A stretch of DNA of 64,000 nt from Terriglobia bacterium (GTDB lineage: Bacteria > Acidobacteriota > Terriglobia > UBA7540): positions 1-64,000 of the forward strand of contig JASHON010000205.1 in the NCBI GenBank assembly GCA_030041095.1, read 5' to 3'. Below the pieces are notes generated by a model. That model saw only the letters and a program-made list of their open reading frames with translations, ran no database searches and was not told the origin of the DNA. The translations under genes and the position numbers were made by a program. Of this stretch, positions 1-64,000 are shown in pieces (position 1 is the stretch's first letter; every line of letters begins with the position of its first letter).

Positions 1-135
1 CTCGCCATCCAGCAGCAAGCCTCGCACATAAACCTCCGCCCAGTGGCGCCGCTCACTTCGCCCCATGGGCTCGGTGAGGTCTTCGAGAAACTTTCGCAAG
101 CGAGCATCCAGAGCTTTCAAGGTCTCGGGTGTCAT
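1..135 (-). mobile_element. IS701-type transposase, N-terminal part (cut by window edge)
   Basis: An open frame of 45 codons starts at ATG 135 on the minus strand and runs off the window. Its residues (MTPETLKALDARL, then EPMGRSERRHWAEVY and VRGLLLDGE) resemble the N-terminus of IS701-family DDE transposases as I recall them. The rest of the element lies to the left of the window. The region 136-180 would be its left non-coding end. A CTAG tetranucleotide at 182-185 could be one copy of a 4-bp target duplication typical of this family, but the other copy is outside the window. Family assignment is by recognition only. Confidence 0.7.
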
Positions 136-180
136 GCCCCGACTGTAACAGACACCCGAAGGAACGTCAATCATACTTAA

Positions 181-963
181 CCTAGTACTATTAGGGCCTT
201 CTGTCACGGCGTCGCCGCGAGAAGGCTGAAACTCGCGTGGTCTTGCCGGTGCAAGCTCGAGCTGGGCCACACTCCCGAATTGTTCGCCAACATGCGCGCC
301 GCAGGCTGCTACGAGGTCCTGTTCGGATTAGAGTCCATTTCGCCTCGCATGCAGAAGCTTATGGGAAAGTTCGTGGAAGGTCTCGATTCCTGCCGCGTCA
401 GAGGGATCTTCAGCGCAACGAGTGCCGCGGGGCTGGGCATGCACGTGAACCTGATCGGAGGGTTCCCGGGCGATACCCCGCACGACCTGGAAGAATCCGT
501 CGATTTCCTGGTAGAGAGCCTGGGTTCGGCGAGGAACGCCACCTTTCACCTGAACCGCTTTGAGCTGTTTCCTGGCAGTCCCATCCTGCGTGACGCTCAA
601 GCTTTCGGGGTGACTCCGATCACGTGCGACGGCGATATGCCCGATCACTTCGACTATCAAATCGCGCCTGAGCTCGCCGACGACGCGATGAACGTGCGCC
701 GGCTGATTCCCCTGGCGCGCAGACGGCTTCAGACCGAGTTGGGTTGGACGCGATGGGGATCAGGCCCTGCGGTGGACACGGCTCTATATTTCTACTTCGT
801 TTCCGGGCACGGCGCCATCTTTAAGTCTCAGCCCGAAAATGTGTTTTCCAATCCGTTCCAGGCGGGAAACGAGGTTTATGATCATGTCGCGAGTCCTCTT
901 GACAGGCGCAACGGGCAACATTGGGCGACCGGTGTTGGCCGAGTTGTTGCGCCGCAATTTTGA
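181..963 (+). pseudogene. 5'-truncated radical-SAM / B12-binding-type protein
   Basis: The frame is open from 181, directly after a TAA at 178-180, to the stop at 961-963. It reads as the C-terminal half of a radical-SAM protein of the type that carries an N-terminal cobalamin-binding domain: RAFCHGVAARRLKL, CRCKLELGHTPELF, FGLESISPRMQKLMGK and GFPGDTPHDLEESV are characteristic segments. The CxxxCxxC iron-sulfur motif and the cobalamin domain are missing. The break lies beside the IS701-type element, so insertion or IS-mediated deletion is the likely cause. The first in-frame ATG is at 280, inside the conserved domain. The 3' end overlaps the next gene by about 80 bases. Probably non-functional. 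Confidence 0.65.
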
Positions 964-1849
964 GGTCGTTGCTCTGGTTCGGCGGGACGTTGAGCTGAAA
1001 TCCTTCCAGACGTTAGTCGGCGACCTCGAAGGAGTCGCCAGCCTCGCCCGGCCGATTTCCGAGTGCGACCACATCGTACATTGTGCGAGCCCGCGCTCCG
1101 ATCGGCGGGAATCCGTCGTGATTGACGACGTTCTGGGTACAGGCCGGCTGCTTGACTTGTGGCAGCACGGCAATTTCGTCTACATGAGCAGCTCGTCGGT
1201 TTATGGAATTCCACGCCACGCACCGCTCGTGGAGTCAGAGCCTTTTGATGCACTGACGTGGTACGACTTCGGAAAAGTAGCGAACGAAGTTCAGCTCCGC
1301 CTGACGCCCAAGAATGGCAATCGCCGCGCCGCAATCAGCTTACGTCCGGCGCTTGTGTACGGATCGGGCGAGCGAAGTTATGATCGCCAGTGGCTGCCTT
1401 ACGTGTATCAACAATGCCTGGGGGGCCAAAGCTTTGTTTTCGAGTCCGATCAGAGCCTGGATTCTTTCGGATGTTCGTTCATCGGGGAAGAGGATCTGGG
1501 AAGGGCTGTGGCAGACTCATTATCCATCAGCGAATCGGGCGCGTATCACGTGGCGAGCGGGTTTGCCACTTGGCGCGAGCTCGTCCAGGTTATGAACAAG
1601 TATGCGGGCAGCAGAGCCGGCTTTGTCGTTCGGTCCGGTGCACAACCCCGGCCCGGAGAGTGCCGCCTGCCCCAGTCACGCACTTTTCTCGATACGACCG
1701 CGTTTACGTCTCAGACCGGTTTTACGCCTAAAGACTCGCTCGACGAACTGGTCCGGCGATTTGTGGAGCGTGCGCGCGGAGCTGCTGGAACGGAGCCTGC
1801 CGTCGATACTTCTGTACCGGCGGAGCGCCGGGCAGCCGTCCTCACGTGA
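878..1849 (+). CDS. NAD-dependent epimerase/dehydratase (extended SDR)
   Basis: The protein begins with a Rossmann motif (VLLTGATGNIG) and continues as an extended short-chain dehydrogenase of about 320 residues. Further typical segments are IVHCASPRS, the active-site serine region YMSSSSVYG, a WYDFGK segment at the position of the YxxxK tyrosine-lysine pair, and RPALVYGSG. Two closely spaced ATGs (878 and 884) follow a purine-rich site (acgagg); 878 is used here. Such enzymes act on nucleotide sugars or other hydroxy-keto substrates; the substrate cannot be read from the sequence. It overlaps the end of the broken radical-SAM gene and was probably once co-transcribed with it. It converges on the SDR gene at 1972-2787. 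Confidence 0.8.
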   Translation: MIMSRVLLTGATGNIGRPVLAELLRRNFEVVALVRRDVELKSFQTLVGDLEGVASLARPISECDHIVHCASPRSDRRESVVIDDVLGTGRLLDLWQHGNFVYMSSSSVYGIPRHAPLVESEPFDALTWYDFGKVANEVQLRLTPKNGNRRAAISLRPALVYGSGERSYDRQWLPYVYQQCLGGQSFVFESDQSLDSFGCSFIGEEDLGRAVADSLSISESGAYHVASGFATWRELVQVMNKYAGSRAGFVVRSGAQPRPGECRLPQSRTFLDTTAFTSQTGFTPKDSLDELVRRFVERARGAAGTEPAVDTSVPAERRAAVLT

Positions 1850-1971
1850 ACCGTACGCGCTGGGGCTCCGTCATCAGGAAACACCCCGGATTCCGGTCAC
1901 GCGAAGTGCCCGCAGTCCAAGCAGGGTTAGTTTCGCAAGCAGTTCCTGGATGGGCGCCCAGCGGATGACCG

Positions 1972-2787
1972 TCAATCTTGCGGCTGCAACAAAGGTGGGG
2001 AACTGGAGATGGCGGCCTTCGTGGCGCCTGTCGTGATTCCGCCGTCGACAAGCAAAGTCTGGCCGGTGATGTATTCGCTGGCATCCGAAGCCAAAAAGAC
2101 AACCGCGCCCGAAAGATCGTCAGGCTGTCCGGGGCGCTTCAGAGGAATTCGGTCGCAGAGATACTCGACCCATTTTTGATTTTGATACAGCACTTCGTTT
2201 TGCTTGGTTCTGAACCACCCGGGCGCCAGGCAGTTTACCGTGATGCCATAGGGCCCCCAATCGTCGGCCAGACTCATCGTTAGTTGCTTAACTCCTCCTC
2301 GACTGGCGCAGTAGGGGGCTAATCCCGCATAACCAAAAACGCTGGTCACCGACCCGATGTTGATAATCCTTCCGTACCGGTGAGGAATCATTCTCCTGGC
2401 AACGGCTTGGGCCACGAAGAACGTGCCCCGCAGGTTTGTATCGAGAACCAGGTTCCAGTCGTCCCAACTAACGTCGAGCGCCGGTTTGCGCACATTGCAG
2501 CCCGCGTTGTTGACCAGAATGTCTATTTTCCCGTAGGCAGCTTCAGCGCCTTCCGCCATTCTCTGGATGCTCGCATGATTTCTGACATCGAGTTCCAGCG
2601 GCACAGCTCGCCGCCCCAAACTTTCAACTTCTCGGCGGAAGGGTTCCAAAGAGGCGAGTTGGCGCGAGGTGATAACCAAATCTGCCCCGGCCCCTGCTAA
2701 CGCCCGGCCGAAATATTGGCCCAGTCCACGGCTGGCGCCGGTTACGATGGCTACCTTTCCTGAGAGGTTAAATAATTTGTCGTTCAT
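1972..2787 (-). CDS. SDR oxidoreductase, gluconate 5-dehydrogenase-like, with YxxxR
   Basis: A 271-residue classical SDR. The cofactor motif TGASRGLG and the NNAG motif are clear, as is the serine region (INIGSVTSV). The catalytic tyrosine lies in PYCASRGG, so the usual YxxxK lysine is replaced by arginine. The overall sequence resembles gluconate 5-dehydrogenase-type and sugar-acid SDRs (GRIINIGS, NCLAPGWFRT, VDGGITTG). The start ATG at 2787 follows agggag at a good distance. The gene lies 9 bases after the alcohol dehydrogenase stop, in an operon with it and probably the MFS gene. Expected role: oxidation or reduction of a sugar or sugar acid with NAD(P). The arginine substitution is odd but may be normal for this subgroup. 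Confidence 0.85.
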   Translation of the reverse strand: MNDKLFNLSGKVAIVTGASRGLGQYFGRALAGAGADLVITSRQLASLEPFRREVESLGRRAVPLELDVRNHASIQRMAEGAEAAYGKIDILVNNAGCNVRKPALDVSWDDWNLVLDTNLRGTFFVAQAVARRMIPHRYGRIINIGSVTSVFGYAGLAPYCASRGGVKQLTMSLADDWGPYGITVNCLAPGWFRTKQNEVLYQNQKWVEYLCDRIPLKRPGQPDDLSGAVVFLASDASEYITGQTLLVDGGITTGATKAAISSSPPLLQPQD

Positions 2788-2796
2788 ATCGGCTCC

Positions 2797-3834
2797 CTAG
2801 GGCTTTAGAATTACTTTCATTGCGTTCGAGCCGCCCTCGTATAAGCGCTGGAACCATGCCGTTCCTTCCGTCAGCGGCGCCACAGCAGTAATCAACGGGT
2901 CCACGCGGATGGCTTTCCGAGCCAGCAAATCAATGCAGACAGGATATTCGCCACATGACGCACAGGATCCAAGCACGGAGATCTGCCTTGTGACGACCGC
3001 CTGGAGCGGCAGCTCCACTTTCGGCGACAGATTGCCAATAAGCGTCATGACTCCGCCTTTGCGGAGGCACGCCAAGGCCGTTTGCAGAGCCTCAGTATTT
3101 CCTACGGCCTCCACGGCCACGTTCGCCCCCAAACCAGAAGTGCACTCCAGCACGGCGCCGCGAGTGTCCACGTTGCGAGCATTGAGACAAAGCTCAGCGC
3201 CAAGCTCCTTGGCAAGGCGGAGCCGGTGGTCATCCAGGTCAACGGCGATAACGCGGCTGCAGCCCGCCAGCCGAAGGGCTTGGATCACCAACAACCCGAT
3301 CATTCCGCTCCCAACCACTACGGCCGTGTCTCCCAGGCTCACCGGTGTCAGCCCGACGGCGTGGACTGCCACGGATACAGGCTCGATCATGGCGGCGTGT
3401 TCGAAGCTGAGAGCATCCGGGATGGGATAAATGATATGCCGGGGAACGGAGACATACTCCGCAAAAGCCCCGTGCCGGCGGTATTCACTCGGGGAAACCC
3501 CTAACACTTGCCGGTTGTCGCAAAGATTCACTTCACCGCGGCGGCAGAAGTAGCACTTCCCACAATAAACTGTGGAATCGAAGGTAACCCGGTCCCCTGG
3601 GTGGAACTCAGTCACGTTGTCCCCAAGCTTCGACACAATACCGGAAGCCTCGTGACCCATCACCAGCGGGGGGATGCGGCGTCCGGTGCTGCCGTCGAAC
3701 CCATGAATATCGCTTCCACAAATACCGCATGCTTTCACTTGAACTAACACGTCATCAGGACCGAGCTGCGGCTCAGCCATCTCGGTGATTTCGAGCTTCT
3801 TGTACTCTTTCAGCAGTAAAACCTTCACATTCAC
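2797..3834 (-). CDS. Zinc-dependent alcohol/polyol dehydrogenase (MDR family)
   Basis: A 345-residue medium-chain dehydrogenase. The catalytic zinc region is CGICGSDIHG followed by GHEASG. The four structural zinc cysteines are in CGKCYFCRRGEVNLC, and the Rossmann segment is VVVGSGMIGLL. Family members such as sorbitol, threonine and galactitol-1-phosphate dehydrogenases oxidise a secondary alcohol of a sugar or polyol with NAD(P). The exact substrate is not determined. The gene sits between the MFS transporter and an SDR on the same strand, which suggests a short oxidative sugar pathway fed by the transporter. The length is normal and no defects are seen. Confidence 0.9.
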   Translation of the reverse strand: MNVKVLLLKEYKKLEITEMAEPQLGPDDVLVQVKACGICGSDIHGFDGSTGRRIPPLVMGHEASGIVSKLGDNVTEFHPGDRVTFDSTVYCGKCYFCRRGEVNLCDNRQVLGVSPSEYRRHGAFAEYVSVPRHIIYPIPDALSFEHAAMIEPVSVAVHAVGLTPVSLGDTAVVVGSGMIGLLVIQALRLAGCSRVIAVDLDDHRLRLAKELGAELCLNARNVDTRGAVLECTSGLGANVAVEAVGNTEALQTALACLRKGGVMTLIGNLSPKVELPLQAVVTRQISVLGSCASCGEYPVCIDLLARKAIRVDPLITAVAPLTEGTAWFQRLYEGGSNAMKVILKP

Positions 3835-3997
3835 TCCTCGAGTGGAGTTTTAACTTTCCGCCTTACGTCATGAAAGGCAATATACTCGTTTCATTCGCCG
3901 GATGATGAAGTTTTTCTTCCGGCACCGACCCGTCAGTGTCGGTTCGAAATCGCCAGCACCATGCCCCGGAAGCTGCAGCGGAACGGAAATCCTCTCT

Positions 3998-5227
3998 CTA
4001 GCTCATTGACTCGCTTGGCGCTGGAACAGGCCGAAGTGGACCCAGGACAAGCCAGATAATTGACACAGCAACCATCGGAATCAGGCCGAACCCAATGAAA
4101 ACAGGGATGTACGAATAGTGCAGGACCGCCCAGCCTGTTGCAAGGGCAAAGACCATCCCCCCAAAGCCTGAGCCCATGCTGGCGATTCCCCAAATGGTGG
4201 CTACGACGGTTGGCGGAAACACATCGGCGGGGAACGCGAGCATATTCGCAGTCACACCGGTATAGCCCAGCATTGCCAGGGACACCAGGGCAATGGCAAC
4301 GCCGGTCCCGGGCGTCAGAACAGCGGGAATCGCCGAAGCCATCAAAAGAGCGAAGAATGTGACGGCAGCCTTGCGGGCAATGGTTACGGTGATGCCGCGC
4401 CGAAGGAGACCCCGAGCCATCCATCCTCCCAGCAAATTCCCAAAGCCTGCCACCATGAAGGGTATCCATGCATATTTCCCTATTGATGCAAGGTTGAAAT
4501 GCCGGGCGCTCTTCAAGTACTCCGGGAACCAGAAGATATAGAAATACCAAACCGGATCCAAGAAAATCTTTGCCACGCTGAAGCTCCAAACGAACCTCGT
4601 GCGCAACAAGTATCGGATGGGCATAGGCGAACGGACCTTCTTCACATCCACGTCATCCGGCGTCCGATAAATGAAGAGCCACGCGAGGGACCAAAGAAGG
4701 CCCACAGCCCCCACAACCACAAAGGCATAGCGCCATCCCTCTTTCAAGACAATCCAAACGATCAAGGGTGGCGCGACGATGGCGCCGACAGCCGACCCAC
4801 TGTTAAAGAAGCCTGAGGCCAAGGCCCTTTCCTTGACGGAAAACCACTCGGCCACCACTTTTACGCCGCCCGGCCAGTTTCCTGCCTCACCCATCCCAAG
4901 CAGAAAACGGTAGACAGCCAACGACCATATCCCTGTTGCAAACGCGTGTAACATGGCAGCCACTGACCACCACGCGGTGGTAAGTGCGTAGCCAACTCGG
5001 GTTCCTAAGCGGTCGATTAAGGGTCCTGATACCGCATTCATGATGGTGTAAGCCAGCATGAAGGCAAAGATGACCCGTGAATATCCCTCGGCGCTCATGT
5101 GAAACCGGCTCATGAGCACCGGGGCGACGACTGAGAGGGTCTGGCGGTCAAGATAATTAATGGCGGTCGCCAGAAAAACCAGCGAGATCATCAACCAGCT
5201 CAGATTCGAGTTACGTCGGGATGCCAT
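3998..5227 (-). CDS. MFS transporter, anion:cation symporter type (ExuT/GudP-like)
   Basis: A 409-residue membrane protein with the hydrophobic pattern of a 12-helix major facilitator. The N-terminus (FLATAINYLDRQTLSVVAP) and the loop GLLIDRLG-like stretch (GPLIDRLGTRVGYA), RFLLGMGEAGNWPGG and EWFSVKERALASG are typical of the ACS family, which carries hexuronates, glucarate and other organic anions by proton symport. I infer uptake of a sugar acid or related carboxylate across the inner membrane. The downstream dehydrogenases on the same strand (ADH, SDR) fit this. A 163-base spacer separates it from ADH, so co-transcription is likely but not certain. Confidence 0.88.
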   Translation of the reverse strand: MASRRNSNLSWLMISLVFLATAINYLDRQTLSVVAPVLMSRFHMSAEGYSRVIFAFMLAYTIMNAVSGPLIDRLGTRVGYALTTAWWSVAAMLHAFATGIWSLAVYRFLLGMGEAGNWPGGVKVVAEWFSVKERALASGFFNSGSAVGAIVAPPLIVWIVLKEGWRYAFVVVGAVGLLWSLAWLFIYRTPDDVDVKKVRSPMPIRYLLRTRFVWSFSVAKIFLDPVWYFYIFWFPEYLKSARHFNLASIGKYAWIPFMVAGFGNLLGGWMARGLLRRGITVTIARKAAVTFFALLMASAIPAVLTPGTGVAIALVSLAMLGYTGVTANMLAFPADVFPPTVVATIWGIASMGSGFGGMVFALATGWAVLHYSYIPVFIGFGLIPMVAVSIIWLVLGPLRPVPAPSESMS

Positions 5228-5286
5228 TTCAAAAAATCTTATGGAAATTCAGATTCGAGCGGAATCCATAGTCATTACGATCCAGC

Positions 5287-5379
5287 CTGCATTTCTCACC
5301 GCAGCGGAAATATGCCGGTGGCGAAGTGGAAGGGCGGGCTTTCAACCCCGGCCTTCCCGCGGCGTGGTGAGAAATGCAG
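5287..5379. repeat. Imperfect palindromic element with 14-bp perfect terminal arms
   Basis: The arm CTGCATTTCTCACC at 5287-5300 is exactly complementary to GGTGAGAAATGCAG at 5366-5379. Inside, GGAAGG and CCTTCC near 5328 and 5352 add a second stem, so the RNA or single strand could fold into a long hairpin. It lies in a gene-free stretch of about 550 bases (5228-5783) between the MFS gene and the cysteine hydrolase. Nothing else recognisable is in that stretch. It looks like a REP- or MITE-like repeat; copy number cannot be judged from one window. Confidence 0.6.
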
Positions 5380-5783
5380 ACTAAGAGCGGCGAGGGACGC
5401 GGAAGAGGGTAAGTTGCTGAAAGGTTTTCAATCAGAGCCGGGAACCGGTTGCGCATGCCTTGCGCGATCATGATCAAGAGTCGCTGAGTGGCTTTTCATA
5501 AAGTGGCGACACACCGTCGCGACGATTTGGACCCCGCGTGGGCTGTTCGCTCGATAAGTGACCTCATGCCTATCTGGTTGTCTCAGGAAGCCACAAACTT
5601 CGGGCGGGACCAACGGCGCCCCGCCCCACGGCCCGGCCCGTGCTGAAACAACCGGAGGGGAAGAGATGTCAAGCTAAGCGATCATCGGCGTAACATCGGG
5701 TCGAGCACAGCGAATCAGACATAGTGAAAGAGGTTAAAGGTCTCCAGCCGGTTCAAAGAACCCATCTTCACAGACCGAAATGT

Positions 5784-6677
5784 TTAACGATGCCCTGATC
5801 CAACGGGCTTCAGCGCTGCAACAAAATCCGCGCTCAGAGCGGTCGGGCACCAGTATCGCTCGATGTACTGGATTACAAGTTTTGTCCCATCCGCATGCGA
5901 GACGTAAGGAGGATCCCTGCGATCGTACATCGTGTCGGTGAGATCCCGCAGCAGCACGCAGTGGATGCCCCAGTTCGTCATTTGCTTAACCCCGAAAGTA
6001 CGATCCAGAATGCACATATTGGCGTGCACTCCAACATAAAAGACAGTGTTAATGCCCCGCCGGTGAATGAAACTGTAAACTTGTTTTCCACTGTCGGAAA
6101 TCACATCCTGCTTCGCAATCTTGATCAGAGGATTCTCGCGCGTCCAGGCTTGGTGCTCATGATCGCCGGGTGTGCCGCAGCCTCCGTCGGCGGAAACGTT
6201 GATCGGCAGGGGCGGGCTGGTAAGTCCGAGGGAGGGTGGAGGATCAACGAGCGTCAACCCGATCATCAGGCGCCTTTGCGGGTAATCTTTGTAAAAGTTC
6301 ATGGTGTCCGAAGGCGAGTGAATAATCTGGATGCCTGCCGCCCTCGCCCTCTCGAGCACCGGCTCCATTTTTGCCGCAAGCAGGTTCACGCGGCCGGTGG
6401 CCTCAGAACACCAGTGTTGGTTCCACATGTCGGTGATTACAATGGCTGTTGTGCGGGCATTAAATGTCCTTTGGAAGTAGGCCTCTTGTAAGGCGTTGGT
6501 GCCCTTGAAAACTTCGACCCGAGTCCGCAGCCGTAGCCGGAAATAGCTGGACCGCCCTGGGGACGAGGTGCTTGCGGCAGGCGCTGGTAACGGAATGGCT
6601 GATATGGCAATCGCTACTCCGATGCAAATGCCCAGAATCCATGACTCAGCGCCTGAACGGTCTTTATTCAAGGACAT
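5784..6677 (-). CDS. Exported isochorismatase-like cysteine hydrolase
   Basis: The mature part matches the cysteine hydrolase (isochorismatase) fold: an early aspartate in AIVITDMW, a lysine-containing segment before the active site, and the nucleophilic cysteine in VGVHANMCILDR. Start ATG 6677 gives an N-terminal positively charged stretch followed by a hydrophobic helix (GICIGVAIAISAIPLPAPAA), consistent with a signal peptide. An upstream ATG at 6725 would add 16 residues and overlap the receptor gene end. Substrates in this family include isochorismate, nicotinamide and ureides; which applies here is unknown. The gene follows the TonB receptor on the same strand within 50 bases, so an exported accessory role in that operon is likely. 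Confidence 0.75.
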   Translation of the reverse strand: MSLNKDRSGAESWILGICIGVAIAISAIPLPAPAASTSSPGRSSYFRLRLRTRVEVFKGTNALQEAYFQRTFNARTTAIVITDMWNQHWCSEATGRVNLLAAKMEPVLERARAAGIQIIHSPSDTMNFYKDYPQRRLMIGLTLVDPPPSLGLTSPPLPINVSADGGCGTPGDHEHQAWTRENPLIKIAKQDVISDSGKQVYSFIHRRGINTVFYVGVHANMCILDRTFGVKQMTNWGIHCVLLRDLTDTMYDRRDPPYVSHADGTKLVIQYIERYWCPTALSADFVAALKPVGSGHR

Positions 6678-6721
6678 CAGCTTGCCTCCCAAAGGGTCGT
6701 GCTCGGCGGAAAGAACCAGGC

Positions 6722-9700
6722 TCAAAACACGAACTTCACGACAAATTGCAAGACGCGCGGAGGATCCACCCCATTGACCGTGCCAAACCCATTGATGTTA
6801 ACAAGCTTCCCAGCAGAGTTGTAAGGGAGGTTTGTGGGCTGCGGATTGGTCAAACCGGAAAAATCAAGGGTATTATTCACGCCGCTGAATTGTGTGTGAT
6901 TGAAAGCGTTGAACGCTTCGGCTCTCAACTCGAGATGCGCCCTCTCTTTTATCGGAATGTTTTTCTGTAATGATATGTCCCAATCGTTGATTCCCGGTCC
7001 CCAGAGATCGTTCCTCGAGCATCCCAGCCCGATGCTGCCAACCGGCGGGACCGCAAAAGCCATCCCATTGATGCGGTTGAACGGACTGCTGCTGGTTCCC
7101 GCCTCGGGGTTTCCAACGCAAAGCAAATCTGGATTCCAGTCTGGGGTCCCGGTGATGTTTTGCCCGGATATACCCGAAATGTTGAGAGAAGGACTGTACG
7201 GAAGCCCACTTTCGAAATTCGTAAATCCGGAGAGTTGCCACCCATTCAGGATCGCCCGACTCGCCCGGTTATCGAAACTTCCCAGCGAGGTTGGAACGTT
7301 CGGAAGCCGGTACACGTAGTTGGCGGCGAGGTTTTGCGTCGGATTGAAACCGCAAGGACCGTAGAATGCCGTGCGGGTGTATTGGTCCCAACGAACCTCG
7401 GATTGATCACCGTCCTCAATATCCATGCACTTGCTCCACGTGTATGCCACGCCCAAGAAAAGGCCGGGAGCGAAGCGGCGGTTGAGCGACACCTGCAAGG
7501 AATTGTAGTTGGAGCTCGCACCAAAGTCATTGAAGTCGATGGTTCCGAAACCACGATACTTCGTAAGGAATTGGGGCAGCATGGCATTCGATCCGAGCAG
7601 TGCGCCAGGGTTAGTTTGGACCAGGGTGGGATCCTGATTCTGAGGCAGGAAGTCGGCGCCGAAAGGCACCGGGTTCAGAATATATTGGTCGAGGATGTGG
7701 TTTGACACAGACCCCACGTAAGAAACATTCAGCAACATCGACCACGGCAACTTCGACTCGACGCCGGCGCTATAGTCGTAGATGGTAGGGGTTTGCGCCG
7801 TGTAGGGAAACGCGTTCAGAGGAGGTGGGGCCAGCAGCGTCTGGGAACTCGGACCCACGCTGGAAACGAGCCCGTAGTTGATCGTGGGCTGCTCCGTGTC
7901 CGGTGGATTGCCCAGCAAACTACTCATGTACGCATCGGTTCTTTCACGGTCATAAAACACGCCGCCGCCGGCGCGAAAAACGATGTTTTGATGTCCAGGC
8001 AGCTCATAAGCGAAACCAAGTCGCGGGCCAGGAAGAATGCCTGGACTCTTGGTCACGTCCCCGCTAATCCCATTCTGGCCGAGCGTGACTAGCCCGTTCA
8101 GCAGCGATCCGCTTCCGGGCGCCAGACTGCCAATATCCACCGCGGGTTCAACCGCGCCGGTGACGGGATTCACGGCGACTCGCTGTCCGTTCACGAGCTG
8201 CGGCTCCAGGAGCTGTGGAGCCTCGGCCGCGCTCCAGGACTGCGGGAGGAAATTGGAAATCTGGCCATGGCCATCAAAGGGAGGCTGCGCGTAATAAAAG
8301 CGGATGCCGTAGTCAAGCGTAAGGCGCCGTTGCACCTTCCAGGTGTCCTGGAGGTAGAACTCCACTTCGTTATACCACGGCCATCCCTGCACGTACGCCG
8401 AGCCTTGGGTAAAAGAGTTGAAGACACCCAAGAGGGCATTGGAGAAACCAAATCCGGAATCCAGGGGATTGTCCGGATTATCGCCGAAGTTGTAGGAGCC
8501 GGCATAGGTGGCACCGGACGGCTGGACCTTCCAGTTTCTCTCGTAATAGATGCCAGCCTTCAGGAAGTGCTGGCCTAGACTCTTGCTGAAGTCATCGGTA
8601 AGCTCGTACGTTGTGTTGGCATTGTAAAACGGAAAGCTCCCCGTGCTAAATTCAGGGCTGTTCCCGATCTCCGTGCCGCCAAACTGGAATCCCGGCATAA
8701 GATCAGCATAGCGCGGATAGATTGTGGGAAGGTTCACCCCTGTCGCCGCGGGGGTCCAGGCCGGGGAGCCGTACGGTGTCCCGTTGTATTGACCGTCGTG
8801 CCCCACGTCTGCCGTAATTTCATTGACGGCGGTGGGACTGATTGCCGTCGTGACGTTGAGTACGTATTGGTAGCCGGGAATGGTGTAGTAGAGGTTGTAC
8901 AGGGGAATGTTCGTCGCCCCCCAGATCCCGTAGGGGTTCGTTTCACTGTCCGCGGCGCGCAGAGCGTTGGCGAAAAGGTGCCATTTTTCGTTCAGATTGT
9001 AGTCGAGCCGCACCAGGTCTTCCCGCCTTGGATGCTGGGCGGATATTTGCGAAACGTAGTTGTAGCTGGGATGGGAAGCGCTTACGGCATTCGGCATGGG
9101 AAGCAGATTCAACAGTTTTTGTCCGGGCCCGTAGAACATGCTACTCGGTATTTTATTGCCCGCAAAACAACCGGCCGAGTCAGTCTGGCTGCACGGCAAC
9201 CCTGAAAAAGGATTTCGAATCAGCACGGGGTTGCCGTTCTGGTCTACCGCTTGGGAAAAATCTCCTTGCCGTTCCGCGGTCGTCGGAACCGTCAAATCTT
9301 GTGCTCCGTTCGGCACGAGTTGATCCTGCCACTCCTCGTCCCAGAAGAAGAATAGTTTGTTCTTCTGCGCGTTAAACCTTCCCGGAATGTAAACCGGGCC
9401 TCCGATATTGAATCCATAATCGTTGTAATGGTAAGGAGCGACGGGAAGGTTGACAAGGTTGTTGGTCCAGGTGTTCGCGTTCAAGCTCTGGTCGCGATAA
9501 TATTCAAAACCGCTTCCATGGAATTCGGGGGTGCCGCTTTTTGATACCACGCTGATCTGTGCGCCTCCGTTCCTGCCGTATTGCGCTTGATAGTTGGTGG
9601 TGAGAACGTTAACCTCCTGGACTGCATCCAGACTCATCGGAGACATCCAGCCGCTATTAGCGCCCGTATCTTCGTTGCTGGCCCCGTTCGTGGTCACATG

Positions 9701-10315
9701 CATCTGGTTGCCCTGAGAGCCATTGACGTAAATGCTTCCGTACTGCTGGCCGTCCTGGACAAACTCGCCCGGTGGGACGACCGCGCCTGGTATCAGGCTC
9801 AGAAAGAATAGCGGCGACTGCCCGTTGACTTGGATATTCTGGACCTGCGTGCCGACAATGCTTTCCCCAAGCTGTGCTGTTTCGGTTTGGAGTTGTTGCC
9901 CTTGAGATGAGACCTGAATCGTCTGCGTAACTTGCCCCACAGTTAAGGTGATGTCCCCGAGCGGGAGCGCCGTATTGGCGTTGAGGACTTGGTTCAGCCT
10001 TTCAGTCTTCTTGAAGCCCTCAGCTTCCACCGTGACGTTATAATGACCCGGCAGTAGAACCGGAAAGACGAAGTGTCCTTGCCCATCCGTGACGGTTCTA
10101 AAAATACTGTTTTTGTCTTGATTGATCGCGGTGACGTTCGCATTCGGGATAACCCGGCCTTGTGGGTCAACCACGGTTCCCGAGATCGATCCGGCCGTCG
10201 TCTGGCAGATCATGGCGCTTGCAAACAGGACAATCCACACGGTGGTCAGCGCGGCCAGCGTCATCCATACGTGTGTGCCAGTTCGCCTCCCCGATACAAT
10301 GCTTCTGTCGCTCAT
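6722..10315 (-). CDS. Oar-like TonB-dependent receptor with carboxypeptidase-regulatory domain
   Basis: A 1197-residue outer-membrane protein. Residues about 15-40 are a hydrophobic signal sequence. Residues about 43-125 are a carboxypeptidase-regulatory-like beta-sandwich (GSISGTVVDPQGRVIPNANV, GHYNVTVEAEGFKK). A plug-like region follows (VQEVNVLTTNYQAQYGRNGGAQISVVSKSG, with an expected HGSGFEYYRD strand), then a long beta-barrel ending with a terminal phenylalanine (VVKFVF), the usual BAM signal. Such receptors are abundant in Acidobacteriota and probably import oligosaccharides or other large substrates. It heads a minus-strand unit with the cysteine hydrolase. Its promoter carries a palindrome also seen upstream of the fucosidase gene. 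Confidence 0.92.
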   Translation of the reverse strand: MSDRSIVSGRRTGTHVWMTLAALTTVWIVLFASAMICQTTAGSISGTVVDPQGRVIPNANVTAINQDKNSIFRTVTDGQGHFVFPVLLPGHYNVTVEAEGFKKTERLNQVLNANTALPLGDITLTVGQVTQTIQVSSQGQQLQTETAQLGESIVGTQVQNIQVNGQSPLFFLSLIPGAVVPPGEFVQDGQQYGSIYVNGSQGNQMHVTTNGASNEDTGANSGWMSPMSLDAVQEVNVLTTNYQAQYGRNGGAQISVVSKSGTPEFHGSGFEYYRDQSLNANTWTNNLVNLPVAPYHYNDYGFNIGGPVYIPGRFNAQKNKLFFFWDEEWQDQLVPNGAQDLTVPTTAERQGDFSQAVDQNGNPVLIRNPFSGLPCSQTDSAGCFAGNKIPSSMFYGPGQKLLNLLPMPNAVSASHPSYNYVSQISAQHPRREDLVRLDYNLNEKWHLFANALRAADSETNPYGIWGATNIPLYNLYYTIPGYQYVLNVTTAISPTAVNEITADVGHDGQYNGTPYGSPAWTPAATGVNLPTIYPRYADLMPGFQFGGTEIGNSPEFSTGSFPFYNANTTYELTDDFSKSLGQHFLKAGIYYERNWKVQPSGATYAGSYNFGDNPDNPLDSGFGFSNALLGVFNSFTQGSAYVQGWPWYNEVEFYLQDTWKVQRRLTLDYGIRFYYAQPPFDGHGQISNFLPQSWSAAEAPQLLEPQLVNGQRVAVNPVTGAVEPAVDIGSLAPGSGSLLNGLVTLGQNGISGDVTKSPGILPGPRLGFAYELPGHQNIVFRAGGGVFYDRERTDAYMSSLLGNPPDTEQPTINYGLVSSVGPSSQTLLAPPPLNAFPYTAQTPTIYDYSAGVESKLPWSMLLNVSYVGSVSNHILDQYILNPVPFGADFLPQNQDPTLVQTNPGALLGSNAMLPQFLTKYRGFGTIDFNDFGASSNYNSLQVSLNRRFAPGLFLGVAYTWSKCMDIEDGDQSEVRWDQYTRTAFYGPCGFNPTQNLAANYVYRLPNVPTSLGSFDNRASRAILNGWQLSGFTNFESGLPYSPSLNISGISGQNITGTPDWNPDLLCVGNPEAGTSSSPFNRINGMAFAVPPVGSIGLGCSRNDLWGPGINDWDISLQKNIPIKERAHLELRAEAFNAFNHTQFSGVNNTLDFSGLTNPQPTNLPYNSAGKLVNINGFGTVNGVDPPRVLQFVVKFVF

Positions 10316-10343
10316 GGCGTCCTCCCGAAGAAAATGATTTGTT

Positions 10344-10373
10344 ACTTATATATCAGTAGCTTCGCACTGTCAA
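10344..10373 (-). promoter_or_regulatory. Promoter of the TonB receptor with overlapping palindromic operator
   Basis: On the minus strand, TTGACA (10373-10368) and TATAAG (10350-10345) are separated by 17 bases, 30-odd bases before the receptor start. The near-palindrome ACTGATATATAAGT (10357-10344) covers the -10 box. A perfect GTTATATAAC palindrome lies further upstream at 10411-10420. A TGATATATCA palindrome overlaps the -10 box of the fucosidase promoter next to the GntR gene. I infer that these are operator sites of that regulator. The remaining gene-free region up to 10649 shows nothing else I recognise. Confidence 0.55.
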
Positions 10374-10649
10374 GCCAAATATTTTGCTGTCAACATAATC
10401 TATAGTTTGCGTTATATAACTGATACGGCTGCAGTAGTTGTCGTGTCAAAGACGGGCGAAAACGGCCGTGGAAGCGCTTCTGCGGACGTTCAAACCGCCA
10501 GGGCCAAGGAGTTTAGTGAGTCTGACTTCCATATCCCGAAGGGATATCAGAAGCGAAGCCATTGGCTAGTCGGTAAGCTCGAAGTCAAGCGGGGCAACAT
10601 GTCGTAGAGCCTGAAGGAAATTAATGACGTTCGGAAGCCCTGGGGCGCC

Positions 10650-11828
10650 TCACTTCATTTCCTGGGAGCCTCCACCTTGCCGAATTCGTCCATCCGCGCT
10701 ACGGGGTTCACGGCTCACCGAACCGCTGATTTCGTCCATCAGGGTGGCTCTCCGCGCTCCATGGATTTGGCTGAACTTTTGGAGCATGCGCCTCTCAAGA
10801 TCGGTTTTTGATTCCAACCGGTAGATCTGAGCGAGCCGGTAATAAGCGTCCGCCCTGTTTGGATCGAGAACGATCGCCCGCTTAAACTCTCCTTCCGCTT
10901 GCGCGTATCTTTTTTGCGAGAAATCGATAACGCCAAGGTCGTAATAGGCGAGGCGGCAGTTCGGATCGTCACGCACGGCATCTTGAGCCAAAGGTCGCGC
11001 CTTGGCGGCGCTTCCGCCTCGAATGGATATATCCGCCAGGTATGCCTCTGCCTGGGCGCGATTTCCATTAAGGTCGATTTCGCGCTGGAATTCGGGCGCG
11101 GCAAGCGTAAACCGCCGCTGCTCCCAATAGAGATAACCCAGCGCAAAATGGATGGCAGGCGCATCGGGCGCTTCCAATTCCGCTGCTTTGATCTGTTCGA
11201 TCGCTTCGGCCGTTCGCCCGAGCCGGTCTAATGCTTCGCCCACCAGCATGTGGACGGTAGGCGAATTTGGCGAGTTCAGAAGCAGCCGATGCAGTAAATC
11301 CAGGAGGGGCTTTTTTTCGTGAGCGTGGAAGTAGCTTTCCGCAAGCAAATACTGGAGGGTTGAGTTGTTGGGTTCGGCTTTCATTAAAATTTCAAGCTGG
11401 TGACTGGCCGGACCAAAATCGCTCAGGCTGTAGTAGGACATCGCCAGGAGCGTTCGCGCTTGAAAACTATGGAGGTCATATTCCAATACCTGGCGGAGCG
11501 GGGGCACAGCGGCAGAAAATTGCCCCGCCTTGAAGTAAGCGAGCCCGAGATCCGTCCAGGCGGGAATAGAATGCGGATCAATTTTGATCGCCCGCTTGTA
11601 AGCCAAGGCGGCTTGCGAGTAAAGTCCGTGGCGGGCGTAGCAAACACCTAAGTTGATCAGGACCGAGGCCGAAAGAGGGGGTGCGCTCGGTCTCTCCGCA
11701 CACAACGGAGCGGCGCTGCGCGACGTCTCGGTTGCCCTTGCCTGAGCCTGCAACCGCATCGCCGCTCGAAGTGGCTGGCCGTAACCACAAAGCAGGGCAG
11801 CGGCCACCAATGTCCACGGCCACTTCAT
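10650..11828 (-). CDS. Exported TPR-repeat protein
   Basis: Start ATG 11828 (rather than 11879) gives a clean signal peptide: KW followed by PWTLVAAALLCGYG and an alanine-rich cleavage region. The body, about 390 residues, consists of tetratricopeptide repeats, for example INLGVCYARHGLYSQAALAYKRAI, AWTDLGLAYFKAGQFSAAVPPLRQ and AYYRLAQIYRLESKTDLERR. TPRs bind partner proteins or peptides; no enzymatic domain is seen. It begins 3 bases after the GntR regulator stop and is therefore translationally close to it, on the same strand. Its function is unknown, perhaps a periplasmic scaffold for the sugar-use locus. Confidence 0.85.
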   Translation of the reverse strand: MKWPWTLVAAALLCGYGQPLRAAMRLQAQARATETSRSAAPLCAERPSAPPLSASVLINLGVCYARHGLYSQAALAYKRAIKIDPHSIPAWTDLGLAYFKAGQFSAAVPPLRQVLEYDLHSFQARTLLAMSYYSLSDFGPASHQLEILMKAEPNNSTLQYLLAESYFHAHEKKPLLDLLHRLLLNSPNSPTVHMLVGEALDRLGRTAEAIEQIKAAELEAPDAPAIHFALGYLYWEQRRFTLAAPEFQREIDLNGNRAQAEAYLADISIRGGSAAKARPLAQDAVRDDPNCRLAYYDLGVIDFSQKRYAQAEGEFKRAIVLDPNRADAYYRLAQIYRLESKTDLERRMLQKFSQIHGARRATLMDEISGSVSREPRSADGRIRQGGGSQEMK

Positions 11829-11830
11829 AA

Positions 11831-12625
11831 TCACCCAGCGCCGGCAATCTGGCCCTTGGAAGCTTCCCCGGCGCGGCAAGCGGGGCTTTGCCTCCGCTTC
11901 AGGCGCCAGTGGTCACCATGGTCGGGCTCGATGGCCTGGAGAACAGCCTTAAGGCCAAACTGTACGTGCTCGCGCATGGCAGTTTCGGCCCTTTGCGGAT
12001 CACCGGCGACAAGCACTTCTGCCAGCTCCTGATGGAAGTTGAGCGGCAAAATACGCCGGTCGGACGCCGTATCGTAAATCCAGTTAAAAACCAGCACGTG
12101 ATTCTTCTCGATGGCCGCCTTGAGAAGCTCGGAACGGGCATACATGGCAATCTTCATGTGCAGCTCAACATGAAACTTCTGGACGGCGAAAAGGAAGTCT
12201 CGGTCAGTGTTTTCGGATGCCGCGCGCGCGAACAGAGCGTCCACGTGCCCGGCGGCTCTCTTGAGCTCTAAGCCCTCTTCAAACGTGATCCGTTCGGAGC
12301 ACAGCCGGGCGGACTGGCATTCGAGCGCTTCTCTCACATCAAACCGTTGCCGGACCTCATCGAGCGTCGGAATGCGAACTCGCGTGCCGGCGCGCGGCCG
12401 GCTTTCCAGTAAGCCTTCCGTTTCCAGGTGTTGGAGAGCTTCGGCCACCGGCACCAAACTCATGCCAAATTGTTTGGCTAAACTTCGCCGGGAAATCACG
12501 GTCCCAAGTCTGAGAGTTCCCCGAAGAATCTGATCGAGCACGAGCTGATATGCCTGTTGCGCCAGACTTGAATTGCGGCGCAACCTCCCTGGCCGTTTTT
12601 TCAAAAGAGTTTCACGCTCTTGCAT
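11831..12625 (-). CDS. GntR-family regulator, FadR/VanR (FCD) subfamily
   Basis: A 264-residue regulator. The N-terminal winged helix (YQLVLDQILRGTLRLGTVISRRSLAKQFGMS, then EALQHLETEGLLESRPRAGTRV) is a GntR DNA-binding domain. The C-terminal part is helical, with the acidic and histidine residues expected of an FCD metal/ligand-binding domain (FHVELHMKIAMYARS, REHVQFGL). Such proteins usually repress sugar-acid or sugar catabolic genes until the ligand binds. The regulator lies between the TonB receptor and the fucosidase gene. The fucosidase promoter lies upstream of its own start, so one intergenic region could control both. Confidence 0.88.
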   Translation of the reverse strand: MQERETLLKKRPGRLRRNSSLAQQAYQLVLDQILRGTLRLGTVISRRSLAKQFGMSLVPVAEALQHLETEGLLESRPRAGTRVRIPTLDEVRQRFDVREALECQSARLCSERITFEEGLELKRAAGHVDALFARAASENTDRDFLFAVQKFHVELHMKIAMYARSELLKAAIEKNHVLVFNWIYDTASDRRILPLNFHQELAEVLVAGDPQRAETAMREHVQFGLKAVLQAIEPDHGDHWRLKRRQSPACRAGEASKGQIAGAG

Positions 12626-12812
12626 GGTCTGGTGTCAAGCGAAATCACAAAGCTGCCGCTTACTCTTCCTCCGTTCCTGTGTCAAGAGCCTTTTCCCACC
12701 CAATGCTTACCTTATCTTTCGCGGCGCTCCAAAGTCAAGGGCATCAAGGCGAAAGACTTCTGTCCTGCTTCTTTCATGCGTCAGACCAGGCAACCGCAGG
12801 CAAGCTGAAATT

Positions 12813-12841
12813 TTGACGGAGAGCAGATTTGTGATATATCA
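12813..12841 (+). promoter_or_regulatory. Fucosidase promoter with TGATATATCA palindrome over the -10 box
   Basis: TTGACG at 12813-12818 and TATATC at 12835-12840 are spaced by 16 bases, about 90 bases before the fucosidase start. A perfect 10-bp palindrome TGATATATCA (12832-12841) covers the -10 box. Nine of its ten bases match TGATATATAA at the -10 of the TonB receptor promoter. It lies in the divergent region between the GntR gene and the fucosidase gene, which supports an operator role. The rest of the region from 12626 shows no gene. Confidence 0.5.
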
Positions 12842-12931
12842 ATCTATGGTTGGCGCAGAGCCGTCTTCCGTATTCTCCGACTGCCCGCCATGCCGCCAAC
12901 CCGAAAACTAGAAGAGATGAGGTCAATCGTC

Positions 12932-14431
12932 ATGCAACGAAGGAAGTTTTTTGGTGAGTCCATTGCGTTCTTAGCAGGATTGAACGGAATTGGAGGGACA
13001 CGCAAGTCATACGGCATGGATTCGTCCGTAACGGGCCGGAACACTTCGGCTCCATGTGCTAATTCTGACTATCGGGAATTAGAGAAGGCAGCCAATGAAA
13101 CATGGACCCGGGGCCCGCAAGCCGTGAGTCCTGGTTATCATCACGCTCCGCAGGATGCCATTGATGCTTTCAAGGATTTGAAATTTGGTATACGTATCCA
13201 CTGGGGGCTCTATTGCCTCATCGGCAGCCATGAATCGTGGGCGCTTGCGGGCGCGAATCGCGAGTTCCAGAATATTTACAACGTCCTTTGGCAATTCTTC
13301 AACCCTACGGACTTCAACCCCGACTCCTGGATGGATCTCTTCGAGCGCGCGGGGATAAAGTTCTTCACATTTACAACCAAACACCACGAAGGGTTTTCCA
13401 TGTGGCCGACCCAAACCACCCAGGAATGTCCGCGTTTGACGGCGAAAGCGTTCAACCAGGGGTGCGAATACCTTGAAACCGTCACCAACAATTACAGCAT
13501 TATGGATAGTCCGTATCGGAAAGATATTGTCAAAGCCGTCGTCGAAGCGGGCCGGAGAAAGAAGATGAGTATTGGCCTGTACTACTCTCACATCGATTGG
13601 CATGATCCGGCATTCGCTTGGGATCCTTTCAACTATTACTATGATCCGAAATTCACCCAGGCGTCGGATCCCCGACGCTGGCAGACGTTCATCGACCACG
13701 AGCGGGAGCAAGTCCGTGAACTGATGACCAACTACGGACCCATCGATGTTTTCGACTTTGACATGGGATGGCCGGCAGCGGCGGCGGACGCTGTCGCGAG
13801 TATTGCCCGGATGGGGCGGAAGCTTCAGCCCGGTGTAATCATGCGAGGACGGGGAATCGGCGCTTACGGTGACTACCACACGCCGGAACGATGGATTCCG
13901 GCAGCGCAGTCGAAGAGTCTCTGGAAGGTCATTTACCCGTGCGGGACATCTTTTTCTTACATTCCTAGCGATACCTATCATCCGCGAGAATGGGTGTTGG
14001 CATCACTCATCGATGTCACGGCCAAAGGTGGAAACTTCGAAGTGGGATTTGGGCCCATACCCAATGGGACTTGGGCGCCGGAGGCCGTGGAGCGTCTCGA
14101 ATACGTTGGCGAGTGGCTCAAAATAAACGGTGAAGCCATATACAACACGCGCCCCAGAAAAGTCTTTAAGGAAGGCGCGAGCGTCTGGTTTACTGCCACC
14201 AAGGATAAGAAATTTGTTTACGCTATTTGGGCTTATGGGCATGAAAGGGAATTGAAGCTGAAGTCCGTGCGGCCCGTTCCGGGATCGCGAATTCGGATGC
14301 TCGGAATGCAAAAGCCTCTGCAGTGGCGGCAGCAGGGAGAAACTTTGGTCGTGGACATTCCTTCCCAATCTGTCAACCATCCGCCGTGCAAGCAAGCCAT
14401 TGCGCTCAAGATTCAAGTCAGGCCGGATTAA
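12932..14431 (+). CDS. Alpha-L-fucosidase (GH29), Tat-exported
   Basis: The preferred start at 12932 gives MQRRKFFGESIAFLAGLNG, a twin-arginine-type signal; an upstream ATG at 12890 would add 14 residues. The catalytic region matches GH29: FGIRIHWGLYCL, WMDLFERAGIKFFTFTTKHHEGFSMW, then YGPIDVFDFDMGW, where the aspartate is the expected nucleophile. A C-terminal beta-sandwich of about 100 residues follows. Such enzymes remove alpha-L-fucose from glycans in the periplasm or outside the cell. The length of about 500 residues is normal. The neighbouring GntR regulator and SDR support a role in fucose-containing glycan use. Confidence 0.88.
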   Translation: MQRRKFFGESIAFLAGLNGIGGTRKSYGMDSSVTGRNTSAPCANSDYRELEKAANETWTRGPQAVSPGYHHAPQDAIDAFKDLKFGIRIHWGLYCLIGSHESWALAGANREFQNIYNVLWQFFNPTDFNPDSWMDLFERAGIKFFTFTTKHHEGFSMWPTQTTQECPRLTAKAFNQGCEYLETVTNNYSIMDSPYRKDIVKAVVEAGRRKKMSIGLYYSHIDWHDPAFAWDPFNYYYDPKFTQASDPRRWQTFIDHEREQVRELMTNYGPIDVFDFDMGWPAAAADAVASIARMGRKLQPGVIMRGRGIGAYGDYHTPERWIPAAQSKSLWKVIYPCGTSFSYIPSDTYHPREWVLASLIDVTAKGGNFEVGFGPIPNGTWAPEAVERLEYVGEWLKINGEAIYNTRPRKVFKEGASVWFTATKDKKFVYAIWAYGHERELKLKSVRPVPGSRIRMLGMQKPLQWRQQGETLVVDIPSQSVNHPPCKQAIALKIQVRPD

Positions 14432-14566
14432 CGGTTCAGAGGAGAAGCACACGAACCCGGAGGTATCGCTGGTTCGACATTCGATGAGATTACGAGTGAA
14501 AACGGAATGGCAGGAAGCGCGCCTGCACCCATGGGTTAAACCTCACAGGCGCCGGGAGCGCACAAG

Positions 14567-15316
14567 ATGAACCTGGAAGGCAAGATAGGTTTGATCACGG
14601 GTGGCACGGGCGGGATCGGCGCTGCAACGGCTCTTGAGTTCGCGCGGCATGGCGTGGATGTGGCGCTTGTGGCGCGAAGGATGGATGGGGGTGCGGAAAA
14701 GGTCCGGAAAGCGATTCAATCTGACGGGCATCGGTGCGATTTAATCGGTGGAGATATGGCGAAACCAAAGGACGCGGCCCGTTGCGTTGAAGAGACGATC
14801 AGACGCTTCGGGGGCGTCGATATTCTTGTGCACGCCGCCGGTGAAAGCGCTCGGGGCGGTTTGCTCGATACCTCCGTCGAGGCCTGGTACTATGCCTTTG
14901 AGACTCACGTTCACGCCCTTTTCCATCTTTGCCGCGCTTGCGTGCCGACCATGAGGGCGAAGCGCCAGGGAGCCATCATCGCGATTTCCTCAACCTCCGG
15001 TCTCCGGGGTTGTGTGGGCGCGTTCGCTTACGGTGTCGCCAAAGGAGCGCTGCCCAATTTCGTCCGTGCACTGGCGCGGGAACTTGCTGACGATAACGTT
15101 AGGGTCAACTGCGTGTCGCCGGGTGTCATCCGGACTCGCTTTCAGGATTATCTAACTCCGGAACAGGTGCGCCACAATATTGACCAACGCATTCCCTTGC
15201 ATCGGGAGGGTAAGCCGGAGGATGTGGCTGAAATGATCACCTTGCTCGCAGCCAATGACTACGTGACGGGACAAAACTTTGTGATTGACGGTGGACAGAC
15301 GATGCGGATTGCATGA
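14567..15316 (+). CDS. SDR-family oxidoreductase
   Basis: A 249-residue classical SDR with TGGTGGIG cofactor motif, HAAGES in the NNAG position, the serine region IAISSTSG and the intact YGVAK catalytic pair. The C-terminal segment ends with VIDGGQTM, typical of 3-oxoacyl-ACP reductase-like and sugar dehydrogenase SDRs. NAD(P)-dependent reduction or oxidation is certain in kind; the substrate is unknown. It lies 135 bases after the fucosidase on the same strand, so a fucose dehydrogenase role is possible but is only an inference. The 135-base spacer holds nothing I recognise. Confidence 0.88.
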   Translation: MNLEGKIGLITGGTGGIGAATALEFARHGVDVALVARRMDGGAEKVRKAIQSDGHRCDLIGGDMAKPKDAARCVEETIRRFGGVDILVHAAGESARGGLLDTSVEAWYYAFETHVHALFHLCRACVPTMRAKRQGAIIAISSTSGLRGCVGAFAYGVAKGALPNFVRALARELADDNVRVNCVSPGVIRTRFQDYLTPEQVRHNIDQRIPLHREGKPEDVAEMITLLAANDYVTGQNFVIDGGQTMRIA

Positions 15317-15403
15317 TCTTGGCCGATCTCGGTCACCTTGAACCTCCAAATAATGTCTCACGCCCCACGCGCGGCAAGAGCGCGGCCGGCAAGGATCCAC
15401 CAA

Positions 15404-15550
15404 CGGCTAAACAGGCTGCGGAAAAACTCGACGCCGCCACGAACGGTGCGCCGGCATCTTGCCGGCGTCCGTTGAATTGAAGGGAGTTGCCGGCTCGAAG
15501 CCGGCGCTACGTCAACTCCCGAAAGAGCTTTTCCGCAGCCTGTAAAGCCG
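15404..15550. repeat. MITE-like palindrome with 26-bp inverted ends
   Basis: The left end (15404-15429, core ACAGGCTGCGGAAAAACTC) is inverted at 15525-15550 (core GAGCTTTTCCGCAGCCTGT). The 19-base cores differ at one position and the 26-base arms at three. Two internal hairpins (CGCCGGCATCTTGCCGGCG near 15450, and GCCGGCTCGAAGCCGGC near 15488) fill the middle. No ORF is present. This is the structure of a miniature inverted-repeat element or a REP-type repeat. It lies in the convergent gap between the SDR and the GH13 gene. Confidence 0.7.
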
Positions 15551-15583
15551 GTCGCAGCCGGCGCGTACAGGTCAGCCTGGCTA

Positions 15584-17386
15584 CTACAAGGAAGCCACCC
15601 ACGATGCGAACGGCGGCAGCGTGACAGAACGGAGGGAAGAGACTGATCGCAGCGAGGGATCGCTTGCCGCGAGAGTTCTCACGTGGCCGCTGGCGCCGGC
15701 CACTTCGTTCCAACGGACCGATAGGGTCTGCGCGCGGCTGGACATATTCATCGCCACAATCACCGGCGGGGTTCCGTTTGGGCCGGTTCGCACATACGCG
15801 AGGATCGAGTTGCTGTGTCTGTCGAGCATGAGGAGTTTTCCGTCGCGGAGCGCAGGATTGGTGCGGCGCAGCGCAATGAGTTTCTTGTACCAACCGAGCA
15901 GTGAGCCCAGCTCAGCGCTCTCCGTCTGCACGTTCACTGTTTTGTAATTGGGCGGAACGGGTAGCCAGGTTTTAGGGTTCGTGGAGAAGCCTGCCTGCGG
16001 ATTCGAAGCGTTCCATTGCATCGGCGTGCGCTCGCCGTCGCGCCCCTTCTCTTTCGGCCAACCTGTTTTCCCCAATGGATCCTGCACTTCCGCGCGTGTT
16101 TTGGGAGGAGTCGTCACCATGCCGATTTCTTCGCCGTAATACATGAGCGCGACGGAACGGGTGGTAAGAAGAACGGTGGCAAGAATCTTGGCGATGGCTT
16201 CATTGTGCCGGCCGTCGCCGTAGCGGTCCCAACTTCGCGGGTTGTCATGATTGTCAAAGACGAACAGAGGCACGTGGCCGCCGAGACCATGTTCCGCCTC
16301 GACAATCTTTTGCCGGAACTCCGCGGCGTCGAGTTTATCGATGAAGCCGAGTTGCGTATCCATGGGTAATTGCAACTCGCGGCCGTGGAGCCCGTACAGA
16401 GATAGCAGGCTTTTTGCGCTGTTCGTGTAATTCTCGCCCACCAGCACCCGGTCGCCGGGGTAGCGGTCCACCAGTTTCCGCAATTGGCGCAGAACCACGT
16501 GGATTCCAGGCAAGTCTAACGTGCGTGACTCATCTTCATTGGGGTCGCCGTAGTCGTCAACGCCCGGGAGGATTTTTTCATTGCGCAGCTCAGGATCTTC
16601 GAACAACGCCTCGAGCGCATCCAGACGAAAACCTGCCACGCCCTTGTTCAACCAGAAACGGCAGACGTTGTACATGGCCTCTCGAACCTGCGGGTTGTTC
16701 CAGTTCAAGTCCGGCTGATGCACGGAAAACTTATGATAGTAAAACTGCCGCGTTCGAGGATCCCACTGCCACGCCGGGCCGCCGAAATCGCTTTCCCAGT
16801 TATTAGGCGGGGCCATTCCATCATGCTCGAATCTCTTCTGATAGGGTGTGGCCCCGGGCGCGTTGGCCGGCCCGCCGCTGTTCCAGACGTACCAATCGCG
16901 CTTCGGATTGTTTCGCGAGCTGCGGCTTTCAATGAACCAAGGATGCTGGTCCGACGTGTGGTTCAGCACCAGGTCCATCAGCACGCGAATATGATGCTTC
17001 TGCGCCTCTGCCAGCAGCCGGTCAAAATCCGCCATGGTTCCGTACATCGGGTCGATCGCTTCGTAATTGGAAACGTCGTAGCCAAAGTCCACCTGCGGAG
17101 ACGGATAAATCGGAGTGAGCCAGATGGCGTTGACGCCAAGGTTTTCGAGATAGCCGAGACGTGCAACGATGCCATTGAGGTCGCCGATGCCGTCGCCGTT
17201 CGAGTCCTGAAAACTGCGCGGATAAATTTCGTAGATGACCGCGTGTTTCCACCAAGGCTGGCCCGCGCCAGCGGGTAAAGCGGGCGATGGTGAAGCTGCA
17301 AGCGCTCTTGGGGCAGCGGCAAGCTGCAAGGCACGGACCGTCATCAGGCAGGCGAGGATAAGGAGGAGTGATCGAAGCGTCCGCAT
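15584..17386 (-). CDS. Exported alpha-glucosidase / alpha-amylase family GH13
   Basis: Start ATG 17386 gives a signal peptide (RTLRSLLLILACLMTVRALQ). The catalytic barrel is a GH13 oligo-1,6-glucosidase-like domain: WWKHAVIYEIYPRSFQDSNG, DVSNYEAIDPMYGT and MDLVLNHTSDQHPWF. The nucleophile aspartate is in GFRLDALEAL (about residue 255), the acid/base glutamate in VLVGENYTN (about 317) and the third aspartate in FDNHDNPRSW (about 379). It hydrolyses alpha-glucosidic bonds in the periplasm or outside. It is the last gene of the minus-strand operon after the TonB receptor (40-base gap), which points to uptake of alpha-glucans. The length of about 600 residues is normal. Confidence 0.9.
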   Translation of the reverse strand: MRTLRSLLLILACLMTVRALQLAAAPRALAASPSPALPAGAGQPWWKHAVIYEIYPRSFQDSNGDGIGDLNGIVARLGYLENLGVNAIWLTPIYPSPQVDFGYDVSNYEAIDPMYGTMADFDRLLAEAQKHHIRVLMDLVLNHTSDQHPWFIESRSSRNNPKRDWYVWNSGGPANAPGATPYQKRFEHDGMAPPNNWESDFGGPAWQWDPRTRQFYYHKFSVHQPDLNWNNPQVREAMYNVCRFWLNKGVAGFRLDALEALFEDPELRNEKILPGVDDYGDPNEDESRTLDLPGIHVVLRQLRKLVDRYPGDRVLVGENYTNSAKSLLSLYGLHGRELQLPMDTQLGFIDKLDAAEFRQKIVEAEHGLGGHVPLFVFDNHDNPRSWDRYGDGRHNEAIAKILATVLLTTRSVALMYYGEEIGMVTTPPKTRAEVQDPLGKTGWPKEKGRDGERTPMQWNASNPQAGFSTNPKTWLPVPPNYKTVNVQTESAELGSLLGWYKKLIALRRTNPALRDGKLLMLDRHSNSILAYVRTGPNGTPPVIVAMNMSSRAQTLSVRWNEVAGASGHVRTLAASDPSLRSVSSLRSVTLPPFASWVASL

Positions 17387-17425
17387 ACGGCTTCGCTTGA
17401 CTCCATTCAGGAGCAAGACACGGGA

Positions 17426-20400
17426 TTAAAAGCTCAACTTCGCGGACAGTTGCAACTGCCGCGCGGGGACTGAACTGTTCGTGTAACTAATCACGCCGAA
17501 CGTCGGATCGCCCACGCCCGTATCCGGCGTGCCGAACACGGGATGGTTGAACGCGTTCTCCGCGTCCAGCCGCAATTCGAGTTTGATGCTCTCATGCTTG
17601 CTCGAGAGCCCAAAGTCCTTCGCGAGCGACAAATCCGACGAGAAAACGGAGGGACTGCGCACGTCGCCGGTGGCCCTGGGCATATCGCCCAGAGTGTATG
17701 GAGCCGGCATTTGAAAGCAACTGGGATTGGCGAAATAGTTGTTCACCCAATTCCCGTCAGACCCACCCGTGCGCGACGGCCTGCAGACCTGGTTGGGCCG
17801 CTGGTAGCCGTAAGTCCAAATGGGAGTTCCGCCACCGCTGGCGATGAAGGCCAGAGGGAAGCCGGACTGCCAGCCCCATATGCCGGCGGTTCTCCAGCCG
17901 CCAAGAATCAGTTCCAGCGGCTTGGGCATTTGGGTCAAGAACGCGCGCCCGCGTCCAACTGGCAAATTGTACGTATAGTTGATCTTCACCATCTGCGGCA
18001 CATCGAAAGTGGAAAGGCTGCGGTCAGCCTCGAGATCGTTCGGGTCTTGAGCCATATAAAGCTCACTCGTGGTGCCCGCAAGCCAGGAAAGATTGGTGTC
18101 ATACATTGAAGAGTCATCAATCGATTTCGACCAGGTATAGTTGGCGGACAACTGCAGGCCGTTCGAGTAGCGCTTGGAGATCGTGAGCTGCAGCGCGTGA
18201 TAAATGGAGTTGGCGATGGCCGGCTCATCCGAAGTGACGCTGTTGTACTGCGGATAGGGCAGCAGCAGTTGAAACGCCGGGACCGCTGGCGCCGACAGAG
18301 AGCTATCAGCATAATAGGAAGACGTGAGGATTGAGGCGAAAGGATTCGAGACATAATTACCCAGGTTGCCAATCTCGGTGGGTGAAAGCGTCTGAATATG
18401 TGGTCCTAGAATATCCAAGGCATTTGCGCCCTCGTAGTACAGGTCCGTTCCCTTCTTGCCGACGTAATAGGCGCCAAATACGATGTTCGAAGGCAGTTGG
18501 CGCTCAAACCCGAAGCTCCAGCTCTGCTCGTAAGGCACTCTAGCGTAAAAACTGTTTTTGATCGGACCAATAGCGCCGTAACCCACATCATTCAACAAAC
18601 CCAGAGAGCTTCCGGTCGGCTGCAGCAATCCATTCGGAAAAGGATCGCTGAAACGCATGTACGGCGTAGCGCCGTTGTTTTGGTAGGTGGTCTCCGGTGT
18701 CGTGTACTGATTGAAGCCTTCGGAGCCGTAGCTGATCAGGCCGTTGGCGCCGGAACGGGTGGGGTCGAAATAAATTCCGTATCCGCCGCGAATCACGGTC
18801 TTGCTGCCCACCAGGTAAGCGAAGCCGAAGCGCGGCTGGATTTCGCTCCAATCCGTCAACCGGTTCGTCCGGTCGTTGCTACTCACGAACACCTCGCCGC
18901 CCATGAGTGGGGTGGTCTCATTCTGGCCGGTGAGGGGATTGGTGTACGAAATGCTCCCGCCATTCAGCGGGTTCACCACATTCGGATCAAACGAGTTCAT
19001 GCGATTGAAGCGTTCCGTCAGGGGTAGGGCGACTTCATAGCGAAGTCCTAAATTCAATGTCAGCTTAGGAGCGACTTTCCAGTTATCCTGCGCATACCAG
19101 GCGTATTGGTAATTCTGTGTTGCCGGCCGGTCCTGGATTTCATAGAAGTCCGAAAACTGGCCCATCAGAAAGCTGGCCATATCGTCACCACCGCAGACAC
19201 TGATCACGGGCGTCGGACACTGCGAGGTGCCTCCGGCGCCGATGTTGAAGTAACCCAGCGGGGCGTTTGTCTGAATATAATTCTGCTGGTGTAATTGTCC
19301 TTCGAAGCCGTATTTGAGCTCATGGTTTCCACGAATGTTGGTGAGCGTTTCGCTTAACTGGCCGGTATCCTGGCCTTGCACGTAGTTGCCGTAGGGATCG
19401 TTGCCCATGCTGGTGAAAGCGGCTGAATAATAGTCGCCAATGAACATGGCAGGAACGCCTTGAAAGCCGTTTGAGCCGAGATATGACGGAAAGCCGAGCG
19501 TGCCGAGGGGATTCGAGTTCAGACTCTTGTTATAAGCCAAGATGTACTCCGTTCCCCGGGTGAAACCCAAAGTGCTGGTGAGCAGCAGGGTGGGACTGAA
19601 GGTCTTCGTGTAGTTGATCGAGGCGAGCTGCGCCCCTGTATTGTCCGGCCCGCTTCCGCACGGGTCAGCGTAATCCTTGAAGCAGTTGTAAGGAGTGTAG
19701 CTGGACCAGTCTTCCGAGTACTTCACGCTGAGCAGATTCTTCTCGTTGAACTGATAATCGATCTTCAGGTCAAACTGGTCATTAGCGCTGAGGGATGCCC
19801 CGGACGCCGTCCAATTATCGTAGATGCCGCCGCCTGAATAATTCGGCATCGGGAACAGACTCATCATCTTTTGGCCAACACGATCGATCAGGTTTCCGGG
19901 CGACGGCGTCAATTGGTAGGGCGTGCCGTCCAGCACAGAACTCCCCGGGCTGGAGTAGTTGGCGATGTTGTTGAAAGGAATATAAGCGCTGCGGTACGCG
20001 CCCGCCGGGCCATTAGCAGGCGTTTCGTAGGTGCCGGAATAGGGATCCCAAATCTGCCCCCCTGCCGCACTGCACTGGCCTGCTGCATTGAACGTGCCAC
20101 TGTATGCCGCGCACAATTCGCTGAAATCGCCCGCACGCTCCTCGACCGAGGGCACGCCCGCTTGATACGTGCCCATGTCCGAACTTCGCGTGCCATCCCA
20201 GTCAAAAAAGAAAAATGCCTTATCTTTTTTGATGGGTCCGCCGAAAGTGCCTCCGTAATTGTTACGGTGCACGGGCGGAAGCGGCACGCCAGCGACATTA
20301 TTGAACCAGTTGTTTGCGTCGGTGATCTGGTTGCGAATGTAGTCGTAGGCGCTGCCATGGAACGCATTGGTCCCGGATTGGGTGATCATGTTGACGACGG

Positions 20401-21142
20401 TCGAGCCCGTAAATCCATATTCAGCGCTGAAGTTCGTCTGCTCCACAACCATTTCCTGAACCGCCTCTTCCGAAGGCGTGTAAGTGACGTTCGTGGCCCC
20501 GCCGTTAGGCTCAAAGTTGGTGATGGAAGCACCATCCATCAAAATGTCTGCGCTCGCTCCGCGGCTGCCATTGGACACAAAGTTCGTTCCCGTATCGCTG
20601 ACGGCGTTCTGGTCACTCATCAGGTTCATCCCCGGCCCCAGCATGGTAAAGTCCAGGACGTAACGGTCAACCAGGGGCAGATCGGCAAGAAACCTCCGGT
20701 TCACCACTTGGCCGGTGACTGCATCCTCAGTCTGCAGCTCCGGCGCCCTTCCTGTGACCGCAACAGTTTGCTTCGAGCTCGCGACCCGAAGGGTCAGGTT
20801 GGCTGTGGCGTTTCCACCGACGCTCACGGTGACGTTGCTGAGCATTACCTGCGCAAAGCCCGGCATGGTCCCTGACAGACGGTACACTCCTGGCGGAATC
20901 GAGGTGAATAAGTACCGGCCATGGCTGTCCGACTTGGTACTGAACGTGAATCCCTTCACCTGGTCCGTCAGGACTACCCGAACGCCTGGTACCACTGCCC
21001 CGCTCGGGTCCGTGATCTCTCCGCTGACGGTCCCGAAATAACCTTGGCTGAACATCGGGCCGCGGGGCAGCACAAGCAGAGCAAAGAGAGCCGCGGCGAG
21101 CAGAACTGAAACACGGGGAATCAGGGATAAAAGTCTGGTCAT
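17426..21142 (-). CDS. Oar-like TonB-dependent receptor with carboxypeptidase-regulatory domain
   Basis: A 1238-residue outer-membrane protein. An N-terminal signal (RVSVLLAAALFALLVLPRG) is followed by a carboxypeptidase-regulatory-like domain (GTVSGEITDPSGAVVPGVRV, YLFTSIPPGVYRLSG), a plug-like domain (EEAVQEMVVEQTNFSAEYG, STVVNMITQSGTNAFHGS) and a barrel ending in LSAKLSF. It lies between an exported hydrolase with a discoidin domain (36-base gap) and GH13. Together they resemble a SusC-free acidobacterial polysaccharide-use locus. The substrate is probably an oligosaccharide. Nothing is truncated. Confidence 0.92.
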   Translation of the reverse strand: MTRLLSLIPRVSVLLAAALFALLVLPRGPMFSQGYFGTVSGEITDPSGAVVPGVRVVLTDQVKGFTFSTKSDSHGRYLFTSIPPGVYRLSGTMPGFAQVMLSNVTVSVGGNATANLTLRVASSKQTVAVTGRAPELQTEDAVTGQVVNRRFLADLPLVDRYVLDFTMLGPGMNLMSDQNAVSDTGTNFVSNGSRGASADILMDGASITNFEPNGGATNVTYTPSEEAVQEMVVEQTNFSAEYGFTGSTVVNMITQSGTNAFHGSAYDYIRNQITDANNWFNNVAGVPLPPVHRNNYGGTFGGPIKKDKAFFFFDWDGTRSSDMGTYQAGVPSVEERAGDFSELCAAYSGTFNAAGQCSAAGGQIWDPYSGTYETPANGPAGAYRSAYIPFNNIANYSSPGSSVLDGTPYQLTPSPGNLIDRVGQKMMSLFPMPNYSGGGIYDNWTASGASLSANDQFDLKIDYQFNEKNLLSVKYSEDWSSYTPYNCFKDYADPCGSGPDNTGAQLASINYTKTFSPTLLLTSTLGFTRGTEYILAYNKSLNSNPLGTLGFPSYLGSNGFQGVPAMFIGDYYSAAFTSMGNDPYGNYVQGQDTGQLSETLTNIRGNHELKYGFEGQLHQQNYIQTNAPLGYFNIGAGGTSQCPTPVISVCGGDDMASFLMGQFSDFYEIQDRPATQNYQYAWYAQDNWKVAPKLTLNLGLRYEVALPLTERFNRMNSFDPNVVNPLNGGSISYTNPLTGQNETTPLMGGEVFVSSNDRTNRLTDWSEIQPRFGFAYLVGSKTVIRGGYGIYFDPTRSGANGLISYGSEGFNQYTTPETTYQNNGATPYMRFSDPFPNGLLQPTGSSLGLLNDVGYGAIGPIKNSFYARVPYEQSWSFGFERQLPSNIVFGAYYVGKKGTDLYYEGANALDILGPHIQTLSPTEIGNLGNYVSNPFASILTSSYYADSSLSAPAVPAFQLLLPYPQYNSVTSDEPAIANSIYHALQLTISKRYSNGLQLSANYTWSKSIDDSSMYDTNLSWLAGTTSELYMAQDPNDLEADRSLSTFDVPQMVKINYTYNLPVGRGRAFLTQMPKPLELILGGWRTAGIWGWQSGFPLAFIASGGGTPIWTYGYQRPNQVCRPSRTGGSDGNWVNNYFANPSCFQMPAPYTLGDMPRATGDVRSPSVFSSDLSLAKDFGLSSKHESIKLELRLDAENAFNHPVFGTPDTGVGDPTFGVISYTNSSVPARQLQLSAKLSF

Positions 21143-21178
21143 GTCAGCCTCCTAGCGCTCCCTAACCATCGGAGCCCA

Positions 21179-23440
21179 TCAGTCGTATTCAACTTTTCCT
21201 CGCAGAATCGTGAGGGACGCCTTGGGAATAGTGAACACCGCTCCGCTCCCGCCGGGCGCCGTCGTGCTAACGGGCGGGCCGTCCGGATCGGCGTGGCTGT
21301 TTCTTCCATTCGAGTGCCACCGATATTGTTCCTTCCCAAAGGATACCATTCGAACTTCTCCTGAAAAAACTCCGTGCCGGCCGTTCTCCAAGCCTTCGAA
21401 AGCCACGCGTACGGTGCGAGCGTTTTCCTGGTCTCGATTGACGATCATCAGAGACCACTCGCCATCGGGCCGCTCGAGCGCGTAAACCGCCAGGATCTCG
21501 TTCCCCGCGGCATCGCGCAGGTCCGCCGTCGCCCGGTAGGTGTGGTGCGTTCCATCGCCGGGCTTGACCCATTCCCGGTTAATCAACTGCGCCGCGTAAT
21601 ACTGCGATGTGAATTGCTTGATCTCGTAGCTTTCGCTGGATGAGAACATCCCGAACGTTCCCCACCCGTGGCAGCCGTGGCTGAGCGGCAGAGGGAAAAA
21701 CTGAAAATAGTAAAGGCCGGCGCCGCCCGCCGTAAGGAAAGCCCCCGCGTATTCCGCCAGCCACAGTGCGCCGAAAATGTCTACAAATGATTGATTGAGG
21801 TTCCAGGAGAGATTGCTCTCCGTAATCAGCATTGGAATATTGGCGGGTAACCCGTCTTCTCGCCAAACATCGAGGATGTGGCTGACGAGTTCCGGCTCTC
21901 GATAGAGGTCCGCCCAAGTCACACTGCACGGCTCAAAAGGATAATGCTCGAAGGACATGAACGCCAGATCCTCCAGGTGGCCATGCGATTTCAGGTAATC
22001 CAGAAACCGGCCAAGCCACGACGTTCGCCCCTCGGCGTCCGGCCAAACCTTGATGTCCTCGTTCACGCCCTCGAAGATGGGCCCTCCAAGCTTGGCCTCG
22101 GGCACCAGGCGATGAATCGCCGCGGCAAATTGAATATAGAGCGCAGCATAATCTTCCGGCATTGCGTTTTGCCCGTCCGGCTCTTCCCCCATCTCCACAT
22201 ACGCCACCGGGTATCCGCGTTTCTTCAGATAAGCGATCTGCGCGGCCGCATCTTCCGGAATCCCATAAAGCATGGCAATCGGTATAATCGCCGGCAGATG
22301 GTTGGTGACGCCGCTCGTGAAGAAGAGGTCAAATCCGGTCTGGTCGCCGCCCTCCGCGTGAAGATCAGTTTCGGCATGCCACGGGTCAATGGATGAGCAG
22401 TACGTCGCCGTCTGGTCCTGGTCCGGCGAGTGGCGAACCAAATCCACCAGAATGCCCTGGCCGTCGAAGGTGCCCGCATAAACTTCTTTGATCGCGTAGC
22501 CCTCGGAGTTGCGAGGATCCTCGCTGCCGTGCGTGTCGGGAGTATGGGAAGACTCCGTCATCAAAATTCGAAGGAACCGAGTGGTGAGGGGAGACCGGGC
22601 GAGCTTCAACGTCGCTGTGCCACCCTGGCCATCCTTCACCATCCCGCCGGGAAACGTGCTCCATACGCCGCCGGTAGGGCTGCCCATCGCATCGCCGGTT
22701 CCGGTCCAGTATTGGACCAGATACTCGCGCGCATACGGATCGGCCCAATCGATGCGGAGGGCGTTCACCGGCTCGCTTGCGCCCAGGTCAATCACCACCC
22801 ACTGGGGATGTAGTGCGTCTCGCTCGCCGGTATAGCGTTCGGTGAGATACGGATTGCTCTTCCAATACGTGTTCGGATCGCCATCCGTCATCCGGGAGTA
22901 GCCGGACGTCGTACCCCCATTGCGCGTGTTGCCGCGATGGGGCAAAGGGTAGCCGTAAGAGTGGCGTATAAACTCCGTGGGCTCGGCGTTGCCGGTGAAA
23001 TATCCGGATCGATGAGCCGGGTCGCTCCACGTGCCTTTGGGATTCCAGTGCCAGGCGGCAATCTGCAGCTCGGTATGCTGCCGGTAAGTCATCGGTCCCC
23101 AGCCGGCGGAAAGGCACTTTTTGATCGTCGCCTCCGTATAGAGCTGATCCACCTGCTTGTAGCCCAGCATATCAATCGATGTACCCAAGGCTTGGCTTGG
23201 GCGGAACGAATTGGTTGCATGGCCAGGCGTGGCATCAACGCGAATCGTGGCAACCTCAGCGTCTGGGACGGAAGCGTGGGATGACGGGCTTAGAGATCCC
23301 GTACTCGAAGCCGCTAAAGGACGCGCGGAATCGAACGCCAGGGCCGCCGTAGCCGTCGCAGCGCTCAGAAACTCGCGGCGCGAAACGTCGCGGTTTGGGC
23401 GCGCGGACGCCTTGGTTTCATCGTTTGTTCTCCGGCTCAC
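21179..23440 (-). CDS. Tat-exported clan-A-like glycoside hydrolase with discoidin domain
   Basis: The preferred start is GTG 23440, after gagggaga, giving about 753 residues; an ATG at 23491 would add 17. A twin-arginine signal (SRREFLSAATATAALA) lies near residue 20. A discoidin (F5/8 type C) beta-sandwich lies at about 170-300 (YSRMTDGDPNTYWKSN, WVVIDLGASEPVNALRID, RFLRILMTES). The C-terminal part looks like a TIM barrel: VEMGEEPDGQ near residue 418 may hold the acid/base glutamate and LITESNLSW near 540 the nucleophile. No GH family could be assigned by eye. It begins the operon with the TonB receptor and GH13. Confidence 0.75.
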   Translation of the reverse strand: MSRRTNDETKASARPNRDVSRREFLSAATATAALAFDSARPLAASSTGSLSPSSHASVPDAEVATIRVDATPGHATNSFRPSQALGTSIDMLGYKQVDQLYTEATIKKCLSAGWGPMTYRQHTELQIAAWHWNPKGTWSDPAHRSGYFTGNAEPTEFIRHSYGYPLPHRGNTRNGGTTSGYSRMTDGDPNTYWKSNPYLTERYTGERDALHPQWVVIDLGASEPVNALRIDWADPYAREYLVQYWTGTGDAMGSPTGGVWSTFPGGMVKDGQGGTATLKLARSPLTTRFLRILMTESSHTPDTHGSEDPRNSEGYAIKEVYAGTFDGQGILVDLVRHSPDQDQTATYCSSIDPWHAETDLHAEGGDQTGFDLFFTSGVTNHLPAIIPIAMLYGIPEDAAAQIAYLKKRGYPVAYVEMGEEPDGQNAMPEDYAALYIQFAAAIHRLVPEAKLGGPIFEGVNEDIKVWPDAEGRTSWLGRFLDYLKSHGHLEDLAFMSFEHYPFEPCSVTWADLYREPELVSHILDVWREDGLPANIPMLITESNLSWNLNQSFVDIFGALWLAEYAGAFLTAGGAGLYYFQFFPLPLSHGCHGWGTFGMFSSSESYEIKQFTSQYYAAQLINREWVKPGDGTHHTYRATADLRDAAGNEILAVYALERPDGEWSLMIVNRDQENARTVRVAFEGLENGRHGVFSGEVRMVSFGKEQYRWHSNGRNSHADPDGPPVSTTAPGGSGAVFTIPKASLTILRGKVEYD

Positions 23441-23617
23441 AGGATGCTCTCCCTCTGTTAAGGCGACCTGATCTCCGCGAAACAGTCCCAAGCGGAGTAG
23501 AACGGCTGCGGATAGCCAGGACTGCTCTTTCCTTCCGCGGCCTCAAAAAAGAAAGCGCGCGGGCGCCGCCCAGTCCTGTCAAAGCTATATTCGAGCTTGA
23601 CGGACTTTATAAAGTAT

Positions 23618-24042
23618 CCTAATAAACTCCCTTGTACCACCCGGTACCGTTGGTCGTCAATCGCATTTTCCCGCAATACTCATAAACGGTTCCGTGTCCG
23701 ATCGAGCAACTGCGGGCAATCTGCCGCTGCCCCAATCCCAGCTCCTATCGGAGTCGCAGGACTTCCTTTAGCTTTCGCATGGACAACGTTTTCGTGGGCA
23801 ATGTCGGTTCCTCCGGCTTTCAGTGGAACTTCACTGCCGGTCGATTTGTCCAGTGCCTCTCACCTCTCTTGCCCGTCAGCCGACGGGCTGTGGAAATCGT
23901 TCCTGAATGATCCCGGGCAAGGTTCCGACCGCCGGCCAAAAAGTGACCGGCTTGAAATCGGAATTTCTGCCCAGCTTCATCCCGGAACCGTGCCCGGCTT
24001 CATTTCGGAATGCTGACCGGGATCATTTCGTAATCGTGCCCA
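23618..24042 (-). mobile_element. IS21-family remnant: istA start with stop codon, plus end repeats
   Basis: On the minus strand an ATG at 23780 starts MRKLKEVLRLR, then a TAG stop, then ELGLGQRQIARSCSIGHGTVYEY. This is the N-terminal helix-turn-helix region of IstA, interrupted by a stop and lost after about residue 36. Upstream, at 24042-23943, four imperfect tandem repeats of about 23 bases contain GGGCACGATTACGAAATGA, GGTCAGCATTCCGAAATGA, GGGCACGGTTCCGGGATGA and GGGCAGAAATTCCGAT. Multiple terminal repeats are usual for IS21 elements. The transposase and istB bodies are absent, so this is a dead end fragment. Nothing recognisable is in 24043-24267. Confidence 0.75.
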
Positions 24043-24267
24043 CCTTGCCCCGGAATCCCCACCAAGGATTTAAGCTGATACCGTTATACGCGTACACAAG
24101 GCGCGTCGGATATCCACGCACTAACGTCCCGCAGGTCGAGGACACAGGCGATAGAATTCATAAGTGCTGGCCCTGCAGTTCCCCATTTGGAACACATCCG
24201 CCCGAACGCCCAATTAACACATCTCGCCTCCACCCTGAACTGTGAAAAGTCATCATGCGCGTGCGTG

Positions 24268-24297
24268 TTGACCTTCGAGTAGCTGCGAGCGTATACT
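24268..24297 (+). promoter_or_regulatory. Predicted promoter of the Hxs operon
   Basis: TTGACC (24268-24273) and TATACT (24292-24297) have an 18-base spacer. They lie about 60 bases before the start codon of the His-Ser-Ser repeat precursor. A strong ribosome site GAGGAGGGG at 24344-24352 precedes ATG 24357. It is the best sigma-70-like pair in the region. Confidence 0.5.
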
Positions 24298-24356
24298 ATA
24301 ATGTGTAATTGTGTTGCAAATCGCGACGCTCGCGGTTCCCAACGAGGAGGGGTAGC

Positions 24357-24692
24357 ATGGACTTTCCAAAGTCTAAAAAGACCCTTGGCGGTCTTCTCAG
24401 TTCGTTCGAACGCCTGGGCGCTGGCTCTGCCACCCTACTGGCGGGTGCAGGCCTCCTCATAGCTCCAGCCGCCAAATCGGCGCAGGTCGAGTCACCCGCT
24501 TCAACTCCGCGAGTCGCCCGGGAGGCATCGGTAAAACCTCTCGCTTCCCAGTATCTCCTAAAAACAGCTCGGGGCTCGGGCGCTTTTGTGTCTCTCAGCG
24601 ACCGGTCGTCCCATTCGTCTCACAGCTCGCACTCATCCCACTCGTCTCATAGCTCCCACAGCTCCCATTCCTCCGGTGGAATGTTTGCATAG
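24357..24692 (+). CDS. His-Xaa-Ser repeat precursor (HxsA-like), seven HSS units
   Basis: A 111-residue protein. Start ATG 24357 is chosen because GAGGAGGGG stands just upstream. The N-terminus has lysines, then a hydrophobic stretch (GSATLLAGAGLLIAPAA) ending in AKSAQ, consistent with an export or leader region. The C-terminus is seven consecutive His-Ser-Ser units (24612-24674) followed by GGMFA. The units use different codons for His (CAT, CAC) and Ser (TCG, TCT, AGC, TCC, TCA), so the repeat is conserved at protein level rather than being recent slippage. The genes HxsD, HxsB and HxsC follow directly. It is expected to be the peptide substrate modified by the radical SAM enzymes. Confidence 0.9.
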   Translation: MDFPKSKKTLGGLLSSFERLGAGSATLLAGAGLLIAPAAKSAQVESPASTPRVAREASVKPLASQYLLKTARGSGAFVSLSDRSSHSSHSSHSSHSSHSSHSSHSSGGMFA

Positions 24693-24704
24693 TTTTGGTG
24701 CCCC

Positions 24705-25106
24705 GTGGGTGGCGACTTGTCCGGTGCGAACACGCTTCCGTGGCTTCACCGTCTAGAAGACGGGACCCTGACCGTCTCCGTTGACACTGGAGTTTATCCC
24801 CTGGACGCGTTACTTCGCGCCTGCTACCTGTTCACTGACAGATGCTACCTGTTTCTGGAGCCGGAACAATCCGGCCGGCAGATACGCGTGAGCGTGGCTG
24901 GAAAGAGGGGCGCTGCGGATCTGACCGCGGTCGCGGGAGAGTTCTGCAATGAACTCCTGAACCAGCGACTCCGCTCCGAAATTGCTGCTGAAACAAGACC
25001 TATCCGTGAGCTCATAGTCGCTCAGGCGTTCGCGGAAGCTGAATTTCGAACCTGTTCAGACCAAGAGGCCGACTACAACGACGACCCTAAGGGCATAGCG
25101 AAATGA
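24705..25106 (+). CDS. hxsD: HxsD, His-Xaa-Ser system protein
   Basis: A 133-residue protein starting with GTG 24705, the only usable start; no clear ribosome site is seen, and it lies 12 bases after the precursor stop. It shows the features I associate with HxsD: VDTGVYPLDALLRACYLFTDRCYLFLE near the N-terminus, then GEFCNELLNQRLRSEI and ETRPIRELIVAQAFAEA. HxsD accompanies HxsB and HxsC in known Hxs clusters; its biochemical role is unproven, perhaps precursor binding. Its stop overlaps the next gene start by four bases. Confidence 0.85.
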   Translation: MGGDLSGANTLPWLHRLEDGTLTVSVDTGVYPLDALLRACYLFTDRCYLFLEPEQSGRQIRVSVAGKRGAADLTAVAGEFCNELLNQRLRSEIAAETRPIRELIVAQAFAEAEFRTCSDQEADYNDDPKGIAK

Positions 25107-25351
25107 GTGTGCGCGTGACCCTCTATCCCCGGATTTATGATCGGGAGTCCTTGGCAATTACCGCTGCAGCGTTTGCCAGTCATTGTTCAGTGGCAGCCGT
25201 GGGAGAGACGACCGCGGGTAACATCGTTGAAATCGCCGGGGCACCGGAGGGCGGCGACGAGACGCAAGTCGTTCGGGAATTTCTTAACTATTTGCTCAAC
25301 CTTTCCATAGAGGCGCACTTCAAGCAGCCTCAATCTCCGATTAACGTATGA
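25103..25351 (+). CDS. Second, short HxsD-like protein
   Basis: An 82-residue protein translated from ATG 25103, which overlaps the stop of hxsD (ATGA). It aligns with the preceding HxsD at the same two places: LYPRIYDRESLAITAAAFASHCSVAAV corresponds to VYPLDALLRACYLFTDRCYLFLE, and VREFLNYLLNLSIEAH to GEFCNELLNQRLRSE. The final arginine-rich IRELIVAQAF segment of HxsD is missing. It therefore looks like a paralogue or the other half of a heterodimer. It ends in a four-base overlap with hxsB, so all are co-translated. Confidence 0.75.
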   Translation: MSVRVTLYPRIYDRESLAITAAAFASHCSVAAVGETTAGNIVEIAGAPEGGDETQVVREFLNYLLNLSIEAHFKQPQSPINV

Positions 25352-26844
25352 GGCAAGCACGCTTCGAAAAGCCGGACTTCTACAGGTCAGGCACGGTTTA
25401 CCAGTTACTTCCCTTCCAGTTTATGGATTTCGGGCTGGGAAGGAAGCTGGTGGTGAATGAGGTTGGGGAGCACCTCATTCTATCGAATGCGGAGTTTCAG
25501 GCCTTTGTTTCCCATGGCCTGGATCAAGCGTGCGACACCTACCTCGACTTAAAAACAAAACATTTCCTGTACGACTCCGAGTCCAAGGTGCCGTTCGATC
25601 TCCTCTCGATAAAATACCGCACGAAAAGGGCGTTCCTGGCGGGATTCACAAAGCTGCATATTTTCGTCGTTTCTCTGCGCTGCGAACACTCGTGCCCGTA
25701 CTGCCAGGTTTCGCGGGTCAGCACCGACAAAGCCCGATACGACATGTCACCCGAAACCGCCTCGCGTGCGTTGGACCTTGTTTTTCGCTCCCCTGCGCCG
25801 GAAGTCAAGATCGAGTTCCAGGGCGGCGAGCCCTTGCTTAATTTCGAACGGATCAGGCAGATCGTCGAGGAGGCGGAGACGAGAGGCGCGGCTTCACGAA
25901 AATCGCTTGAGTTCGTCGTATGTTCCAATCTCACTCTCCTGAATGACGAAATCCTCGGATACCTTCAGACGCACAACGTTCTGGTATCCACCTCGCTTGA
26001 CGGTCCTGCCTTCCTGCACAATGCGAATCGGCCGCGGGCAGGCAATAACAGCCACGAGCTTGCAGTAAGAGGCATACGGCGGGTTCGGGAAGCGCTGGGA
26101 GAAGAGAAAGTCAGCGCGCTGATGACTACGACGAGGCTAAGCCTCCAGCACCCGCACGAAATCATCAATGAGTACATCAGCAACGGATTTCATTCCGTGT
26201 TCCTCCGTCCGATCAGCCCTTACGGCTTTGCGGTCAAGACTGCGCGGTCGACCGGTTACAGAATTGAGGAATTCGTGGAGTTTTACAAGCGCGCTCTTGA
26301 TTACATCTTGAAGCTAAACCGCGAGGGCACCTACTTCGTCGAGCTATATGCGCGGCTACTGCTGACGCGCATCCTGACACCCTTTCCAACCGGTTATGTC
26401 GACCTCCAGTCGCCGGCCGGCGCCGGCATAGGCGTGGCCGTCTATAACTATGATGGCGACGTATACGCCACCGACGAATCCAGGATGCTGGCTGAGATGG
26501 AGGACAAGCAGTTTCGACTAGGGAGCGTCCACGGCGACTCGTACGAGGAGATCTTCGGCAACGAGCTGCTCCGCACGATTGTGGCATCCTCATGCGTCGA
26601 GTCAATGCCCGGCTGCGCCGACTGCGCCTTCCAGGCATTCTGCGGCGCCGACTCGATCCACAACTATGGGACCCAGGGCGACATCGTTGGTCACCGCCCA
26701 ACCAGTGATTTTCACAAAAGGAATTTCGAACTCATAAAGCATCTGCTGACGCTGTACCATTCCGATTCCACCATCCAACGAATATTCTGGTCGTGGGTTC
26801 AGGACGCTCCCCTGGGTCAGCTCACAGAGGGAGTGCCCCAATGA
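25348..26844 (+). CDS. hxsB: HxsB, radical SAM maturase of the His-Xaa-Ser system
   Basis: A 498-residue enzyme. The radical SAM cluster cysteines are in CEHSCPYC at about residue 112, and VKIEFQGGEPLLNFE is the GGEP motif. The C-terminal part has a SPASM/twitch-like cysteine region (CVESMPGCADCAFQAFC at about 416-432) that can hold auxiliary iron-sulfur clusters. Such enzymes install carbon-centred modifications on ribosomal peptides. The start ATG overlaps the previous stop, and the stop overlaps the next start (ATGA). The neighbouring HSS-repeat precursor is the likely substrate. Confidence 0.9.
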   Translation: MRQARFEKPDFYRSGTVYQLLPFQFMDFGLGRKLVVNEVGEHLILSNAEFQAFVSHGLDQACDTYLDLKTKHFLYDSESKVPFDLLSIKYRTKRAFLAGFTKLHIFVVSLRCEHSCPYCQVSRVSTDKARYDMSPETASRALDLVFRSPAPEVKIEFQGGEPLLNFERIRQIVEEAETRGAASRKSLEFVVCSNLTLLNDEILGYLQTHNVLVSTSLDGPAFLHNANRPRAGNNSHELAVRGIRRVREALGEEKVSALMTTTRLSLQHPHEIINEYISNGFHSVFLRPISPYGFAVKTARSTGYRIEEFVEFYKRALDYILKLNREGTYFVELYARLLLTRILTPFPTGYVDLQSPAGAGIGVAVYNYDGDVYATDESRMLAEMEDKQFRLGSVHGDSYEEIFGNELLRTIVASSCVESMPGCADCAFQAFCGADSIHNYGTQGDIVGHRPTSDFHKRNFELIKHLLTLYHSDSTIQRIFWSWVQDAPLGQLTEGVPQ

Positions 26845-28022
26845 AACTCTACTCGCTCGGAACGACAGCGGCCGTGCCGAAAGCCATTATCGGCCGTATA
26901 ACCACGGCAGGGATTGCCCCTGGCCAAGCGAGGGAGGACCACATACTTTTTTTGAAAGAAGCTCCCCCGCCGGCGGACACGGACGGCTACGCGGCCGTGC
27001 TGACTACTCAGGGTGGAGCGCCCTGGGCCGATCACGTTCCCGTGGTGCATTCACTCACAGGAGTCGACTACCTGGCGGACGGCGACGTGGTGCGGATTGA
27101 CCCGAACGGATACGTAAGAACCCTTTACCGCAGGCAATCGCCGAATAATTTCATTCTCACCACGGACCAGTGCAACAGCTATTGCCTGATGTGCTCGCAG
27201 CCGCCAAAGCGCGTCAACGATTTTTACCGGCTCGCGGAACATATTCGTCTCGTCGATCTGATGGATCCCGAAACAAAAGAGCTGGTGATTACGGGAGGAG
27301 AGCCGACGCTTCTCAAGGACGGCTTCCTGCGGCTGATACAACATTGCAAGGAGAAGCTGCCGGGCACGGCTCTGCACGTCCTTACGAACGGGCGCCTGTT
27401 CTATTACCGGCGCTTCGCCGAGGCGTTAGGTGCGATAGGGCATCCCGATCTGATGTTGGGCATACCCGTATATTCGGATGTCGACTCCGCGCACGACTAC
27501 GTCGTGCAGGCCAAAGGGGCGTTTGAGCAGACGGTGACCGGGCTTCACAATCTGGCTCGACACGATGTCGCTGTCGAGATTCGCGTCGTGTTGCACGCGT
27601 TGACGTATCGTCGGCTGCCCCAGACGGCAGAGTTCATAGCCCGGAACTTTCCTTTCGCCGCTCAAGTGGCGCTGATGGGCATGGAGATGGTCGGCTTCGT
27701 GCATAAGAATATGGCGGAGCTGTGGATCGACCCGCACGATTATCAAAAGGAACTGGCTGAGGCAACCTGGTTCCTGTTCCGCTCCGGGCTGAACGTCAAA
27801 ATCTACAACCATCAACTGTGCGTGCTCGACCGCCTCCTGTGGCCGTTCGCCTGCAGGTCGATTTCTGATTGGAAAAACATCTATCTCGATACCTGCGATC
27901 CATGCCTTGCTCGCGACAGGTGCGGGGGCTTCTTCGAATCGGCAGCCAAGAAGCATAGCGATTACATAAAGCCGCTTCTCGACCTCAAAGCCCCCCACAA
28001 TGCAGGGGTGGCAGTTGCTTAA
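26841..28022 (+). CDS. hxsC: HxsC, second radical SAM maturase of the His-Xaa-Ser system
   Basis: A 393-residue radical SAM protein. Start ATG 26841 is chosen because it overlaps the hxsB stop (ATGA); an ATG at 26793 would lie inside hxsB. The cluster motif is CNSYCLMC at about residue 111, followed by ELVITGGEPTLLKDG. The C-terminal cysteines CDPCLARDRC at about 352-361 fit an auxiliary cluster or a structural site. HxsB and HxsC occur together in every described Hxs system that I recall, implying two successive or cooperative modifications of the repeat. Confidence 0.9.
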   Translation: MKLYSLGTTAAVPKAIIGRITTAGIAPGQAREDHILFLKEAPPPADTDGYAAVLTTQGGAPWADHVPVVHSLTGVDYLADGDVVRIDPNGYVRTLYRRQSPNNFILTTDQCNSYCLMCSQPPKRVNDFYRLAEHIRLVDLMDPETKELVITGGEPTLLKDGFLRLIQHCKEKLPGTALHVLTNGRLFYYRRFAEALGAIGHPDLMLGIPVYSDVDSAHDYVVQAKGAFEQTVTGLHNLARHDVAVEIRVVLHALTYRRLPQTAEFIARNFPFAAQVALMGMEMVGFVHKNMAELWIDPHDYQKELAEATWFLFRSGLNVKIYNHQLCVLDRLLWPFACRSISDWKNIYLDTCDPCLARDRCGGFFESAAKKHSDYIKPLLDLKAPHNAGVAVA

Positions 28023-28043
28023 CGAAGACACTACGAGTACTCC

Positions 28044-28655
28044 ATGGCTGGAAACCTGAGCGGGGCGGTCGGCAGGCGGGACAATAAGCGAGAGGCCTTG
28101 AGGAATCGCCCGGAGGGTCCATCGGCTGAGGCTTCCCCACTCCTCCGCAGGTTTGCGTCAAGGATCACCGATGCAGCACAGGGTATGCCCATACTTGACG
28201 TTGCCTGCGGCGCAGGCCGGAACGCAATTTTCCTAGCGCAGCTCGGCTGCGCGGTCGTTTGCATTGACAGGGATCTGACCAAACTTGAGGCACAGCTACT
28301 CCGCCTGAAGGACACGCCGTTGAGGCCAGCCTCTGCACGGCTGACTCTTACAAAGCTAAATCTCATTCAGGATTCCTGGCCCTTTGGTCCGTGTACAGTT
28401 GGGGGCATTATCAATGTCCATTTTTACTCCCCGGCGCTGTTCCCGTTGTTTAAGAACTCGCTGGCGCTAGGCTCGTACCTGCTGTTCGAGACAATTCCGG
28501 GATGTGGGGGAAATTACGTGGAGCTGCCAAAGGCGGGAGAGGTCCGGCTAGCTCTAGGCGATGCCTTTCATCTCGAATTTTACAGAGAGGCCAGGGTCGG
28601 CCCCGCGCGGTCCGAGGCAGCCACCGTTCGGCTACTTGCCAGAAAGCGCTGCTGA
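28044..28655 (+). CDS. Class I SAM-dependent methyltransferase
   Basis: A 203-residue protein. ILDVACGAGRNAIFLAQLG is motif I of Rossmann-fold methyltransferases, followed by an acidic residue in VVCIDRDLTKL for SAM ribose binding. It resembles the TehB/UbiE type in general. It starts 21 bases after hxsC and is on the same strand, so it is probably part of the Hxs operon. It could methylate the modified peptide or be an accessory gene. The N-terminal 45 residues are basic and poorly conserved-looking. The gap 28656-28941 shows no gene I would call. Confidence 0.75.
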   Translation: MAGNLSGAVGRRDNKREALRNRPEGPSAEASPLLRRFASRITDAAQGMPILDVACGAGRNAIFLAQLGCAVVCIDRDLTKLEAQLLRLKDTPLRPASARLTLTKLNLIQDSWPFGPCTVGGIINVHFYSPALFPLFKNSLALGSYLLFETIPGCGGNYVELPKAGEVRLALGDAFHLEFYREARVGPARSEAATVRLLARKRC

Positions 28656-28941
28656 GTACCTCGGCATTCACTGGAAGGTGGGCTTTGATGCACTACGGCC
28701 CAGGTCCAAACGCTCATAGTCTGGTCCCACACTACCGGATCGCCGGCGAGACGCCAGCCGGGATGGGTCGCTAGAAATACATACGCGAGGTTCAGAAACT
28801 GCTGAAACAGCAAAAGAAGAGAGCTTACAGCGTTATCAGGTGCATTGTTGCGCGGCCCACACGCTGTCCCGTTTGAATGGAGTTTTCGCAGCGCGGAACC
28901 ATTGCTGTTGGCGGAATCAAGTCCATCTCCCCGAGGAGCCT

Positions 28942-30891
28942 ATGAAAGATCAGCTCATTGAAGGTTACTTGAAGGATTTCGTTGAGGGCCACGAACTGGC
29001 AAACCTCCCGGAGTCTGAGGCCTTCGAGCATTTTGTCAACTACTGCGTTGCCTCCAGAGAACATCCCGAGAATATCGAGTTTGAGTCGATGCGCGTGGGG
29101 GGTAAAGGCGACCTTGCCATTGACGGAGTCGCGGTTCTTGTCAATGAGCACCTTATTTCTTCAATTGAAGATGTAGACTTCTTCAAACGCACCCTGCGGC
29201 GCCTCGATGTTCGATTCCTGTTCATTCAGTCCAAGACGTCAGAGAAATTCGACCTTGGCGAAATCGGTAAGTTCTTTTATGGCGTTCAGACCTTCTTCAA
29301 AAAGGAGCCGACAGCTTCGATGAACGCACAGTTGCGCGTCGTGCGCGAACTGAAGGACTACATCTATTCGAAAACGATCGACATGGACCGTGCCCCTACA
29401 TGCGAGTTGTATTACGTAACTTGTGGCAAGTGGACAGGGGATTCCACCCTCAGAGAAAGGATTAACGCTGGCAAGGCCGATCTGAATGGCACTGGCTTGT
29501 TCAGTGAGGTTGCATTCAATCCCATTGATGGGGAGGCTATCAAGACGCTGTATCGCGAACTGCGCCGCAAGGTAGTTCGAGAGGTCGTATTCGAAAAGCA
29601 TACGATTCTGCCAAACATAGAGCATATTCAGGAGGCGTACATCGGGATTCTGCCTTGCGCCGAGTACCTGAAGCTAATTTGCGATTCCGATGGCAATCTT
29701 CAGAGGAGCCTGTTTTACGACAACGTCCGCGACTTCCAGGGCAACAATCCCGTGAATTTGGAAATCCAGACGACGCTCAACCAGTCCGACCAGCGTGACA
29801 AGTTCGTGCTGCTTAACAACGGCGTCACAATTGTCGCTCAATCAATCAACAAAGTCGGCTCCAATTTCAAGCTAGTGGACTTTCAGATTGTCAACGGTTG
29901 CCAGACAAGCCATATTCTATACCGCAATCGCGACCGCCTCGCGGGTGGATTTCTCCCAGTAAAAATCATTGTGACTGGAGATACTGAAGTCACAAATGCG
30001 ATAACTAAGGGGACGAATAGGCAAACGGAAGTGAAGATCGAGGCGTTTGAATCCCTCACACCATTTCAAAAAGAGCTCGAAGAGTTTTACTCTACATTTG
30101 GTAAGGATAAAAAACCGAAGCTCTATTATGAGCGACGATCCAAGCAGTATGAGACGGTCTCCGTAAACAGGCAACATGTCGTCACCCTTCCTGCTCAGGT
30201 AAACTGCTTCGTCGCGATGTTTCTTAACGAGCCGCACAGCACACATCGATATTATGGCGAGCTACTAGAGGCAAATCGAAGCCGAATGTTTCTTTCCAAT
30301 CATTCTGTTTTCCCTTACTACCTGAGTGGCTACGCACTCGTACGTTGTGAGCGCTGGCTTGCACAGGGCAATGTAGACCGCTCTAGAAGGCGCTTCAAAT
30401 ATCACCTCCTGATGTTGTGCCGCTTCCTTACCTCAAGGGGCGCGACACCATTCCTGGATGATAAGAAGAAAATAGACGACTACTGCTCAGACCTGCTCGC
30501 CACCTTTTCGGACGAGAGTCACGCTACCAGTCTGTTCCGCGAGGCTCAGCAGCTCCTCGATCGGGAACTTGGCGGAGGGGGATACGACAGCTATGAGGCC
30601 CACAGGCTCAAGGCGTTCACAAGCGGCCTGATTAGCATCGCAGGAAAGGGCAAGAGCACAGGGTTCGCGACCGTTAGTAGGGCAGACGGCCATGTCAAGT
30701 GGTTCAGCGACGTGCGCGGTTACGGCTTTATTGAGAGTGGTGGTAAAGACTTTTTCGTCCACTTTCGTGATATCGCCGGAAGCGGCTATCGTACCCTCAA
30801 GACCGGTCAGCGCGTGGAGTTCACCATTGTCCAAGGCGCTAAAGGTGCGCAGGCAGTTGCCGTCGACCCTCTCGATTATATAGGGGCGTGA
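28942..30891 (+). CDS. AIPR-family protein fused to a C-terminal cold-shock domain
   Basis: Start ATG 28942, after ccgaggagcct, gives 649 residues. The main part matches AIPR (abortive infection phage resistance) proteins: an N-terminal nuclease-like region (FESMRVGGKGDLAIDGVAVL, LFIQSKTSEKFDLGEIGKFF), then FYDNVRDFQGNNPVNLEI, FVLLNNGVTIVAQ and FQIVNGCQTSHILYRN. Residues about 583-649 form a cold-shock domain (GHVKWFSDVRGYGFI, FFVHFRDIAG), with the RNP1-like and RNP2-like aromatic segments preserved. AIPR proteins act in phage defence; the cold-shock domain should bind RNA or single-stranded DNA. Base composition is less GC-rich than its neighbours, consistent with transfer. Confidence 0.85.
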   Translation: MKDQLIEGYLKDFVEGHELANLPESEAFEHFVNYCVASREHPENIEFESMRVGGKGDLAIDGVAVLVNEHLISSIEDVDFFKRTLRRLDVRFLFIQSKTSEKFDLGEIGKFFYGVQTFFKKEPTASMNAQLRVVRELKDYIYSKTIDMDRAPTCELYYVTCGKWTGDSTLRERINAGKADLNGTGLFSEVAFNPIDGEAIKTLYRELRRKVVREVVFEKHTILPNIEHIQEAYIGILPCAEYLKLICDSDGNLQRSLFYDNVRDFQGNNPVNLEIQTTLNQSDQRDKFVLLNNGVTIVAQSINKVGSNFKLVDFQIVNGCQTSHILYRNRDRLAGGFLPVKIIVTGDTEVTNAITKGTNRQTEVKIEAFESLTPFQKELEEFYSTFGKDKKPKLYYERRSKQYETVSVNRQHVVTLPAQVNCFVAMFLNEPHSTHRYYGELLEANRSRMFLSNHSVFPYYLSGYALVRCERWLAQGNVDRSRRRFKYHLLMLCRFLTSRGATPFLDDKKKIDDYCSDLLATFSDESHATSLFREAQQLLDRELGGGGYDSYEAHRLKAFTSGLISIAGKGKSTGFATVSRADGHVKWFSDVRGYGFIESGGKDFFVHFRDIAGSGYRTLKTGQRVEFTIVQGAKGAQAVAVDPLDYIGA

Positions 30892-31144
30892 TTATGGCTT
30901 GCCCGCTTTTCCTGCCACGCGATAATCCGGTTTATCACGTGCCAGAAACATGGGGCAGGGGCCCACCGATCCTTCTGCTGGCCACCCCAGGGCCGCATTC
31001 ACCGCCGGGGTGCATGATCGGCTCGCCATCGGTCCTTGACAGTGTTTTCAAGTGCTTCCCGTGCCCGCTGACGTGGCCCGATAAACCGGTTACGCCCGCG
31101 TTTATGGCTTCCCGACCTCTATCGAGACCTGACGGACAAACTTC

Positions 31145-31513
31145 ATGGGAACGTTTGACGACATATACTGCGAAACTGACCTCCCACCCGGTCACCCGGA
31201 ATCGGCGCGCTCCTTGCAGACCAAATCGCTCTTCCGCTGCCTAAACCGATTGACCATCACCAAGGAAGGCCGCCTTGTGCTTCATGCCTGCCGCTACGAG
31301 CCCTCGCCTGCTGCGCAGGAGCGCCCGCCGCTCTGGGCGCGGGTGCCCGAGGGTGATGTCGATCTCCAATTTCACGGCGACATCCGCCGCACCAGCACTG
31401 CGGAAAGCAAGCTCATCGAGTACGCGGCTCGCTTCACTCACGGGACACTCGAATGGATTCGGCCCTGGTCCGAACTATCGGAGCTTCACCAGACGCTCTT
31501 GACGCCCGACTGA
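31145..31513 (+). CDS. Small conserved hypothetical protein
   Basis: A 122-residue protein beginning MGTFDDIYCETDLPPGH. This opening, followed by LQTKSLFRCLNRLTITKEGRL, resembles small proteins found in phages and mobile regions that begin MGMFDxI..LPDG..FQTK; their function is unknown. No membrane segment or catalytic motif is visible. It lies between the AIPR gene and the toxin-antitoxin pair, in the accessory stretch that ends at tRNA-Leu. Confidence 0.65.
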   Translation: MGTFDDIYCETDLPPGHPESARSLQTKSLFRCLNRLTITKEGRLVLHACRYEPSPAAQERPPLWARVPEGDVDLQFHGDIRRTSTAESKLIEYAARFTHGTLEWIRPWSELSELHQTLLTPD

Positions 31514-31611
31514 GGGGCGTGCGGCTTTCCTCATGTGGTTCCCTTTTTGCGGGTAGTCGCCTCGATGCTCCGCCCGCGCAGTTCCTTCAGCGGAGTAATT
31601 ATCGAGCCCAC

Positions 31612-31640
31612 TTGACGCACGCTCGCATCAACCGTACAGT
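31612..31640 (+). promoter_or_regulatory. Predicted promoter of the toxin-antitoxin pair
   Basis: TTGACG (31612-31617) and TACAGT (31635-31640) have a 17-base spacer, about 28 bases upstream of the antitoxin start. Toxin-antitoxin operons of this type normally repress this promoter themselves. No operator was identified by eye. Confidence 0.4.
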
Positions 31641-31667
31641 TCAGATGATTGGAATGAAGAGTTTCCG

Positions 31668-31997
31668 ATGAGAACCGACACTAACGACACTATTGTGGTC
31701 TCAGCCCTGCGCGCGCGCACGAGTTTTGGCAAGCTGTTGCGCCGCGTCGAGAATGAGCGGCGTTCCCTGGTTATCGAAAAGCGCGGCACACCCAAGGCTG
31801 TTTTGCTCAGCATCCGCGATTATGTGGGGCTCGCCGCACCGGAACCGGAGGTCCTTAGAGTCATCGGGGAGGAATCGCGGAAGAAAGGCACGGACAAGCT
31901 GAGTTCCCGGCAGGTTGAGCAGATCATCAACGCCGCCCGAGCCGACAGGCCCAAGCGCGGACGATTCCGCTCCGCATCGTCCTCGACACCGACCTAA
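31668..31997 (+). CDS. Antitoxin of the Phd/YefM type
   Basis: A 109-residue protein. The N-terminal half (IVVSALRARTSFGKLLRRVENERRSLVIEKRGTPKAVLLSIRDY) is a Phd/YefM-like DNA-binding dimer domain. The C-terminal tail, with EVLRVIGEESRKKGTDKL and a basic end, should wrap and inhibit the toxin. A PIN-domain toxin frame begins in an overlapping frame before this gene ends. This pairing is common for type II systems. The last residues overlap the toxin frame by at least 34 bases, depending on its unknown start. Confidence 0.8.
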   Translation: MRTDTNDTIVVSALRARTSFGKLLRRVENERRSLVIEKRGTPKAVLLSIRDYVGLAAPEPEVLRVIGEESRKKGTDKLSSRQVEQIINAARADRPKRGRFRSASSSTPT

Positions 31998-32383
31998 TCG
32001 TTTCGGCAGCACTGAAACCGGACGGCCTGCAGTACACCGTCTTCCTGCTGGCGACCACCAGACCCGCCAAGCTCTACGTTACGGATGCCATCTTTGCCGA
32101 GTACGGCGAGGTGCTCGCCCGCGGGGAACTGAAAATCCGCAAGGGACTCCGGCAGCAACTCCTCCAACTCATCAAGAGCCGAGCCCATGCTGTGGTGCCG
32201 GCACGACGGCTTCAAGTGACGCCGGACCCGGACGACAACGTGTTCCTGGAGTGCGCCGACGCTGCCCGCGCCGACTATCTGGTGATCGGCAATACGAGAC
32301 ATTTTCCGAGGTTTTGGAAGAAGACGAAGGTGATCACGTCCCGGGAATTCCTCAGCATCGTCGCGCCGCATCTTGTAGCGTGA
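31964..32383 (+). CDS. PIN-domain toxin, start codon uncertain
   Basis: A continuous frame from 31919 to 32383 encodes a PIN ribonuclease-like domain: PLRIVLDTDLIVSAALKP (first acidic residue), YVTDAIFAEYGEVLARG, VTPDPDDNVFLECADAARADYLVIGN (further acidic residues) and VITSREFLSIV. No ATG, GTG or TTG occurs upstream of the essential first aspartate. The first canonical start is GTG 32111, which would remove it. Translation may begin at the ATT at 31964, by frameshift from the antitoxin, or an indel may have broken the gene. The boundary 31964 is therefore a guess. Confidence 0.6.
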   Translation: MPLRIVLDTDLIVSAALKPDGLQYTVFLLATTRPAKLYVTDAIFAEYGEVLARGELKIRKGLRQQLLQLIKSRAHAVVPARRLQVTPDPDDNVFLECADAARADYLVIGNTRHFPRFWKKTKVITSREFLSIVAPHLVA

Positions 32384-32581
32384 GCGGGAATCGAAAATTC
32401 GTGTAGCGTCGAAATATCGTTCTCTTTTTGTCTTCCCCCGATTGTCCCAACATACGGTTTCATAGTACGTGGCTTCAAAGAAGTCCATGTGCCTGGCGCC
32501 GCCGGATGGAATCATTCCCGGCTCGAAGCTATTCCTGAATTCTTCGAGAAGTTCACGTCGATGTAAAAGGTCTCCGGTGGC

Positions 32582-32806
32582 ATGCGCTTCATCTACGAGA
32601 GCACTCTCGGCTGGTACGCCGCCCAGTATTTTCTGTTTGTCCGCCATCACGGCCAGATTGAACACCCCCGGGAACTATGGAAGGAAGATGTTTATCGGGA
32701 CATTGAGGATTTCTACAACTTTTACCTTCTCAATGAGGCAGGTAACGACAAACAAGCCCAGATAGCCTGGGAGGGCGATCGTCTTCTCAGGATTGACAGA
32801 CACTAG
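32582..32806 (+). CDS. Small hypothetical protein rich in aromatic residues
   Basis: A 74-residue frame starting ATG 32582 with a ggtggc stretch just upstream. It is rich in Tyr, Phe and Trp (IYESTLGWYAAQYFLFV, DIEDFYNFYLLNE). It does not look like an antisense shadow, because the opposite strand holds no supported gene, but no family is recognised. The 195 bases before it hold nothing else I can support. It may be a remnant of a larger lost gene. Confidence 0.4.
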   Translation: MRFIYESTLGWYAAQYFLFVRHHGQIEHPRELWKEDVYRDIEDFYNFYLLNEAGNDKQAQIAWEGDRLLRIDRH

Positions 32807-32998
32807 GCTAGAGTGGTAGTATATCTCTGGTGAGGATTCCGCCAGGGCCGGTAGGCGGGGATCAACAGCGAGTGAGAATTCCGCACTTCAGCTTCCGAAC
32901 GACAACACAAAATCTGCGCGATTCGAATGCAGGGTAATTTTGTTCTGAGCTTCAAGTCGCCAAAAGCACGCTTGGCGCTTGTTGAAAACGGGCGGCGC

Positions 32999-33086
32999 TG
33001 TCATCCTGAGGAGCCAGGCGACAAAGGATCTCTGCATTTGCTTGATTTTTCAAATGCCGAGATGCTTCGCTATGCTCAGCATGACA
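32999..33086. repeat. Palindromic intergenic repeat (TGTCATCCTGAG type)
   Basis: TGTCATCCTGAGG at 32999 is mirrored by GCTCAGCATGACA ending at 33086, with further pairing of AAGGATCTC and GAGATGCTT inside. This resembles a widespread family of intergenic palindromes that I know from many soil and environmental bacteria. It lies in the 700-base gene-free region between the small hypothetical gene and tRNA-Leu. No ORF is present. Confidence 0.55.
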
Positions 33087-33240
33087 TGAACCAAAGTGTT
33101 TTCTCAGCCCCCTGTCAGAACAAATTTGCCGTGGATGCGAATGGGCGGCGCTGGACTTCATGTCGGTCCTTTATGGCCCATCAGAGGCGAGCAAGCAAGA
33201 TTAGAAAGTACCCTGAGATATAATTTTTTTACGGGGAGCG

Positions 33241-33355
33241 AAGCCGTTAAGATACATAGAATCAGCAACATAAGATAATATTAATAAAAAACGAAGCCGT
33301 GAAAGCCGTCAACTTACTGAAAAACAATACAGTTATCGATTTCGAAAGCCGTTAA
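33241..33355 (+). repeat. Four direct copies of AAGCCGTNAA in an AT-rich stretch
   Basis: The decamer AAGCCGT followed by T, G or C and AA occurs at 33241, 33294, 33303 and 33346. The surrounding sequence is strongly AT-rich, unlike the rest of the window. Spacing is irregular (53, 9 and 43 bases). It could be a protein-binding array or just a decayed repeat. It sits about 165 bases downstream (in plus-strand terms, left) of tRNA-Leu. Confidence 0.45.
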
Positions 33356-33519
33356 ATTATTGAAAGATAAGGACACCCTCCCCACCCGGTTTCTAATCCA
33401 ACCCCAGCCGAAAAGCACACGTTCTTGAGCGAAGGAGGAACCGACGCCGCGATGGCCGATCTATTGTCATACATTGACAATCTCTGTTATCGAGGAAAAT
33501 CCTCTCTTCTGGAAGAGCT

Positions 33520-33608
33520 TGGTGCGGAGGGCGGGAATCGAACCCGCACAGCCCTCACGGGCCGAGGGATTTTAAGTCCCTTGCGTCTACCAGTTCCGCC
33601 ACCCCCGC
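33520..33608 (-). tRNA. tRNA-Leu (anticodon TAA)
   Basis: On the minus strand the sequence begins GCGGGGGTGGCGGAACTGG and ends with CCTCCGCACCA. The acceptor arm pairs across seven positions with one G-T. The anticodon stem-loop GGGACTTAAAATCCC gives anticodon TAA. A long variable arm (CTCGGCCCGTGAGG) and the T-loop GGTTCGATTCC are present, as required for a class II leucine tRNA. The CCA end is encoded. It flanks the accessory region to its left and could be an integration site, though no duplicate 3' end was found by eye. Confidence 0.95.
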
Positions 33609-33689
33609 TTAAATCATTGCCATTGATGCGCCAACTGAGAGGCGAGAGGTAGAGGCCCGCCAGGAACAGTTACCCAAGCGCAAAAGCCT

Positions 33690-33950
33690 TCACTGAACAC
33701 GGCCCAGCGAACTGGCAGTGGCCGGCGGGGGCGCCGGAGGAGGCATCAGGCCAAGGCCCTGCAGCAGGAAAACCGTGCGCTGCGCTGCACCGCGCCAGAT
33801 GAGCTGGCAGCCTTCTCCCTGGCAGTTTTGAACGTATACGTCCCCGCCCGAATATTCCAGGCTGCAGTTTTTGAAGACACAGTTGATGTAAACACCATCG
33901 TCGAGGACCAAGTGCTGGCTCTCGAACGTCTCGCCTTCGTATCGGTTCAT
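33690..33950 (-). CDS. Small conserved hypothetical protein with right-handed-helix-like pattern
   Basis: An 86-residue protein: MNRYEGETFESQHLVLDDGVYINCVFKNCSLEYSGG, then VQNCQGEGCQLIWRGAAQRTVFLLQG. The alternating NCxFxNC pattern suggests short beta-strands like pentapeptide-type repeats. Similar short proteins ending in a GAAxxTxxLLQ helix are common in bacteria without known function. It faces tRNA-Leu and is transcribed toward it. The proline-rich tail (PPPAPPP) is probably unstructured. Confidence 0.65.
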   Translation of the reverse strand: MNRYEGETFESQHLVLDDGVYINCVFKNCSLEYSGGDVYVQNCQGEGCQLIWRGAAQRTVFLLQGLGLMPPPAPPPATASSLGRVQ

Positions 33951-34198
33951 CGTCGTATGCGGGTTACCGCGTCCCGCCTCCTTCGGGTTCGACTCAGCCT
34001 ATCATCTCAAACCCGATGTTTCAACCAAACTCCCAACGCGCCCGCCGGCCGGCTCGAACTGTGATAATATGACACCTTTTTCTGATGGCTGCGGACGGCC
34101 CGCGGCGCAAGAAACCTTGGTGTGACTGCTTGAAGATCTTGTTCGTCAATTCGAAACGTTGGGCTCTGCAACTCAAATCCACTCAGGGGTAAGAAGCC

Positions 34199-37100
34199 GT
34201 GATAAAAACGAGACCATTATACCGGGCGATATTCGTGTGCGCGCTGGTGGGGGCAGTGGCGCCTGCCTTGCGTGCTGCCAGCACGACTTCTTCGGAGACG
34301 AAGGGCGAGACGGATATTCTTGCCAACCTGAAGTTTCGGAATCTTGGCCCGTCGGTTGGAGGGGGGCGGGTGACGGCGGTGGTGGGGATTCCGGGCGATC
34401 CCAACATCTATTATGCGGGAACAGCGGGCGGCGGAATTTGGAAAACTACGGATGCGGGTGATACGTGGAAGGCGATCTTTACGAAGCAAGCGACCGCATC
34501 GATTGGCGCCCTGGCCGTGGCGCCTTCCAACCCCAACGTGATCTGGGCGTGCACAGGCGAGGCGAACATTCGCAATGATGTGATCGACGGCGCTGGAGTC
34601 TACGTGTCTACGGACGCCGGAGAAACCTGGAAGCAGGTGGGGCTGACCGACGCCGGGCAAATATCAAGTGTCATCGTGGATCCCAAGGATTCTAACAACG
34701 TGTTCGTGGGCGTGCTGGGACACGCTTGGGGACCGAATCCGGAACGCGGAGTCTTCCGAACGACCGATGGCGGTAAGACGTGGGAAAAGGTGCTGTATGT
34801 GGATGATGACACCGGCGTATCGAGCCTGGTGATGGAGCCGGGGAATCCGGAGGTGCTCTATGCGGGCATGTGGGAAGCCGAGCGCAAGCCATGGACGATG
34901 ATTAACGGAGGAACAACGAGTGGCATCTACCGGACCATCGATGGCGGCCAGACCTGGACGAAGCTTACCCGCGGCCTGCCAACGCCACCCATTGGCCGAA
35001 TCGCCCTCGCCGTGGCGCCGAGCGATCCCTCGCACGTCTATGCGCTCATCGGTTCGAAGACCGGGATGCTGTGGCAATCGCTTGACCGGGGAAACCATTG
35101 GGGGAAAGTGAGCAACAGCCATGCCCTGGACGTGCGGCCCTTTTACTTTTCCCGGATGGCAGTATCACCGACGGATGAAAACCGGGTTTATTTTTGTTCG
35201 TTGTTTCTGATGGAGTCGAACGACGGGGGACGGACGGCCCATCCTGCGGATCGCGGCGTCCACGTGGATCACCACGCCATCTGGATCGACCCGACGAACG
35301 GCAATCGGATTATTGAAGGCACCGACGGTGGTGTCTTCCTTTCCCTCGACGGCGCGAAAAACTGGCACACGTTCGATAATCTCCCGATCGAGCAGTTTTA
35401 TTCAGTTTCGGTGGCCACCCTCTATCCTTACCGGGTTTGCGGAGGGCTCCAGGATAACGGAATGTGGTGTGGTTTTCTGACGAATCCGGGCAGGGGTCGA
35501 TTGTCGGGGGCGGATTGGGTGATGACAGGCGACGGTGACGGCGAGTACGTTGTGCCGGCGCCGAGCGATCCCAGCATCATTTACGGCGACGATCAGGACG
35601 GAGACATCAGCCGATTGAACTTCCAGACGCATCATTCCACCTTCATCCGGCCATACCTTCAGGATGTCGATTCAGCAGTGCCGGCGAACTTGAAATATCG
35701 CTTCAACTGGACCTCGCCGATTGCCGTCTCGCGGACGGATGCGAACACGGTCTATTTGGGAGGGAACGTCCTGTTCAAATCGACCGACGGCGGCAAGACG
35801 TGGTCCGTCATCAGCCCCGACCTTACGCGCAACGATAAGAGTAAGCAGCAGGTTTCCGGCGAACCCGTCAATCACGACATCAGCGGCGCGGAAACCTACG
35901 ACACGATCCTCTCCATAACCCCTGCGCCAACTGACCCCAAGGTGATCTGGGTGGGAACCGATGACGGCGAGGTGCAGGTCACTCGTGACGGCGGTAACAA
36001 CTGGACGAACACCACGCCGAATATCCCTGGCGCCCCGGCTTGGGCCATGGTGGCACAAGTTGGCGTTTCTCCGTTTGATGCGGGAACCGCGTACGTGGCC
36101 TTTGACGCGCATAAACTCGACGATAACCGTCCTTACGTGTACAAAACGGAAGACTACGGGCAGACTTGGCAGGAAATCACCAACGGTTTGCCGGCCGACG
36201 CTTCCGCCATCGTGGTGAGAGAAGATCCCGACCAACGGGGCTTGCTGGTATTGGGAACGATGACGGGTCTTTACTATTCATTGGATAGCGGCGGGCAGTG
36301 GATGAAGCTGAAATCCAATTTCCCCACCTCGCCGGTGTTTGACCTCAAGTTCGTCCGGAAGCCGCACGACCTCGTCGTGGCAACGCACGGGCGAGGCCTT
36401 TTTGTATGGGACGACATTCGTCCGCTCGAGCAGCTTGCGCCCTCCATCGAAGCCAGCGATTTTCACCTCTTCACTTCAGGTCCTGCTGTCATGCGGCGGC
36501 GATGGGCAGGCACTGAGCGTGGGTCATCAGGGCTTGCCACTCCCGGCGCTCCCGATGGCGTGGTGATTGACTATTCTTTGAGATCGGCGATCAAATCTCC
36601 AGGAAAGAAGAAATCCGCTGCGGCCGCGCCCGCCTTCGCAGGAGCTTTCGGAATGGCCGGTGGACCCTCGCACGGCCCGGTGAAGATTGTCATCACGGAT
36701 TCCTATGGCGGCACGGTGGCCATTCTTCACGGCCCCGGAAAAGCAGGCGTCAATCGCGTTGTGTGGAATATGCGGTATGAAGGGCCGGCGCGCCTGAAAC
36801 TCGGGGGCCCGTCCGCGGGCGGATTCTTCGGTTTCAACTTTGGCCCATTAGTCGTTCCGGGAGACTATCACGTGGCCGTGACCGCCCGAGGGAAGACACA
36901 ATCGGAGAGAGTGACGGTTGAGCCCGACCCGGCCGTGCACGCCTCCTTGGCGGATTTCCGCGCCCAGACTCAGGCAGCGCTTCTCGCGCGCAACGAGGTG
37001 AGCGCCCTCAACACGATGTTGAATCGCCTCGTCAGCCTTCAAGACCAGATTAATAACTCGCGAAGCGCCATCCAGAGCACGCGCCAGTCCGCGAGCGACC

Positions 37101-37480
37101 CGCCTTTGAGCGCGAAATACTCGAGTATCGTGAAACAGGGCCAGGCACTGGCCAAACAGCTTCACGCACTCGAAGCCTCGGTTTACCAGGTGAAGGTGCA
37201 GCGGAACGCGCCTGAGGATGATCTTCATTACCTGACGCTGCTTCACGGCCAGATTTCAAGTTTGCCTTTTCTCGTGGACGGCCCGTATGCCACTCCGCCG
37301 GACGCCCTGGTCCGGGAGGACATGAGCCGGCTGCGCGGTGAATTGAATCAAGCCCTCGCAAAATACAATGGGCTGCTCCGCGCCGAAGTCGCCAACTACA
37401 ATAAGTCAGCCCTCGCGGCTGGAGCGCCAACGCTTTTCACTGGCGGCCCGATTAGCATTGCGCCGGTTCCCTCGCTTTGA
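34199..37480 (+). CDS. Exported WD40/YVTN/BNR-like (VPS10/sortilin-type) repeat protein
   Basis: A 1093-residue protein with GTG start. Residues 1-25 form a signal peptide (RAIFVCALVGAVAPALRA). The main part is a series of BNR/Asp-box-like blades, for example IWKTTDAGDTWKAI, GVYVSTDAGETWKQV, GVFRTTDGGKTWEKV, GIYRTIDGGQTWTKL and LFKSTDGGKTWSVI, as in sortilin-type ten-bladed propellers. The last about 300 residues form an Ig-like beta domain and a coiled, glutamine-rich helical region (LARNEVSALNTMLNRLVSLQDQINNS). Such proteins are frequent in Acidobacteriota; the role is unknown, perhaps extracellular carbohydrate or peptide binding. Confidence 0.88.
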   Translation: MIKTRPLYRAIFVCALVGAVAPALRAASTTSSETKGETDILANLKFRNLGPSVGGGRVTAVVGIPGDPNIYYAGTAGGGIWKTTDAGDTWKAIFTKQATASIGALAVAPSNPNVIWACTGEANIRNDVIDGAGVYVSTDAGETWKQVGLTDAGQISSVIVDPKDSNNVFVGVLGHAWGPNPERGVFRTTDGGKTWEKVLYVDDDTGVSSLVMEPGNPEVLYAGMWEAERKPWTMINGGTTSGIYRTIDGGQTWTKLTRGLPTPPIGRIALAVAPSDPSHVYALIGSKTGMLWQSLDRGNHWGKVSNSHALDVRPFYFSRMAVSPTDENRVYFCSLFLMESNDGGRTAHPADRGVHVDHHAIWIDPTNGNRIIEGTDGGVFLSLDGAKNWHTFDNLPIEQFYSVSVATLYPYRVCGGLQDNGMWCGFLTNPGRGRLSGADWVMTGDGDGEYVVPAPSDPSIIYGDDQDGDISRLNFQTHHSTFIRPYLQDVDSAVPANLKYRFNWTSPIAVSRTDANTVYLGGNVLFKSTDGGKTWSVISPDLTRNDKSKQQVSGEPVNHDISGAETYDTILSITPAPTDPKVIWVGTDDGEVQVTRDGGNNWTNTTPNIPGAPAWAMVAQVGVSPFDAGTAYVAFDAHKLDDNRPYVYKTEDYGQTWQEITNGLPADASAIVVREDPDQRGLLVLGTMTGLYYSLDSGGQWMKLKSNFPTSPVFDLKFVRKPHDLVVATHGRGLFVWDDIRPLEQLAPSIEASDFHLFTSGPAVMRRRWAGTERGSSGLATPGAPDGVVIDYSLRSAIKSPGKKKSAAAAPAFAGAFGMAGGPSHGPVKIVITDSYGGTVAILHGPGKAGVNRVVWNMRYEGPARLKLGGPSAGGFFGFNFGPLVVPGDYHVAVTARGKTQSERVTVEPDPAVHASLADFRAQTQAALLARNEVSALNTMLNRLVSLQDQINNSRSAIQSTRQSASDPPLSAKYSSIVKQGQALAKQLHALEASVYQVKVQRNAPEDDLHYLTLLHGQISSLPFLVDGPYATPPDALVREDMSRLRGELNQALAKYNGLLRAEVANYNKSALAAGAPTLFTGGPISIAPVPSL

Positions 37481-37493
37481 CGCAAAATAAAAA

Positions 37494-37529
37494 GCCCCCG
37501 GCGGCCGATTCATTCGGTCCACCGGGGGC
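37494..37529 (-). terminator. Rho-independent terminator of the minus-strand small transcript
   Basis: On the minus strand GCCCCCGGTGGACC and GGCCGCCGGGGGC form a strong stem with loop GAATGAATC, followed by TTTTTATTTT (37492-37483). On the plus strand no T-run follows the hairpin, so it serves mainly the minus strand. It also lies 14 bases after the stop of the BNR gene. Confidence 0.8.
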
Positions 37530-37639
37530 CCTGGATGCTGATTGGATTGGCTTGCTTTTCCGCGATGCCTGACGCGTCGCAGCGCCACATTCCTCTACCC
37601 GCTAGGAAGAGGATCCAACAAGCCGGCGCCAGCGAGCGC

Positions 37640-37681
37640 CTAAGCCTCAGCACCCTCGCTGGGTTTACATTCCGTTGGCAT
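37640..37681 (-). CDS. Thirteen-codon ORF with exceptionally strong ribosome site
   Basis: ATG 37681 begins MPTECKPSEGAEA and a TAG stop. The ATG follows GGAGGTGGTCC without other starts nearby. The reading frame runs through the left arm of the internal hairpin. The peptide has no recognisable relatives. It may be a leader peptide, a microprotein, or a by-product of an RNA that pairs with the ribosome. Confidence 0.4.
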   Translation of the reverse strand: MPTECKPSEGAEA

Positions 37682-37709
37682 GGACCACCTCCTTTCTAGC
37701 GATGCTCCG

Positions 37710-37739
37710 ATCATATAAAGGGCGTCCAAAGCGAGTCAA
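37710..37739 (-). promoter_or_regulatory. Promoter of the minus-strand small transcript
   Basis: TTGACT (37739-37734) and TATGAT (37715-37710) are separated by 18 bases on the minus strand. The start point would be near 37703, which leaves a short 5' region before the ribosome site. The pair is close to the sigma-70 consensus. Confidence 0.6.
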
Positions 37740-37969
37740 GCGTTTTAATTTATGCATTTGCTCCATTTCGTGCGTCGCTTACACCACTTCGTGTAACGGC
37801 GGTTTAACGTGGTGGGTCAGGCAAAAACCGGAACTAACGGTGGGGCGAGTATTTAGTCCACTGGATTATACGGAGTTATGGTAATATGGCAGGACTGAGC
37901 AGGTAAGTGGTCTTTTACGTGCTCGATAAGATAGAGGAATTTCAATCCATGGAGGTTGCAACCAACTGT

Positions 37970-38152
37970 ATGAAGAAATTGCTAACTCTGTTTTTCACGA
38001 TAGCCGTGGCCTTGGCGATGGGCGCTCCTGTTTTTGCCGCGCCGAGCGCGCAGAGCGGTCTGAATCCGACCTCGGTCAACGCCAAAAAGAAGAAGAAGGC
38101 CAAGAAGGCCAAGAAGGCGAAGAAGTCCAAGAAGAGCGGAAACGGGATGTAA
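37970..38152 (+). CDS. Short exported lysine/alanine-rich protein
   Basis: A 60-residue protein from ATG 37970. MKKLLTLFFTIAVALAMGAPVFA is a clear signal peptide. The mature part ends in an almost pure Lys/Ala tract (KKKKKAKKAKKAKKSKKSG). In-frame ATGs at 37949 and 37907 are possible but would precede the signal. It carries its own strong terminator. The mature peptide would be very basic, so binding to nucleic acid, lipopolysaccharide or acidic polysaccharide is conceivable; the function is unknown. It is divergent from the small RNA unit. Confidence 0.65.
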   Translation: MKKLLTLFFTIAVALAMGAPVFAAPSAQSGLNPTSVNAKKKKKAKKAKKAKKSKKSGNGM

Positions 38153-38198
38153 TCCATCCTCGCTTTGGACCAGTCGCAACAATTCACCGGGTGATTGG

Positions 38199-38237
38199 AA
38201 ACCCCCGGGGGACATCCTCCCGGGGGTTTTTGTTTTT
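38199..38237 (+). terminator. Rho-independent terminator after the lysine-rich protein gene
   Basis: AAACCCCCGGG and CCCGGGGGTTT form a perfect 11-bp stem around GGACATCCT, followed by TTTTGTTTTTT. It lies 46 bases after the stop codon. The gene-free stretch 38238-38503 that follows shows nothing else I can support. Confidence 0.9.
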
Positions 38238-38503
38238 TGCTGCGGGTTTCTGGTCCACCCATCATCTTCCGTTAGTTGGCCGCTGGGAAAAACCGGTCTG
38301 TCATGCTGCCCGGCAAATCTCAGTCAGGCAGCGGGTTCTGAGTTCCAAGAACCAATGGCATTCCTCCCACGCAGGTTACGCCAGCCATTAAATAAGTGGC
38401 CAAAAACCATCGGCGCCGGTGGAATACAACCGGCAGGTGCGTGCAGCGTCGCGAAGCCCCACACGGATAGCCCGCGCAATCAATCGAATACGTTGCACTG
38501 GGT

Positions 38504-38519
38504 TTGGCACTCCGTTTGC
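38504..38519 (+). promoter_or_regulatory. Candidate sigma-54 promoter
   Basis: TTGGCACTCCGTTTGC contains the -24 GG and -12 GC dinucleotides separated by exactly ten bases, and matches the consensus TGGCAC-N5-TTGC fully. It lies about 138 bases upstream of the exported protein gene at 38657. No upstream activator site was identified. Confidence 0.45.
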
Positions 38520-38656
38520 CCCTTGGAAGGGTGCGCTTTCAGCCCTGCGGCTGATGGGCGAATGCGCCTCGGGCCTGGCGACGCACACGGGCGAAGTTGC
38601 GCAGGGATGCCGCCAGTCGAGCGAATGTTCTCAAGGCTCGTCATGGAGGAGAATGC

Positions 38657-39625
38657 ATGAGCGTGAAATTCAGCAATGTGATGCGCAGCATAGTTTGCTG
38701 CGCGATAGCCATCGTCCTATCAGGCGCTTGTCTGACGTTCGCCCAGGATCAGCAGGCGGCACAAGCCCAGAGCCAGCCGTCACCCGGATGGCGTCAGTTC
38801 AGCGGCGGACAGCCTGCGCCTGCTGCAAACTCCACAAGCCAGAACGCCGTTTCCAATCCTTGGCAACCCTATGGAGCATCGAATATTGAACAGCCAGTTG
38901 GTTCCAATTCGCACACAGCGGCTCCGCCGGAAAGCTCCTCAGTAAATGATCCCGGTTATCAGAACCTGAGTATTCCTCCCCGCTTGACCGTTCAAAGCGG
39001 CACGTACATCACGGTCCGCACAGACCAGATTTTATCGTCCAAGCAGAACCGGCCCGGCGACCAATTCACCGCGACTTTAGAAGAGCCGGTCGTTGTGAAG
39101 GGCTTCGTAGTTGCGCAGCGAGGCGAGACCGTCGTAGGCCGGGTGGTAGAAACAAAGAAGGCTGGGCGCATCCGGGGCGTTTCACAGCTTGGAATCCGGT
39201 TGACCAGGCTCACTCTCGTCGATGGCCGGCAAGCTCCCATGCAGACTGAAATGATCGGCGAGACGGGGACTACCTCGCGCGGCAGCGACGCTGCAGGCGT
39301 GGTAACCACCACTGGGCTGGGCGCAGCCATCGGCGCGGCTTCTGACGGAGGCGCTGGCGCCGCCGTGGGTGCGGGCGCCGGAGTGATTGCCGGAACGATA
39401 GGGGTGCTTGTTACGCGTGGACGTCCGACGGTCATCTATCCGGAAACGAAGCTGACGTTCAAGATCAACGCGCCCGTCATCGTCTCCACCACCCAGGATC
39501 CGCAAGCCTTCCATTACGTGGAACTGGATGCTTTCGCCAACGTCCCACCCGCGCGGCGGGCTCCGCCATCGCCGCCGTCTCTCTGCAATCAGAGCGGCTG
39601 CGTTCCGCCGCCATATCCCAATTAG
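38657..39625 (+). CDS. Exported protein with a glycine-zipper region, TrbI/VirB10-like segment
   Basis: Start ATG 38657, after ggaggagaatgc, gives 322 residues. The N-terminus is a signal peptide (SIVCCAIAIVLSGACLTFA). A low-complexity Gln/Ser/Pro region follows, up to about residue 105. The conserved part (YITVRTDQILSSKQNRPGDQF, FVVAQRGETVVGRVVETKKAGRI) has the beta-strand pattern of TrbI/VirB10-like C-terminal domains. A glycine/alanine-rich zipper (GLGAAIGAASDGGAGAAVGA) and a segment VIYPETKLTFKINAP complete it. A cell-envelope role is likely. A candidate sigma-54 promoter lies upstream. Confidence 0.65.
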   Translation: MSVKFSNVMRSIVCCAIAIVLSGACLTFAQDQQAAQAQSQPSPGWRQFSGGQPAPAANSTSQNAVSNPWQPYGASNIEQPVGSNSHTAAPPESSSVNDPGYQNLSIPPRLTVQSGTYITVRTDQILSSKQNRPGDQFTATLEEPVVVKGFVVAQRGETVVGRVVETKKAGRIRGVSQLGIRLTRLTLVDGRQAPMQTEMIGETGTTSRGSDAAGVVTTTGLGAAIGAASDGGAGAAVGAGAGVIAGTIGVLVTRGRPTVIYPETKLTFKINAPVIVSTTQDPQAFHYVELDAFANVPPARRAPPSPPSLCNQSGCVPPPYPN

Positions 39626-39747
39626 GGATCGCCGTTCTATCCCGTTTTCGCGCCCACGTCAGGCTGGGGCGTATTCCTGCCTTAAGAAGTGGGATATACT
39701 CGCAAGCTGCTGCCAACCACCATTCGCATGGGTGGGGCTTGCGAAAA

Positions 39748-41631
39748 ATGAATCGAAGAGAATTTGTCACGCAGACGCTCTTAGGCTCCGCAGGCCTGCT
39801 CTCCGCCCAGGCCAACGGCCGAAGCGCGGCGACAGCAGCAGAAACTCCAGCGAATCCTGCCTGGCGGTTTTCTTCTCAGAGCCTCGATGCGGAACTCTCG
39901 CCCACGGCTCCTGGACTGGTATCGCTCAACGTCGATGGAGTCGGTCTGGGTCAGCGGGGAACCAACGTTCTGCGCCTGCTTACTTCTCCGTGGGCGGAAT
40001 ATCGTGCCGTCCGCTCGACAGGCAGCGGCTTTATAAAGGCCGACTATCGGCGAATCGGGCAGCCTACGGCTACCGCCGCGCCCTGGGCGATCGAGATCAA
40101 CGATCGGCAGATTTTACTGTCTTCACACTGGAACGCCGCGGCGCCTCCCGAGCCGCTGTCTCTTATCTTTGATCTCACTCGCTGTTTCTCTACCCTTCTA
40201 GGCGTCTTCGACGCTGACGGGGCCATTCGTTTGCCTGCGGTGCTCCATCTGCCGCTGCAGGGATCGGTCCGGATCAGCTCGCCTCATCGAGACGTCGGGA
40301 GGCTTGGCTACACGGCCGACAGGTCTGCTGGGCTGACCGTAACGTTTCCTCCGGCCAACGCGGGCGATCCGCACATCGAATACCGCTTGGACGTCGCGGC
40401 AATTTATCCGGAACTTCCAGGCATCAACGGCGACTCGCGCTTCGACGCGTTCAAGCGAAACTGGCTGAACATTCTGCAGTTGAGCCCGGACCACCGTCTG
40501 CTCTCCAACAACTCCACCAGCGATTCCTGTGCATTCTGCTATTACGAGTACGCCGATATAGCCGCTCACTCTCCGCCATTGGCCCAGGGGCTCTCAGCTT
40601 TCGATCTTGTGCAACAGACTCTGGACGGGATTCTGGCCGGCGCCCACGCTTACGGGCTTCCCGGTCCGACGAATCTTTACTCGGGCGCATCCGATTCCTG
40701 GCCCTCGCTCCTGATCGCCGCTCGCGAATGCGTTCGCTCCGGCCGGCGCGACGACTGGCTCGCGGCTAATTACGAAGGGATCAAACATTGGGCCGAGGAA
40801 ATGCTCGCCACCGTCAAAAACCCGGACGGCTTGGTTGAGTACCCGGTCAGCGGCGACTCGGGAACCTGGCCAAACGGCGCTCCGAAGCTGCGCCCCTCCA
40901 ATTGGTGGGACACGATCGGTTTTGGCCACCAAGACGCTTACTCCAATGCACTGGCCTGGAGGGCGCTCAACGCGATGGCAGATATGGCGCGGCGCGTGGG
41001 GAAACCCGCGGATGCGTCGCGTTACCAAGCCGCCGCTCGAAAAATACACGCTCATTATTTCCGTACCTTCTATGATCCTCATACGCAAGTTCTGGCAGGC
41101 TGGAAAAGCTCCGATGGAGAGCTTCACGATTACTATTTCCTCTGGGTGAACGGCATTGGCGTGCTTTATGACCTCGTACCACAGAATCACGCGAAGCAAA
41201 TCATGAACAGGCTTCTCGCCAAGATGCGGGAGGTGGGATACAGGGATTTCAGTCTTGGTCTCCCAGGGAACCTGGTCTCGGTGGCCCTGAAGGATTGCGT
41301 GGATAAGCGTGGAAACGGCCGCTTCGGATGTGGCGCCACACCGGACAACGCAGATGGTTTCGAGAAATACGAGAACGGGGGCGCGACAGCATCCTTTGCC
41401 TATTTCTTTCTGGCGGCTCTCTACCATCTTGGCATGCGTCAGGAAGGAGACCGGATCCTGTTTCCGATTCTCAAGTCCATCGGAGACGGAGGGTTTCAGG
41501 GCTACGGGCCCAACGGAAATTCGTACGACTGGAAAATGTGGGACAGCACTCCGATGGGCTATGAAGGACTGCTGACGGACAATTACTATAGTTTGCTCGC
41601 GGTCGTTAAGAGACAGGAGGGCCTGAGATAA
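39748..41631 (+). CDS. Tat-exported six-hairpin (alpha/alpha) glycoside hydrolase-like protein
   Basis: Start ATG 39748 yields MNRREFVTQTLLGSAG, a twin-arginine signal. The N-terminal 230 residues are a beta-sandwich; the rest has the alternating helix pattern and aromatic/acidic motifs of (alpha/alpha)6-barrel glycosidases, for example YSGASDSWPSLLIAARECV, SNWWDTIGFGHQDAYSNALAW and DADGFEKYENGGA-like stretches. The family cannot be named with confidence. It is translated just before an FAD-dependent oxidoreductase, whose GTG start directly follows its stop (41632). The two are likely co-expressed and exported together. Confidence 0.7.
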   Translation: MNRREFVTQTLLGSAGLLSAQANGRSAATAAETPANPAWRFSSQSLDAELSPTAPGLVSLNVDGVGLGQRGTNVLRLLTSPWAEYRAVRSTGSGFIKADYRRIGQPTATAAPWAIEINDRQILLSSHWNAAAPPEPLSLIFDLTRCFSTLLGVFDADGAIRLPAVLHLPLQGSVRISSPHRDVGRLGYTADRSAGLTVTFPPANAGDPHIEYRLDVAAIYPELPGINGDSRFDAFKRNWLNILQLSPDHRLLSNNSTSDSCAFCYYEYADIAAHSPPLAQGLSAFDLVQQTLDGILAGAHAYGLPGPTNLYSGASDSWPSLLIAARECVRSGRRDDWLAANYEGIKHWAEEMLATVKNPDGLVEYPVSGDSGTWPNGAPKLRPSNWWDTIGFGHQDAYSNALAWRALNAMADMARRVGKPADASRYQAAARKIHAHYFRTFYDPHTQVLAGWKSSDGELHDYYFLWVNGIGVLYDLVPQNHAKQIMNRLLAKMREVGYRDFSLGLPGNLVSVALKDCVDKRGNGRFGCGATPDNADGFEKYENGGATASFAYFFLAALYHLGMRQEGDRILFPILKSIGDGGFQGYGPNGNSYDWKMWDSTPMGYEGLLTDNYYSLLAVVKRQEGLR

Positions 41632-43548
41632 GTGTCTGATGCCAAGCCTCGTAGTTCGCACGACAAAACCTTGGGGATGCACGAGCGCATCTGCCGACGC
41701 GACTTTTTGAACGCGACGCTCCTCGCCTCCGGCAGCGCCTTGATGCACGGGCGCACTCCGCGTGAGCTGGTGGCTGCCGGAGATGACTGGACAGGGTACG
41801 GCGGCGTGGGCGATTACCGCAACTCGAACGGCAACACGTGGGAGGTGATGAATGCCGGTCACCAGATTCGCGACCACGTGTACAACACGCTGCCCGCGAG
41901 CGTTACGGATACCGGAGAAATATTCGATTGCGTCGTGGTCGGCGGAGGCATCAGCGGCCTGGCGGCTGCGCTTTTCTTCATCCGCGGGATGGGAAATGGC
42001 GCCAAGTGCCTGGTGCTGGACAACCATCCGATCTTCGGCGGAGAAGCCAAGCGCAACGAATTTTTGGTTAGTGGCAAGCGCCTGATTGCTCATCAGGGAT
42101 CGGCGTTTTTCCCTGTTCCCTATCCGTACAGTTTTATCGCCCGGTTTTACGAATCCGTCGGTCTGAAGCAGTTTTTTCTTCCCTACCAGACTTGGAGCGG
42201 TGGCGCTGCGGAAATGCAGCTTCCCACAACTCCTTACGACTCCATTCCGGAAAACTACGGATTCTATTTCGGCGCGAAGTTCGGGCAAAAGCCGGGCGTC
42301 TGGGTTATCGATCCCTGGAGAAAGCAGCTCGAAGGCTGCCCGATTTCGACTCAAGCTCGCCAGGAGCTTCTGAGTTGGAGCAGCGGCCACTCCGAGAATA
42401 ACCCGAGGTTTCCGCGTCCAACCTACGAAGGCGACACTGTTTCGCGCCATCTGGATACGCTCACGCTCGAAGACTATCTGATGGCCCGCTACGGGGTCAG
42501 CCGCGAGACGCTCCGTGCTTTCCTGGGCGATGAAGGAAGCGGATATGGAATGGGTGCAGACGTGCTTTCAGCCTATTGCGAGTACGCGGCGGACTTGCTT
42601 CACCCGCTCAGAACCAAAGACAGCTCGCAGATGTTTCCAGGCGGCAACGCGGGATTCGCGCGGCTCATCGTCAAAACACTCATTCCAGACTCCATCACAG
42701 GGCCCGCTACTGTAGAAGGCATGTCCGCGGGTCGCGTGAACTTCGGCGTGCTTGACCGCCCCGGCCAGCCAGTGCGCGTCCGGCTGGGCTCGACGGCGGT
42801 CTGGGCCAAACACGAGGACGGCCCCGAGCGCTCGCAATTCGTCACCATCGCCTATACTCAAGGCGGACGAGTTTATCGCCTCAAGGCGCGGTCAGCCGTT
42901 ATGGCCGGCGGCTGCTGGACCACCAAGCACATCGTCCGCGATCTTCCCTCAGCGCAGCGTGACGCGTACGATCAGTTCTTTCGCTCACCATGCCTCATGA
43001 TGAACGTTGCGGTCCGAAACTGGCGCTTTCTGCATAAGATGGGCATTTCGGGATGCGGCTGGTTCGAGGGGCTGGGTAGTTATCTGCAAGTGCGCAAGCT
43101 CGCCAGGTTGGGAGGTGTCCCTCCAACCATTGGCCCTGACTCTCCCGTCGTGCTCACGGTCAAAATCCTGTTTGGCCGCCCCGGGCTGCCTCTCAAGCAG
43201 CAGGGCGACCTTGGGAGAATGAAGTTGCTCACCACTTCGTTTCGCGACTACGAGCGCACGATACGGGTGCAGTTGGCCGAAATGTTTTCGCGCTCGGGCT
43301 TTGATCCCAAACGCACGATCGCCGGAATCATCCTCAATCGCTGGGGGCACGCCTACGTCAACCCGCAACCCGGATTCTTTTTTGGCAATAACGGCCAGCC
43401 GGCGGCGCGCGATGTCCTTCGCGGGACGCCGTTTGGAAGAATTGCTTTCGCCAACACTGACCTTGCCGGCGTGGCCGATCACCGATGTTCGATTCTGGAA
43501 GCTCAGCGAGCCGTCAGCCAACTGCTGGACCAAGTGCTTTCCAGTTAA
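41632..43548 (+). CDS. Tat-exported FAD-dependent oxidoreductase (spermidine dehydrogenase-like)
   Basis: A 638-residue protein with GTG start directly after the previous stop. A twin-arginine signal (CRRDFLNATLLASGS) lies near residue 22. The FAD-binding motif VVVGGGISGLAAALFFIRG is followed by a FAD-contact region (DNHPIFGGEAKRNEF). The C-terminal part with RIAFANTDLAGVADHRCSI is typical of amine oxidase-like flavoproteins. Length and layout resemble bacterial spermidine dehydrogenase, but this substrate is only a guess. The enzyme acts in the periplasm, where an amine or sugar could be oxidised together with the neighbouring hydrolase. Confidence 0.8.
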   Translation: MSDAKPRSSHDKTLGMHERICRRDFLNATLLASGSALMHGRTPRELVAAGDDWTGYGGVGDYRNSNGNTWEVMNAGHQIRDHVYNTLPASVTDTGEIFDCVVVGGGISGLAAALFFIRGMGNGAKCLVLDNHPIFGGEAKRNEFLVSGKRLIAHQGSAFFPVPYPYSFIARFYESVGLKQFFLPYQTWSGGAAEMQLPTTPYDSIPENYGFYFGAKFGQKPGVWVIDPWRKQLEGCPISTQARQELLSWSSGHSENNPRFPRPTYEGDTVSRHLDTLTLEDYLMARYGVSRETLRAFLGDEGSGYGMGADVLSAYCEYAADLLHPLRTKDSSQMFPGGNAGFARLIVKTLIPDSITGPATVEGMSAGRVNFGVLDRPGQPVRVRLGSTAVWAKHEDGPERSQFVTIAYTQGGRVYRLKARSAVMAGGCWTTKHIVRDLPSAQRDAYDQFFRSPCLMMNVAVRNWRFLHKMGISGCGWFEGLGSYLQVRKLARLGGVPPTIGPDSPVVLTVKILFGRPGLPLKQQGDLGRMKLLTTSFRDYERTIRVQLAEMFSRSGFDPKRTIAGIILNRWGHAYVNPQPGFFFGNNGQPAARDVLRGTPFGRIAFANTDLAGVADHRCSILEAQRAVSQLLDQVLSS

Positions 43549-43674
43549 TTCACGGATGCCGGGCCGCTTCCAGACCCCGCCGTACAAACCGGCTCCTGAG
43601 CGTCGGCTACGCGATCTGACGGCGCACCTCGATAAGCCAACTGCAACAACAAGAAGCCCGCAAAGGGCCACAGC

Positions 43675-43965
43675 TTATCTCGCCAGGGCTTCGCGATTCG
43701 TCTTTGCCCAGGCGCTCTGCGCGGAAACCTTCTTCATCGGGGGTCCGCCCTGGGTTCCGCAGGAGCAGGGCCCTTCGGTTTTGGCTTCCGTCATGCACGA
43801 GCACGATTTTGTTTTCAGGCAACTGCACACGTAAACCGAATCACTTTTCTTCTGGTCCCCGGAACGCTTCCCGGCAAGCGCGCTCGCTTGAATCAAGCCG
43901 AGCGAGAGCATCACGGCGACGATTGCCAGAGTCAGTCTCCATTTACGCTTAAGGGTATTTTTCAT
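43675..43965 (-). CDS. Small exported protein with three CSC motifs
   Basis: Start ATG 43965, after aaaggac, gives 96 residues. A lysine-rich start and hydrophobic core (RLTLAIVAVMLSLGLIQASALA) form a signal peptide. The mature part carries three Cys-Ser-Cys units: YVCSCLKT, KSCSCMTE and GPCSCGT. Six cysteines in pairs in a protein of about 65 mature residues suggest metal or iron-sulfur binding, or disulfide cross-links. An ATG at 44037 is possible but less likely. Function unknown; no partner gene is evident nearby. Confidence 0.7.
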   Translation of the reverse strand: MKNTLKRKWRLTLAIVAVMLSLGLIQASALAGKRSGDQKKSDSVYVCSCLKTKSCSCMTEAKTEGPCSCGTQGGPPMKKVSAQSAWAKTNREALAR

Positions 43966-44086
43966 AGCATGTCCTTTGTACGCGAAGATCCGCAAAACAT
44001 AGACCTCGCGCCGTGCTGCATTTCCGTCGGATCGCAAGCTCCAGTCGGAGCCCCGATTTTCTTACATCCCTATCTCCTCCCCACGT

Positions 44087-45652
44087 TTGAGCACGCAACG
44101 TATCGTTGCTCCGGAAGTGGATAGCCGCAATACCCACTTGCAGAGAAAATGTTATGGCCACTATGATGGGGCGGTGGCTCAGGTTTCCCAAGCGATTGCT
44201 CCCGTAATTCCGCTGGACCGCAGGGCCAGCGCTCCGCTGCACCGGCAGATTTACGAAGGCTTTCGCGCCGCGATCGTCCGGAACGAGCTGCGCGCGAGGC
44301 AACGGGTTCCCTCCAGCCGCGAACTGGCATCTGAACTGGGAGTTTCGCGTATTCCAGTGCTGAACGCTTACGCCCAGCTTCTGGCCGAAGGCTACTTCGA
44401 GAGCTGCGTGGGAGCAGGAACCTATATATCTGCTGCGTTACCCGACCTCCTCGTGCCGGACCGGCCTTCGGCTCTGCCAACTCCTGGCAGTCCTTCCGGG
44501 CTGAGGCCCATCTCGCGGCGGTCTGCGCTCTTTCCCCGCTTTGAGCCGTCCGCACGCCACGGCAAACTGGGCGCTTTTGGCGTGCACCAGCCGGCGTTCG
44601 ACCATTTTCCTTTCGGTTTATGGTCCAAGCTCGTCCTGCGCCATTCCCGCAGCCCGCGCGTCACGGTCATCCACCGAATTGATCCCATGGGCCATGAGCC
44701 GTTACGAGAGGCGATTTGTGAATACCTGCGCACGGCGCGTGCAGTGCAGTGCGATCCCGGGCAGGTGATGATCGTATCGGGGTCGCAACAGGCGCTGGAT
44801 CTTTGTGCTCGCGTCTTGTTTGATCCGGGAAGTCCCGTGTGGATTGAGGAGCCCGGCTACTGGCTGGCCCGAAATGCGTTCCTTGGCGCCGGTTGCACGC
44901 TTGTCCCCGTTCCTGTCGACCGCGAAGGTATTGACGTTGCCGCTGGCATCAAGCTGTCTCGAAAAGCGCGAGCCGCGCACGTCACTCCCTCTCATCAATA
45001 CCCGCTGGGGGTAACGATGAGCGCCTCGCGCCGGATGCAACTTCTGAACTGGGCGCAGCGCGCAGGATCATGGATTCTTGAAGATGACTACGACAGTGAG
45101 TATCGCTATGAGAGTCAGCCGGTGGCCTCGCTTCAGGGACTCGATCAAAACGCCCGCGTGATTTATATCGGAACATTCAGCAAGGTTTTATTCCCGTCTT
45201 TGAGGCTCGGTTATCTTGTGTGCCCCCGTGACCTGACCGAGCGGTTTGCAGCCGTTCGCTTTTCAACGGACATTTTCCCGCCTTATTTGAATCAAGCCGT
45301 GCTCAGCGATTTTATGCGCGAGGGGCACTTTGCGCGCCATATTCGAAGGATGCGCCTGCTTTACAAAGAGCGCCGGACGGCGCTGGTGGAGAGCCTGGGC
45401 AAGGAACTGGGTTCTGTCCTGGAAATTCATGGGAGAGAAGCGGGCATGCACCTGGCTGTCACCTTGCCGGATAGGTTTCAGGATGCGGAAATCTGTAAAC
45501 GCGCGGAGGCGAAAGGCCTTTGGTTGTGGCCACTTTCCCCGTCTTATTTCACTGCGCCTGCCCGGCAGGGTTTCATTCTGGGTTTCGGAAGCACAACCAG
45601 CGCAGAAGTGTCGCACGCGGTCCATCGGCTGCGAGAGGTGATGGGTACGTGA
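44087..45652 (+). CDS. MocR-type regulator (GntR DNA-binding plus aminotransferase-like domain)
   Basis: A 521-residue fusion. The N-terminal winged helix (PLHRQIYEGFRAAIVRNELRARQRVPSSRELASELGVS) is GntR-type. The rest is a type I aminotransferase fold: VMIVSGSQQALDLCARVL, HVTPSHQYPLGVTMSASRR, ILEDDYDSEYRYES and the PLP lysine in FSKVLFPSLRLGYLV. MocR proteins sense pyridoxal phosphate-linked ligands and often regulate PLP or amino acid metabolism. A GTG at 44174 could be the true start, as it follows ggggcg. The target is not known. Confidence 0.88.
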   Translation: MSTQRIVAPEVDSRNTHLQRKCYGHYDGAVAQVSQAIAPVIPLDRRASAPLHRQIYEGFRAAIVRNELRARQRVPSSRELASELGVSRIPVLNAYAQLLAEGYFESCVGAGTYISAALPDLLVPDRPSALPTPGSPSGLRPISRRSALFPRFEPSARHGKLGAFGVHQPAFDHFPFGLWSKLVLRHSRSPRVTVIHRIDPMGHEPLREAICEYLRTARAVQCDPGQVMIVSGSQQALDLCARVLFDPGSPVWIEEPGYWLARNAFLGAGCTLVPVPVDREGIDVAAGIKLSRKARAAHVTPSHQYPLGVTMSASRRMQLLNWAQRAGSWILEDDYDSEYRYESQPVASLQGLDQNARVIYIGTFSKVLFPSLRLGYLVCPRDLTERFAAVRFSTDIFPPYLNQAVLSDFMREGHFARHIRRMRLLYKERRTALVESLGKELGSVLEIHGREAGMHLAVTLPDRFQDAEICKRAEAKGLWLWPLSPSYFTAPARQGFILGFGSTTSAEVSHAVHRLREVMGT

Positions 45653-45727
45653 TCGGGGCGATCAAATCTGTCCGCTGCCCTCGCGAGCGCCACTTGCGCC
45701 CGCATCCATCTGGACTGGGTCCGGCCA

Positions 45728-46630
45728 CTACCGGCCCTCACCCCTGCGCACGAGCGATTCCGCTTCTTCGATCGTCCAAGGCGGCACAGCGCCGGGCCGC
45801 GATGCCACCAAAGCGCCGATACGGTTTGCAAAGTCGATCATCTGCGCCGGAGCCCAGCCCATGCTGGCGCCGTGAACGAACGCGGCCGCAAAAGCGTCTC
45901 CCGCACCCACAGCGTCTGCCACCTCCACTTGATAGCCGTCGCTCACCACGAATTCGCCGCCCACGAGCGCTGCGCAGCCAAGCGAGGCCCGCGTCACGCA
46001 TATGGATTCAAGCGCGAACCGCTCCGCATATCCGCGGCACGCGCCTTCCAAAGTGTCATAAGCTTGCCCGAACAGGGCGTCCAGCTCGCGCAACTCTGAG
46101 TCGTTCAGCTTCACGTCTGTTGCTAAGGTCAACAGGTCTCCAACCAGCGAAGCGTTATACGAATTGGGGCGCAGATTCACGTCATAGAACCGGCGCGCCC
46201 CGCTGTTCTGTTCCGTAAGCGCGCGGACTGTTTCGCGTCCTCGCCGGCTGGTTTGGAACAAGGTCCCGAAACAGATCCAGTCGGGACCCTCAGATGACAG
46301 TGTTTCGGCTTCATCGCGCGAGAGGCTGGCAAAGTCATAAGCTGCGGGACGATGAATCACAAAGCCGGGCTGACCATCCGGTCCCAAGGCAACCGTTGCG
46401 AGTCCGGTGGCTGCCTCGTTCGTTTGGCGCAGATATCGCGTGGAAAGGCCAAGCTCTTCCATTCTGCTCAGAATGCGGCCGCCACGCTCGTCTCTGCCGA
46501 CGGCGCTTACGAACCAGACGTCGTGCCCCAGCCGTCGCGCGTGGGCGGCAAAATTAAATGGCGCGCCACCCAGGTGCTCCGCCGTGCCCATCACGTCCCA
46601 AAGGACTTCACCCACGCTGATCATCTTCAC
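45728..46630 (-). CDS. PfkB-family carbohydrate kinase
   Basis: A 300-residue kinase. The N-terminal motif GGAPFNFAAHARRLG and the C-terminal motif DAVGAGDAFAAAFVHGA (catalytic aspartate and anion hole) define the PfkB/ribokinase family. The sequence IGEVLWD-type start (ISVGEVLWDVMG) resembles fructokinases. ATP-dependent phosphorylation of fructose or a related sugar in the cytoplasm is expected. It is convergent with the MocR gene and divergent from the TPR gene. Length normal. Confidence 0.88.
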   Translation of the reverse strand: MKMISVGEVLWDVMGTAEHLGGAPFNFAAHARRLGHDVWFVSAVGRDERGGRILSRMEELGLSTRYLRQTNEAATGLATVALGPDGQPGFVIHRPAAYDFASLSRDEAETLSSEGPDWICFGTLFQTSRRGRETVRALTEQNSGARRFYDVNLRPNSYNASLVGDLLTLATDVKLNDSELRELDALFGQAYDTLEGACRGYAERFALESICVTRASLGCAALVGGEFVVSDGYQVEVADAVGAGDAFAAAFVHGASMGWAPAQMIDFANRIGALVASRPGAVPPWTIEEAESLVRRGEGR

Positions 46631-46737
46631 CGTTTCGCCTCATTCCAGGGACTGCCGCCCCTGATTATAGGGCATGATGGCAAGGGAAGGTTACAGACTC
46701 GTTTGATGGGCAGCGTGGACGCAACATCAGCAGTGTT

Positions 46738-46767
46738 TTGACGGCACGCGGCGGGGTATGCCATAAT
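46738..46767 (+). promoter_or_regulatory. Predicted promoter of the TPR gene at 46800
   Basis: TTGACG (46738-46743) and CATAAT (46762-46767) have an 18-base spacer and lie about 33 bases upstream of the ATG at 46800. Confidence 0.5.
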
Positions 46768-46799
46768 TTCCGTAGATTCAAGAGGGCTGGGTCAGGACC

Positions 46800-48866
46800 A
46801 TGAGGAAGACAAGTGGCAGGATCCGGGTCGTTATGACCCTTTTTTTGTTTTGGGCGTCGTGCGCCTATCTCTCTCAAGCGTCGGCAAGCGCGACGCAATC
46901 TCCCGAGCCATCAACGGGCATTAAAGACGGCGCGGGCTCTTACTATCACTTCATGCTGGCGCGTCGCTACGAAGAGTTGGCTGGGATTTATGGTAGCGAA
47001 CACTATGCCAACCTGTCGGTCTCACAGTTCCAAAAAGCGATCTCGGACGATCCCCATTCCTTATATCTGCACGTTCAATTGGGAGATATCTATTCGCGAA
47101 TGAGGCGCGACGCGGACGCTAAGGCTCAAGCGAAGTGGGTGCTGAAGGAGAATCCGAATTACGCGCCCGCGCACCGCCTGCTCGGTGAAGTCTACTTGCA
47201 CGGCCTGGGGCAGATGGCGTCGCAGCAGGCTGAGAAGGCGAATTTGGAAAAAGCGATCCACCAATATGCACTCTTAGCGCAGCTCGATCCCCAGGATACA
47301 AAATCCGCGATTCTTCTTGGCCGGCTCTACCAATTGGATGACCAGCCGGAAGAAGCTGCGGAGACGTTCAGGAAAGTGTTGCAAGCTGACCCAAACTCAG
47401 CGAGCGCGCTCGGCTATCTGGCCCGGTTGCAGCTTAACCAGCATCAGTTCAAGGAGGCGGAACAAACCCTCGAAAAGATCCCTCCGGGAGACCGCGGGGC
47501 CGAAGCTTCCACTCTATTGGGCGCAGCTTACATGGAATCCGGCGCGTACGATCAAGCGGCAGAGAATTTCAAAGCTGCTCTTGCGATGAATCCCGTGAAT
47601 CCGCGCGTCCGCGCCCAGTACGCGGAAGCTTTGATGCGCTCCGGTAAAAGCGACGAAGCCAGGGAGCAGTTTGCGGAAGTCATTAAGACTGACCCTCAAA
47701 ACGGTCAGGCCTACTTGCGTTTGGCCCAGATCGACCAATCGATGGGCCAGTTCCAGCAAGCGACGCAGCAGCTTGACAAGGCAAAGAAATTTCTGCCGGG
47801 CGACGATCTCGAAGTGCCCTATACCGAAGCCCAGCTCCAGGACGCACTCGGACACCCCGACGCGGCGATCAAAACGTTGCAGGGCTTGCTGGCGAAGACT
47901 GCGGCCCCGGACGGAAAATACTCCGAGGATGAGAGAGAGGACCGAAGCATCTTTCTGGAGCGTCTCGGAATGATTTATAGCGATCAGCAGGACTTCAGCC
48001 AGGCGGTCGCAACGTTCCGGGAGATGGAAGCGCTGGGAGGCGAGGATATCCCGGCTCGTGCGGAAGCCCTCATTGCGGAGACGCTCGAGGGGGAAGGCCA
48101 ACTTCCTCAAGCTGTGGATGAGGCCGGGAACGGCCTGCGCAGTTATCCGAAGAGTAAATCACTCAACATTCTGTATGCGACACTGCTCGGGAGCGAAGGA
48201 CACGTCGATCAGGCAGTCGAGAAGCTCAGGGATTACATGAAGGCTGACGGAGCGAGCGTGCAGATGGAGAGAGCCATCGTAGAAATCTACTTGCAAGGGC
48301 GTCGATATCGCGACGCGGAGAATGTTGCTCAGCAACTTCTCCAGAAAAACCTGGGGCAATCGGACCGTGAAGACGCTCAAGTGCTGTTGGCCACGGTATA
48401 CGACCAGCAGAAGAAGTACGGTCTCGCGGAGGAGCAGTACAAGGCTGTGCTCGCCTCGAACCCACTGGACGCTGAGGCGTATAACGATCTTGGATATATG
48501 CTGGCGGACCGCGGTGTGAACCTGCCGCAATCCGTGAATTACATCAAACACGCTCTGCAACTTCAGCCGAACAACGGGGCTTATCTCGATAGTTTGGGAT
48601 GGGCCTACTACAAGATGAGCCGGTATGATTTGGCGCGCCCGCCGCTCGAACGCGCGGCCAGGCTAATGGCGAACGATCCGACCGTTCTCATGCATCTTGG
48701 CAACTTGTACGTCAAGCTCGGGGATAAGCAAGAGGCCATGGACGCATGGCGTCGCGCGTTGAAGAACTATCCCAGCGCGCTGGACACGAGTTTTGGCGCT
48801 GCCCAGGCCAACAAACTCAAGAAGCGTTTGCACCGGCTTGAGCGCCAGCTCGCCAAGAACAAGTAA
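46800..48866 (+). CDS. Exported TPR-repeat protein
   Basis: A 688-residue protein. The signal region is RVVMTLFLFWASCAYLSQASA. At least ten tetratricopeptide repeats follow, for example YLHVQLGDIYSRMRRDADAKAQAK, EASTLLGAAYMESGAYDQAAENFK, AYLRLAQIDQSMGQFQQATQQLDK and AYNDLGYMLADRGVNLPQSVN. No catalytic domain is seen. It ends 36 bases before ispE on the same strand; co-transcription is possible. In Acidobacteriota such proteins are often envelope scaffolds, but the function is unknown. Confidence 0.88.
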   Translation: MRKTSGRIRVVMTLFLFWASCAYLSQASASATQSPEPSTGIKDGAGSYYHFMLARRYEELAGIYGSEHYANLSVSQFQKAISDDPHSLYLHVQLGDIYSRMRRDADAKAQAKWVLKENPNYAPAHRLLGEVYLHGLGQMASQQAEKANLEKAIHQYALLAQLDPQDTKSAILLGRLYQLDDQPEEAAETFRKVLQADPNSASALGYLARLQLNQHQFKEAEQTLEKIPPGDRGAEASTLLGAAYMESGAYDQAAENFKAALAMNPVNPRVRAQYAEALMRSGKSDEAREQFAEVIKTDPQNGQAYLRLAQIDQSMGQFQQATQQLDKAKKFLPGDDLEVPYTEAQLQDALGHPDAAIKTLQGLLAKTAAPDGKYSEDEREDRSIFLERLGMIYSDQQDFSQAVATFREMEALGGEDIPARAEALIAETLEGEGQLPQAVDEAGNGLRSYPKSKSLNILYATLLGSEGHVDQAVEKLRDYMKADGASVQMERAIVEIYLQGRRYRDAENVAQQLLQKNLGQSDREDAQVLLATVYDQQKKYGLAEEQYKAVLASNPLDAEAYNDLGYMLADRGVNLPQSVNYIKHALQLQPNNGAYLDSLGWAYYKMSRYDLARPPLERAARLMANDPTVLMHLGNLYVKLGDKQEAMDAWRRALKNYPSALDTSFGAAQANKLKKRLHRLERQLAKNK

Positions 48867-48902
48867 AGCCGTTACGGAATCTTCGGCTCCTGCAACCCGG
48901 CG

Positions 48903-49793
48903 TTGATTTCTTCCATCCGTCTCCGCGCTTTCGCCAAGATCAATCTGGCCCTTAAGATTCTTCGCAGCCGGCCGGATGGCTACCATGAGATCCGGACGGT
49001 AGCGCAAACCCTGGCCCTCCACGACCGTCTGGAAATAACCTTGACTCGTGAGCGGGGCATCTCGGTCGAATGCACGGACCCCACGCTTCCCGCGGGCCGG
49101 GGCAACCTCGTTTATAAAGCGTGCGAGCTTTGGCGCCGGGCGCGGAGATATACCGGCGGGATTCGCGTCGTTCTGGAAAAACGGATTCCTGCCGGAAGCG
49201 GGCTCGGCGGTGGCAGCAGCGATGCTGCCGCAACGCTCATGGGCCTCGAACGACTCGCGGGAGAAGCGTTGGATTGGCGCCGTCGCTTCCAGCTTGCCGC
49301 CCGCATAGGCTCAGACGTAGCCTTGTTTCTGCTCGGTGGAAGGGTGCTGGCGTGCGGGCGAGGAGAAGAAGTGTATCCTCTCAGCGATCTCCCGCCGCGC
49401 AGATGCCTGGTGGTCTTCCCGGGATTCCGGATCTCAACCGCAGAAGCCTACCGCGAGGCAAGTTTGCGATTGACAAGAACGGGAAAAAACCCTAGAGTAG
49501 GAGCGTTCGGCGTGTGGTCACAGTTTACCCCGGCAGATTGGGGGCCGGCCGAAAACGACTTCGAGAAAGTCGCTTTCGCAAGGTGGCCAGAACTGGAAAA
49601 GTTGAAGACCCAGTTCATCCGGGCCGGAGCCGAAGCCACGTGTTTGACCGGAAGCGGTTCAGCCGTTTACATCATCCACGATTCCGCCCGACAATTGAGT
49701 CGTATTTCCAGTCGCTTTCCCAAGGCGTGGGTTATGTTTCGCACGCGCACTCTGGGCCGGCGGGAATATCACCGGCTGCTTATAGAGTCCTGA
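48903..49793 (+). CDS. ispE: 4-diphosphocytidyl-2-C-methyl-D-erythritol kinase
   Basis: A 296-residue GHMP kinase translated from TTG 48903. RAFAKINLALKIL is the N-terminal substrate-binding motif, and PAGSGLGGGSSDAAATL is the ATP-binding motif II of IspE. The C-terminal TGSGSAVYII is motif III. It phosphorylates 4-diphosphocytidyl-2-C-methyl-D-erythritol in the MEP isoprenoid pathway, in the cytoplasm. A tRNA-Gln and prs follow, a layout usual in this phylum. The alternative start TTG is unusual but no ATG fits. Confidence 0.93.
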   Translation: MISSIRLRAFAKINLALKILRSRPDGYHEIRTVAQTLALHDRLEITLTRERGISVECTDPTLPAGRGNLVYKACELWRRARRYTGGIRVVLEKRIPAGSGLGGGSSDAAATLMGLERLAGEALDWRRRFQLAARIGSDVALFLLGGRVLACGRGEEVYPLSDLPPRRCLVVFPGFRISTAEAYREASLRLTRTGKNPRVGAFGVWSQFTPADWGPAENDFEKVAFARWPELEKLKTQFIRAGAEATCLTGSGSAVYIIHDSARQLSRISSRFPKAWVMFRTRTLGRREYHRLLIES

Positions 49794-49918
49794 CTGTCAC
49801 GAACAGATAACCGGCAAAGGATCGTCAAGCCCTCCCCGGGGTATACGGTTGGGGCGAGGCTGCGGACAAAAACCTGCTTAAGATCGTGCCGGCGGGGCCG
49901 CTTTCCTCTCGGCAGCCT

Positions 49919-49992
49919 TGGGAGGTCGTCCAGTGGTAGGACACATGCCTTTGGAGCATGGAACCCTGGTTCGAATCCAGGCCTCCCAGCCA
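49919..49992 (+). tRNA. tRNA-Gln (anticodon TTG)
   Basis: The acceptor arm TGGGAGG pairs with CCTCCCA, followed by G and an encoded CCA. The anticodon arm CATGCCTTTGGAGCATG has anticodon TTG in the loop CTTTGGA. The D arm (GTCCAGTGGTAGGAC) and T arm (CCTGGTTCGAATCCAGG) are complete. It lies between ispE and prs. Confidence 0.95.
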
Positions 49993-50057
49993 AACCTGGA
50001 GCGAGCGCCGGCGGAATCGGGGAAAGCCATCAGGCGCAAATCAACACTGCGGCAGAC

Positions 50058-51011
50058 ATGGTAAAGAGCAACCATCAAAGGCTGAAAGTATTCTCCGGAA
50101 ACGCACATCCTGCGCTCGCAGATGAAATCTGCGCCTGCTTGGGCGTGCCGCTCGGCAAAGCGCAGGTGGGGCGATTTCCGGATGGCGAAGTGCGCCTGCA
50201 GATCCTGGAAAACGTTCGGGGCGCGGATGTGTTCGTGGTTCAGCCCACCTGCCGGCCGGTGAACGACAACCTGGTGGAATTGCTGATCATGCTGGACGCT
50301 TTTCGACGCGCCTCGGCGGACCGCATTACGACGGTGATTCCGTTTTACGGATACGCGCGTCAAGACCGCAAAGACCGCCCTCGCGTTCCCATCTCCTCCA
50401 AGCTCGTTGCGGACCTGCTCACTTCCGCGGGGGCGAATCGCGTGCTGACGATGGACCTTCACGCAGGGCAGATTCAAGGCTATTTCAATATCCCCGTCGA
50501 TCACCTTTACGCTACGCCCGTGACCGTCGGTTATTTCCGCAAGCTGCGGCTTCGCGACACCACGGTGATTTCGCCCGATCCTGGCGGCGTGGAGCGCGCG
50601 CGGGCGTTTGCAAAACGCATCGATGCGCCGCTGGCCATCATTGATAAGCGCCGCGAAGACGCCCATACGGTCGAGGTCATGAACGTCATCGGCCGCGTGG
50701 AAGGCAAAACCTGTCTGATTGTAGACGACATTATCGATACAGGAGGCACGCTCGTACGGAGCGCCCAAGCCCTCATCGAAAATGGAGCGCGCGAGGTGTA
50801 TGCCTGCTGCACGCACGGCGTGTTCGCCTCCAATGCGGTGCAGAAAATCTGCGAGTCACCGCTGAGCAAGGTGGTCACGACGAATTCGATCCCGCTTTCC
50901 GAGGAAGGAAAAGGATGCGCGAAGATCAAGGTTTTGAGCGTGGCCAAACTCCTGGCGGCGGCCATCAAGTCGATCCACGAAGAGACCTCGGTCAGCAAGT
51001 TGTTTATCTGA
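50058..51011 (+). CDS. prs: Ribose-phosphate pyrophosphokinase (PRPP synthase)
   Basis: A 317-residue enzyme that makes PRPP from ribose 5-phosphate and ATP. Typical segments are VFSGNAHPALADEI-like start (KVFSGNAHPALAD), the ATP/R5P loop YGYARQDRKDRPR, TMDLHAGQIQGYF, VISPDPGGVERAR and the PRPP-binding loop CLIVDDIIDTGGTL. It is cytoplasmic and supplies nucleotide, His and Trp biosynthesis. It precedes ctc by 19 bases in the housekeeping operon. Confidence 0.95.
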   Translation: MVKSNHQRLKVFSGNAHPALADEICACLGVPLGKAQVGRFPDGEVRLQILENVRGADVFVVQPTCRPVNDNLVELLIMLDAFRRASADRITTVIPFYGYARQDRKDRPRVPISSKLVADLLTSAGANRVLTMDLHAGQIQGYFNIPVDHLYATPVTVGYFRKLRLRDTTVISPDPGGVERARAFAKRIDAPLAIIDKRREDAHTVEVMNVIGRVEGKTCLIVDDIIDTGGTLVRSAQALIENGAREVYACCTHGVFASNAVQKICESPLSKVVTTNSIPLSEEGKGCAKIKVLSVAKLLAAAIKSIHEETSVSKLFI

Positions 51012-51030
51012 ACGTTGGAGAGCATAGAAC

Positions 51031-51726
51031 ATGACGCGGTCCATGACGAAAATCGAAACAGAGCTCAGGGAAGCGGCCGGGAAGAACGCCGCCGGACGGC
51101 TGAGGCGATCGGGGCGCGTTCCCGCTGTCGTCTACGGCGGCGGCGCGCCGCCACTCGCCGTGGCAGTCGATCCCAGGCAGATCGCTCCCGTCATTCTCTC
51201 CGAGGCCGGCCATACAGCCGTGTTGACCCTCGAAGCGCCCGGCCATGACCCTGTTCGCGTGATGGTTCGCGCCTGGCAAACCGATCCTGTCTACGGCCGC
51301 TTGCTTCATGTTGATTTCGTCCGCGTGGCGGCGGACACGCGCGTGAGGCTGAAGATTCCCATTCACGTCACGGGTGAGGCCAAGGGAGTGAAGGTTCAAG
51401 GGGGGATCTTTGAGTTCGTGCTGCGAGAAGTCGAAGTGGAGTGCCTCCCCGATGCTATTCCGGAAAGCATCACTGCGGACGTCACCGAGCTCACCATCGG
51501 ACGCAATCTCCGCGTGGCCCACTTGCCCGTCAGCCAGGAAATCAAGGTGCTGACGGATCCGGATCGCGTCGTGGCGCATGTGGTGGCGCTCAAGGCGGAG
51601 GAAGAGAAACCTGCGGCTGAGATGGCTGAGCCTGCGCCCGCCGAGCCCGAACTCATTCGGAAGCCCAGGGCCGAGGCTGCGGGTGAAGAAGAGTCCGCTG
51701 AGGGAACGAAGGAGAAGAAGTCCTGA
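51031..51726 (+). CDS. rplY: Ribosomal protein L25, long Ctc form
   Basis: A 231-residue protein. The N-terminal L25 domain (ETELREAAGKNAAGRLRRSGRVPAVVYGG) binds 5S rRNA. The C-terminal TL5-like beta domain follows (ITADVTELTIGRNLRVAHLP), with an acidic, Glu/Ala-rich tail (EEEKPAAEMAEPAPAEPE). This long form is known as general stress protein Ctc. It stands between prs and pth, as in many bacteria. Confidence 0.93.
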   Translation: MTRSMTKIETELREAAGKNAAGRLRRSGRVPAVVYGGGAPPLAVAVDPRQIAPVILSEAGHTAVLTLEAPGHDPVRVMVRAWQTDPVYGRLLHVDFVRVAADTRVRLKIPIHVTGEAKGVKVQGGIFEFVLREVEVECLPDAIPESITADVTELTIGRNLRVAHLPVSQEIKVLTDPDRVVAHVVALKAEEEKPAAEMAEPAPAEPELIRKPRAEAAGEEESAEGTKEKKS

Positions 51727-51740
51727 GAAGCCGCGTCCTC

Positions 51741-52304
51741 GTGGCGGGTTTGGGCAATCCGGGTGACGAATATGTTTTGACACCGCACAACCTGGGGTTC
51801 ATGGCGGCGGACGAAATCGCGAGCCGCTGCGGGGCGCGAATCTCGCGTCCTGAAGGACAGGCGCTCACGGCGAGGGTGGTCTTGGAGGGAACGGAAGCGA
51901 TTCTCGCTAAGCCGCAAACTTACATGAACCTTAGCGGCTTGGCCGTCCGGGCCCTGCTTGAACGGTATGAGGTGCCGGCGGAGGACCTCATTGTCTTAAT
52001 CGACGACGTGGATCTTCCCTTTGGATCGTTGCGCATTCGCCAACGCGGAAGCGCAGGCAGCCACAACGGTCTTAAATCGATCATCCGCGAGATCAAGGCA
52101 AACGGCTTCATTCGAGTGCGCATGGGCATCATGCCGGAACGTCCGACCGGCGACCGTGCGGATTACGTTCTAAGCCGGTTTCGCAAGGCGGAGCTGGGGT
52201 CCGTCACGGCGATGGTGGAGCGGGCCGCGGACGCGGTGGGAACGACCCTGCGGGAGGGCGTCGAGGCGGCCATGACCTTATACAACCGGCGCCAAATTTC
52301 TTGA
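51741..52304 (+). CDS. pth: Peptidyl-tRNA hydrolase
   Basis: A protein of 187 residues with GTG start at 51741, although a CTG at 51723 would restore the usual first beta-strand (RSRVLVAGLGNPG) and sit 9 bases after ggagaag. The catalytic histidine is in TPHNLGF, with TYMNLSG and IDDVDLPFGSLRIR forming the active site. It frees tRNA from prematurely released peptidyl-tRNA. It follows ctc closely and precedes rpsF by 16 bases. True start uncertain. Confidence 0.92.
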   Translation: MAGLGNPGDEYVLTPHNLGFMAADEIASRCGARISRPEGQALTARVVLEGTEAILAKPQTYMNLSGLAVRALLERYEVPAEDLIVLIDDVDLPFGSLRIRQRGSAGSHNGLKSIIREIKANGFIRVRMGIMPERPTGDRADYVLSRFRKAELGSVTAMVERAADAVGTTLREGVEAAMTLYNRRQIS

Positions 52305-52320
52305 ACGATCGCGAGGCAGT

Positions 52321-52722
52321 ATGCACAAATACGAGTTGATTTTTATCGTCCGAACGGACTTACCCGACGACGAGATTGACAAAGTTGTTTCGCAAATGGA
52401 GGGCCACGCGGTGGCTGCCAACGCGAAGATCGAAAAAATCGAAAAGCTCGGCCGGCGGCGGCTGGCGTATCGCGTCGGCCGTTACCGCGAAGGTTTCTAC
52501 ATCCTCTTCGTGTTTGAAGGGGACTCGCAATCGGTCGCGGTCATCGAGCGCCGCCTGAAGGTGACGGATACCGTCATCAAGTTCCTCACGGTTCGAATCG
52601 ATGAGGAACAGAAGCGAGCCGCCAAGCGGGCGCAGGAACGCGCCAAGAAGTCGGCAAGAGCGCGTCCAGCCAAGGCGTCGCCGGCCCCCGCTGCTTCAGC
52701 GGCGGAATCGAATCCAGCATAA
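52321..52722 (+). CDS. rpsF: 30S ribosomal protein S6
   Basis: A 133-residue protein starting [20 protein letters not shown], with [20 protein letters not shown] in the middle, typical of S6. A basic/alanine-rich C-terminal tail of about 35 residues extends beyond the core. It pairs with S18 on the 30S platform; rpsR lies 16 bases downstream. No leader structure was identified, as pth ends only 16 bases upstream. Confidence 0.95.
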
Positions 52723-52738
52723 GAAGGAGAACCAAGCC

Positions 52739-53038
52739 GTGCTCCAGCGCAAAAGAAACGACAGGCAGGACAATCGCTCGGCCAAGCCCCCCGCGAACGC
52801 CGCCGGCGGCTCGCGCCGGCCCTACTTCCGGCGCCGCAAGGTGTGCAAATTCTGCGACCAGAAGATCGATGTGATCGATTACAAGGAAGTGAAGCTGCTT
52901 TCGCAATTCATCTCCGAGCGTGGAAAGATTTTGCCCCGGCGCCTGACGGGCACCTGCTCGCCTCACCAGCGGCTCGTGGCGATTGCGGTGAAGCGGGCGC
53001 GCAATATCGCCTTGCTTCCGTTTGCAACGCGGCTCTAA
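52739..53038 (+). CDS. rpsR: 30S ribosomal protein S18
   Basis: Start GTG 52739, after aaggagaa, gives 99 residues. The conserved core is [20 protein letters not shown] and [21 protein letters not shown]. The CxxC plus later C/H set suggests the zinc-binding (C+) form of S18. The N-terminus has a basic tail. It is the partner of S6 in the 30S platform. Confidence 0.93.
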
Positions 53039-53085
53039 GCCGGACGTTTGACCCTCCACGCAAACCATCCTGGGAGAACGAAGTT

Positions 53086-53592
53086 ATGGAAGTGATTTTG
53101 ATCGAGAACGTGGATAATCTTGGCGCTCGTGGCCAAATCGTAAAGGTCGCGGACGGGTATGGCCGCAACCACCTGCTTCCGAAGAAGCTGGCCGTCGCTG
53201 CGACACCGCAAAATCGAAAGTGGGTTGAGCAGCAACGGCAAAGATTTCTCAAGCAGGAAGCGCGAGAGAAGAGCGACGCGGAAGAATTGGCCCGGATGAT
53301 GGAAGGTCTGCGCCTGACTTTCACGCGCAAAGCGGGAGAGCAGGGCGCGCTTTTTGGTTCGGTCACGGCGATGGACATTGCGGATCAGCTTCACGCCCAG
53401 GGTTATCAGATCGACCGAAGGAAAATCCACCTGCCCAATCCCTTGAAAGCGATTGGAGAGCAGGACGTCGCCGTTCGGCTTCATCGCGAAGTTACAGCCA
53501 CTCTTAAGGTCAGTGTCCAAGCGGAACCTGCCGGAACGCCGGAATCTGCGCCGGCCTCGCCGCCTGAAGCAAACGCGAAAACTGGAGAGTAG
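53086..53592 (+). CDS. rplI: 50S ribosomal protein L9
   Basis: Start ATG 53086, preceded by gggagaacg, gives 168 residues. The N-terminal domain MEVILIENVDNLGARGQIVKV and YGRNHLLPKKLAV is typical of L9. A connecting helix (QRQRFLKQEAREKSDAEEL) and a C-terminal domain (LFGSVTAMDIADQL) follow. A short alanine/proline tail ends the protein. It belongs to the rpsF-rpsR-rplI-dnaB block. Confidence 0.94.
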   Translation: MEVILIENVDNLGARGQIVKVADGYGRNHLLPKKLAVAATPQNRKWVEQQRQRFLKQEAREKSDAEELARMMEGLRLTFTRKAGEQGALFGSVTAMDIADQLHAQGYQIDRRKIHLPNPLKAIGEQDVAVRLHREVTATLKVSVQAEPAGTPESAPASPPEANAKTGE

Positions 53593-53651
53593 CAAGCTGG
53601 TTGCCTTCCGCTGTAACGCTGAAAGGCCACTCACCTCTCGAGCGAACGTCG

Positions 53652-55007
53652 ATGCCGCCTGCCGTTGCCACCGATAAGACTCTTCCCCACAATCTCGAAG
53701 CCGAGCGCGCTTTGCTCGGTTCGATTCTTCTCGATAACAGCGTTCTCAATCTCGCGCTGGAAACTCTGAAGACGAGCGATTTCTATTCGGAAGCTCACCG
53801 ATTGACGTTCCAAAAGATGGTCGAGCTTTCGGAAAAGACTCGGGCGGCTGAAGTCGTAACGCTTGCTGAAGAATTGGCAAAAGAGGGGCTTCTCGAAAAG
53901 GCCGGCGGCATCGCTTACCTTGCATCGCTTACGGATGGCGTTCCCGTCGGGTCCGCATCGAGTGCCGCGGACTATGCGCGCATTATCAAAGAGAAGTCCA
54001 TCGTCCGGGCCCTCATCTACGCCTCGAACAACATCATCGCCCGATGCCTCGAAGGCACAGACGATCCTCAAACCCTCATCGATCAAGCCCAGAGCCAGAT
54101 TTTCGAAATCTCGGAGAAGGACGTTCAGTCCGGCTTCTTCCGCGTTCAGGACATTGTGAAGGCGAGTTTCGGAACGCTTGACATCCTCTTCGACCGGCAG
54201 TCCGGGGTTACCGGGATCGAGACGGGATTCGAAGTGCTCGATAGCATGACGTCGGGCTTGCAATCCGGTGAATTGATCATCATTGCCGCCCGTCCCTCAC
54301 TCGGAAAGACCGCGCTGGCCCTCAACATCGCCGCGCACGCGGCGGCAGGGCCGGGGAAAGCCGTGGCCGTCTTTTCCCTGGAAATGAGCAAAGAATCCTT
54401 GCTCCTCCGGCTCTTGTGTTCGGAAGGCCGCGTGGATAGCCATCGGCTGCGCACCGGCTTTGCGTCTAAAGAAGACTGGGCGAAAATGACGCGCGCGCTC
54501 GGGCAGCTCTCGCAGGCGCCGTTGTACATCGATGATACGCCGGCCCTGAGCGTGATGCAGATTCGCGCGAAAGCTCGCCGGTTAAAGGCCGAGAAGGGAC
54601 TCGACCTCGTCATCGTAGATTACCTGCAGCTCGTTACAGGTCACGGGCGCTTTGATAACCGCACTCAGGAAGTGAGCTATATTTCACGCGGACTGAAAGC
54701 CATCGCAAAAGAGCTGGGCGTGCCGGTGCTGGCGCTTTCGCAACTCAGCCGCGCTCCGGAAGCCGGGAAGGGGCGCGAGCCTCAGCTCTCCGACCTGCGT
54801 GATTCGGGTTCGATCGAGCAGGATGCGGATATGGTGATCTTCATCCACCGGAGTGTGGCGAGTGCGGAGGCGGATGAGCCAGGCGTCGTGACCGATCTCA
54901 ATATCGGAAAGCAGCGGAACGGGCCGACGGGGCCGTTCAAGCTCGTCTTCCTGAAACCTTACACGCGCTTTGAGAATTACGCCGCCAGCGAAGACGGCGA
55001 AGAATGA
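53652..55007 (+). CDS. dnaB: Replicative DNA helicase DnaB
   Basis: Start ATG 53652 (a TTG at 53601 is possible but less likely) gives 451 residues. The N-terminal domain begins LPHNLEAERALLGSILLDN. The RecA-like motor domain has Walker A in ARPSLGKTALALN, Walker B in LDLVIVDYLQL, and SQLSRAPEAGKGREPQLSDLRDSGSIEQDAD as motif H4. It unwinds DNA at replication forks. There is no intein or other insertion. Confidence 0.95.
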   Translation: MPPAVATDKTLPHNLEAERALLGSILLDNSVLNLALETLKTSDFYSEAHRLTFQKMVELSEKTRAAEVVTLAEELAKEGLLEKAGGIAYLASLTDGVPVGSASSAADYARIIKEKSIVRALIYASNNIIARCLEGTDDPQTLIDQAQSQIFEISEKDVQSGFFRVQDIVKASFGTLDILFDRQSGVTGIETGFEVLDSMTSGLQSGELIIIAARPSLGKTALALNIAAHAAAGPGKAVAVFSLEMSKESLLLRLLCSEGRVDSHRLRTGFASKEDWAKMTRALGQLSQAPLYIDDTPALSVMQIRAKARRLKAEKGLDLVIVDYLQLVTGHGRFDNRTQEVSYISRGLKAIAKELGVPVLALSQLSRAPEAGKGREPQLSDLRDSGSIEQDADMVIFIHRSVASAEADEPGVVTDLNIGKQRNGPTGPFKLVFLKPYTRFENYAASEDGEE

Positions 55008-55017
55008 AGCCCTTCGG

Positions 55018-56262
55018 ATGAATTTCCCTCCCCCTCCATGGACGCGTCCTACTTGGGCTGAAATCGACGGCGGGGCGCTGCGGCGCAATTTCGCGCGCGC
55101 CCGCGAACTGGCCGGCCGGCGTAAGATCATGGCCGTCGTCAAGGCGGATGCCTACGGGCACGGCGCTCCGCAAGTGGCCCGCACGCTCGATGCATGCGGC
55201 GCCGATTGGTTCGGAGTGGCGACGGTGGAAGAGGGCATCGAGCTGCGCAAGGCAGGTATCTCCAAGCCTGTGCTCCTGCTCGGCGGACTTTACCTCAGCG
55301 ATCCCGCCGCTTTGATCGAGCATCAGCTCACCCCGGCCGTCTCCTCCACGGCCAGGCTCGATCTTTACGCCCAATGCGCGCAGCGCGCCAAATGCCCGCT
55401 GGATTTCCATCTCAAGGTTGACACCGGAATGGGGCGGTTAGGAATGCCGCCCGCACTCCTCGAGCCTTTCGTCGAGCACCTCCGTCAGCTCAATGGGGCA
55501 TGCGGAACTGCCGGCGGAGGATTGCGCCTGACCGGCTTCTTCACCCATCTCGCCTCAGCGGAAGACCTGGTCTCCGGACAGAGCCAGCAGCAGCTTGACT
55601 GCTTCGCCAGCGCCCTCAGCCGCCTTCGCGCGTCCGGCGTGTTTCCCGAGTGGGTGCATGTCTCGAACAGTGCTGCCGTACTCACTCGGAGCGGGATTGA
55701 AGAGAATATGGTTCGGATCGGCGCGCTGCTCTACGGCTATTGCCTGCCGCTCGTACTTCCCGCAGATAGCGCTGGGCCGCTGCTGCCACGCCTGGAGCCC
55801 GTGCTGAGTCTGAAATCCTGCGTCATCTTCCTCAAAGACCATCCCGCGGGCCATCCACTGGGCTACGGAGGTTCTTACATCACACGCCAACCGTCACGGA
55901 TTGCCACGCTGCCTGTGGGGTACGCAGACGGGCTCAGCCGGGCGTTGTCCAACCGGGGACGAGTCATTGTTCGCGGGAGTTATGCGCCGATCGTCGGCAA
56001 AATCAGCATGGACCTGACCCTCGTCGACGTTACCGGAATTCCAGGTGTGACCGTGGGAGATGAAGTAGTACTGATCGGAAGGGACGGGGAGTGCTGCATT
56101 ACTGCTGAGGATGTGGCTCGCGAAGCCGGCACGATTGCTTACGAAGTTCTCTGCGCCATCGGGAAACGCGTTCCCCGTGTTTTCGTAGACTCATCGTCAT
56201 CAGTGGAGCCATCTTCCTTGGTGGCGGCGGGCGGAAACACCTCCGGAAACATTCGGCGATAA
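55018..56262 (+). CDS. alr: Alanine racemase
   Basis: Start ATG 55018 gives 414 residues. The PLP lysine is in AVVKADAYGHGA, the catalytic tyrosine in GYGGSYITRQ, and the C-terminal beta domain includes ATLPVGYADGLSRAL and KISMDLTLVDVT. It converts L- to D-alanine for peptidoglycan. The C-terminal tail runs about 30 residues past the usual KRVPRV end. It overlaps the 3' end of hisA on the other strand by 124 bases. Confidence 0.93.
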   Translation: MNFPPPPWTRPTWAEIDGGALRRNFARARELAGRRKIMAVVKADAYGHGAPQVARTLDACGADWFGVATVEEGIELRKAGISKPVLLLGGLYLSDPAALIEHQLTPAVSSTARLDLYAQCAQRAKCPLDFHLKVDTGMGRLGMPPALLEPFVEHLRQLNGACGTAGGGLRLTGFFTHLASAEDLVSGQSQQQLDCFASALSRLRASGVFPEWVHVSNSAAVLTRSGIEENMVRIGALLYGYCLPLVLPADSAGPLLPRLEPVLSLKSCVIFLKDHPAGHPLGYGGSYITRQPSRIATLPVGYADGLSRALSNRGRVIVRGSYAPIVGKISMDLTLVDVTGIPGVTVGDEVVLIGRDGECCITAEDVAREAGTIAYEVLCAIGKRVPRVFVDSSSSVEPSSLVAAGGNTSGNIRR

Positions 56263-56918
56263 ATGGATACTCCGAGCGCGGCATTCATGCCCAACGCTTC
56301 CAAGTCCTCAATTTCTGCCTCCGTCGTAATCCCTCCGGCCGCGGTGATGGGTAAGGCCGTGACGGAGCGCAAGGCTCGAAACCAATCGATACGCGTTCCT
56401 TGATGTTTGCCTTCCACATCCACGCAAGTGCACAGGAACTCTGAGCAATAACGCTCGAGTTGTGGCAGCACTTCTCGAGAAGTCAGCGGCAGCACTTCTT
56501 TCCATCCTCGAATGGCGACGTGATCGTCCAGGCAATCCACCGCAATCATGCGCTGTTCCCAAGGAATGGCCGCGGCAAATTGTTCCAGAAACGCACGGTC
56601 GATCCCATCCGGCGTAAAGGCAGCGCTACCCACGATCACCTTCGTGGCGCCCTGGCGCGCCACTTCACGCACGCGCTCAACGCTGCGAATGCCTCCGCCC
56701 ACGCGGCACGGTTTCATGCGGCAGAGTTGCGCGACGGTGTCCGCGTGCGGCTTTCGTCCGAGCGCCGCATCAAGGTCGATCACTTGAATTTGAGGAAACG
56801 AGTGAAATCGCGCCGCCACTCCGGGCACATCAGCCAACTCCAACACCTTGGCTTCTTCCCTTCCTTGGACGAGTTGGACCACTTTTCCACCCATCAGATC
56901 GATGCAGGGAATGATCAT
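56139..56918 (-). CDS. hisA: HisA-type 1-(5-phosphoribosyl)-5-aminoimidazole isomerase
   Basis: A 259-residue TIM barrel. The catalytic Asp7 is in MIIPCIDLMGGKVVQL; the phosphate-binding loops include CRVGGGIRSVERV, VIVGSAAF, ITAAGGITTEAEI and NAALGVSIY. It isomerises ProFAR to PRFAR in histidine synthesis. The last about 25 residues (ATKEDGSTDDDESTKTRG) are a low-complexity tail lying on the alr gene. It is the last gene of the minus-strand unit with DinB and the peroxiredoxin. Confidence 0.88.
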   Translation of the reverse strand: MIIPCIDLMGGKVVQLVQGREEAKVLELADVPGVAARFHSFPQIQVIDLDAALGRKPHADTVAQLCRMKPCRVGGGIRSVERVREVARQGATKVIVGSAAFTPDGIDRAFLEQFAAAIPWEQRMIAVDCLDDHVAIRGWKEVLPLTSREVLPQLERYCSEFLCTCVDVEGKHQGTRIDWFRALRSVTALPITAAGGITTEAEIEDLEALGMNAALGVSIYRRMFPEVFPPAATKEDGSTDDDESTKTRGTRFPMAQRTS

Positions 56919-56926
56919 GGTAGATG

Positions 56927-57412
56927 TCAGACGTGGTACGGGCTCGCCTTTTGGCCGGTAAGGACGTGAAGGAAGGCACTCACTTGCGCTCGGTGATGAA
57001 TGTGGTGCTCTGTGATGCCAAAAAGGACGACAGCAACGCGCCGGCGGATTTGGAGCGACTCGTTCACCCTCTCTTCTTCCCAGCGGTCAAGCGGAAGCTT
57101 GGAAACCTGGCGCACCGTTTCCTGATGAACGTTTTCGATGTGGCCGAGCTCCTTTTCAAGCGACTCCACGCCGCCCAAGACAGCTCCCAATCCCTGCGGA
57201 ATGCGCCGCTCGAAATACCCGAAATCGCCATCGATCGCCATCCGGCGCGCGCCTTCTTCGGACACCCACACGTGGCGCACCATTTCGCCGAGCGAGAGCA
57301 TGTCCGGCGCGGGCCGCCAGGCCATCTGCTCCGCCGGGATTTGGCGAAACACTTTGAGGACACCTTCGTGCGTGGCCTGTTTCTGTTTCAGAAAAAACTC
57401 TTTGAGATCCAT
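56927..57412 (-). CDS. DinB-family four-helix protein
   Basis: A 161-residue protein of the DinB/YfiT type, an all-helix fold with a metal-binding histidine triad. Candidate histidines are in MVRHVWVSEE and FGITEHHIHHRAQVS. Some relatives act as bacillithiol transferases; others have no known substrate. It lies 8 bases before hisA and 22 bases after the peroxiredoxin, on the same strand. Confidence 0.8.
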   Translation of the reverse strand: MDLKEFFLKQKQATHEGVLKVFRQIPAEQMAWRPAPDMLSLGEMVRHVWVSEEGARRMAIDGDFGYFERRIPQGLGAVLGGVESLEKELGHIENVHQETVRQVSKLPLDRWEEERVNESLQIRRRVAVVLFGITEHHIHHRAQVSAFLHVLTGQKASPYHV

Positions 57413-57434
57413 AAAAGCAAAGGATGTGGGACGC

Positions 57435-57917
57435 TCAGTCCAGTTTTCTCACAGCTTCCAAAACTTCGCTGACGCCCGGAAGTTGCCGCAACTCGTAGAC
57501 TTTTGCCCACGCGATCGTGCCATTCTTGTCCACAATAAAAATGGCCCGGTCGTTGGCGAAAGGCACCGGATGGCGGGCCGCGGGAAAGATGCCATACGCT
57601 TCAGCCGTTTTGGCGTAGGGCCAGCGATCCGTACCCAGCGGATAAGTCAAGCCGCCCAATGACTTCTGGTAAGCGATGTGCGAGTACACAGTATCTGTGT
57701 TGACGCCCACGACCTGGGCGTTGGCTTCGGCAAAGTGCGGGATCTCTGCCTGGAATGCCTTCAATTGGTCCGTTCAAACCGGCGTGAAGTCAAGCGCGTA
57801 GAACTGGATCACGACGGCTTTCCCGCGGTAGCTGGAAAGTTGGAATTCTCCCTGCTTTTCGCCCGTTGCACAAGCCAGCTTGAAATCGGGCGCGGCGTCT
57901 CCTTGCTTCAATGCCAT
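57435..57917 (-). CDS. Putative selenocysteine-containing peroxiredoxin (in-frame UGA at residue 48)
   Basis: Start ATG 57917 follows GGAGGTTTAAGG. The frame gives 160 residues if the UGA at 57776-57774 is read as selenocysteine. The N-terminal half, ending in VIQFYALDFTPV, then UGA, then TDQLKAFQAEIPHFAEANAQ, is an AhpC/TSA peroxiredoxin with the UGA exactly where the peroxidatic cysteine stands (FTPVCT). The second half continues without defects to a normal UGA stop (NKNGTIAWAKVYELRQLPGV). A short stem-loop with GGCA loop can be drawn just after the UGA, as a bacterial SECIS needs. It would reduce peroxides. A nonsense mutation is the alternative. Confidence 0.75.
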
Positions 57918-58302
57918 CCTTAAACCTCCGTGAGCGGTCTCAACGCCTCAATCTCAGGCGTTGCGGCGGCGGGAGAATCTTCACCGCCCAACTTCAACTG
58001 CTTTATGATTGGGGCAGAGTTGCTCCGGACGTCGTCCCCGTCGCTCTCCCAACCCTGAGCCCACTTTACCGATTGTATCCCAATCATCATCGGGCGCGAA
58101 AGCCGCCGCAGCCCATCCGGGACTCGGTGAAATTTCCCTGGCGCTCGCCGCCCGCAACGCTGCTCCCGCTTCGGCCCCGCGGAGCGCCGTGGATAGCGGT
58201 ACTTGCAACGTGCGGAAAGGGACGCAAGAATAAACGTCGTGGCGTACCTGGAGGGACCCGCTGGCACGGTCTTTATATATCGCTCACCCACCCGCCAACC
58301 CG

Positions 58303-58332
58303 CTTACGTTCCACCGCTGCCCCATCTATAAT
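58303..58332 (+). promoter_or_regulatory. Predicted promoter giving a possibly leaderless mRNA
   Basis: CTTACG (58303-58308) and TATAAT (58327-58332) have an 18-base spacer. The -10 box ends only 8 bases before ATG 58341, so the transcript may start at or next to the start codon. The stretch 57918-58302 shows nothing else I would call; an antisense ORF there lacks support. Confidence 0.45.
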
Positions 58333-58340
58333 ATTCCGAT

Positions 58341-59468
58341 ATGCGAGTTAGGCTGTTTTCCATTCTTCTCGCCTGTCTTTCCATCGCTGTTTCCGCCGTC
58401 GCGCAAAATGCCGCAACGGCGCAAAGCGAGATCAAGGCAGGAGTGGCGGCGCTCCAGCAGGGGCGATTCCACGAGGCTGAAGCGCAGCTTGCCGCTGCAC
58501 TAAAAGCATCTCCCAGCCAGCCCGAAGTGCTCGCGGACCTTGGACTCGCATATTACGGGGACCACCGCTATGATGATGCCGCTCGGGAATTCCGCCTGGC
58601 CTTGAAGCAGAATCCGTCCCTGGAAACGCCCAAGTTGCTTTTGCCACTCAGCCTGGCTGCTGCCAACCGGTGTACGGAGGCAGAACCCGGCTTGCGCATG
58701 GCATTCGCTTCCGCTCCGAATGCGAAGATGCGCCGCGTACTTGGATTAAGTCTCGATCGTTGCCTCATCCAGACCGGAAAGAGCATGGAAGCCGATCGCG
58801 TGACCCAAAACCTCTTACAACAGTTTCCAAACGATCCGGACGTTCTCTACGAGGCCGGCCAATTTTACGGCAAACTTTCCTCCAGCATCTACCTGAAACT
58901 GATCCATACAGCGCCGTATTCCGCGCGCGCCTATCAAGTGGAAGCCAGCGTCGCAGCGTCCGATGGAAACTGGAAAGAGGCCATCCAGGTTTACCGCCAG
59001 GCGCTCCAGCGCGATCCTGCTCTGCAGGGCGCTCACCTGCAGATTGCCATTCTTCAGTTGACTCATTCGCCCGATCCCAACGCGTGGGTCCAGGCGCTGC
59101 AGGAGCTCCAGGCCGAGCTGCGGGTGAATCCGGGGAGCGCAGAGGCGGAATATGAAATCGGCGAAGTTTATCGCAAGCACGGGCAGATTCAGAAAGCCAT
59201 TCCAGCGCTCGACCGTTCTCTACAACTCGATCCCGCTGCGGTGCCGGCGCGAATCAGCCTGGCGCAAGCTTTGCGTGACGCGGGCCACAAACAGGCAGCG
59301 GTGAATGCGTTGAAACCTGCAGAGACAAGCGATCCGGACGATCCTTCGGTTCACTATCTCCTGGCTCGGATTTATTACGAATTGGGAGAGAAATCGCTCG
59401 CGGAACACGAGCAGGCAATGTTTCAGCATTTGCAGAAGCAGGCGCCGGCTCCGGTCGAGGATCATTGA
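58341..59468 (+). CDS. Exported TPR-repeat protein
   Basis: A 375-residue protein. The signal peptide is RLFSILLACLSIAVSAVAQ. Tetratricopeptide repeats follow (FHEAEAQLAAALKASPSQPEVLADLGLAYYGDHRYDDAAREFRLAL, YEIGEVYRKHGQIQKAIPALDRSL). No enzymatic motif is visible. The stop overlaps the start of the next gene (TTGA), so both are translated together. It is probably part of a periplasmic or outer-membrane scaffold. Confidence 0.88.
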   Translation: MRVRLFSILLACLSIAVSAVAQNAATAQSEIKAGVAALQQGRFHEAEAQLAAALKASPSQPEVLADLGLAYYGDHRYDDAAREFRLALKQNPSLETPKLLLPLSLAAANRCTEAEPGLRMAFASAPNAKMRRVLGLSLDRCLIQTGKSMEADRVTQNLLQQFPNDPDVLYEAGQFYGKLSSSIYLKLIHTAPYSARAYQVEASVAASDGNWKEAIQVYRQALQRDPALQGAHLQIAILQLTHSPDPNAWVQALQELQAELRVNPGSAEAEYEIGEVYRKHGQIQKAIPALDRSLQLDPAAVPARISLAQALRDAGHKQAAVNALKPAETSDPDDPSVHYLLARIYYELGEKSLAEHEQAMFQHLQKQAPAPVEDH

Positions 59469-61621
59469 GAGCAAGGAACCGCCACGCCCTCCATCTCATT
59501 TGGCTTCCGGTCGCACTCATGGCCGTTGGAAGCCCTCCGGCTCGAGGCATTCGGCCCGCAAGCCTGTCCAAATCAGACTCCAGTTCCGCGAAAGAAGGGA
59601 GCAGCTTCGCCGCTCCCGGCCTGACTCATTCGGACGCCAGTGCCCAGCCGGCCCGGCAGTCCGTGGATGGGAGTTCTCCGCCGTCCCAGTCACCCTCACC
59701 GGCCGAAGCGGGCGCGGCAGCCAGCGCTCAGGAGCGGGAGTCGTGGCGGAGTTTGCTTCAGGCTGCCGCCGTAGCGGAGCGGGACGGCGACTATGCCACG
59801 GCCGCCAGCGATTACCGCCAGGCGCTCCGCGAGCTGCCGCCGCAAACCTCGCAGACACTGCTTCTCGGCGCCGAACTCCGCCTGGCGAAGGATGATTTTC
59901 TTCTGCACCGCTACGACGATTCTCTCCAAACTCTCACGCCCTCTCTCGAACAACTAGCGGGAACAAAATCGGGCCTCACGGCGCAAGTGTTGATGGTGGT
60001 GGGGCTGGATGACCTGGAGTTGAACCATTTGCCCCAGGCAATTGAAAACCTGAAGCGAGCTCTCGCGCTCGATCCAACCAGCGGAACCGCCCGGCTGGCG
60101 CTGGGAGACACGTATGCGCGCAGCTCGCAGTTCGAAGATGCGGTGCTCGAATACCGCGAACAGTTGGCGCGAACGCCTGCTGTTGCGGACGCCTGGTATA
60201 AGTTGGGCATCGTCTACCTGAAATTCTCGCAATCCTCCGTCCAGCGGTTTGCACTCAGGCACCCTGAAAGTCCGATCCTGCGTGAACTTGTGGCCCAGCG
60301 CCGGGTAGCCACCGGCCACGATTGGCAAGGTGCAGAAATTCTGCTGGCGCTCGCCAGGACGCTTCCGCACCAAGCCGGCGTTCATGCTGCTCTTGGGAAC
60401 GCACTGCTCGATTTGGGATATGCCAAAGAAGCGGCACAGGAGTTCAGTGCTGAACTAATCGAAGACCCCGGCTCGGCCCCTGCTCAGCTCGGCTTGGCTC
60501 AAACTCTGGCGCTGCAGAATCATTGGCCATCCGCACTGAACGAATTCCGGCGCGTCCTGCGCGGTTATCCCCATTACCTGCAGGCCAGACTGGAACAGCC
60601 TCCGGCCAAGGCCCTTACCACGGCCTGGAAGGAAAAACGAGTCGCGATGCCACCTCCACTCGCTCGAGATCCGGCGGCGAAGCTCTGGACGGCCTGGCTG
60701 AACCATTCAAGCGTAGACGTAGACTTCACCGCGCCGGCGGAAGCTTGCAAGTGGTTCGCGGAAAACCTTGCGCGGCAGCCCGGCCGATGGCTCACCGAGC
60801 CCTGCTACGAGCTGCTTCGCAGAAAACTTGCAACAGCAAAAAGCCTGAATGCGAATCAACTCGCCAAGCTTGCGGAGACGGACTATCGCTTGGGGCGCTA
60901 CGAAGCTGCATGGAATGCGGCGTCTGCCTTGAAGCGGCGGCAGCCTGACAATGGCTTGGCCGTATACTGGCTGGCGCGTTCCGCCACCCAACTGGCGAGT
61001 GATTGCTTCGAAAAGTTATCCGTCATGAATGCCGGCTCCGCCCGCGTTCATGAGCTGCTGGCACAGCTTGCGGCCCGTCACTTCGAATGGACCCGCGCCG
61101 AAAAGGAGTACCGGGCGGCGCTCCTGACTGCCCCGAACCTGCCGGATCTGCACTTCGGCTTGGGCACGGTGTACTGGCAGGCGGGTGAATGGGCAGAAGC
61201 GCAGAGGCAGCTCGAAATGACTCTCGCTCTTGATCCTTCCTCCGCGGCAGCGAGGTACGAGTTAGGCGATGCATACATCCAGGAGCGCAAGTGGCGCGCT
61301 GCGATTCCCTGTCTTCAACAGGCCATTCAGGATGGTGCGGTTGGCTACCGCTCCCGGTTGGACCTTGCGGAAGCAGAAGGCCAAATCGGCCAGCCGAGGC
61401 AGGCTTTGAGCGCGCTGCTTCCGGTAGCGTCAGAAGATCAGGATGGAGAGCTCCACTATCGTTTGGCGTTGCTCTTCAGCAAGCTCAGGCAGGACAGCCA
61501 GGCACGCCAGGCACTGACGGAATCCGAACGCTTGCGGAAAGCTACAGCGCAAAAAGCTCAGGAACGGATTCAGCAGGCTGAGGCCGAAGTGCGCCAGGTC
61601 AGAAGCTTGAGCGATGAATAA
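59465..61621 (+). CDS. TPR-repeat protein
   Basis: A 718-residue protein from TTG 59465, overlapping the previous stop by four bases. A hydrophobic N-terminus (LHLIWLPVALMAVGS) and a Ser/Ala/Pro-rich linker lead to many TPR units (DYATAASDYRQALRELPPQ, AYAKEAAQEFSAEL-like, EWAEAQRQLEMTLALDPSSAAARYELGDAYIQE). The 3' end overlaps the next gene by eight bases. It works with its neighbours in one operon; the molecular function is unknown. Confidence 0.87.
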   Translation: MRARNRHALHLIWLPVALMAVGSPPARGIRPASLSKSDSSSAKEGSSFAAPGLTHSDASAQPARQSVDGSSPPSQSPSPAEAGAAASAQERESWRSLLQAAAVAERDGDYATAASDYRQALRELPPQTSQTLLLGAELRLAKDDFLLHRYDDSLQTLTPSLEQLAGTKSGLTAQVLMVVGLDDLELNHLPQAIENLKRALALDPTSGTARLALGDTYARSSQFEDAVLEYREQLARTPAVADAWYKLGIVYLKFSQSSVQRFALRHPESPILRELVAQRRVATGHDWQGAEILLALARTLPHQAGVHAALGNALLDLGYAKEAAQEFSAELIEDPGSAPAQLGLAQTLALQNHWPSALNEFRRVLRGYPHYLQARLEQPPAKALTTAWKEKRVAMPPPLARDPAAKLWTAWLNHSSVDVDFTAPAEACKWFAENLARQPGRWLTEPCYELLRRKLATAKSLNANQLAKLAETDYRLGRYEAAWNAASALKRRQPDNGLAVYWLARSATQLASDCFEKLSVMNAGSARVHELLAQLAARHFEWTRAEKEYRAALLTAPNLPDLHFGLGTVYWQAGEWAEAQRQLEMTLALDPSSAAARYELGDAYIQERKWRAAIPCLQQAIQDGAVGYRSRLDLAEAEGQIGQPRQALSALLPVASEDQDGELHYRLALLFSKLRQDSQARQALTESERLRKATAQKAQERIQQAEAEVRQVRSLSDE

Positions 61622-63335
61622 TTCCAGAATCCGCCAATCCCGCCGCCAACACCTGCAATCGCTTGCGGGCGGCTTGTGCTTTATCATTCCGGTCTTTCGA
61701 GGCGGACGCCAAGGCCAGCCTGTTCTTGCGCCGGGGCCGTGGTTTGGCGAAATGGCCCAGCGGGCGGGGCTTGATGCCTTTCGAGACACTTGCGGATCCA
61801 TTGCCAAAAACTATCTCGTCGAATGCGCGGGCAGCGGCGTGGCTCTCTTCGACTACAACCATGACGGTTTGCTGGATGTCTTTTTCCTGAACGGATCAAC
61901 GTTCGAGATACTCGATGGCGGCCATTTACCTCGCACCTCGAGCCGGCTGTTTCGAAACAACGGTGACGGCACATTCACGGACGTCACGCGGCCAAGCGGC
62001 CTCGTGAACGACGGCTGGGGAATGGGCGTGGCCGTCGCGGACTTCGATAACGACGGCCATCCGGACGTCTTCATCACCAATTTCGGACCGAACCGGCTTT
62101 TCCACAATAACGGAAATGGAACTTTCTCCGACGTCACGCAGGATGCCGGAGTTGAAGGGGGAAACTGGAGCACGGGATGCGCGTGGGGCGATTACGACCG
62201 CGATGGGCGCCTTGACCTTTACGTGGCGCGATATGTGGATTTCCATCGCGCGACCATTCCGCGGCCCGGAGCCAACGACTATTGCCTCTATCACGGTGTG
62301 CCTGTGGCTTGCGGGCCGCTCGGCCTGCCCGGCCTTGCCGACCTTTTCTACCACAATGAAGGAAACGGAAAATTCCGCGAAGTGAGCCGCGAAACTGGCG
62401 TGATTGATACTGACAAGGCTTACGGCTGGAGCGCGGCTTGGTGCGATTTCGATAACGACGGATGGCCGGACATCTTTGTAGCCAATGATTCCATGCCGAA
62501 TTACTTGTGGCACAACAATGGCAACGGAACGTTCGAGGAAATCGGCATGACCGCCGGCTGTGCGGTCAGCGCCGATGGCCGCCCCCAATCCTCCATGGGC
62601 ATTGCCTTGGGTGATTACGATAATGACGGCTGGATGGACATGCTGGTCACCACTTTTTCGGAAGACTACAAAACTCTTTTCCACAACGTCAAAGGCAATT
62701 TCGACGACGTGAGCCTTCAGGCCGGGCTGGGCATCACAACGTTCAAAAACCTTGCGTGGGGCACGGGCTTCATCGATTACGACAACGACGGGTGGAAAGA
62801 CATTTTTATTGCTAACGGCCACATCTATCCACAGGCCGATGAGGCCGGCAATCATTACTTCCAGAACAATCAGTTGTTTCATAATCTCCGCAACGGGCGC
62901 TTCGCGTTGCTGCCCGATTCTGAAAGCGGATTCACTAAGGCGCTCAGCAGCCGCGGCGCAGCCTGGGGTGATTTGGATAACGATGGCGCCATCGAGATCG
63001 TCGTGAACAACATCGGTCACCATCCATTTCTTTATTCTCCGCGGCAACATGGCGGCCGAAGCTGGACCCGCATCCGCCTGACGGGAACACGAAGCAATCA
63101 TGACGCCATCGGCGCTCGCGTGCGTGTGACCGCGAACGGCACGGCGCAAACGGACGAAGTGCGCAGTGGCGAGAGCTACGTTTCCACCTGCGATCTTCGT
63201 CTGCACTTCGGCCTGGGTGACTCCGCGGTTGTGGAACGCATTGAAATTCGCTGGCCCAGCGGGCTCACTGAAACGCATACGAATCTGCCGGTGAATCGTG
63301 AGCTGCAGTTTGAGGAGGGGAAACAGGGAAAGTGA
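61614..63335 (+). CDS. CRTAC1-family protein with FG-GAP repeats and ASPIC/UnbV domain
   Basis: A 573-residue protein. FG-GAP/calcium-binding blades repeat through the middle: FDYNHDGLLDVFFLNG, VADFDNDGHPDVFITNFG, DYDRDGRLDLYVARY, DFDNDGWPDIFVANDS and DYDNDGWMDMLVTTFS, each with the DxDxDG calcium loop. The C-terminal 95 residues are an ASPIC/UnbV domain (NHDAIGARVRVTANG, LHFGLGDSAVVERIEIRWPSG). A short hydrophobic N-terminus may export it. The family is common in Acidobacteriota and is usually found with TPR genes, as here. Confidence 0.92.
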   Translation: MNNSRIRQSRRQHLQSLAGGLCFIIPVFRGGRQGQPVLAPGPWFGEMAQRAGLDAFRDTCGSIAKNYLVECAGSGVALFDYNHDGLLDVFFLNGSTFEILDGGHLPRTSSRLFRNNGDGTFTDVTRPSGLVNDGWGMGVAVADFDNDGHPDVFITNFGPNRLFHNNGNGTFSDVTQDAGVEGGNWSTGCAWGDYDRDGRLDLYVARYVDFHRATIPRPGANDYCLYHGVPVACGPLGLPGLADLFYHNEGNGKFREVSRETGVIDTDKAYGWSAAWCDFDNDGWPDIFVANDSMPNYLWHNNGNGTFEEIGMTAGCAVSADGRPQSSMGIALGDYDNDGWMDMLVTTFSEDYKTLFHNVKGNFDDVSLQAGLGITTFKNLAWGTGFIDYDNDGWKDIFIANGHIYPQADEAGNHYFQNNQLFHNLRNGRFALLPDSESGFTKALSSRGAAWGDLDNDGAIEIVVNNIGHHPFLYSPRQHGGRSWTRIRLTGTRSNHDAIGARVRVTANGTAQTDEVRSGESYVSTCDLRLHFGLGDSAVVERIEIRWPSGLTETHTNLPVNRELQFEEGKQGK

Positions 63336-63500
63336 TGGCAGCAAGGTGAACAGCGCCTCCGCCGCCCGAGTTGAAAGAACAAAACTTCGCGACACTTGCT
63401 CCGCTCGCTCCTTTTAGGCCGAAACGTAAAGACGGAAAGGGCTTATGAGGGGATCGCTGCCCAGGGCATGGATAGCGCACGGTCTGTCTCCTCTTTCGGC

Positions 63501-64000
63501 TCACCAAACCAGCGAAGTGATGGAGTCTGGAGAAAGGGCCAACGTCAGCTCGCGAGGTCCCAAGATAAACTGCACGCGCTGTTCATCAGCCTTACTGCGG
63601 TTTGTAACCACCAGCACGCGGCTGCCGTCCGGGTTTTGGGCGGCAATGTGATCGATGTCCGGAATATCTCCGGAGGAAGCGAAAATGCGCGCGCCTCTTT
63701 GAACGGCCTTGGAATAATGAGTTAAGGCGTAGTATGCCCCGCTGTGGGTGATCTGCTGAGATTTAGTATTGATGCAGAGGAGGCCTCCGGGCCGTCGGGC
63801 GCGCGGCGGGTTCGCAAGATCGGGCCGTCCGTCTTGATCAAGGAGCAGATTCCAGACGCAAATGCATCGCGCCCAGTTGCGGAGGATGTTTGCGAAAGCA
63901 CTAGAGCATGCCGCCCAATTCGTTCCGTAAGGGTGATACGCAAATCCGCGTTTTACTGGCGAAAAGAGATGAGCCGGGATGCCGCCTTCCGTAAAATACA
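63501..64000 (-). CDS. GH30-type glycoside hydrolase, C-terminal part (cut by window edge)
   Basis: The frame runs from the window edge to the stop TGA at 63503-63501, about 166 codons. YFTEGGIPAHLFSPVKRGF contains the glutamate nucleophile expected in GH30 enzymes, followed by NILRNWARCICVWNLLLDQDGRP and GAYYALTHYSKAVQRGARIFAS, then a C-terminal beta-sandwich ending LSPDSITSLVW. GH30 includes glucocerebrosidase-like and xylanase-like enzymes. The first part of the gene lies outside the window. Confidence 0.8.
   Translation of the reverse strand, partial: YFTEGGIPAHLFSPVKRGFAYHPYGTNWAACSSAFANILRNWARCICVWNLLLDQDGRPDLANPPRARRPGGLLCINTKSQQITHSGAYYALTHYSKAVQRGARIFASSGDIPDIDHIAAQNPDGSRVLVVTNRSKADEQRVQFILGPRELTLALSPDSITSLVW

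Follow-up and report, generated by a model that had tools for sequence, protein, structure and literature searches.

A limited distance between the UGA codon and the loop bound by SelB is a central rule of selenocysteine (Sec) insertion in bacteria and is built into bSECISearch, and a SECIS hairpin displaced from its usual place bears directly on this rule. The bacterial SECIS (bSECIS) model describes a small loop with a G in one of the first two places, often of the form N1-G-[G/U]-N-N2, at 16-37 nt from the UGA (PMC13188914). For the SECIS of Escherichia coli, SelB binding is assigned to U17 and G23, with U24 likewise fixed, and 11 nt separate the UGA from the upper hairpin (PMC8659212). Some bSECIS elements break the model, and distinct classes may exist (PMC13188914, PMC12013277). 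Among the proteins made in this way are the Sec-containing peroxiredoxins (Prx, PF00578, TxxU), of which the first to be purified came from Eubacterium acidaminophilum (Sohling 2001, cited in PMC13188914). Twelve Prx selenoproteins were listed in 2006, when four selenoproteins of three families were given for Acidobacteria (PMC1794560), and an acidobacterium is among the test genomes of deep-Sep (PMC12013277). A Sec peroxiredoxin is thus by itself a protein of an already known kind. The layout described below, two hairpins with the putative SECIS loop on the distal one, looks new, and no description of it was found when open-licence papers were searched for selenoproteins of Acidobacteria or a distal bSECIS.

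The stretch of DNA analysed here (the window) comprises 64,000 nt from the genome of a soil bacterium of the Terriglobia (Acidobacteriota; GCA_030041095.1, contig JASHON010000205.1), and the features under study, all on its minus strand, are collected in Table 1. The interval 57917-57435 very probably is the gene for a 1-Sec peroxiredoxin, in which UGA48 would be decoded as Sec by means of a two-hairpin signal (P1 and P2) with P2 as the SelB hairpin. Translated with the TGA read through, it gives MALKQGDAAPDFKLACATGEKQGEFQLSSYRGKAVVIQFYALDFTPV-U-TDQLKAF...VRKLD, a product of 160 aa with the UGA as codon 48, and apart from this one internal TGA and the terminal TGA the frame is open. The read-through protein matches the Pfam domain AhpC-TSA (PF00578) over residues 6-137 (E 6.7e-31; 107 bits compared with a cut-off of 26), and with translation table 11 the sole ORF in this frame is a 109-aa C-terminal fragment beginning at TTG 57764. 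A sequence-only reading of the window had pointed out the single TGA in a frame intact on both sides, its position at the catalytic Cys of a peroxiredoxin (FTPV-U-TDQL), a good ribosome site, DinB and hisA alongside, and the likelihood that standard gene callers would see the second half only, and it had concluded that a selenoprotein was likely. Its description of the gene holds: the translation has one internal TGA, the TGA lies in FTPV-U at the peroxidatic position, where 13 orthologues have Cys codons, a GGAGG precedes the ATG, DinB_2 and hisA follow downstream on the same strand, and gene calling gives just the C-terminal fragment. The selenoprotein reading itself is supported by the Sec machinery in the genome and by the homologues with TGA or Cys codons.

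Table 1 Features of the Sec peroxiredoxin locus in the window; positions with a plus sign are counted from the UGA
Feature	Position	Strand	Remarks
Selenoprotein peroxiredoxin gene (predicted)	57435..57917	-	161 codons including the terminal stop; AhpC/TSA fold
UGA predicted to encode Sec, peroxidatic position (FTPV-U)	57774..57776	-	From reading-frame translation and orthologues
Shine-Dalgarno sequence GGAGG	57925..57929	-	7 nt upstream of the ATG
P1, proximal (spacer) hairpin	57723..57759	-	+15..+51 here (+12..+48 in the consensus); covarying stem, unconserved loop
P2, distal hairpin ACGCCCA-GGUCG-UGGGCGU	57703..57721	-	+53..+71; proposed SelB-binding SECIS hairpin
P2 apical loop GGUCG	57710..57714	-	+60..+64
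DinB_2 protein, downstream neighbour	56927..57412	-	Also adjoins the gene in several relatives
hisA-like (His_biosynth), downstream neighbour	56139..56918	-	

With the known Sec peroxiredoxins the protein shares Sec in place of the peroxidatic Cys in TxxU, the AhpC/TSA fold and the existence of Cys homologues. It differs from them in having no second conserved Cys, which assigns it to the 1-Sec type, and in the active-site motif PxxxT/SxxC/U, of which the TxxU part is present and the Pro is replaced by Ala, as in most Sec forms of the family. By sequence it is not an equivalog of PrxU either (NF040737: 55.7 bits, below the cut-off of 270), and its relatives of solved structure include 2-Cys Prx chains and Rv2238c (AhpE) of Mycobacterium tuberculosis. 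This Pro is almost universal in the PxxxTxxC motif of peroxiredoxins; its exchange for Ala at codon 41 (57797-57795, minus strand) is found in 17 of the 21 family Sec forms, the Pro being kept in 13/13 Cys forms and in 26/30 distant Sec forms; when the correlation between this exchange and Sec was examined on the tree, the independent switches were too few.

The sequence-only reading had hung its proposal on selA, selB, selC and selD, and all four components are present in the genome of the window, a draft assembly of 207 contigs: tRNA-Sec with the anticodon UCA on C67 (73 bits, gathering threshold 47), SelB on C196 (348 bits over two pieces, C-terminal domain included), SelA on C179 (561 bits), and SelD on C146 (360 bits). 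A second SelB-like match (C95) proved to be EF-Tu. The trait is widespread in the family: among its 39 genomes, the better ones contain tRNA-Sec in 18/18 cases and SelB in 17/18. An attempt to split Sec and Cys genes by the presence of the machinery failed, and since most genomes with the Cys form possess it as well, co-occurrence of the machinery across genomes is not used as an argument here. Decoding of the UGA by a Cys or Trp tRNA instead of tRNA-Sec is highly improbable: one tRNA of the genome, on C199, does have the shape of tRNA-Sec, but its Cys anticodon, GCA, reads UGC/UGU and not UGA, and a bona fide tRNA-Sec(UCA) is present together with SelA, SelB and SelD. This selC*-like tRNA (C199:13227-13316, corresponding to L002:1501-1590, minus strand) exceeds the gathering threshold of Rfam tRNA-Sec (51 versus 47 bits) and adjoins a peroxiredoxin-like gene; selC* tRNA-Cys has been listed for Firmicutes, Thermodesulfobacteria, Nitrospirae and Proteobacteria, not for Acidobacteria (PMC7609411).

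Full-length orthologues from the 39 family genomes carry TGA in 21 cases and TGC/TGT in 13 at the same codon. Homologues were also read from four further families within the class (f4, f10, f11, f14); 30/30 of them, at 37-52% identity, have TGA, so that TGA occurs at this codon in 51 homologues across five families with identities down to 37%. A lone TGA in an otherwise open frame has the look of a nonsense mutation, a pseudogene or a sequencing error, but with TGA at the catalytic codon of all these homologues, a conserved protein downstream of it and a full Sec machinery in the genome, the probability of such an origin is negligible. The sequence-only reading had called a chance nonsense mutation improbable and had recommended an alignment with Sec and Cys homologues, and the 21 family orthologues with TGA, the 13 with Cys codons and the 30 homologues elsewhere in the class agree with it. 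As dozens of genomes independently show TGA here, a sequencing error can be regarded as excluded in practice.

Two hairpins recur past the UGA in the Sec genes, P1 and, farther on, P2. P2 has the consensus A[C/U]GCCCA-GGUCG-UGGGC[G/A]U, a stem of 7 bp at a constant distance from the UGA in the Sec genes read, and its loop starts 59-60 nt past the UGA. The loop dinucleotide G61-U62 is invariant in 50/50 distinct Sec genes; the bases flanking it can pair as N1-N2 (G/C, A/U) in part of the genes and are otherwise open (G/G, G/A), and the loop forms observed (GGUCG, A-GUC-U, G-GUU-C) fit the N1-G-[G/U]-N-N2 of the bSECIS model (PMC13188914). By a strict criterion, 46/51 Sec rows and 0/13 Cys rows have an intact P2; some Cys genes contain remnants such as the decayed P2 of L036 (ATACCCAGGTCGTGGGCAT, one mismatch), as expected after loss of Sec. 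Synonymous-site constraint in the Sec genes is strongest at +53 to +71 after the UGA (codons 18-24): over residues 65-71 the codon identity is about 0.95, compared with about 0.43 expected from the genes' own usage, the top of 160 windows. Analysed separately, the family of the gene and the distant families each show this peak, and the Cys orthologues lack it. Likewise, RNAalifold predicted P1 (core) and P2 from the Sec genes and no structure from the Cys orthologues. In a 32-sequence alignment, one basal pair of P2 is exchanged in a compensatory manner (C-G in 22, U-A in 9). The covariation score is 0.161, compared with 0.096 for shuffled alignments (0/500), and drops to 0.02-0.09 after sliding of the strands. 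Since this alignment contains no variation in the upper five pairs of P2, covariation is silent there and the argument rests on the frozen synonymous sites. These conserved, covarying hairpins are confined to Sec genes and, like the position of the UGA, the machinery and the Sec and Cys orthologues, belong to what can be read directly in the genomes.

It is very unlikely that Sec is inserted here and P2 is conserved for another cause, be it an RNA signal of some other kind or a peptide constraint together with codon bias. Conservation of the encoded peptide AQVVG could carry part of the freezing, but the Cys orthologues mostly retain QVVG and yet vary its codons, and neither the compensated pair changes at the base of P2 nor the excess of codon identity over expectation is in keeping with this explanation.

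P1 starts 11-14 nt past the UGA, and a gap of 1-4 nt separates it from P2. The stem of P1 shows compensatory changes (A-U in 15 and G-C in 11 at an inner pair; U-A, U-G and C-G at an outer pair), and its loop varies among the Sec genes (GACCU, GAUCU, GUAU, AUCCCGCA and others). The stem-loop that the sequence-only reading had drawn about 14 bases past the TGA was only roughly right, the G-U loop belonging to a conserved hairpin at +53 to +71; in the same manner, the bSECIS sought in the 60 bases after the TGA has its counterpart in SECIS-like conservation about 59 nt downstream and not at about 14 nt. An ordinary SECIS, in which SelB binds P1 at the canonical distance and P2 is accessory (pausing, translation rate, or protection from termination), is the most probable of the rival readings, although we consider it unlikely. 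It agrees with the start of P1 at 11-14 nt, with the covarying stem, and with the MFE folds of the first 51 nt: 28/50 of these, mostly with GACCU or GAUCU, satisfy the loose bSECIS rule by placing a G at loop position one or two within 16-37 nt, and in some members of the family P1 could therefore act as a SECIS by itself. Against it, the P1 loop is unconserved, G[G/U] occurs in the loop of only 2/50 genes, the hairpin of the window's gene is in the distance range but has no loop G, and both loop conservation and frozen synonymous sites are features of P2. By a relaxed rule applied to the 50 distinct Sec genes, 49/50 possess a distal hairpin whose loop starts with G, and 11/50 a plain hairpin in the canonical range. 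On the basis of loop conservation and of these canonical-range counts, P1 as the sole SECIS was judged less likely.

Because the conserved loop and synonymous sites lie in P2 and not in P1, they point to P2 as the SelB hairpin and to P1 as a folded spacer. In the proposed mechanism, the UGA at codon 48 would be decoded as Sec by the Sec-tRNA-Sec that SelB carries, with the two-hairpin element, P1 followed by P2, as the putative recoding signal. P1, which begins about 11-14 nt after the UGA, would be positioned at the mRNA entry of the ribosome, and P2 would offer its G-U loop (N-G-U-N-N) to SelB. By closing the extra distance as a spacer, P1 might enable P2, 59 nt away in sequence, still to deliver SelB to the A site; with P1 at 11-14 nt and P2 within a further 1-4 nt, the folded distance can, as far as the sequences tell, approach the usual one. 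Extended to the class, the element is probably an acidobacterial bSECIS variant in which the G-U loop for SelB sits about 59 nt from the UGA, on a distal hairpin, and a folded-spacer hairpin restores the geometry on the ribosome. P2 resembles the bSECISearch consensus and the fdhF element of E. coli as a hairpin within the coding region after the UGA, with a short stem and a small loop starting with G-U. It departs from the bSECIS consensus in the position of its loop (59-60 nt, outside the canonical range of 16-37 nt) and in the second covarying hairpin between, and from fdhF in that its stem has no bulged U like U17.

For the class-wide survey, 399 genomes were scanned with an RNA model. The gene of the window matches the R1 model with 73.5 bits, and the scan revealed another 19 Sec genes of this protein family (L166-L184) in addition to weaker matches. 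The weaker matches inspected were Cys orthologues and tandem Sec-peroxiredoxins, and among them no unrelated gene with the two-hairpin element was found. The locus containing hisA, often with DinB_2, is kept by a Sec form (L034) and by Cys forms (L031, L041, L048), and the Cys gene of the genus's other member has the same context. On a tree of 64 rows at least three changes between Sec and Cys are needed, two of them forced by well-supported branches, and a single clade of Cys forms is rejected (p-AU 2e-5). As all outgroup rows are Sec, repeated loss of Sec in favour of Cys within the family is the simplest reading. With so few independent switches of this kind (at least two to three), a tree-based test of whether UGA and P2 go together cannot become significant. 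The approximately 50 Sec genes with Cys sister genes in the same locus as controls form a natural set for the distance rule and its geometry, and searches limited by distance will miss or mis-assign genes with a displaced hairpin.

Other selenoprotein genes of this lineage, which presumably use the same SelB and whose loops, like that of P2, mostly start with G-U or G-G, have their SECIS at the canonical place in contrast to the distal position of P2. In the SelD genes of the family the element is GAGUCCAA-GUAUU-UUGGACUC with the loop at +20 after the UGA, and in tandem Sec-peroxiredoxin pairs of relatives it is GGCGUAUCA-GGC-UGAUAUCGCC, whose loop is placed at about +24. The lineage thus uses canonical SECIS elements elsewhere, and it is the Sec-peroxiredoxin family of the window that departs from them. 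Since the homologous tandem peroxiredoxins keep a canonical hairpin at the place of P1, P1 may be the remnant of an old SECIS, and a shift of the SelB loop away from P1 onto P2 would be a plausible history.

SelD of the window's genome is itself a selenoprotein, with an in-frame TGA in VKAAG-U-AAK (L021:1531-1533, on C146) and a canonical SECIS of 8 bp with the loop GUAUU; this arrangement is common to most relatives, some of which have TGC. The tandem loci (L097-L116, in G018, G011, G005 and other relatives) consist of adjacent peroxiredoxin genes, both with an in-frame TGA at the active site and canonical SECIS hairpins. Such pairs are common in the family, though no TGA-bearing match of this type was found in the window's own genome. 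In family f5, a tandem-type Sec-peroxiredoxin (L185, G382:C246) combines a canonical hairpin with a P2-like stretch, GCCCAGGTCGTCGGC, at the place of P2, and is a possible intermediate between the canonical and the distal-hairpin layouts.
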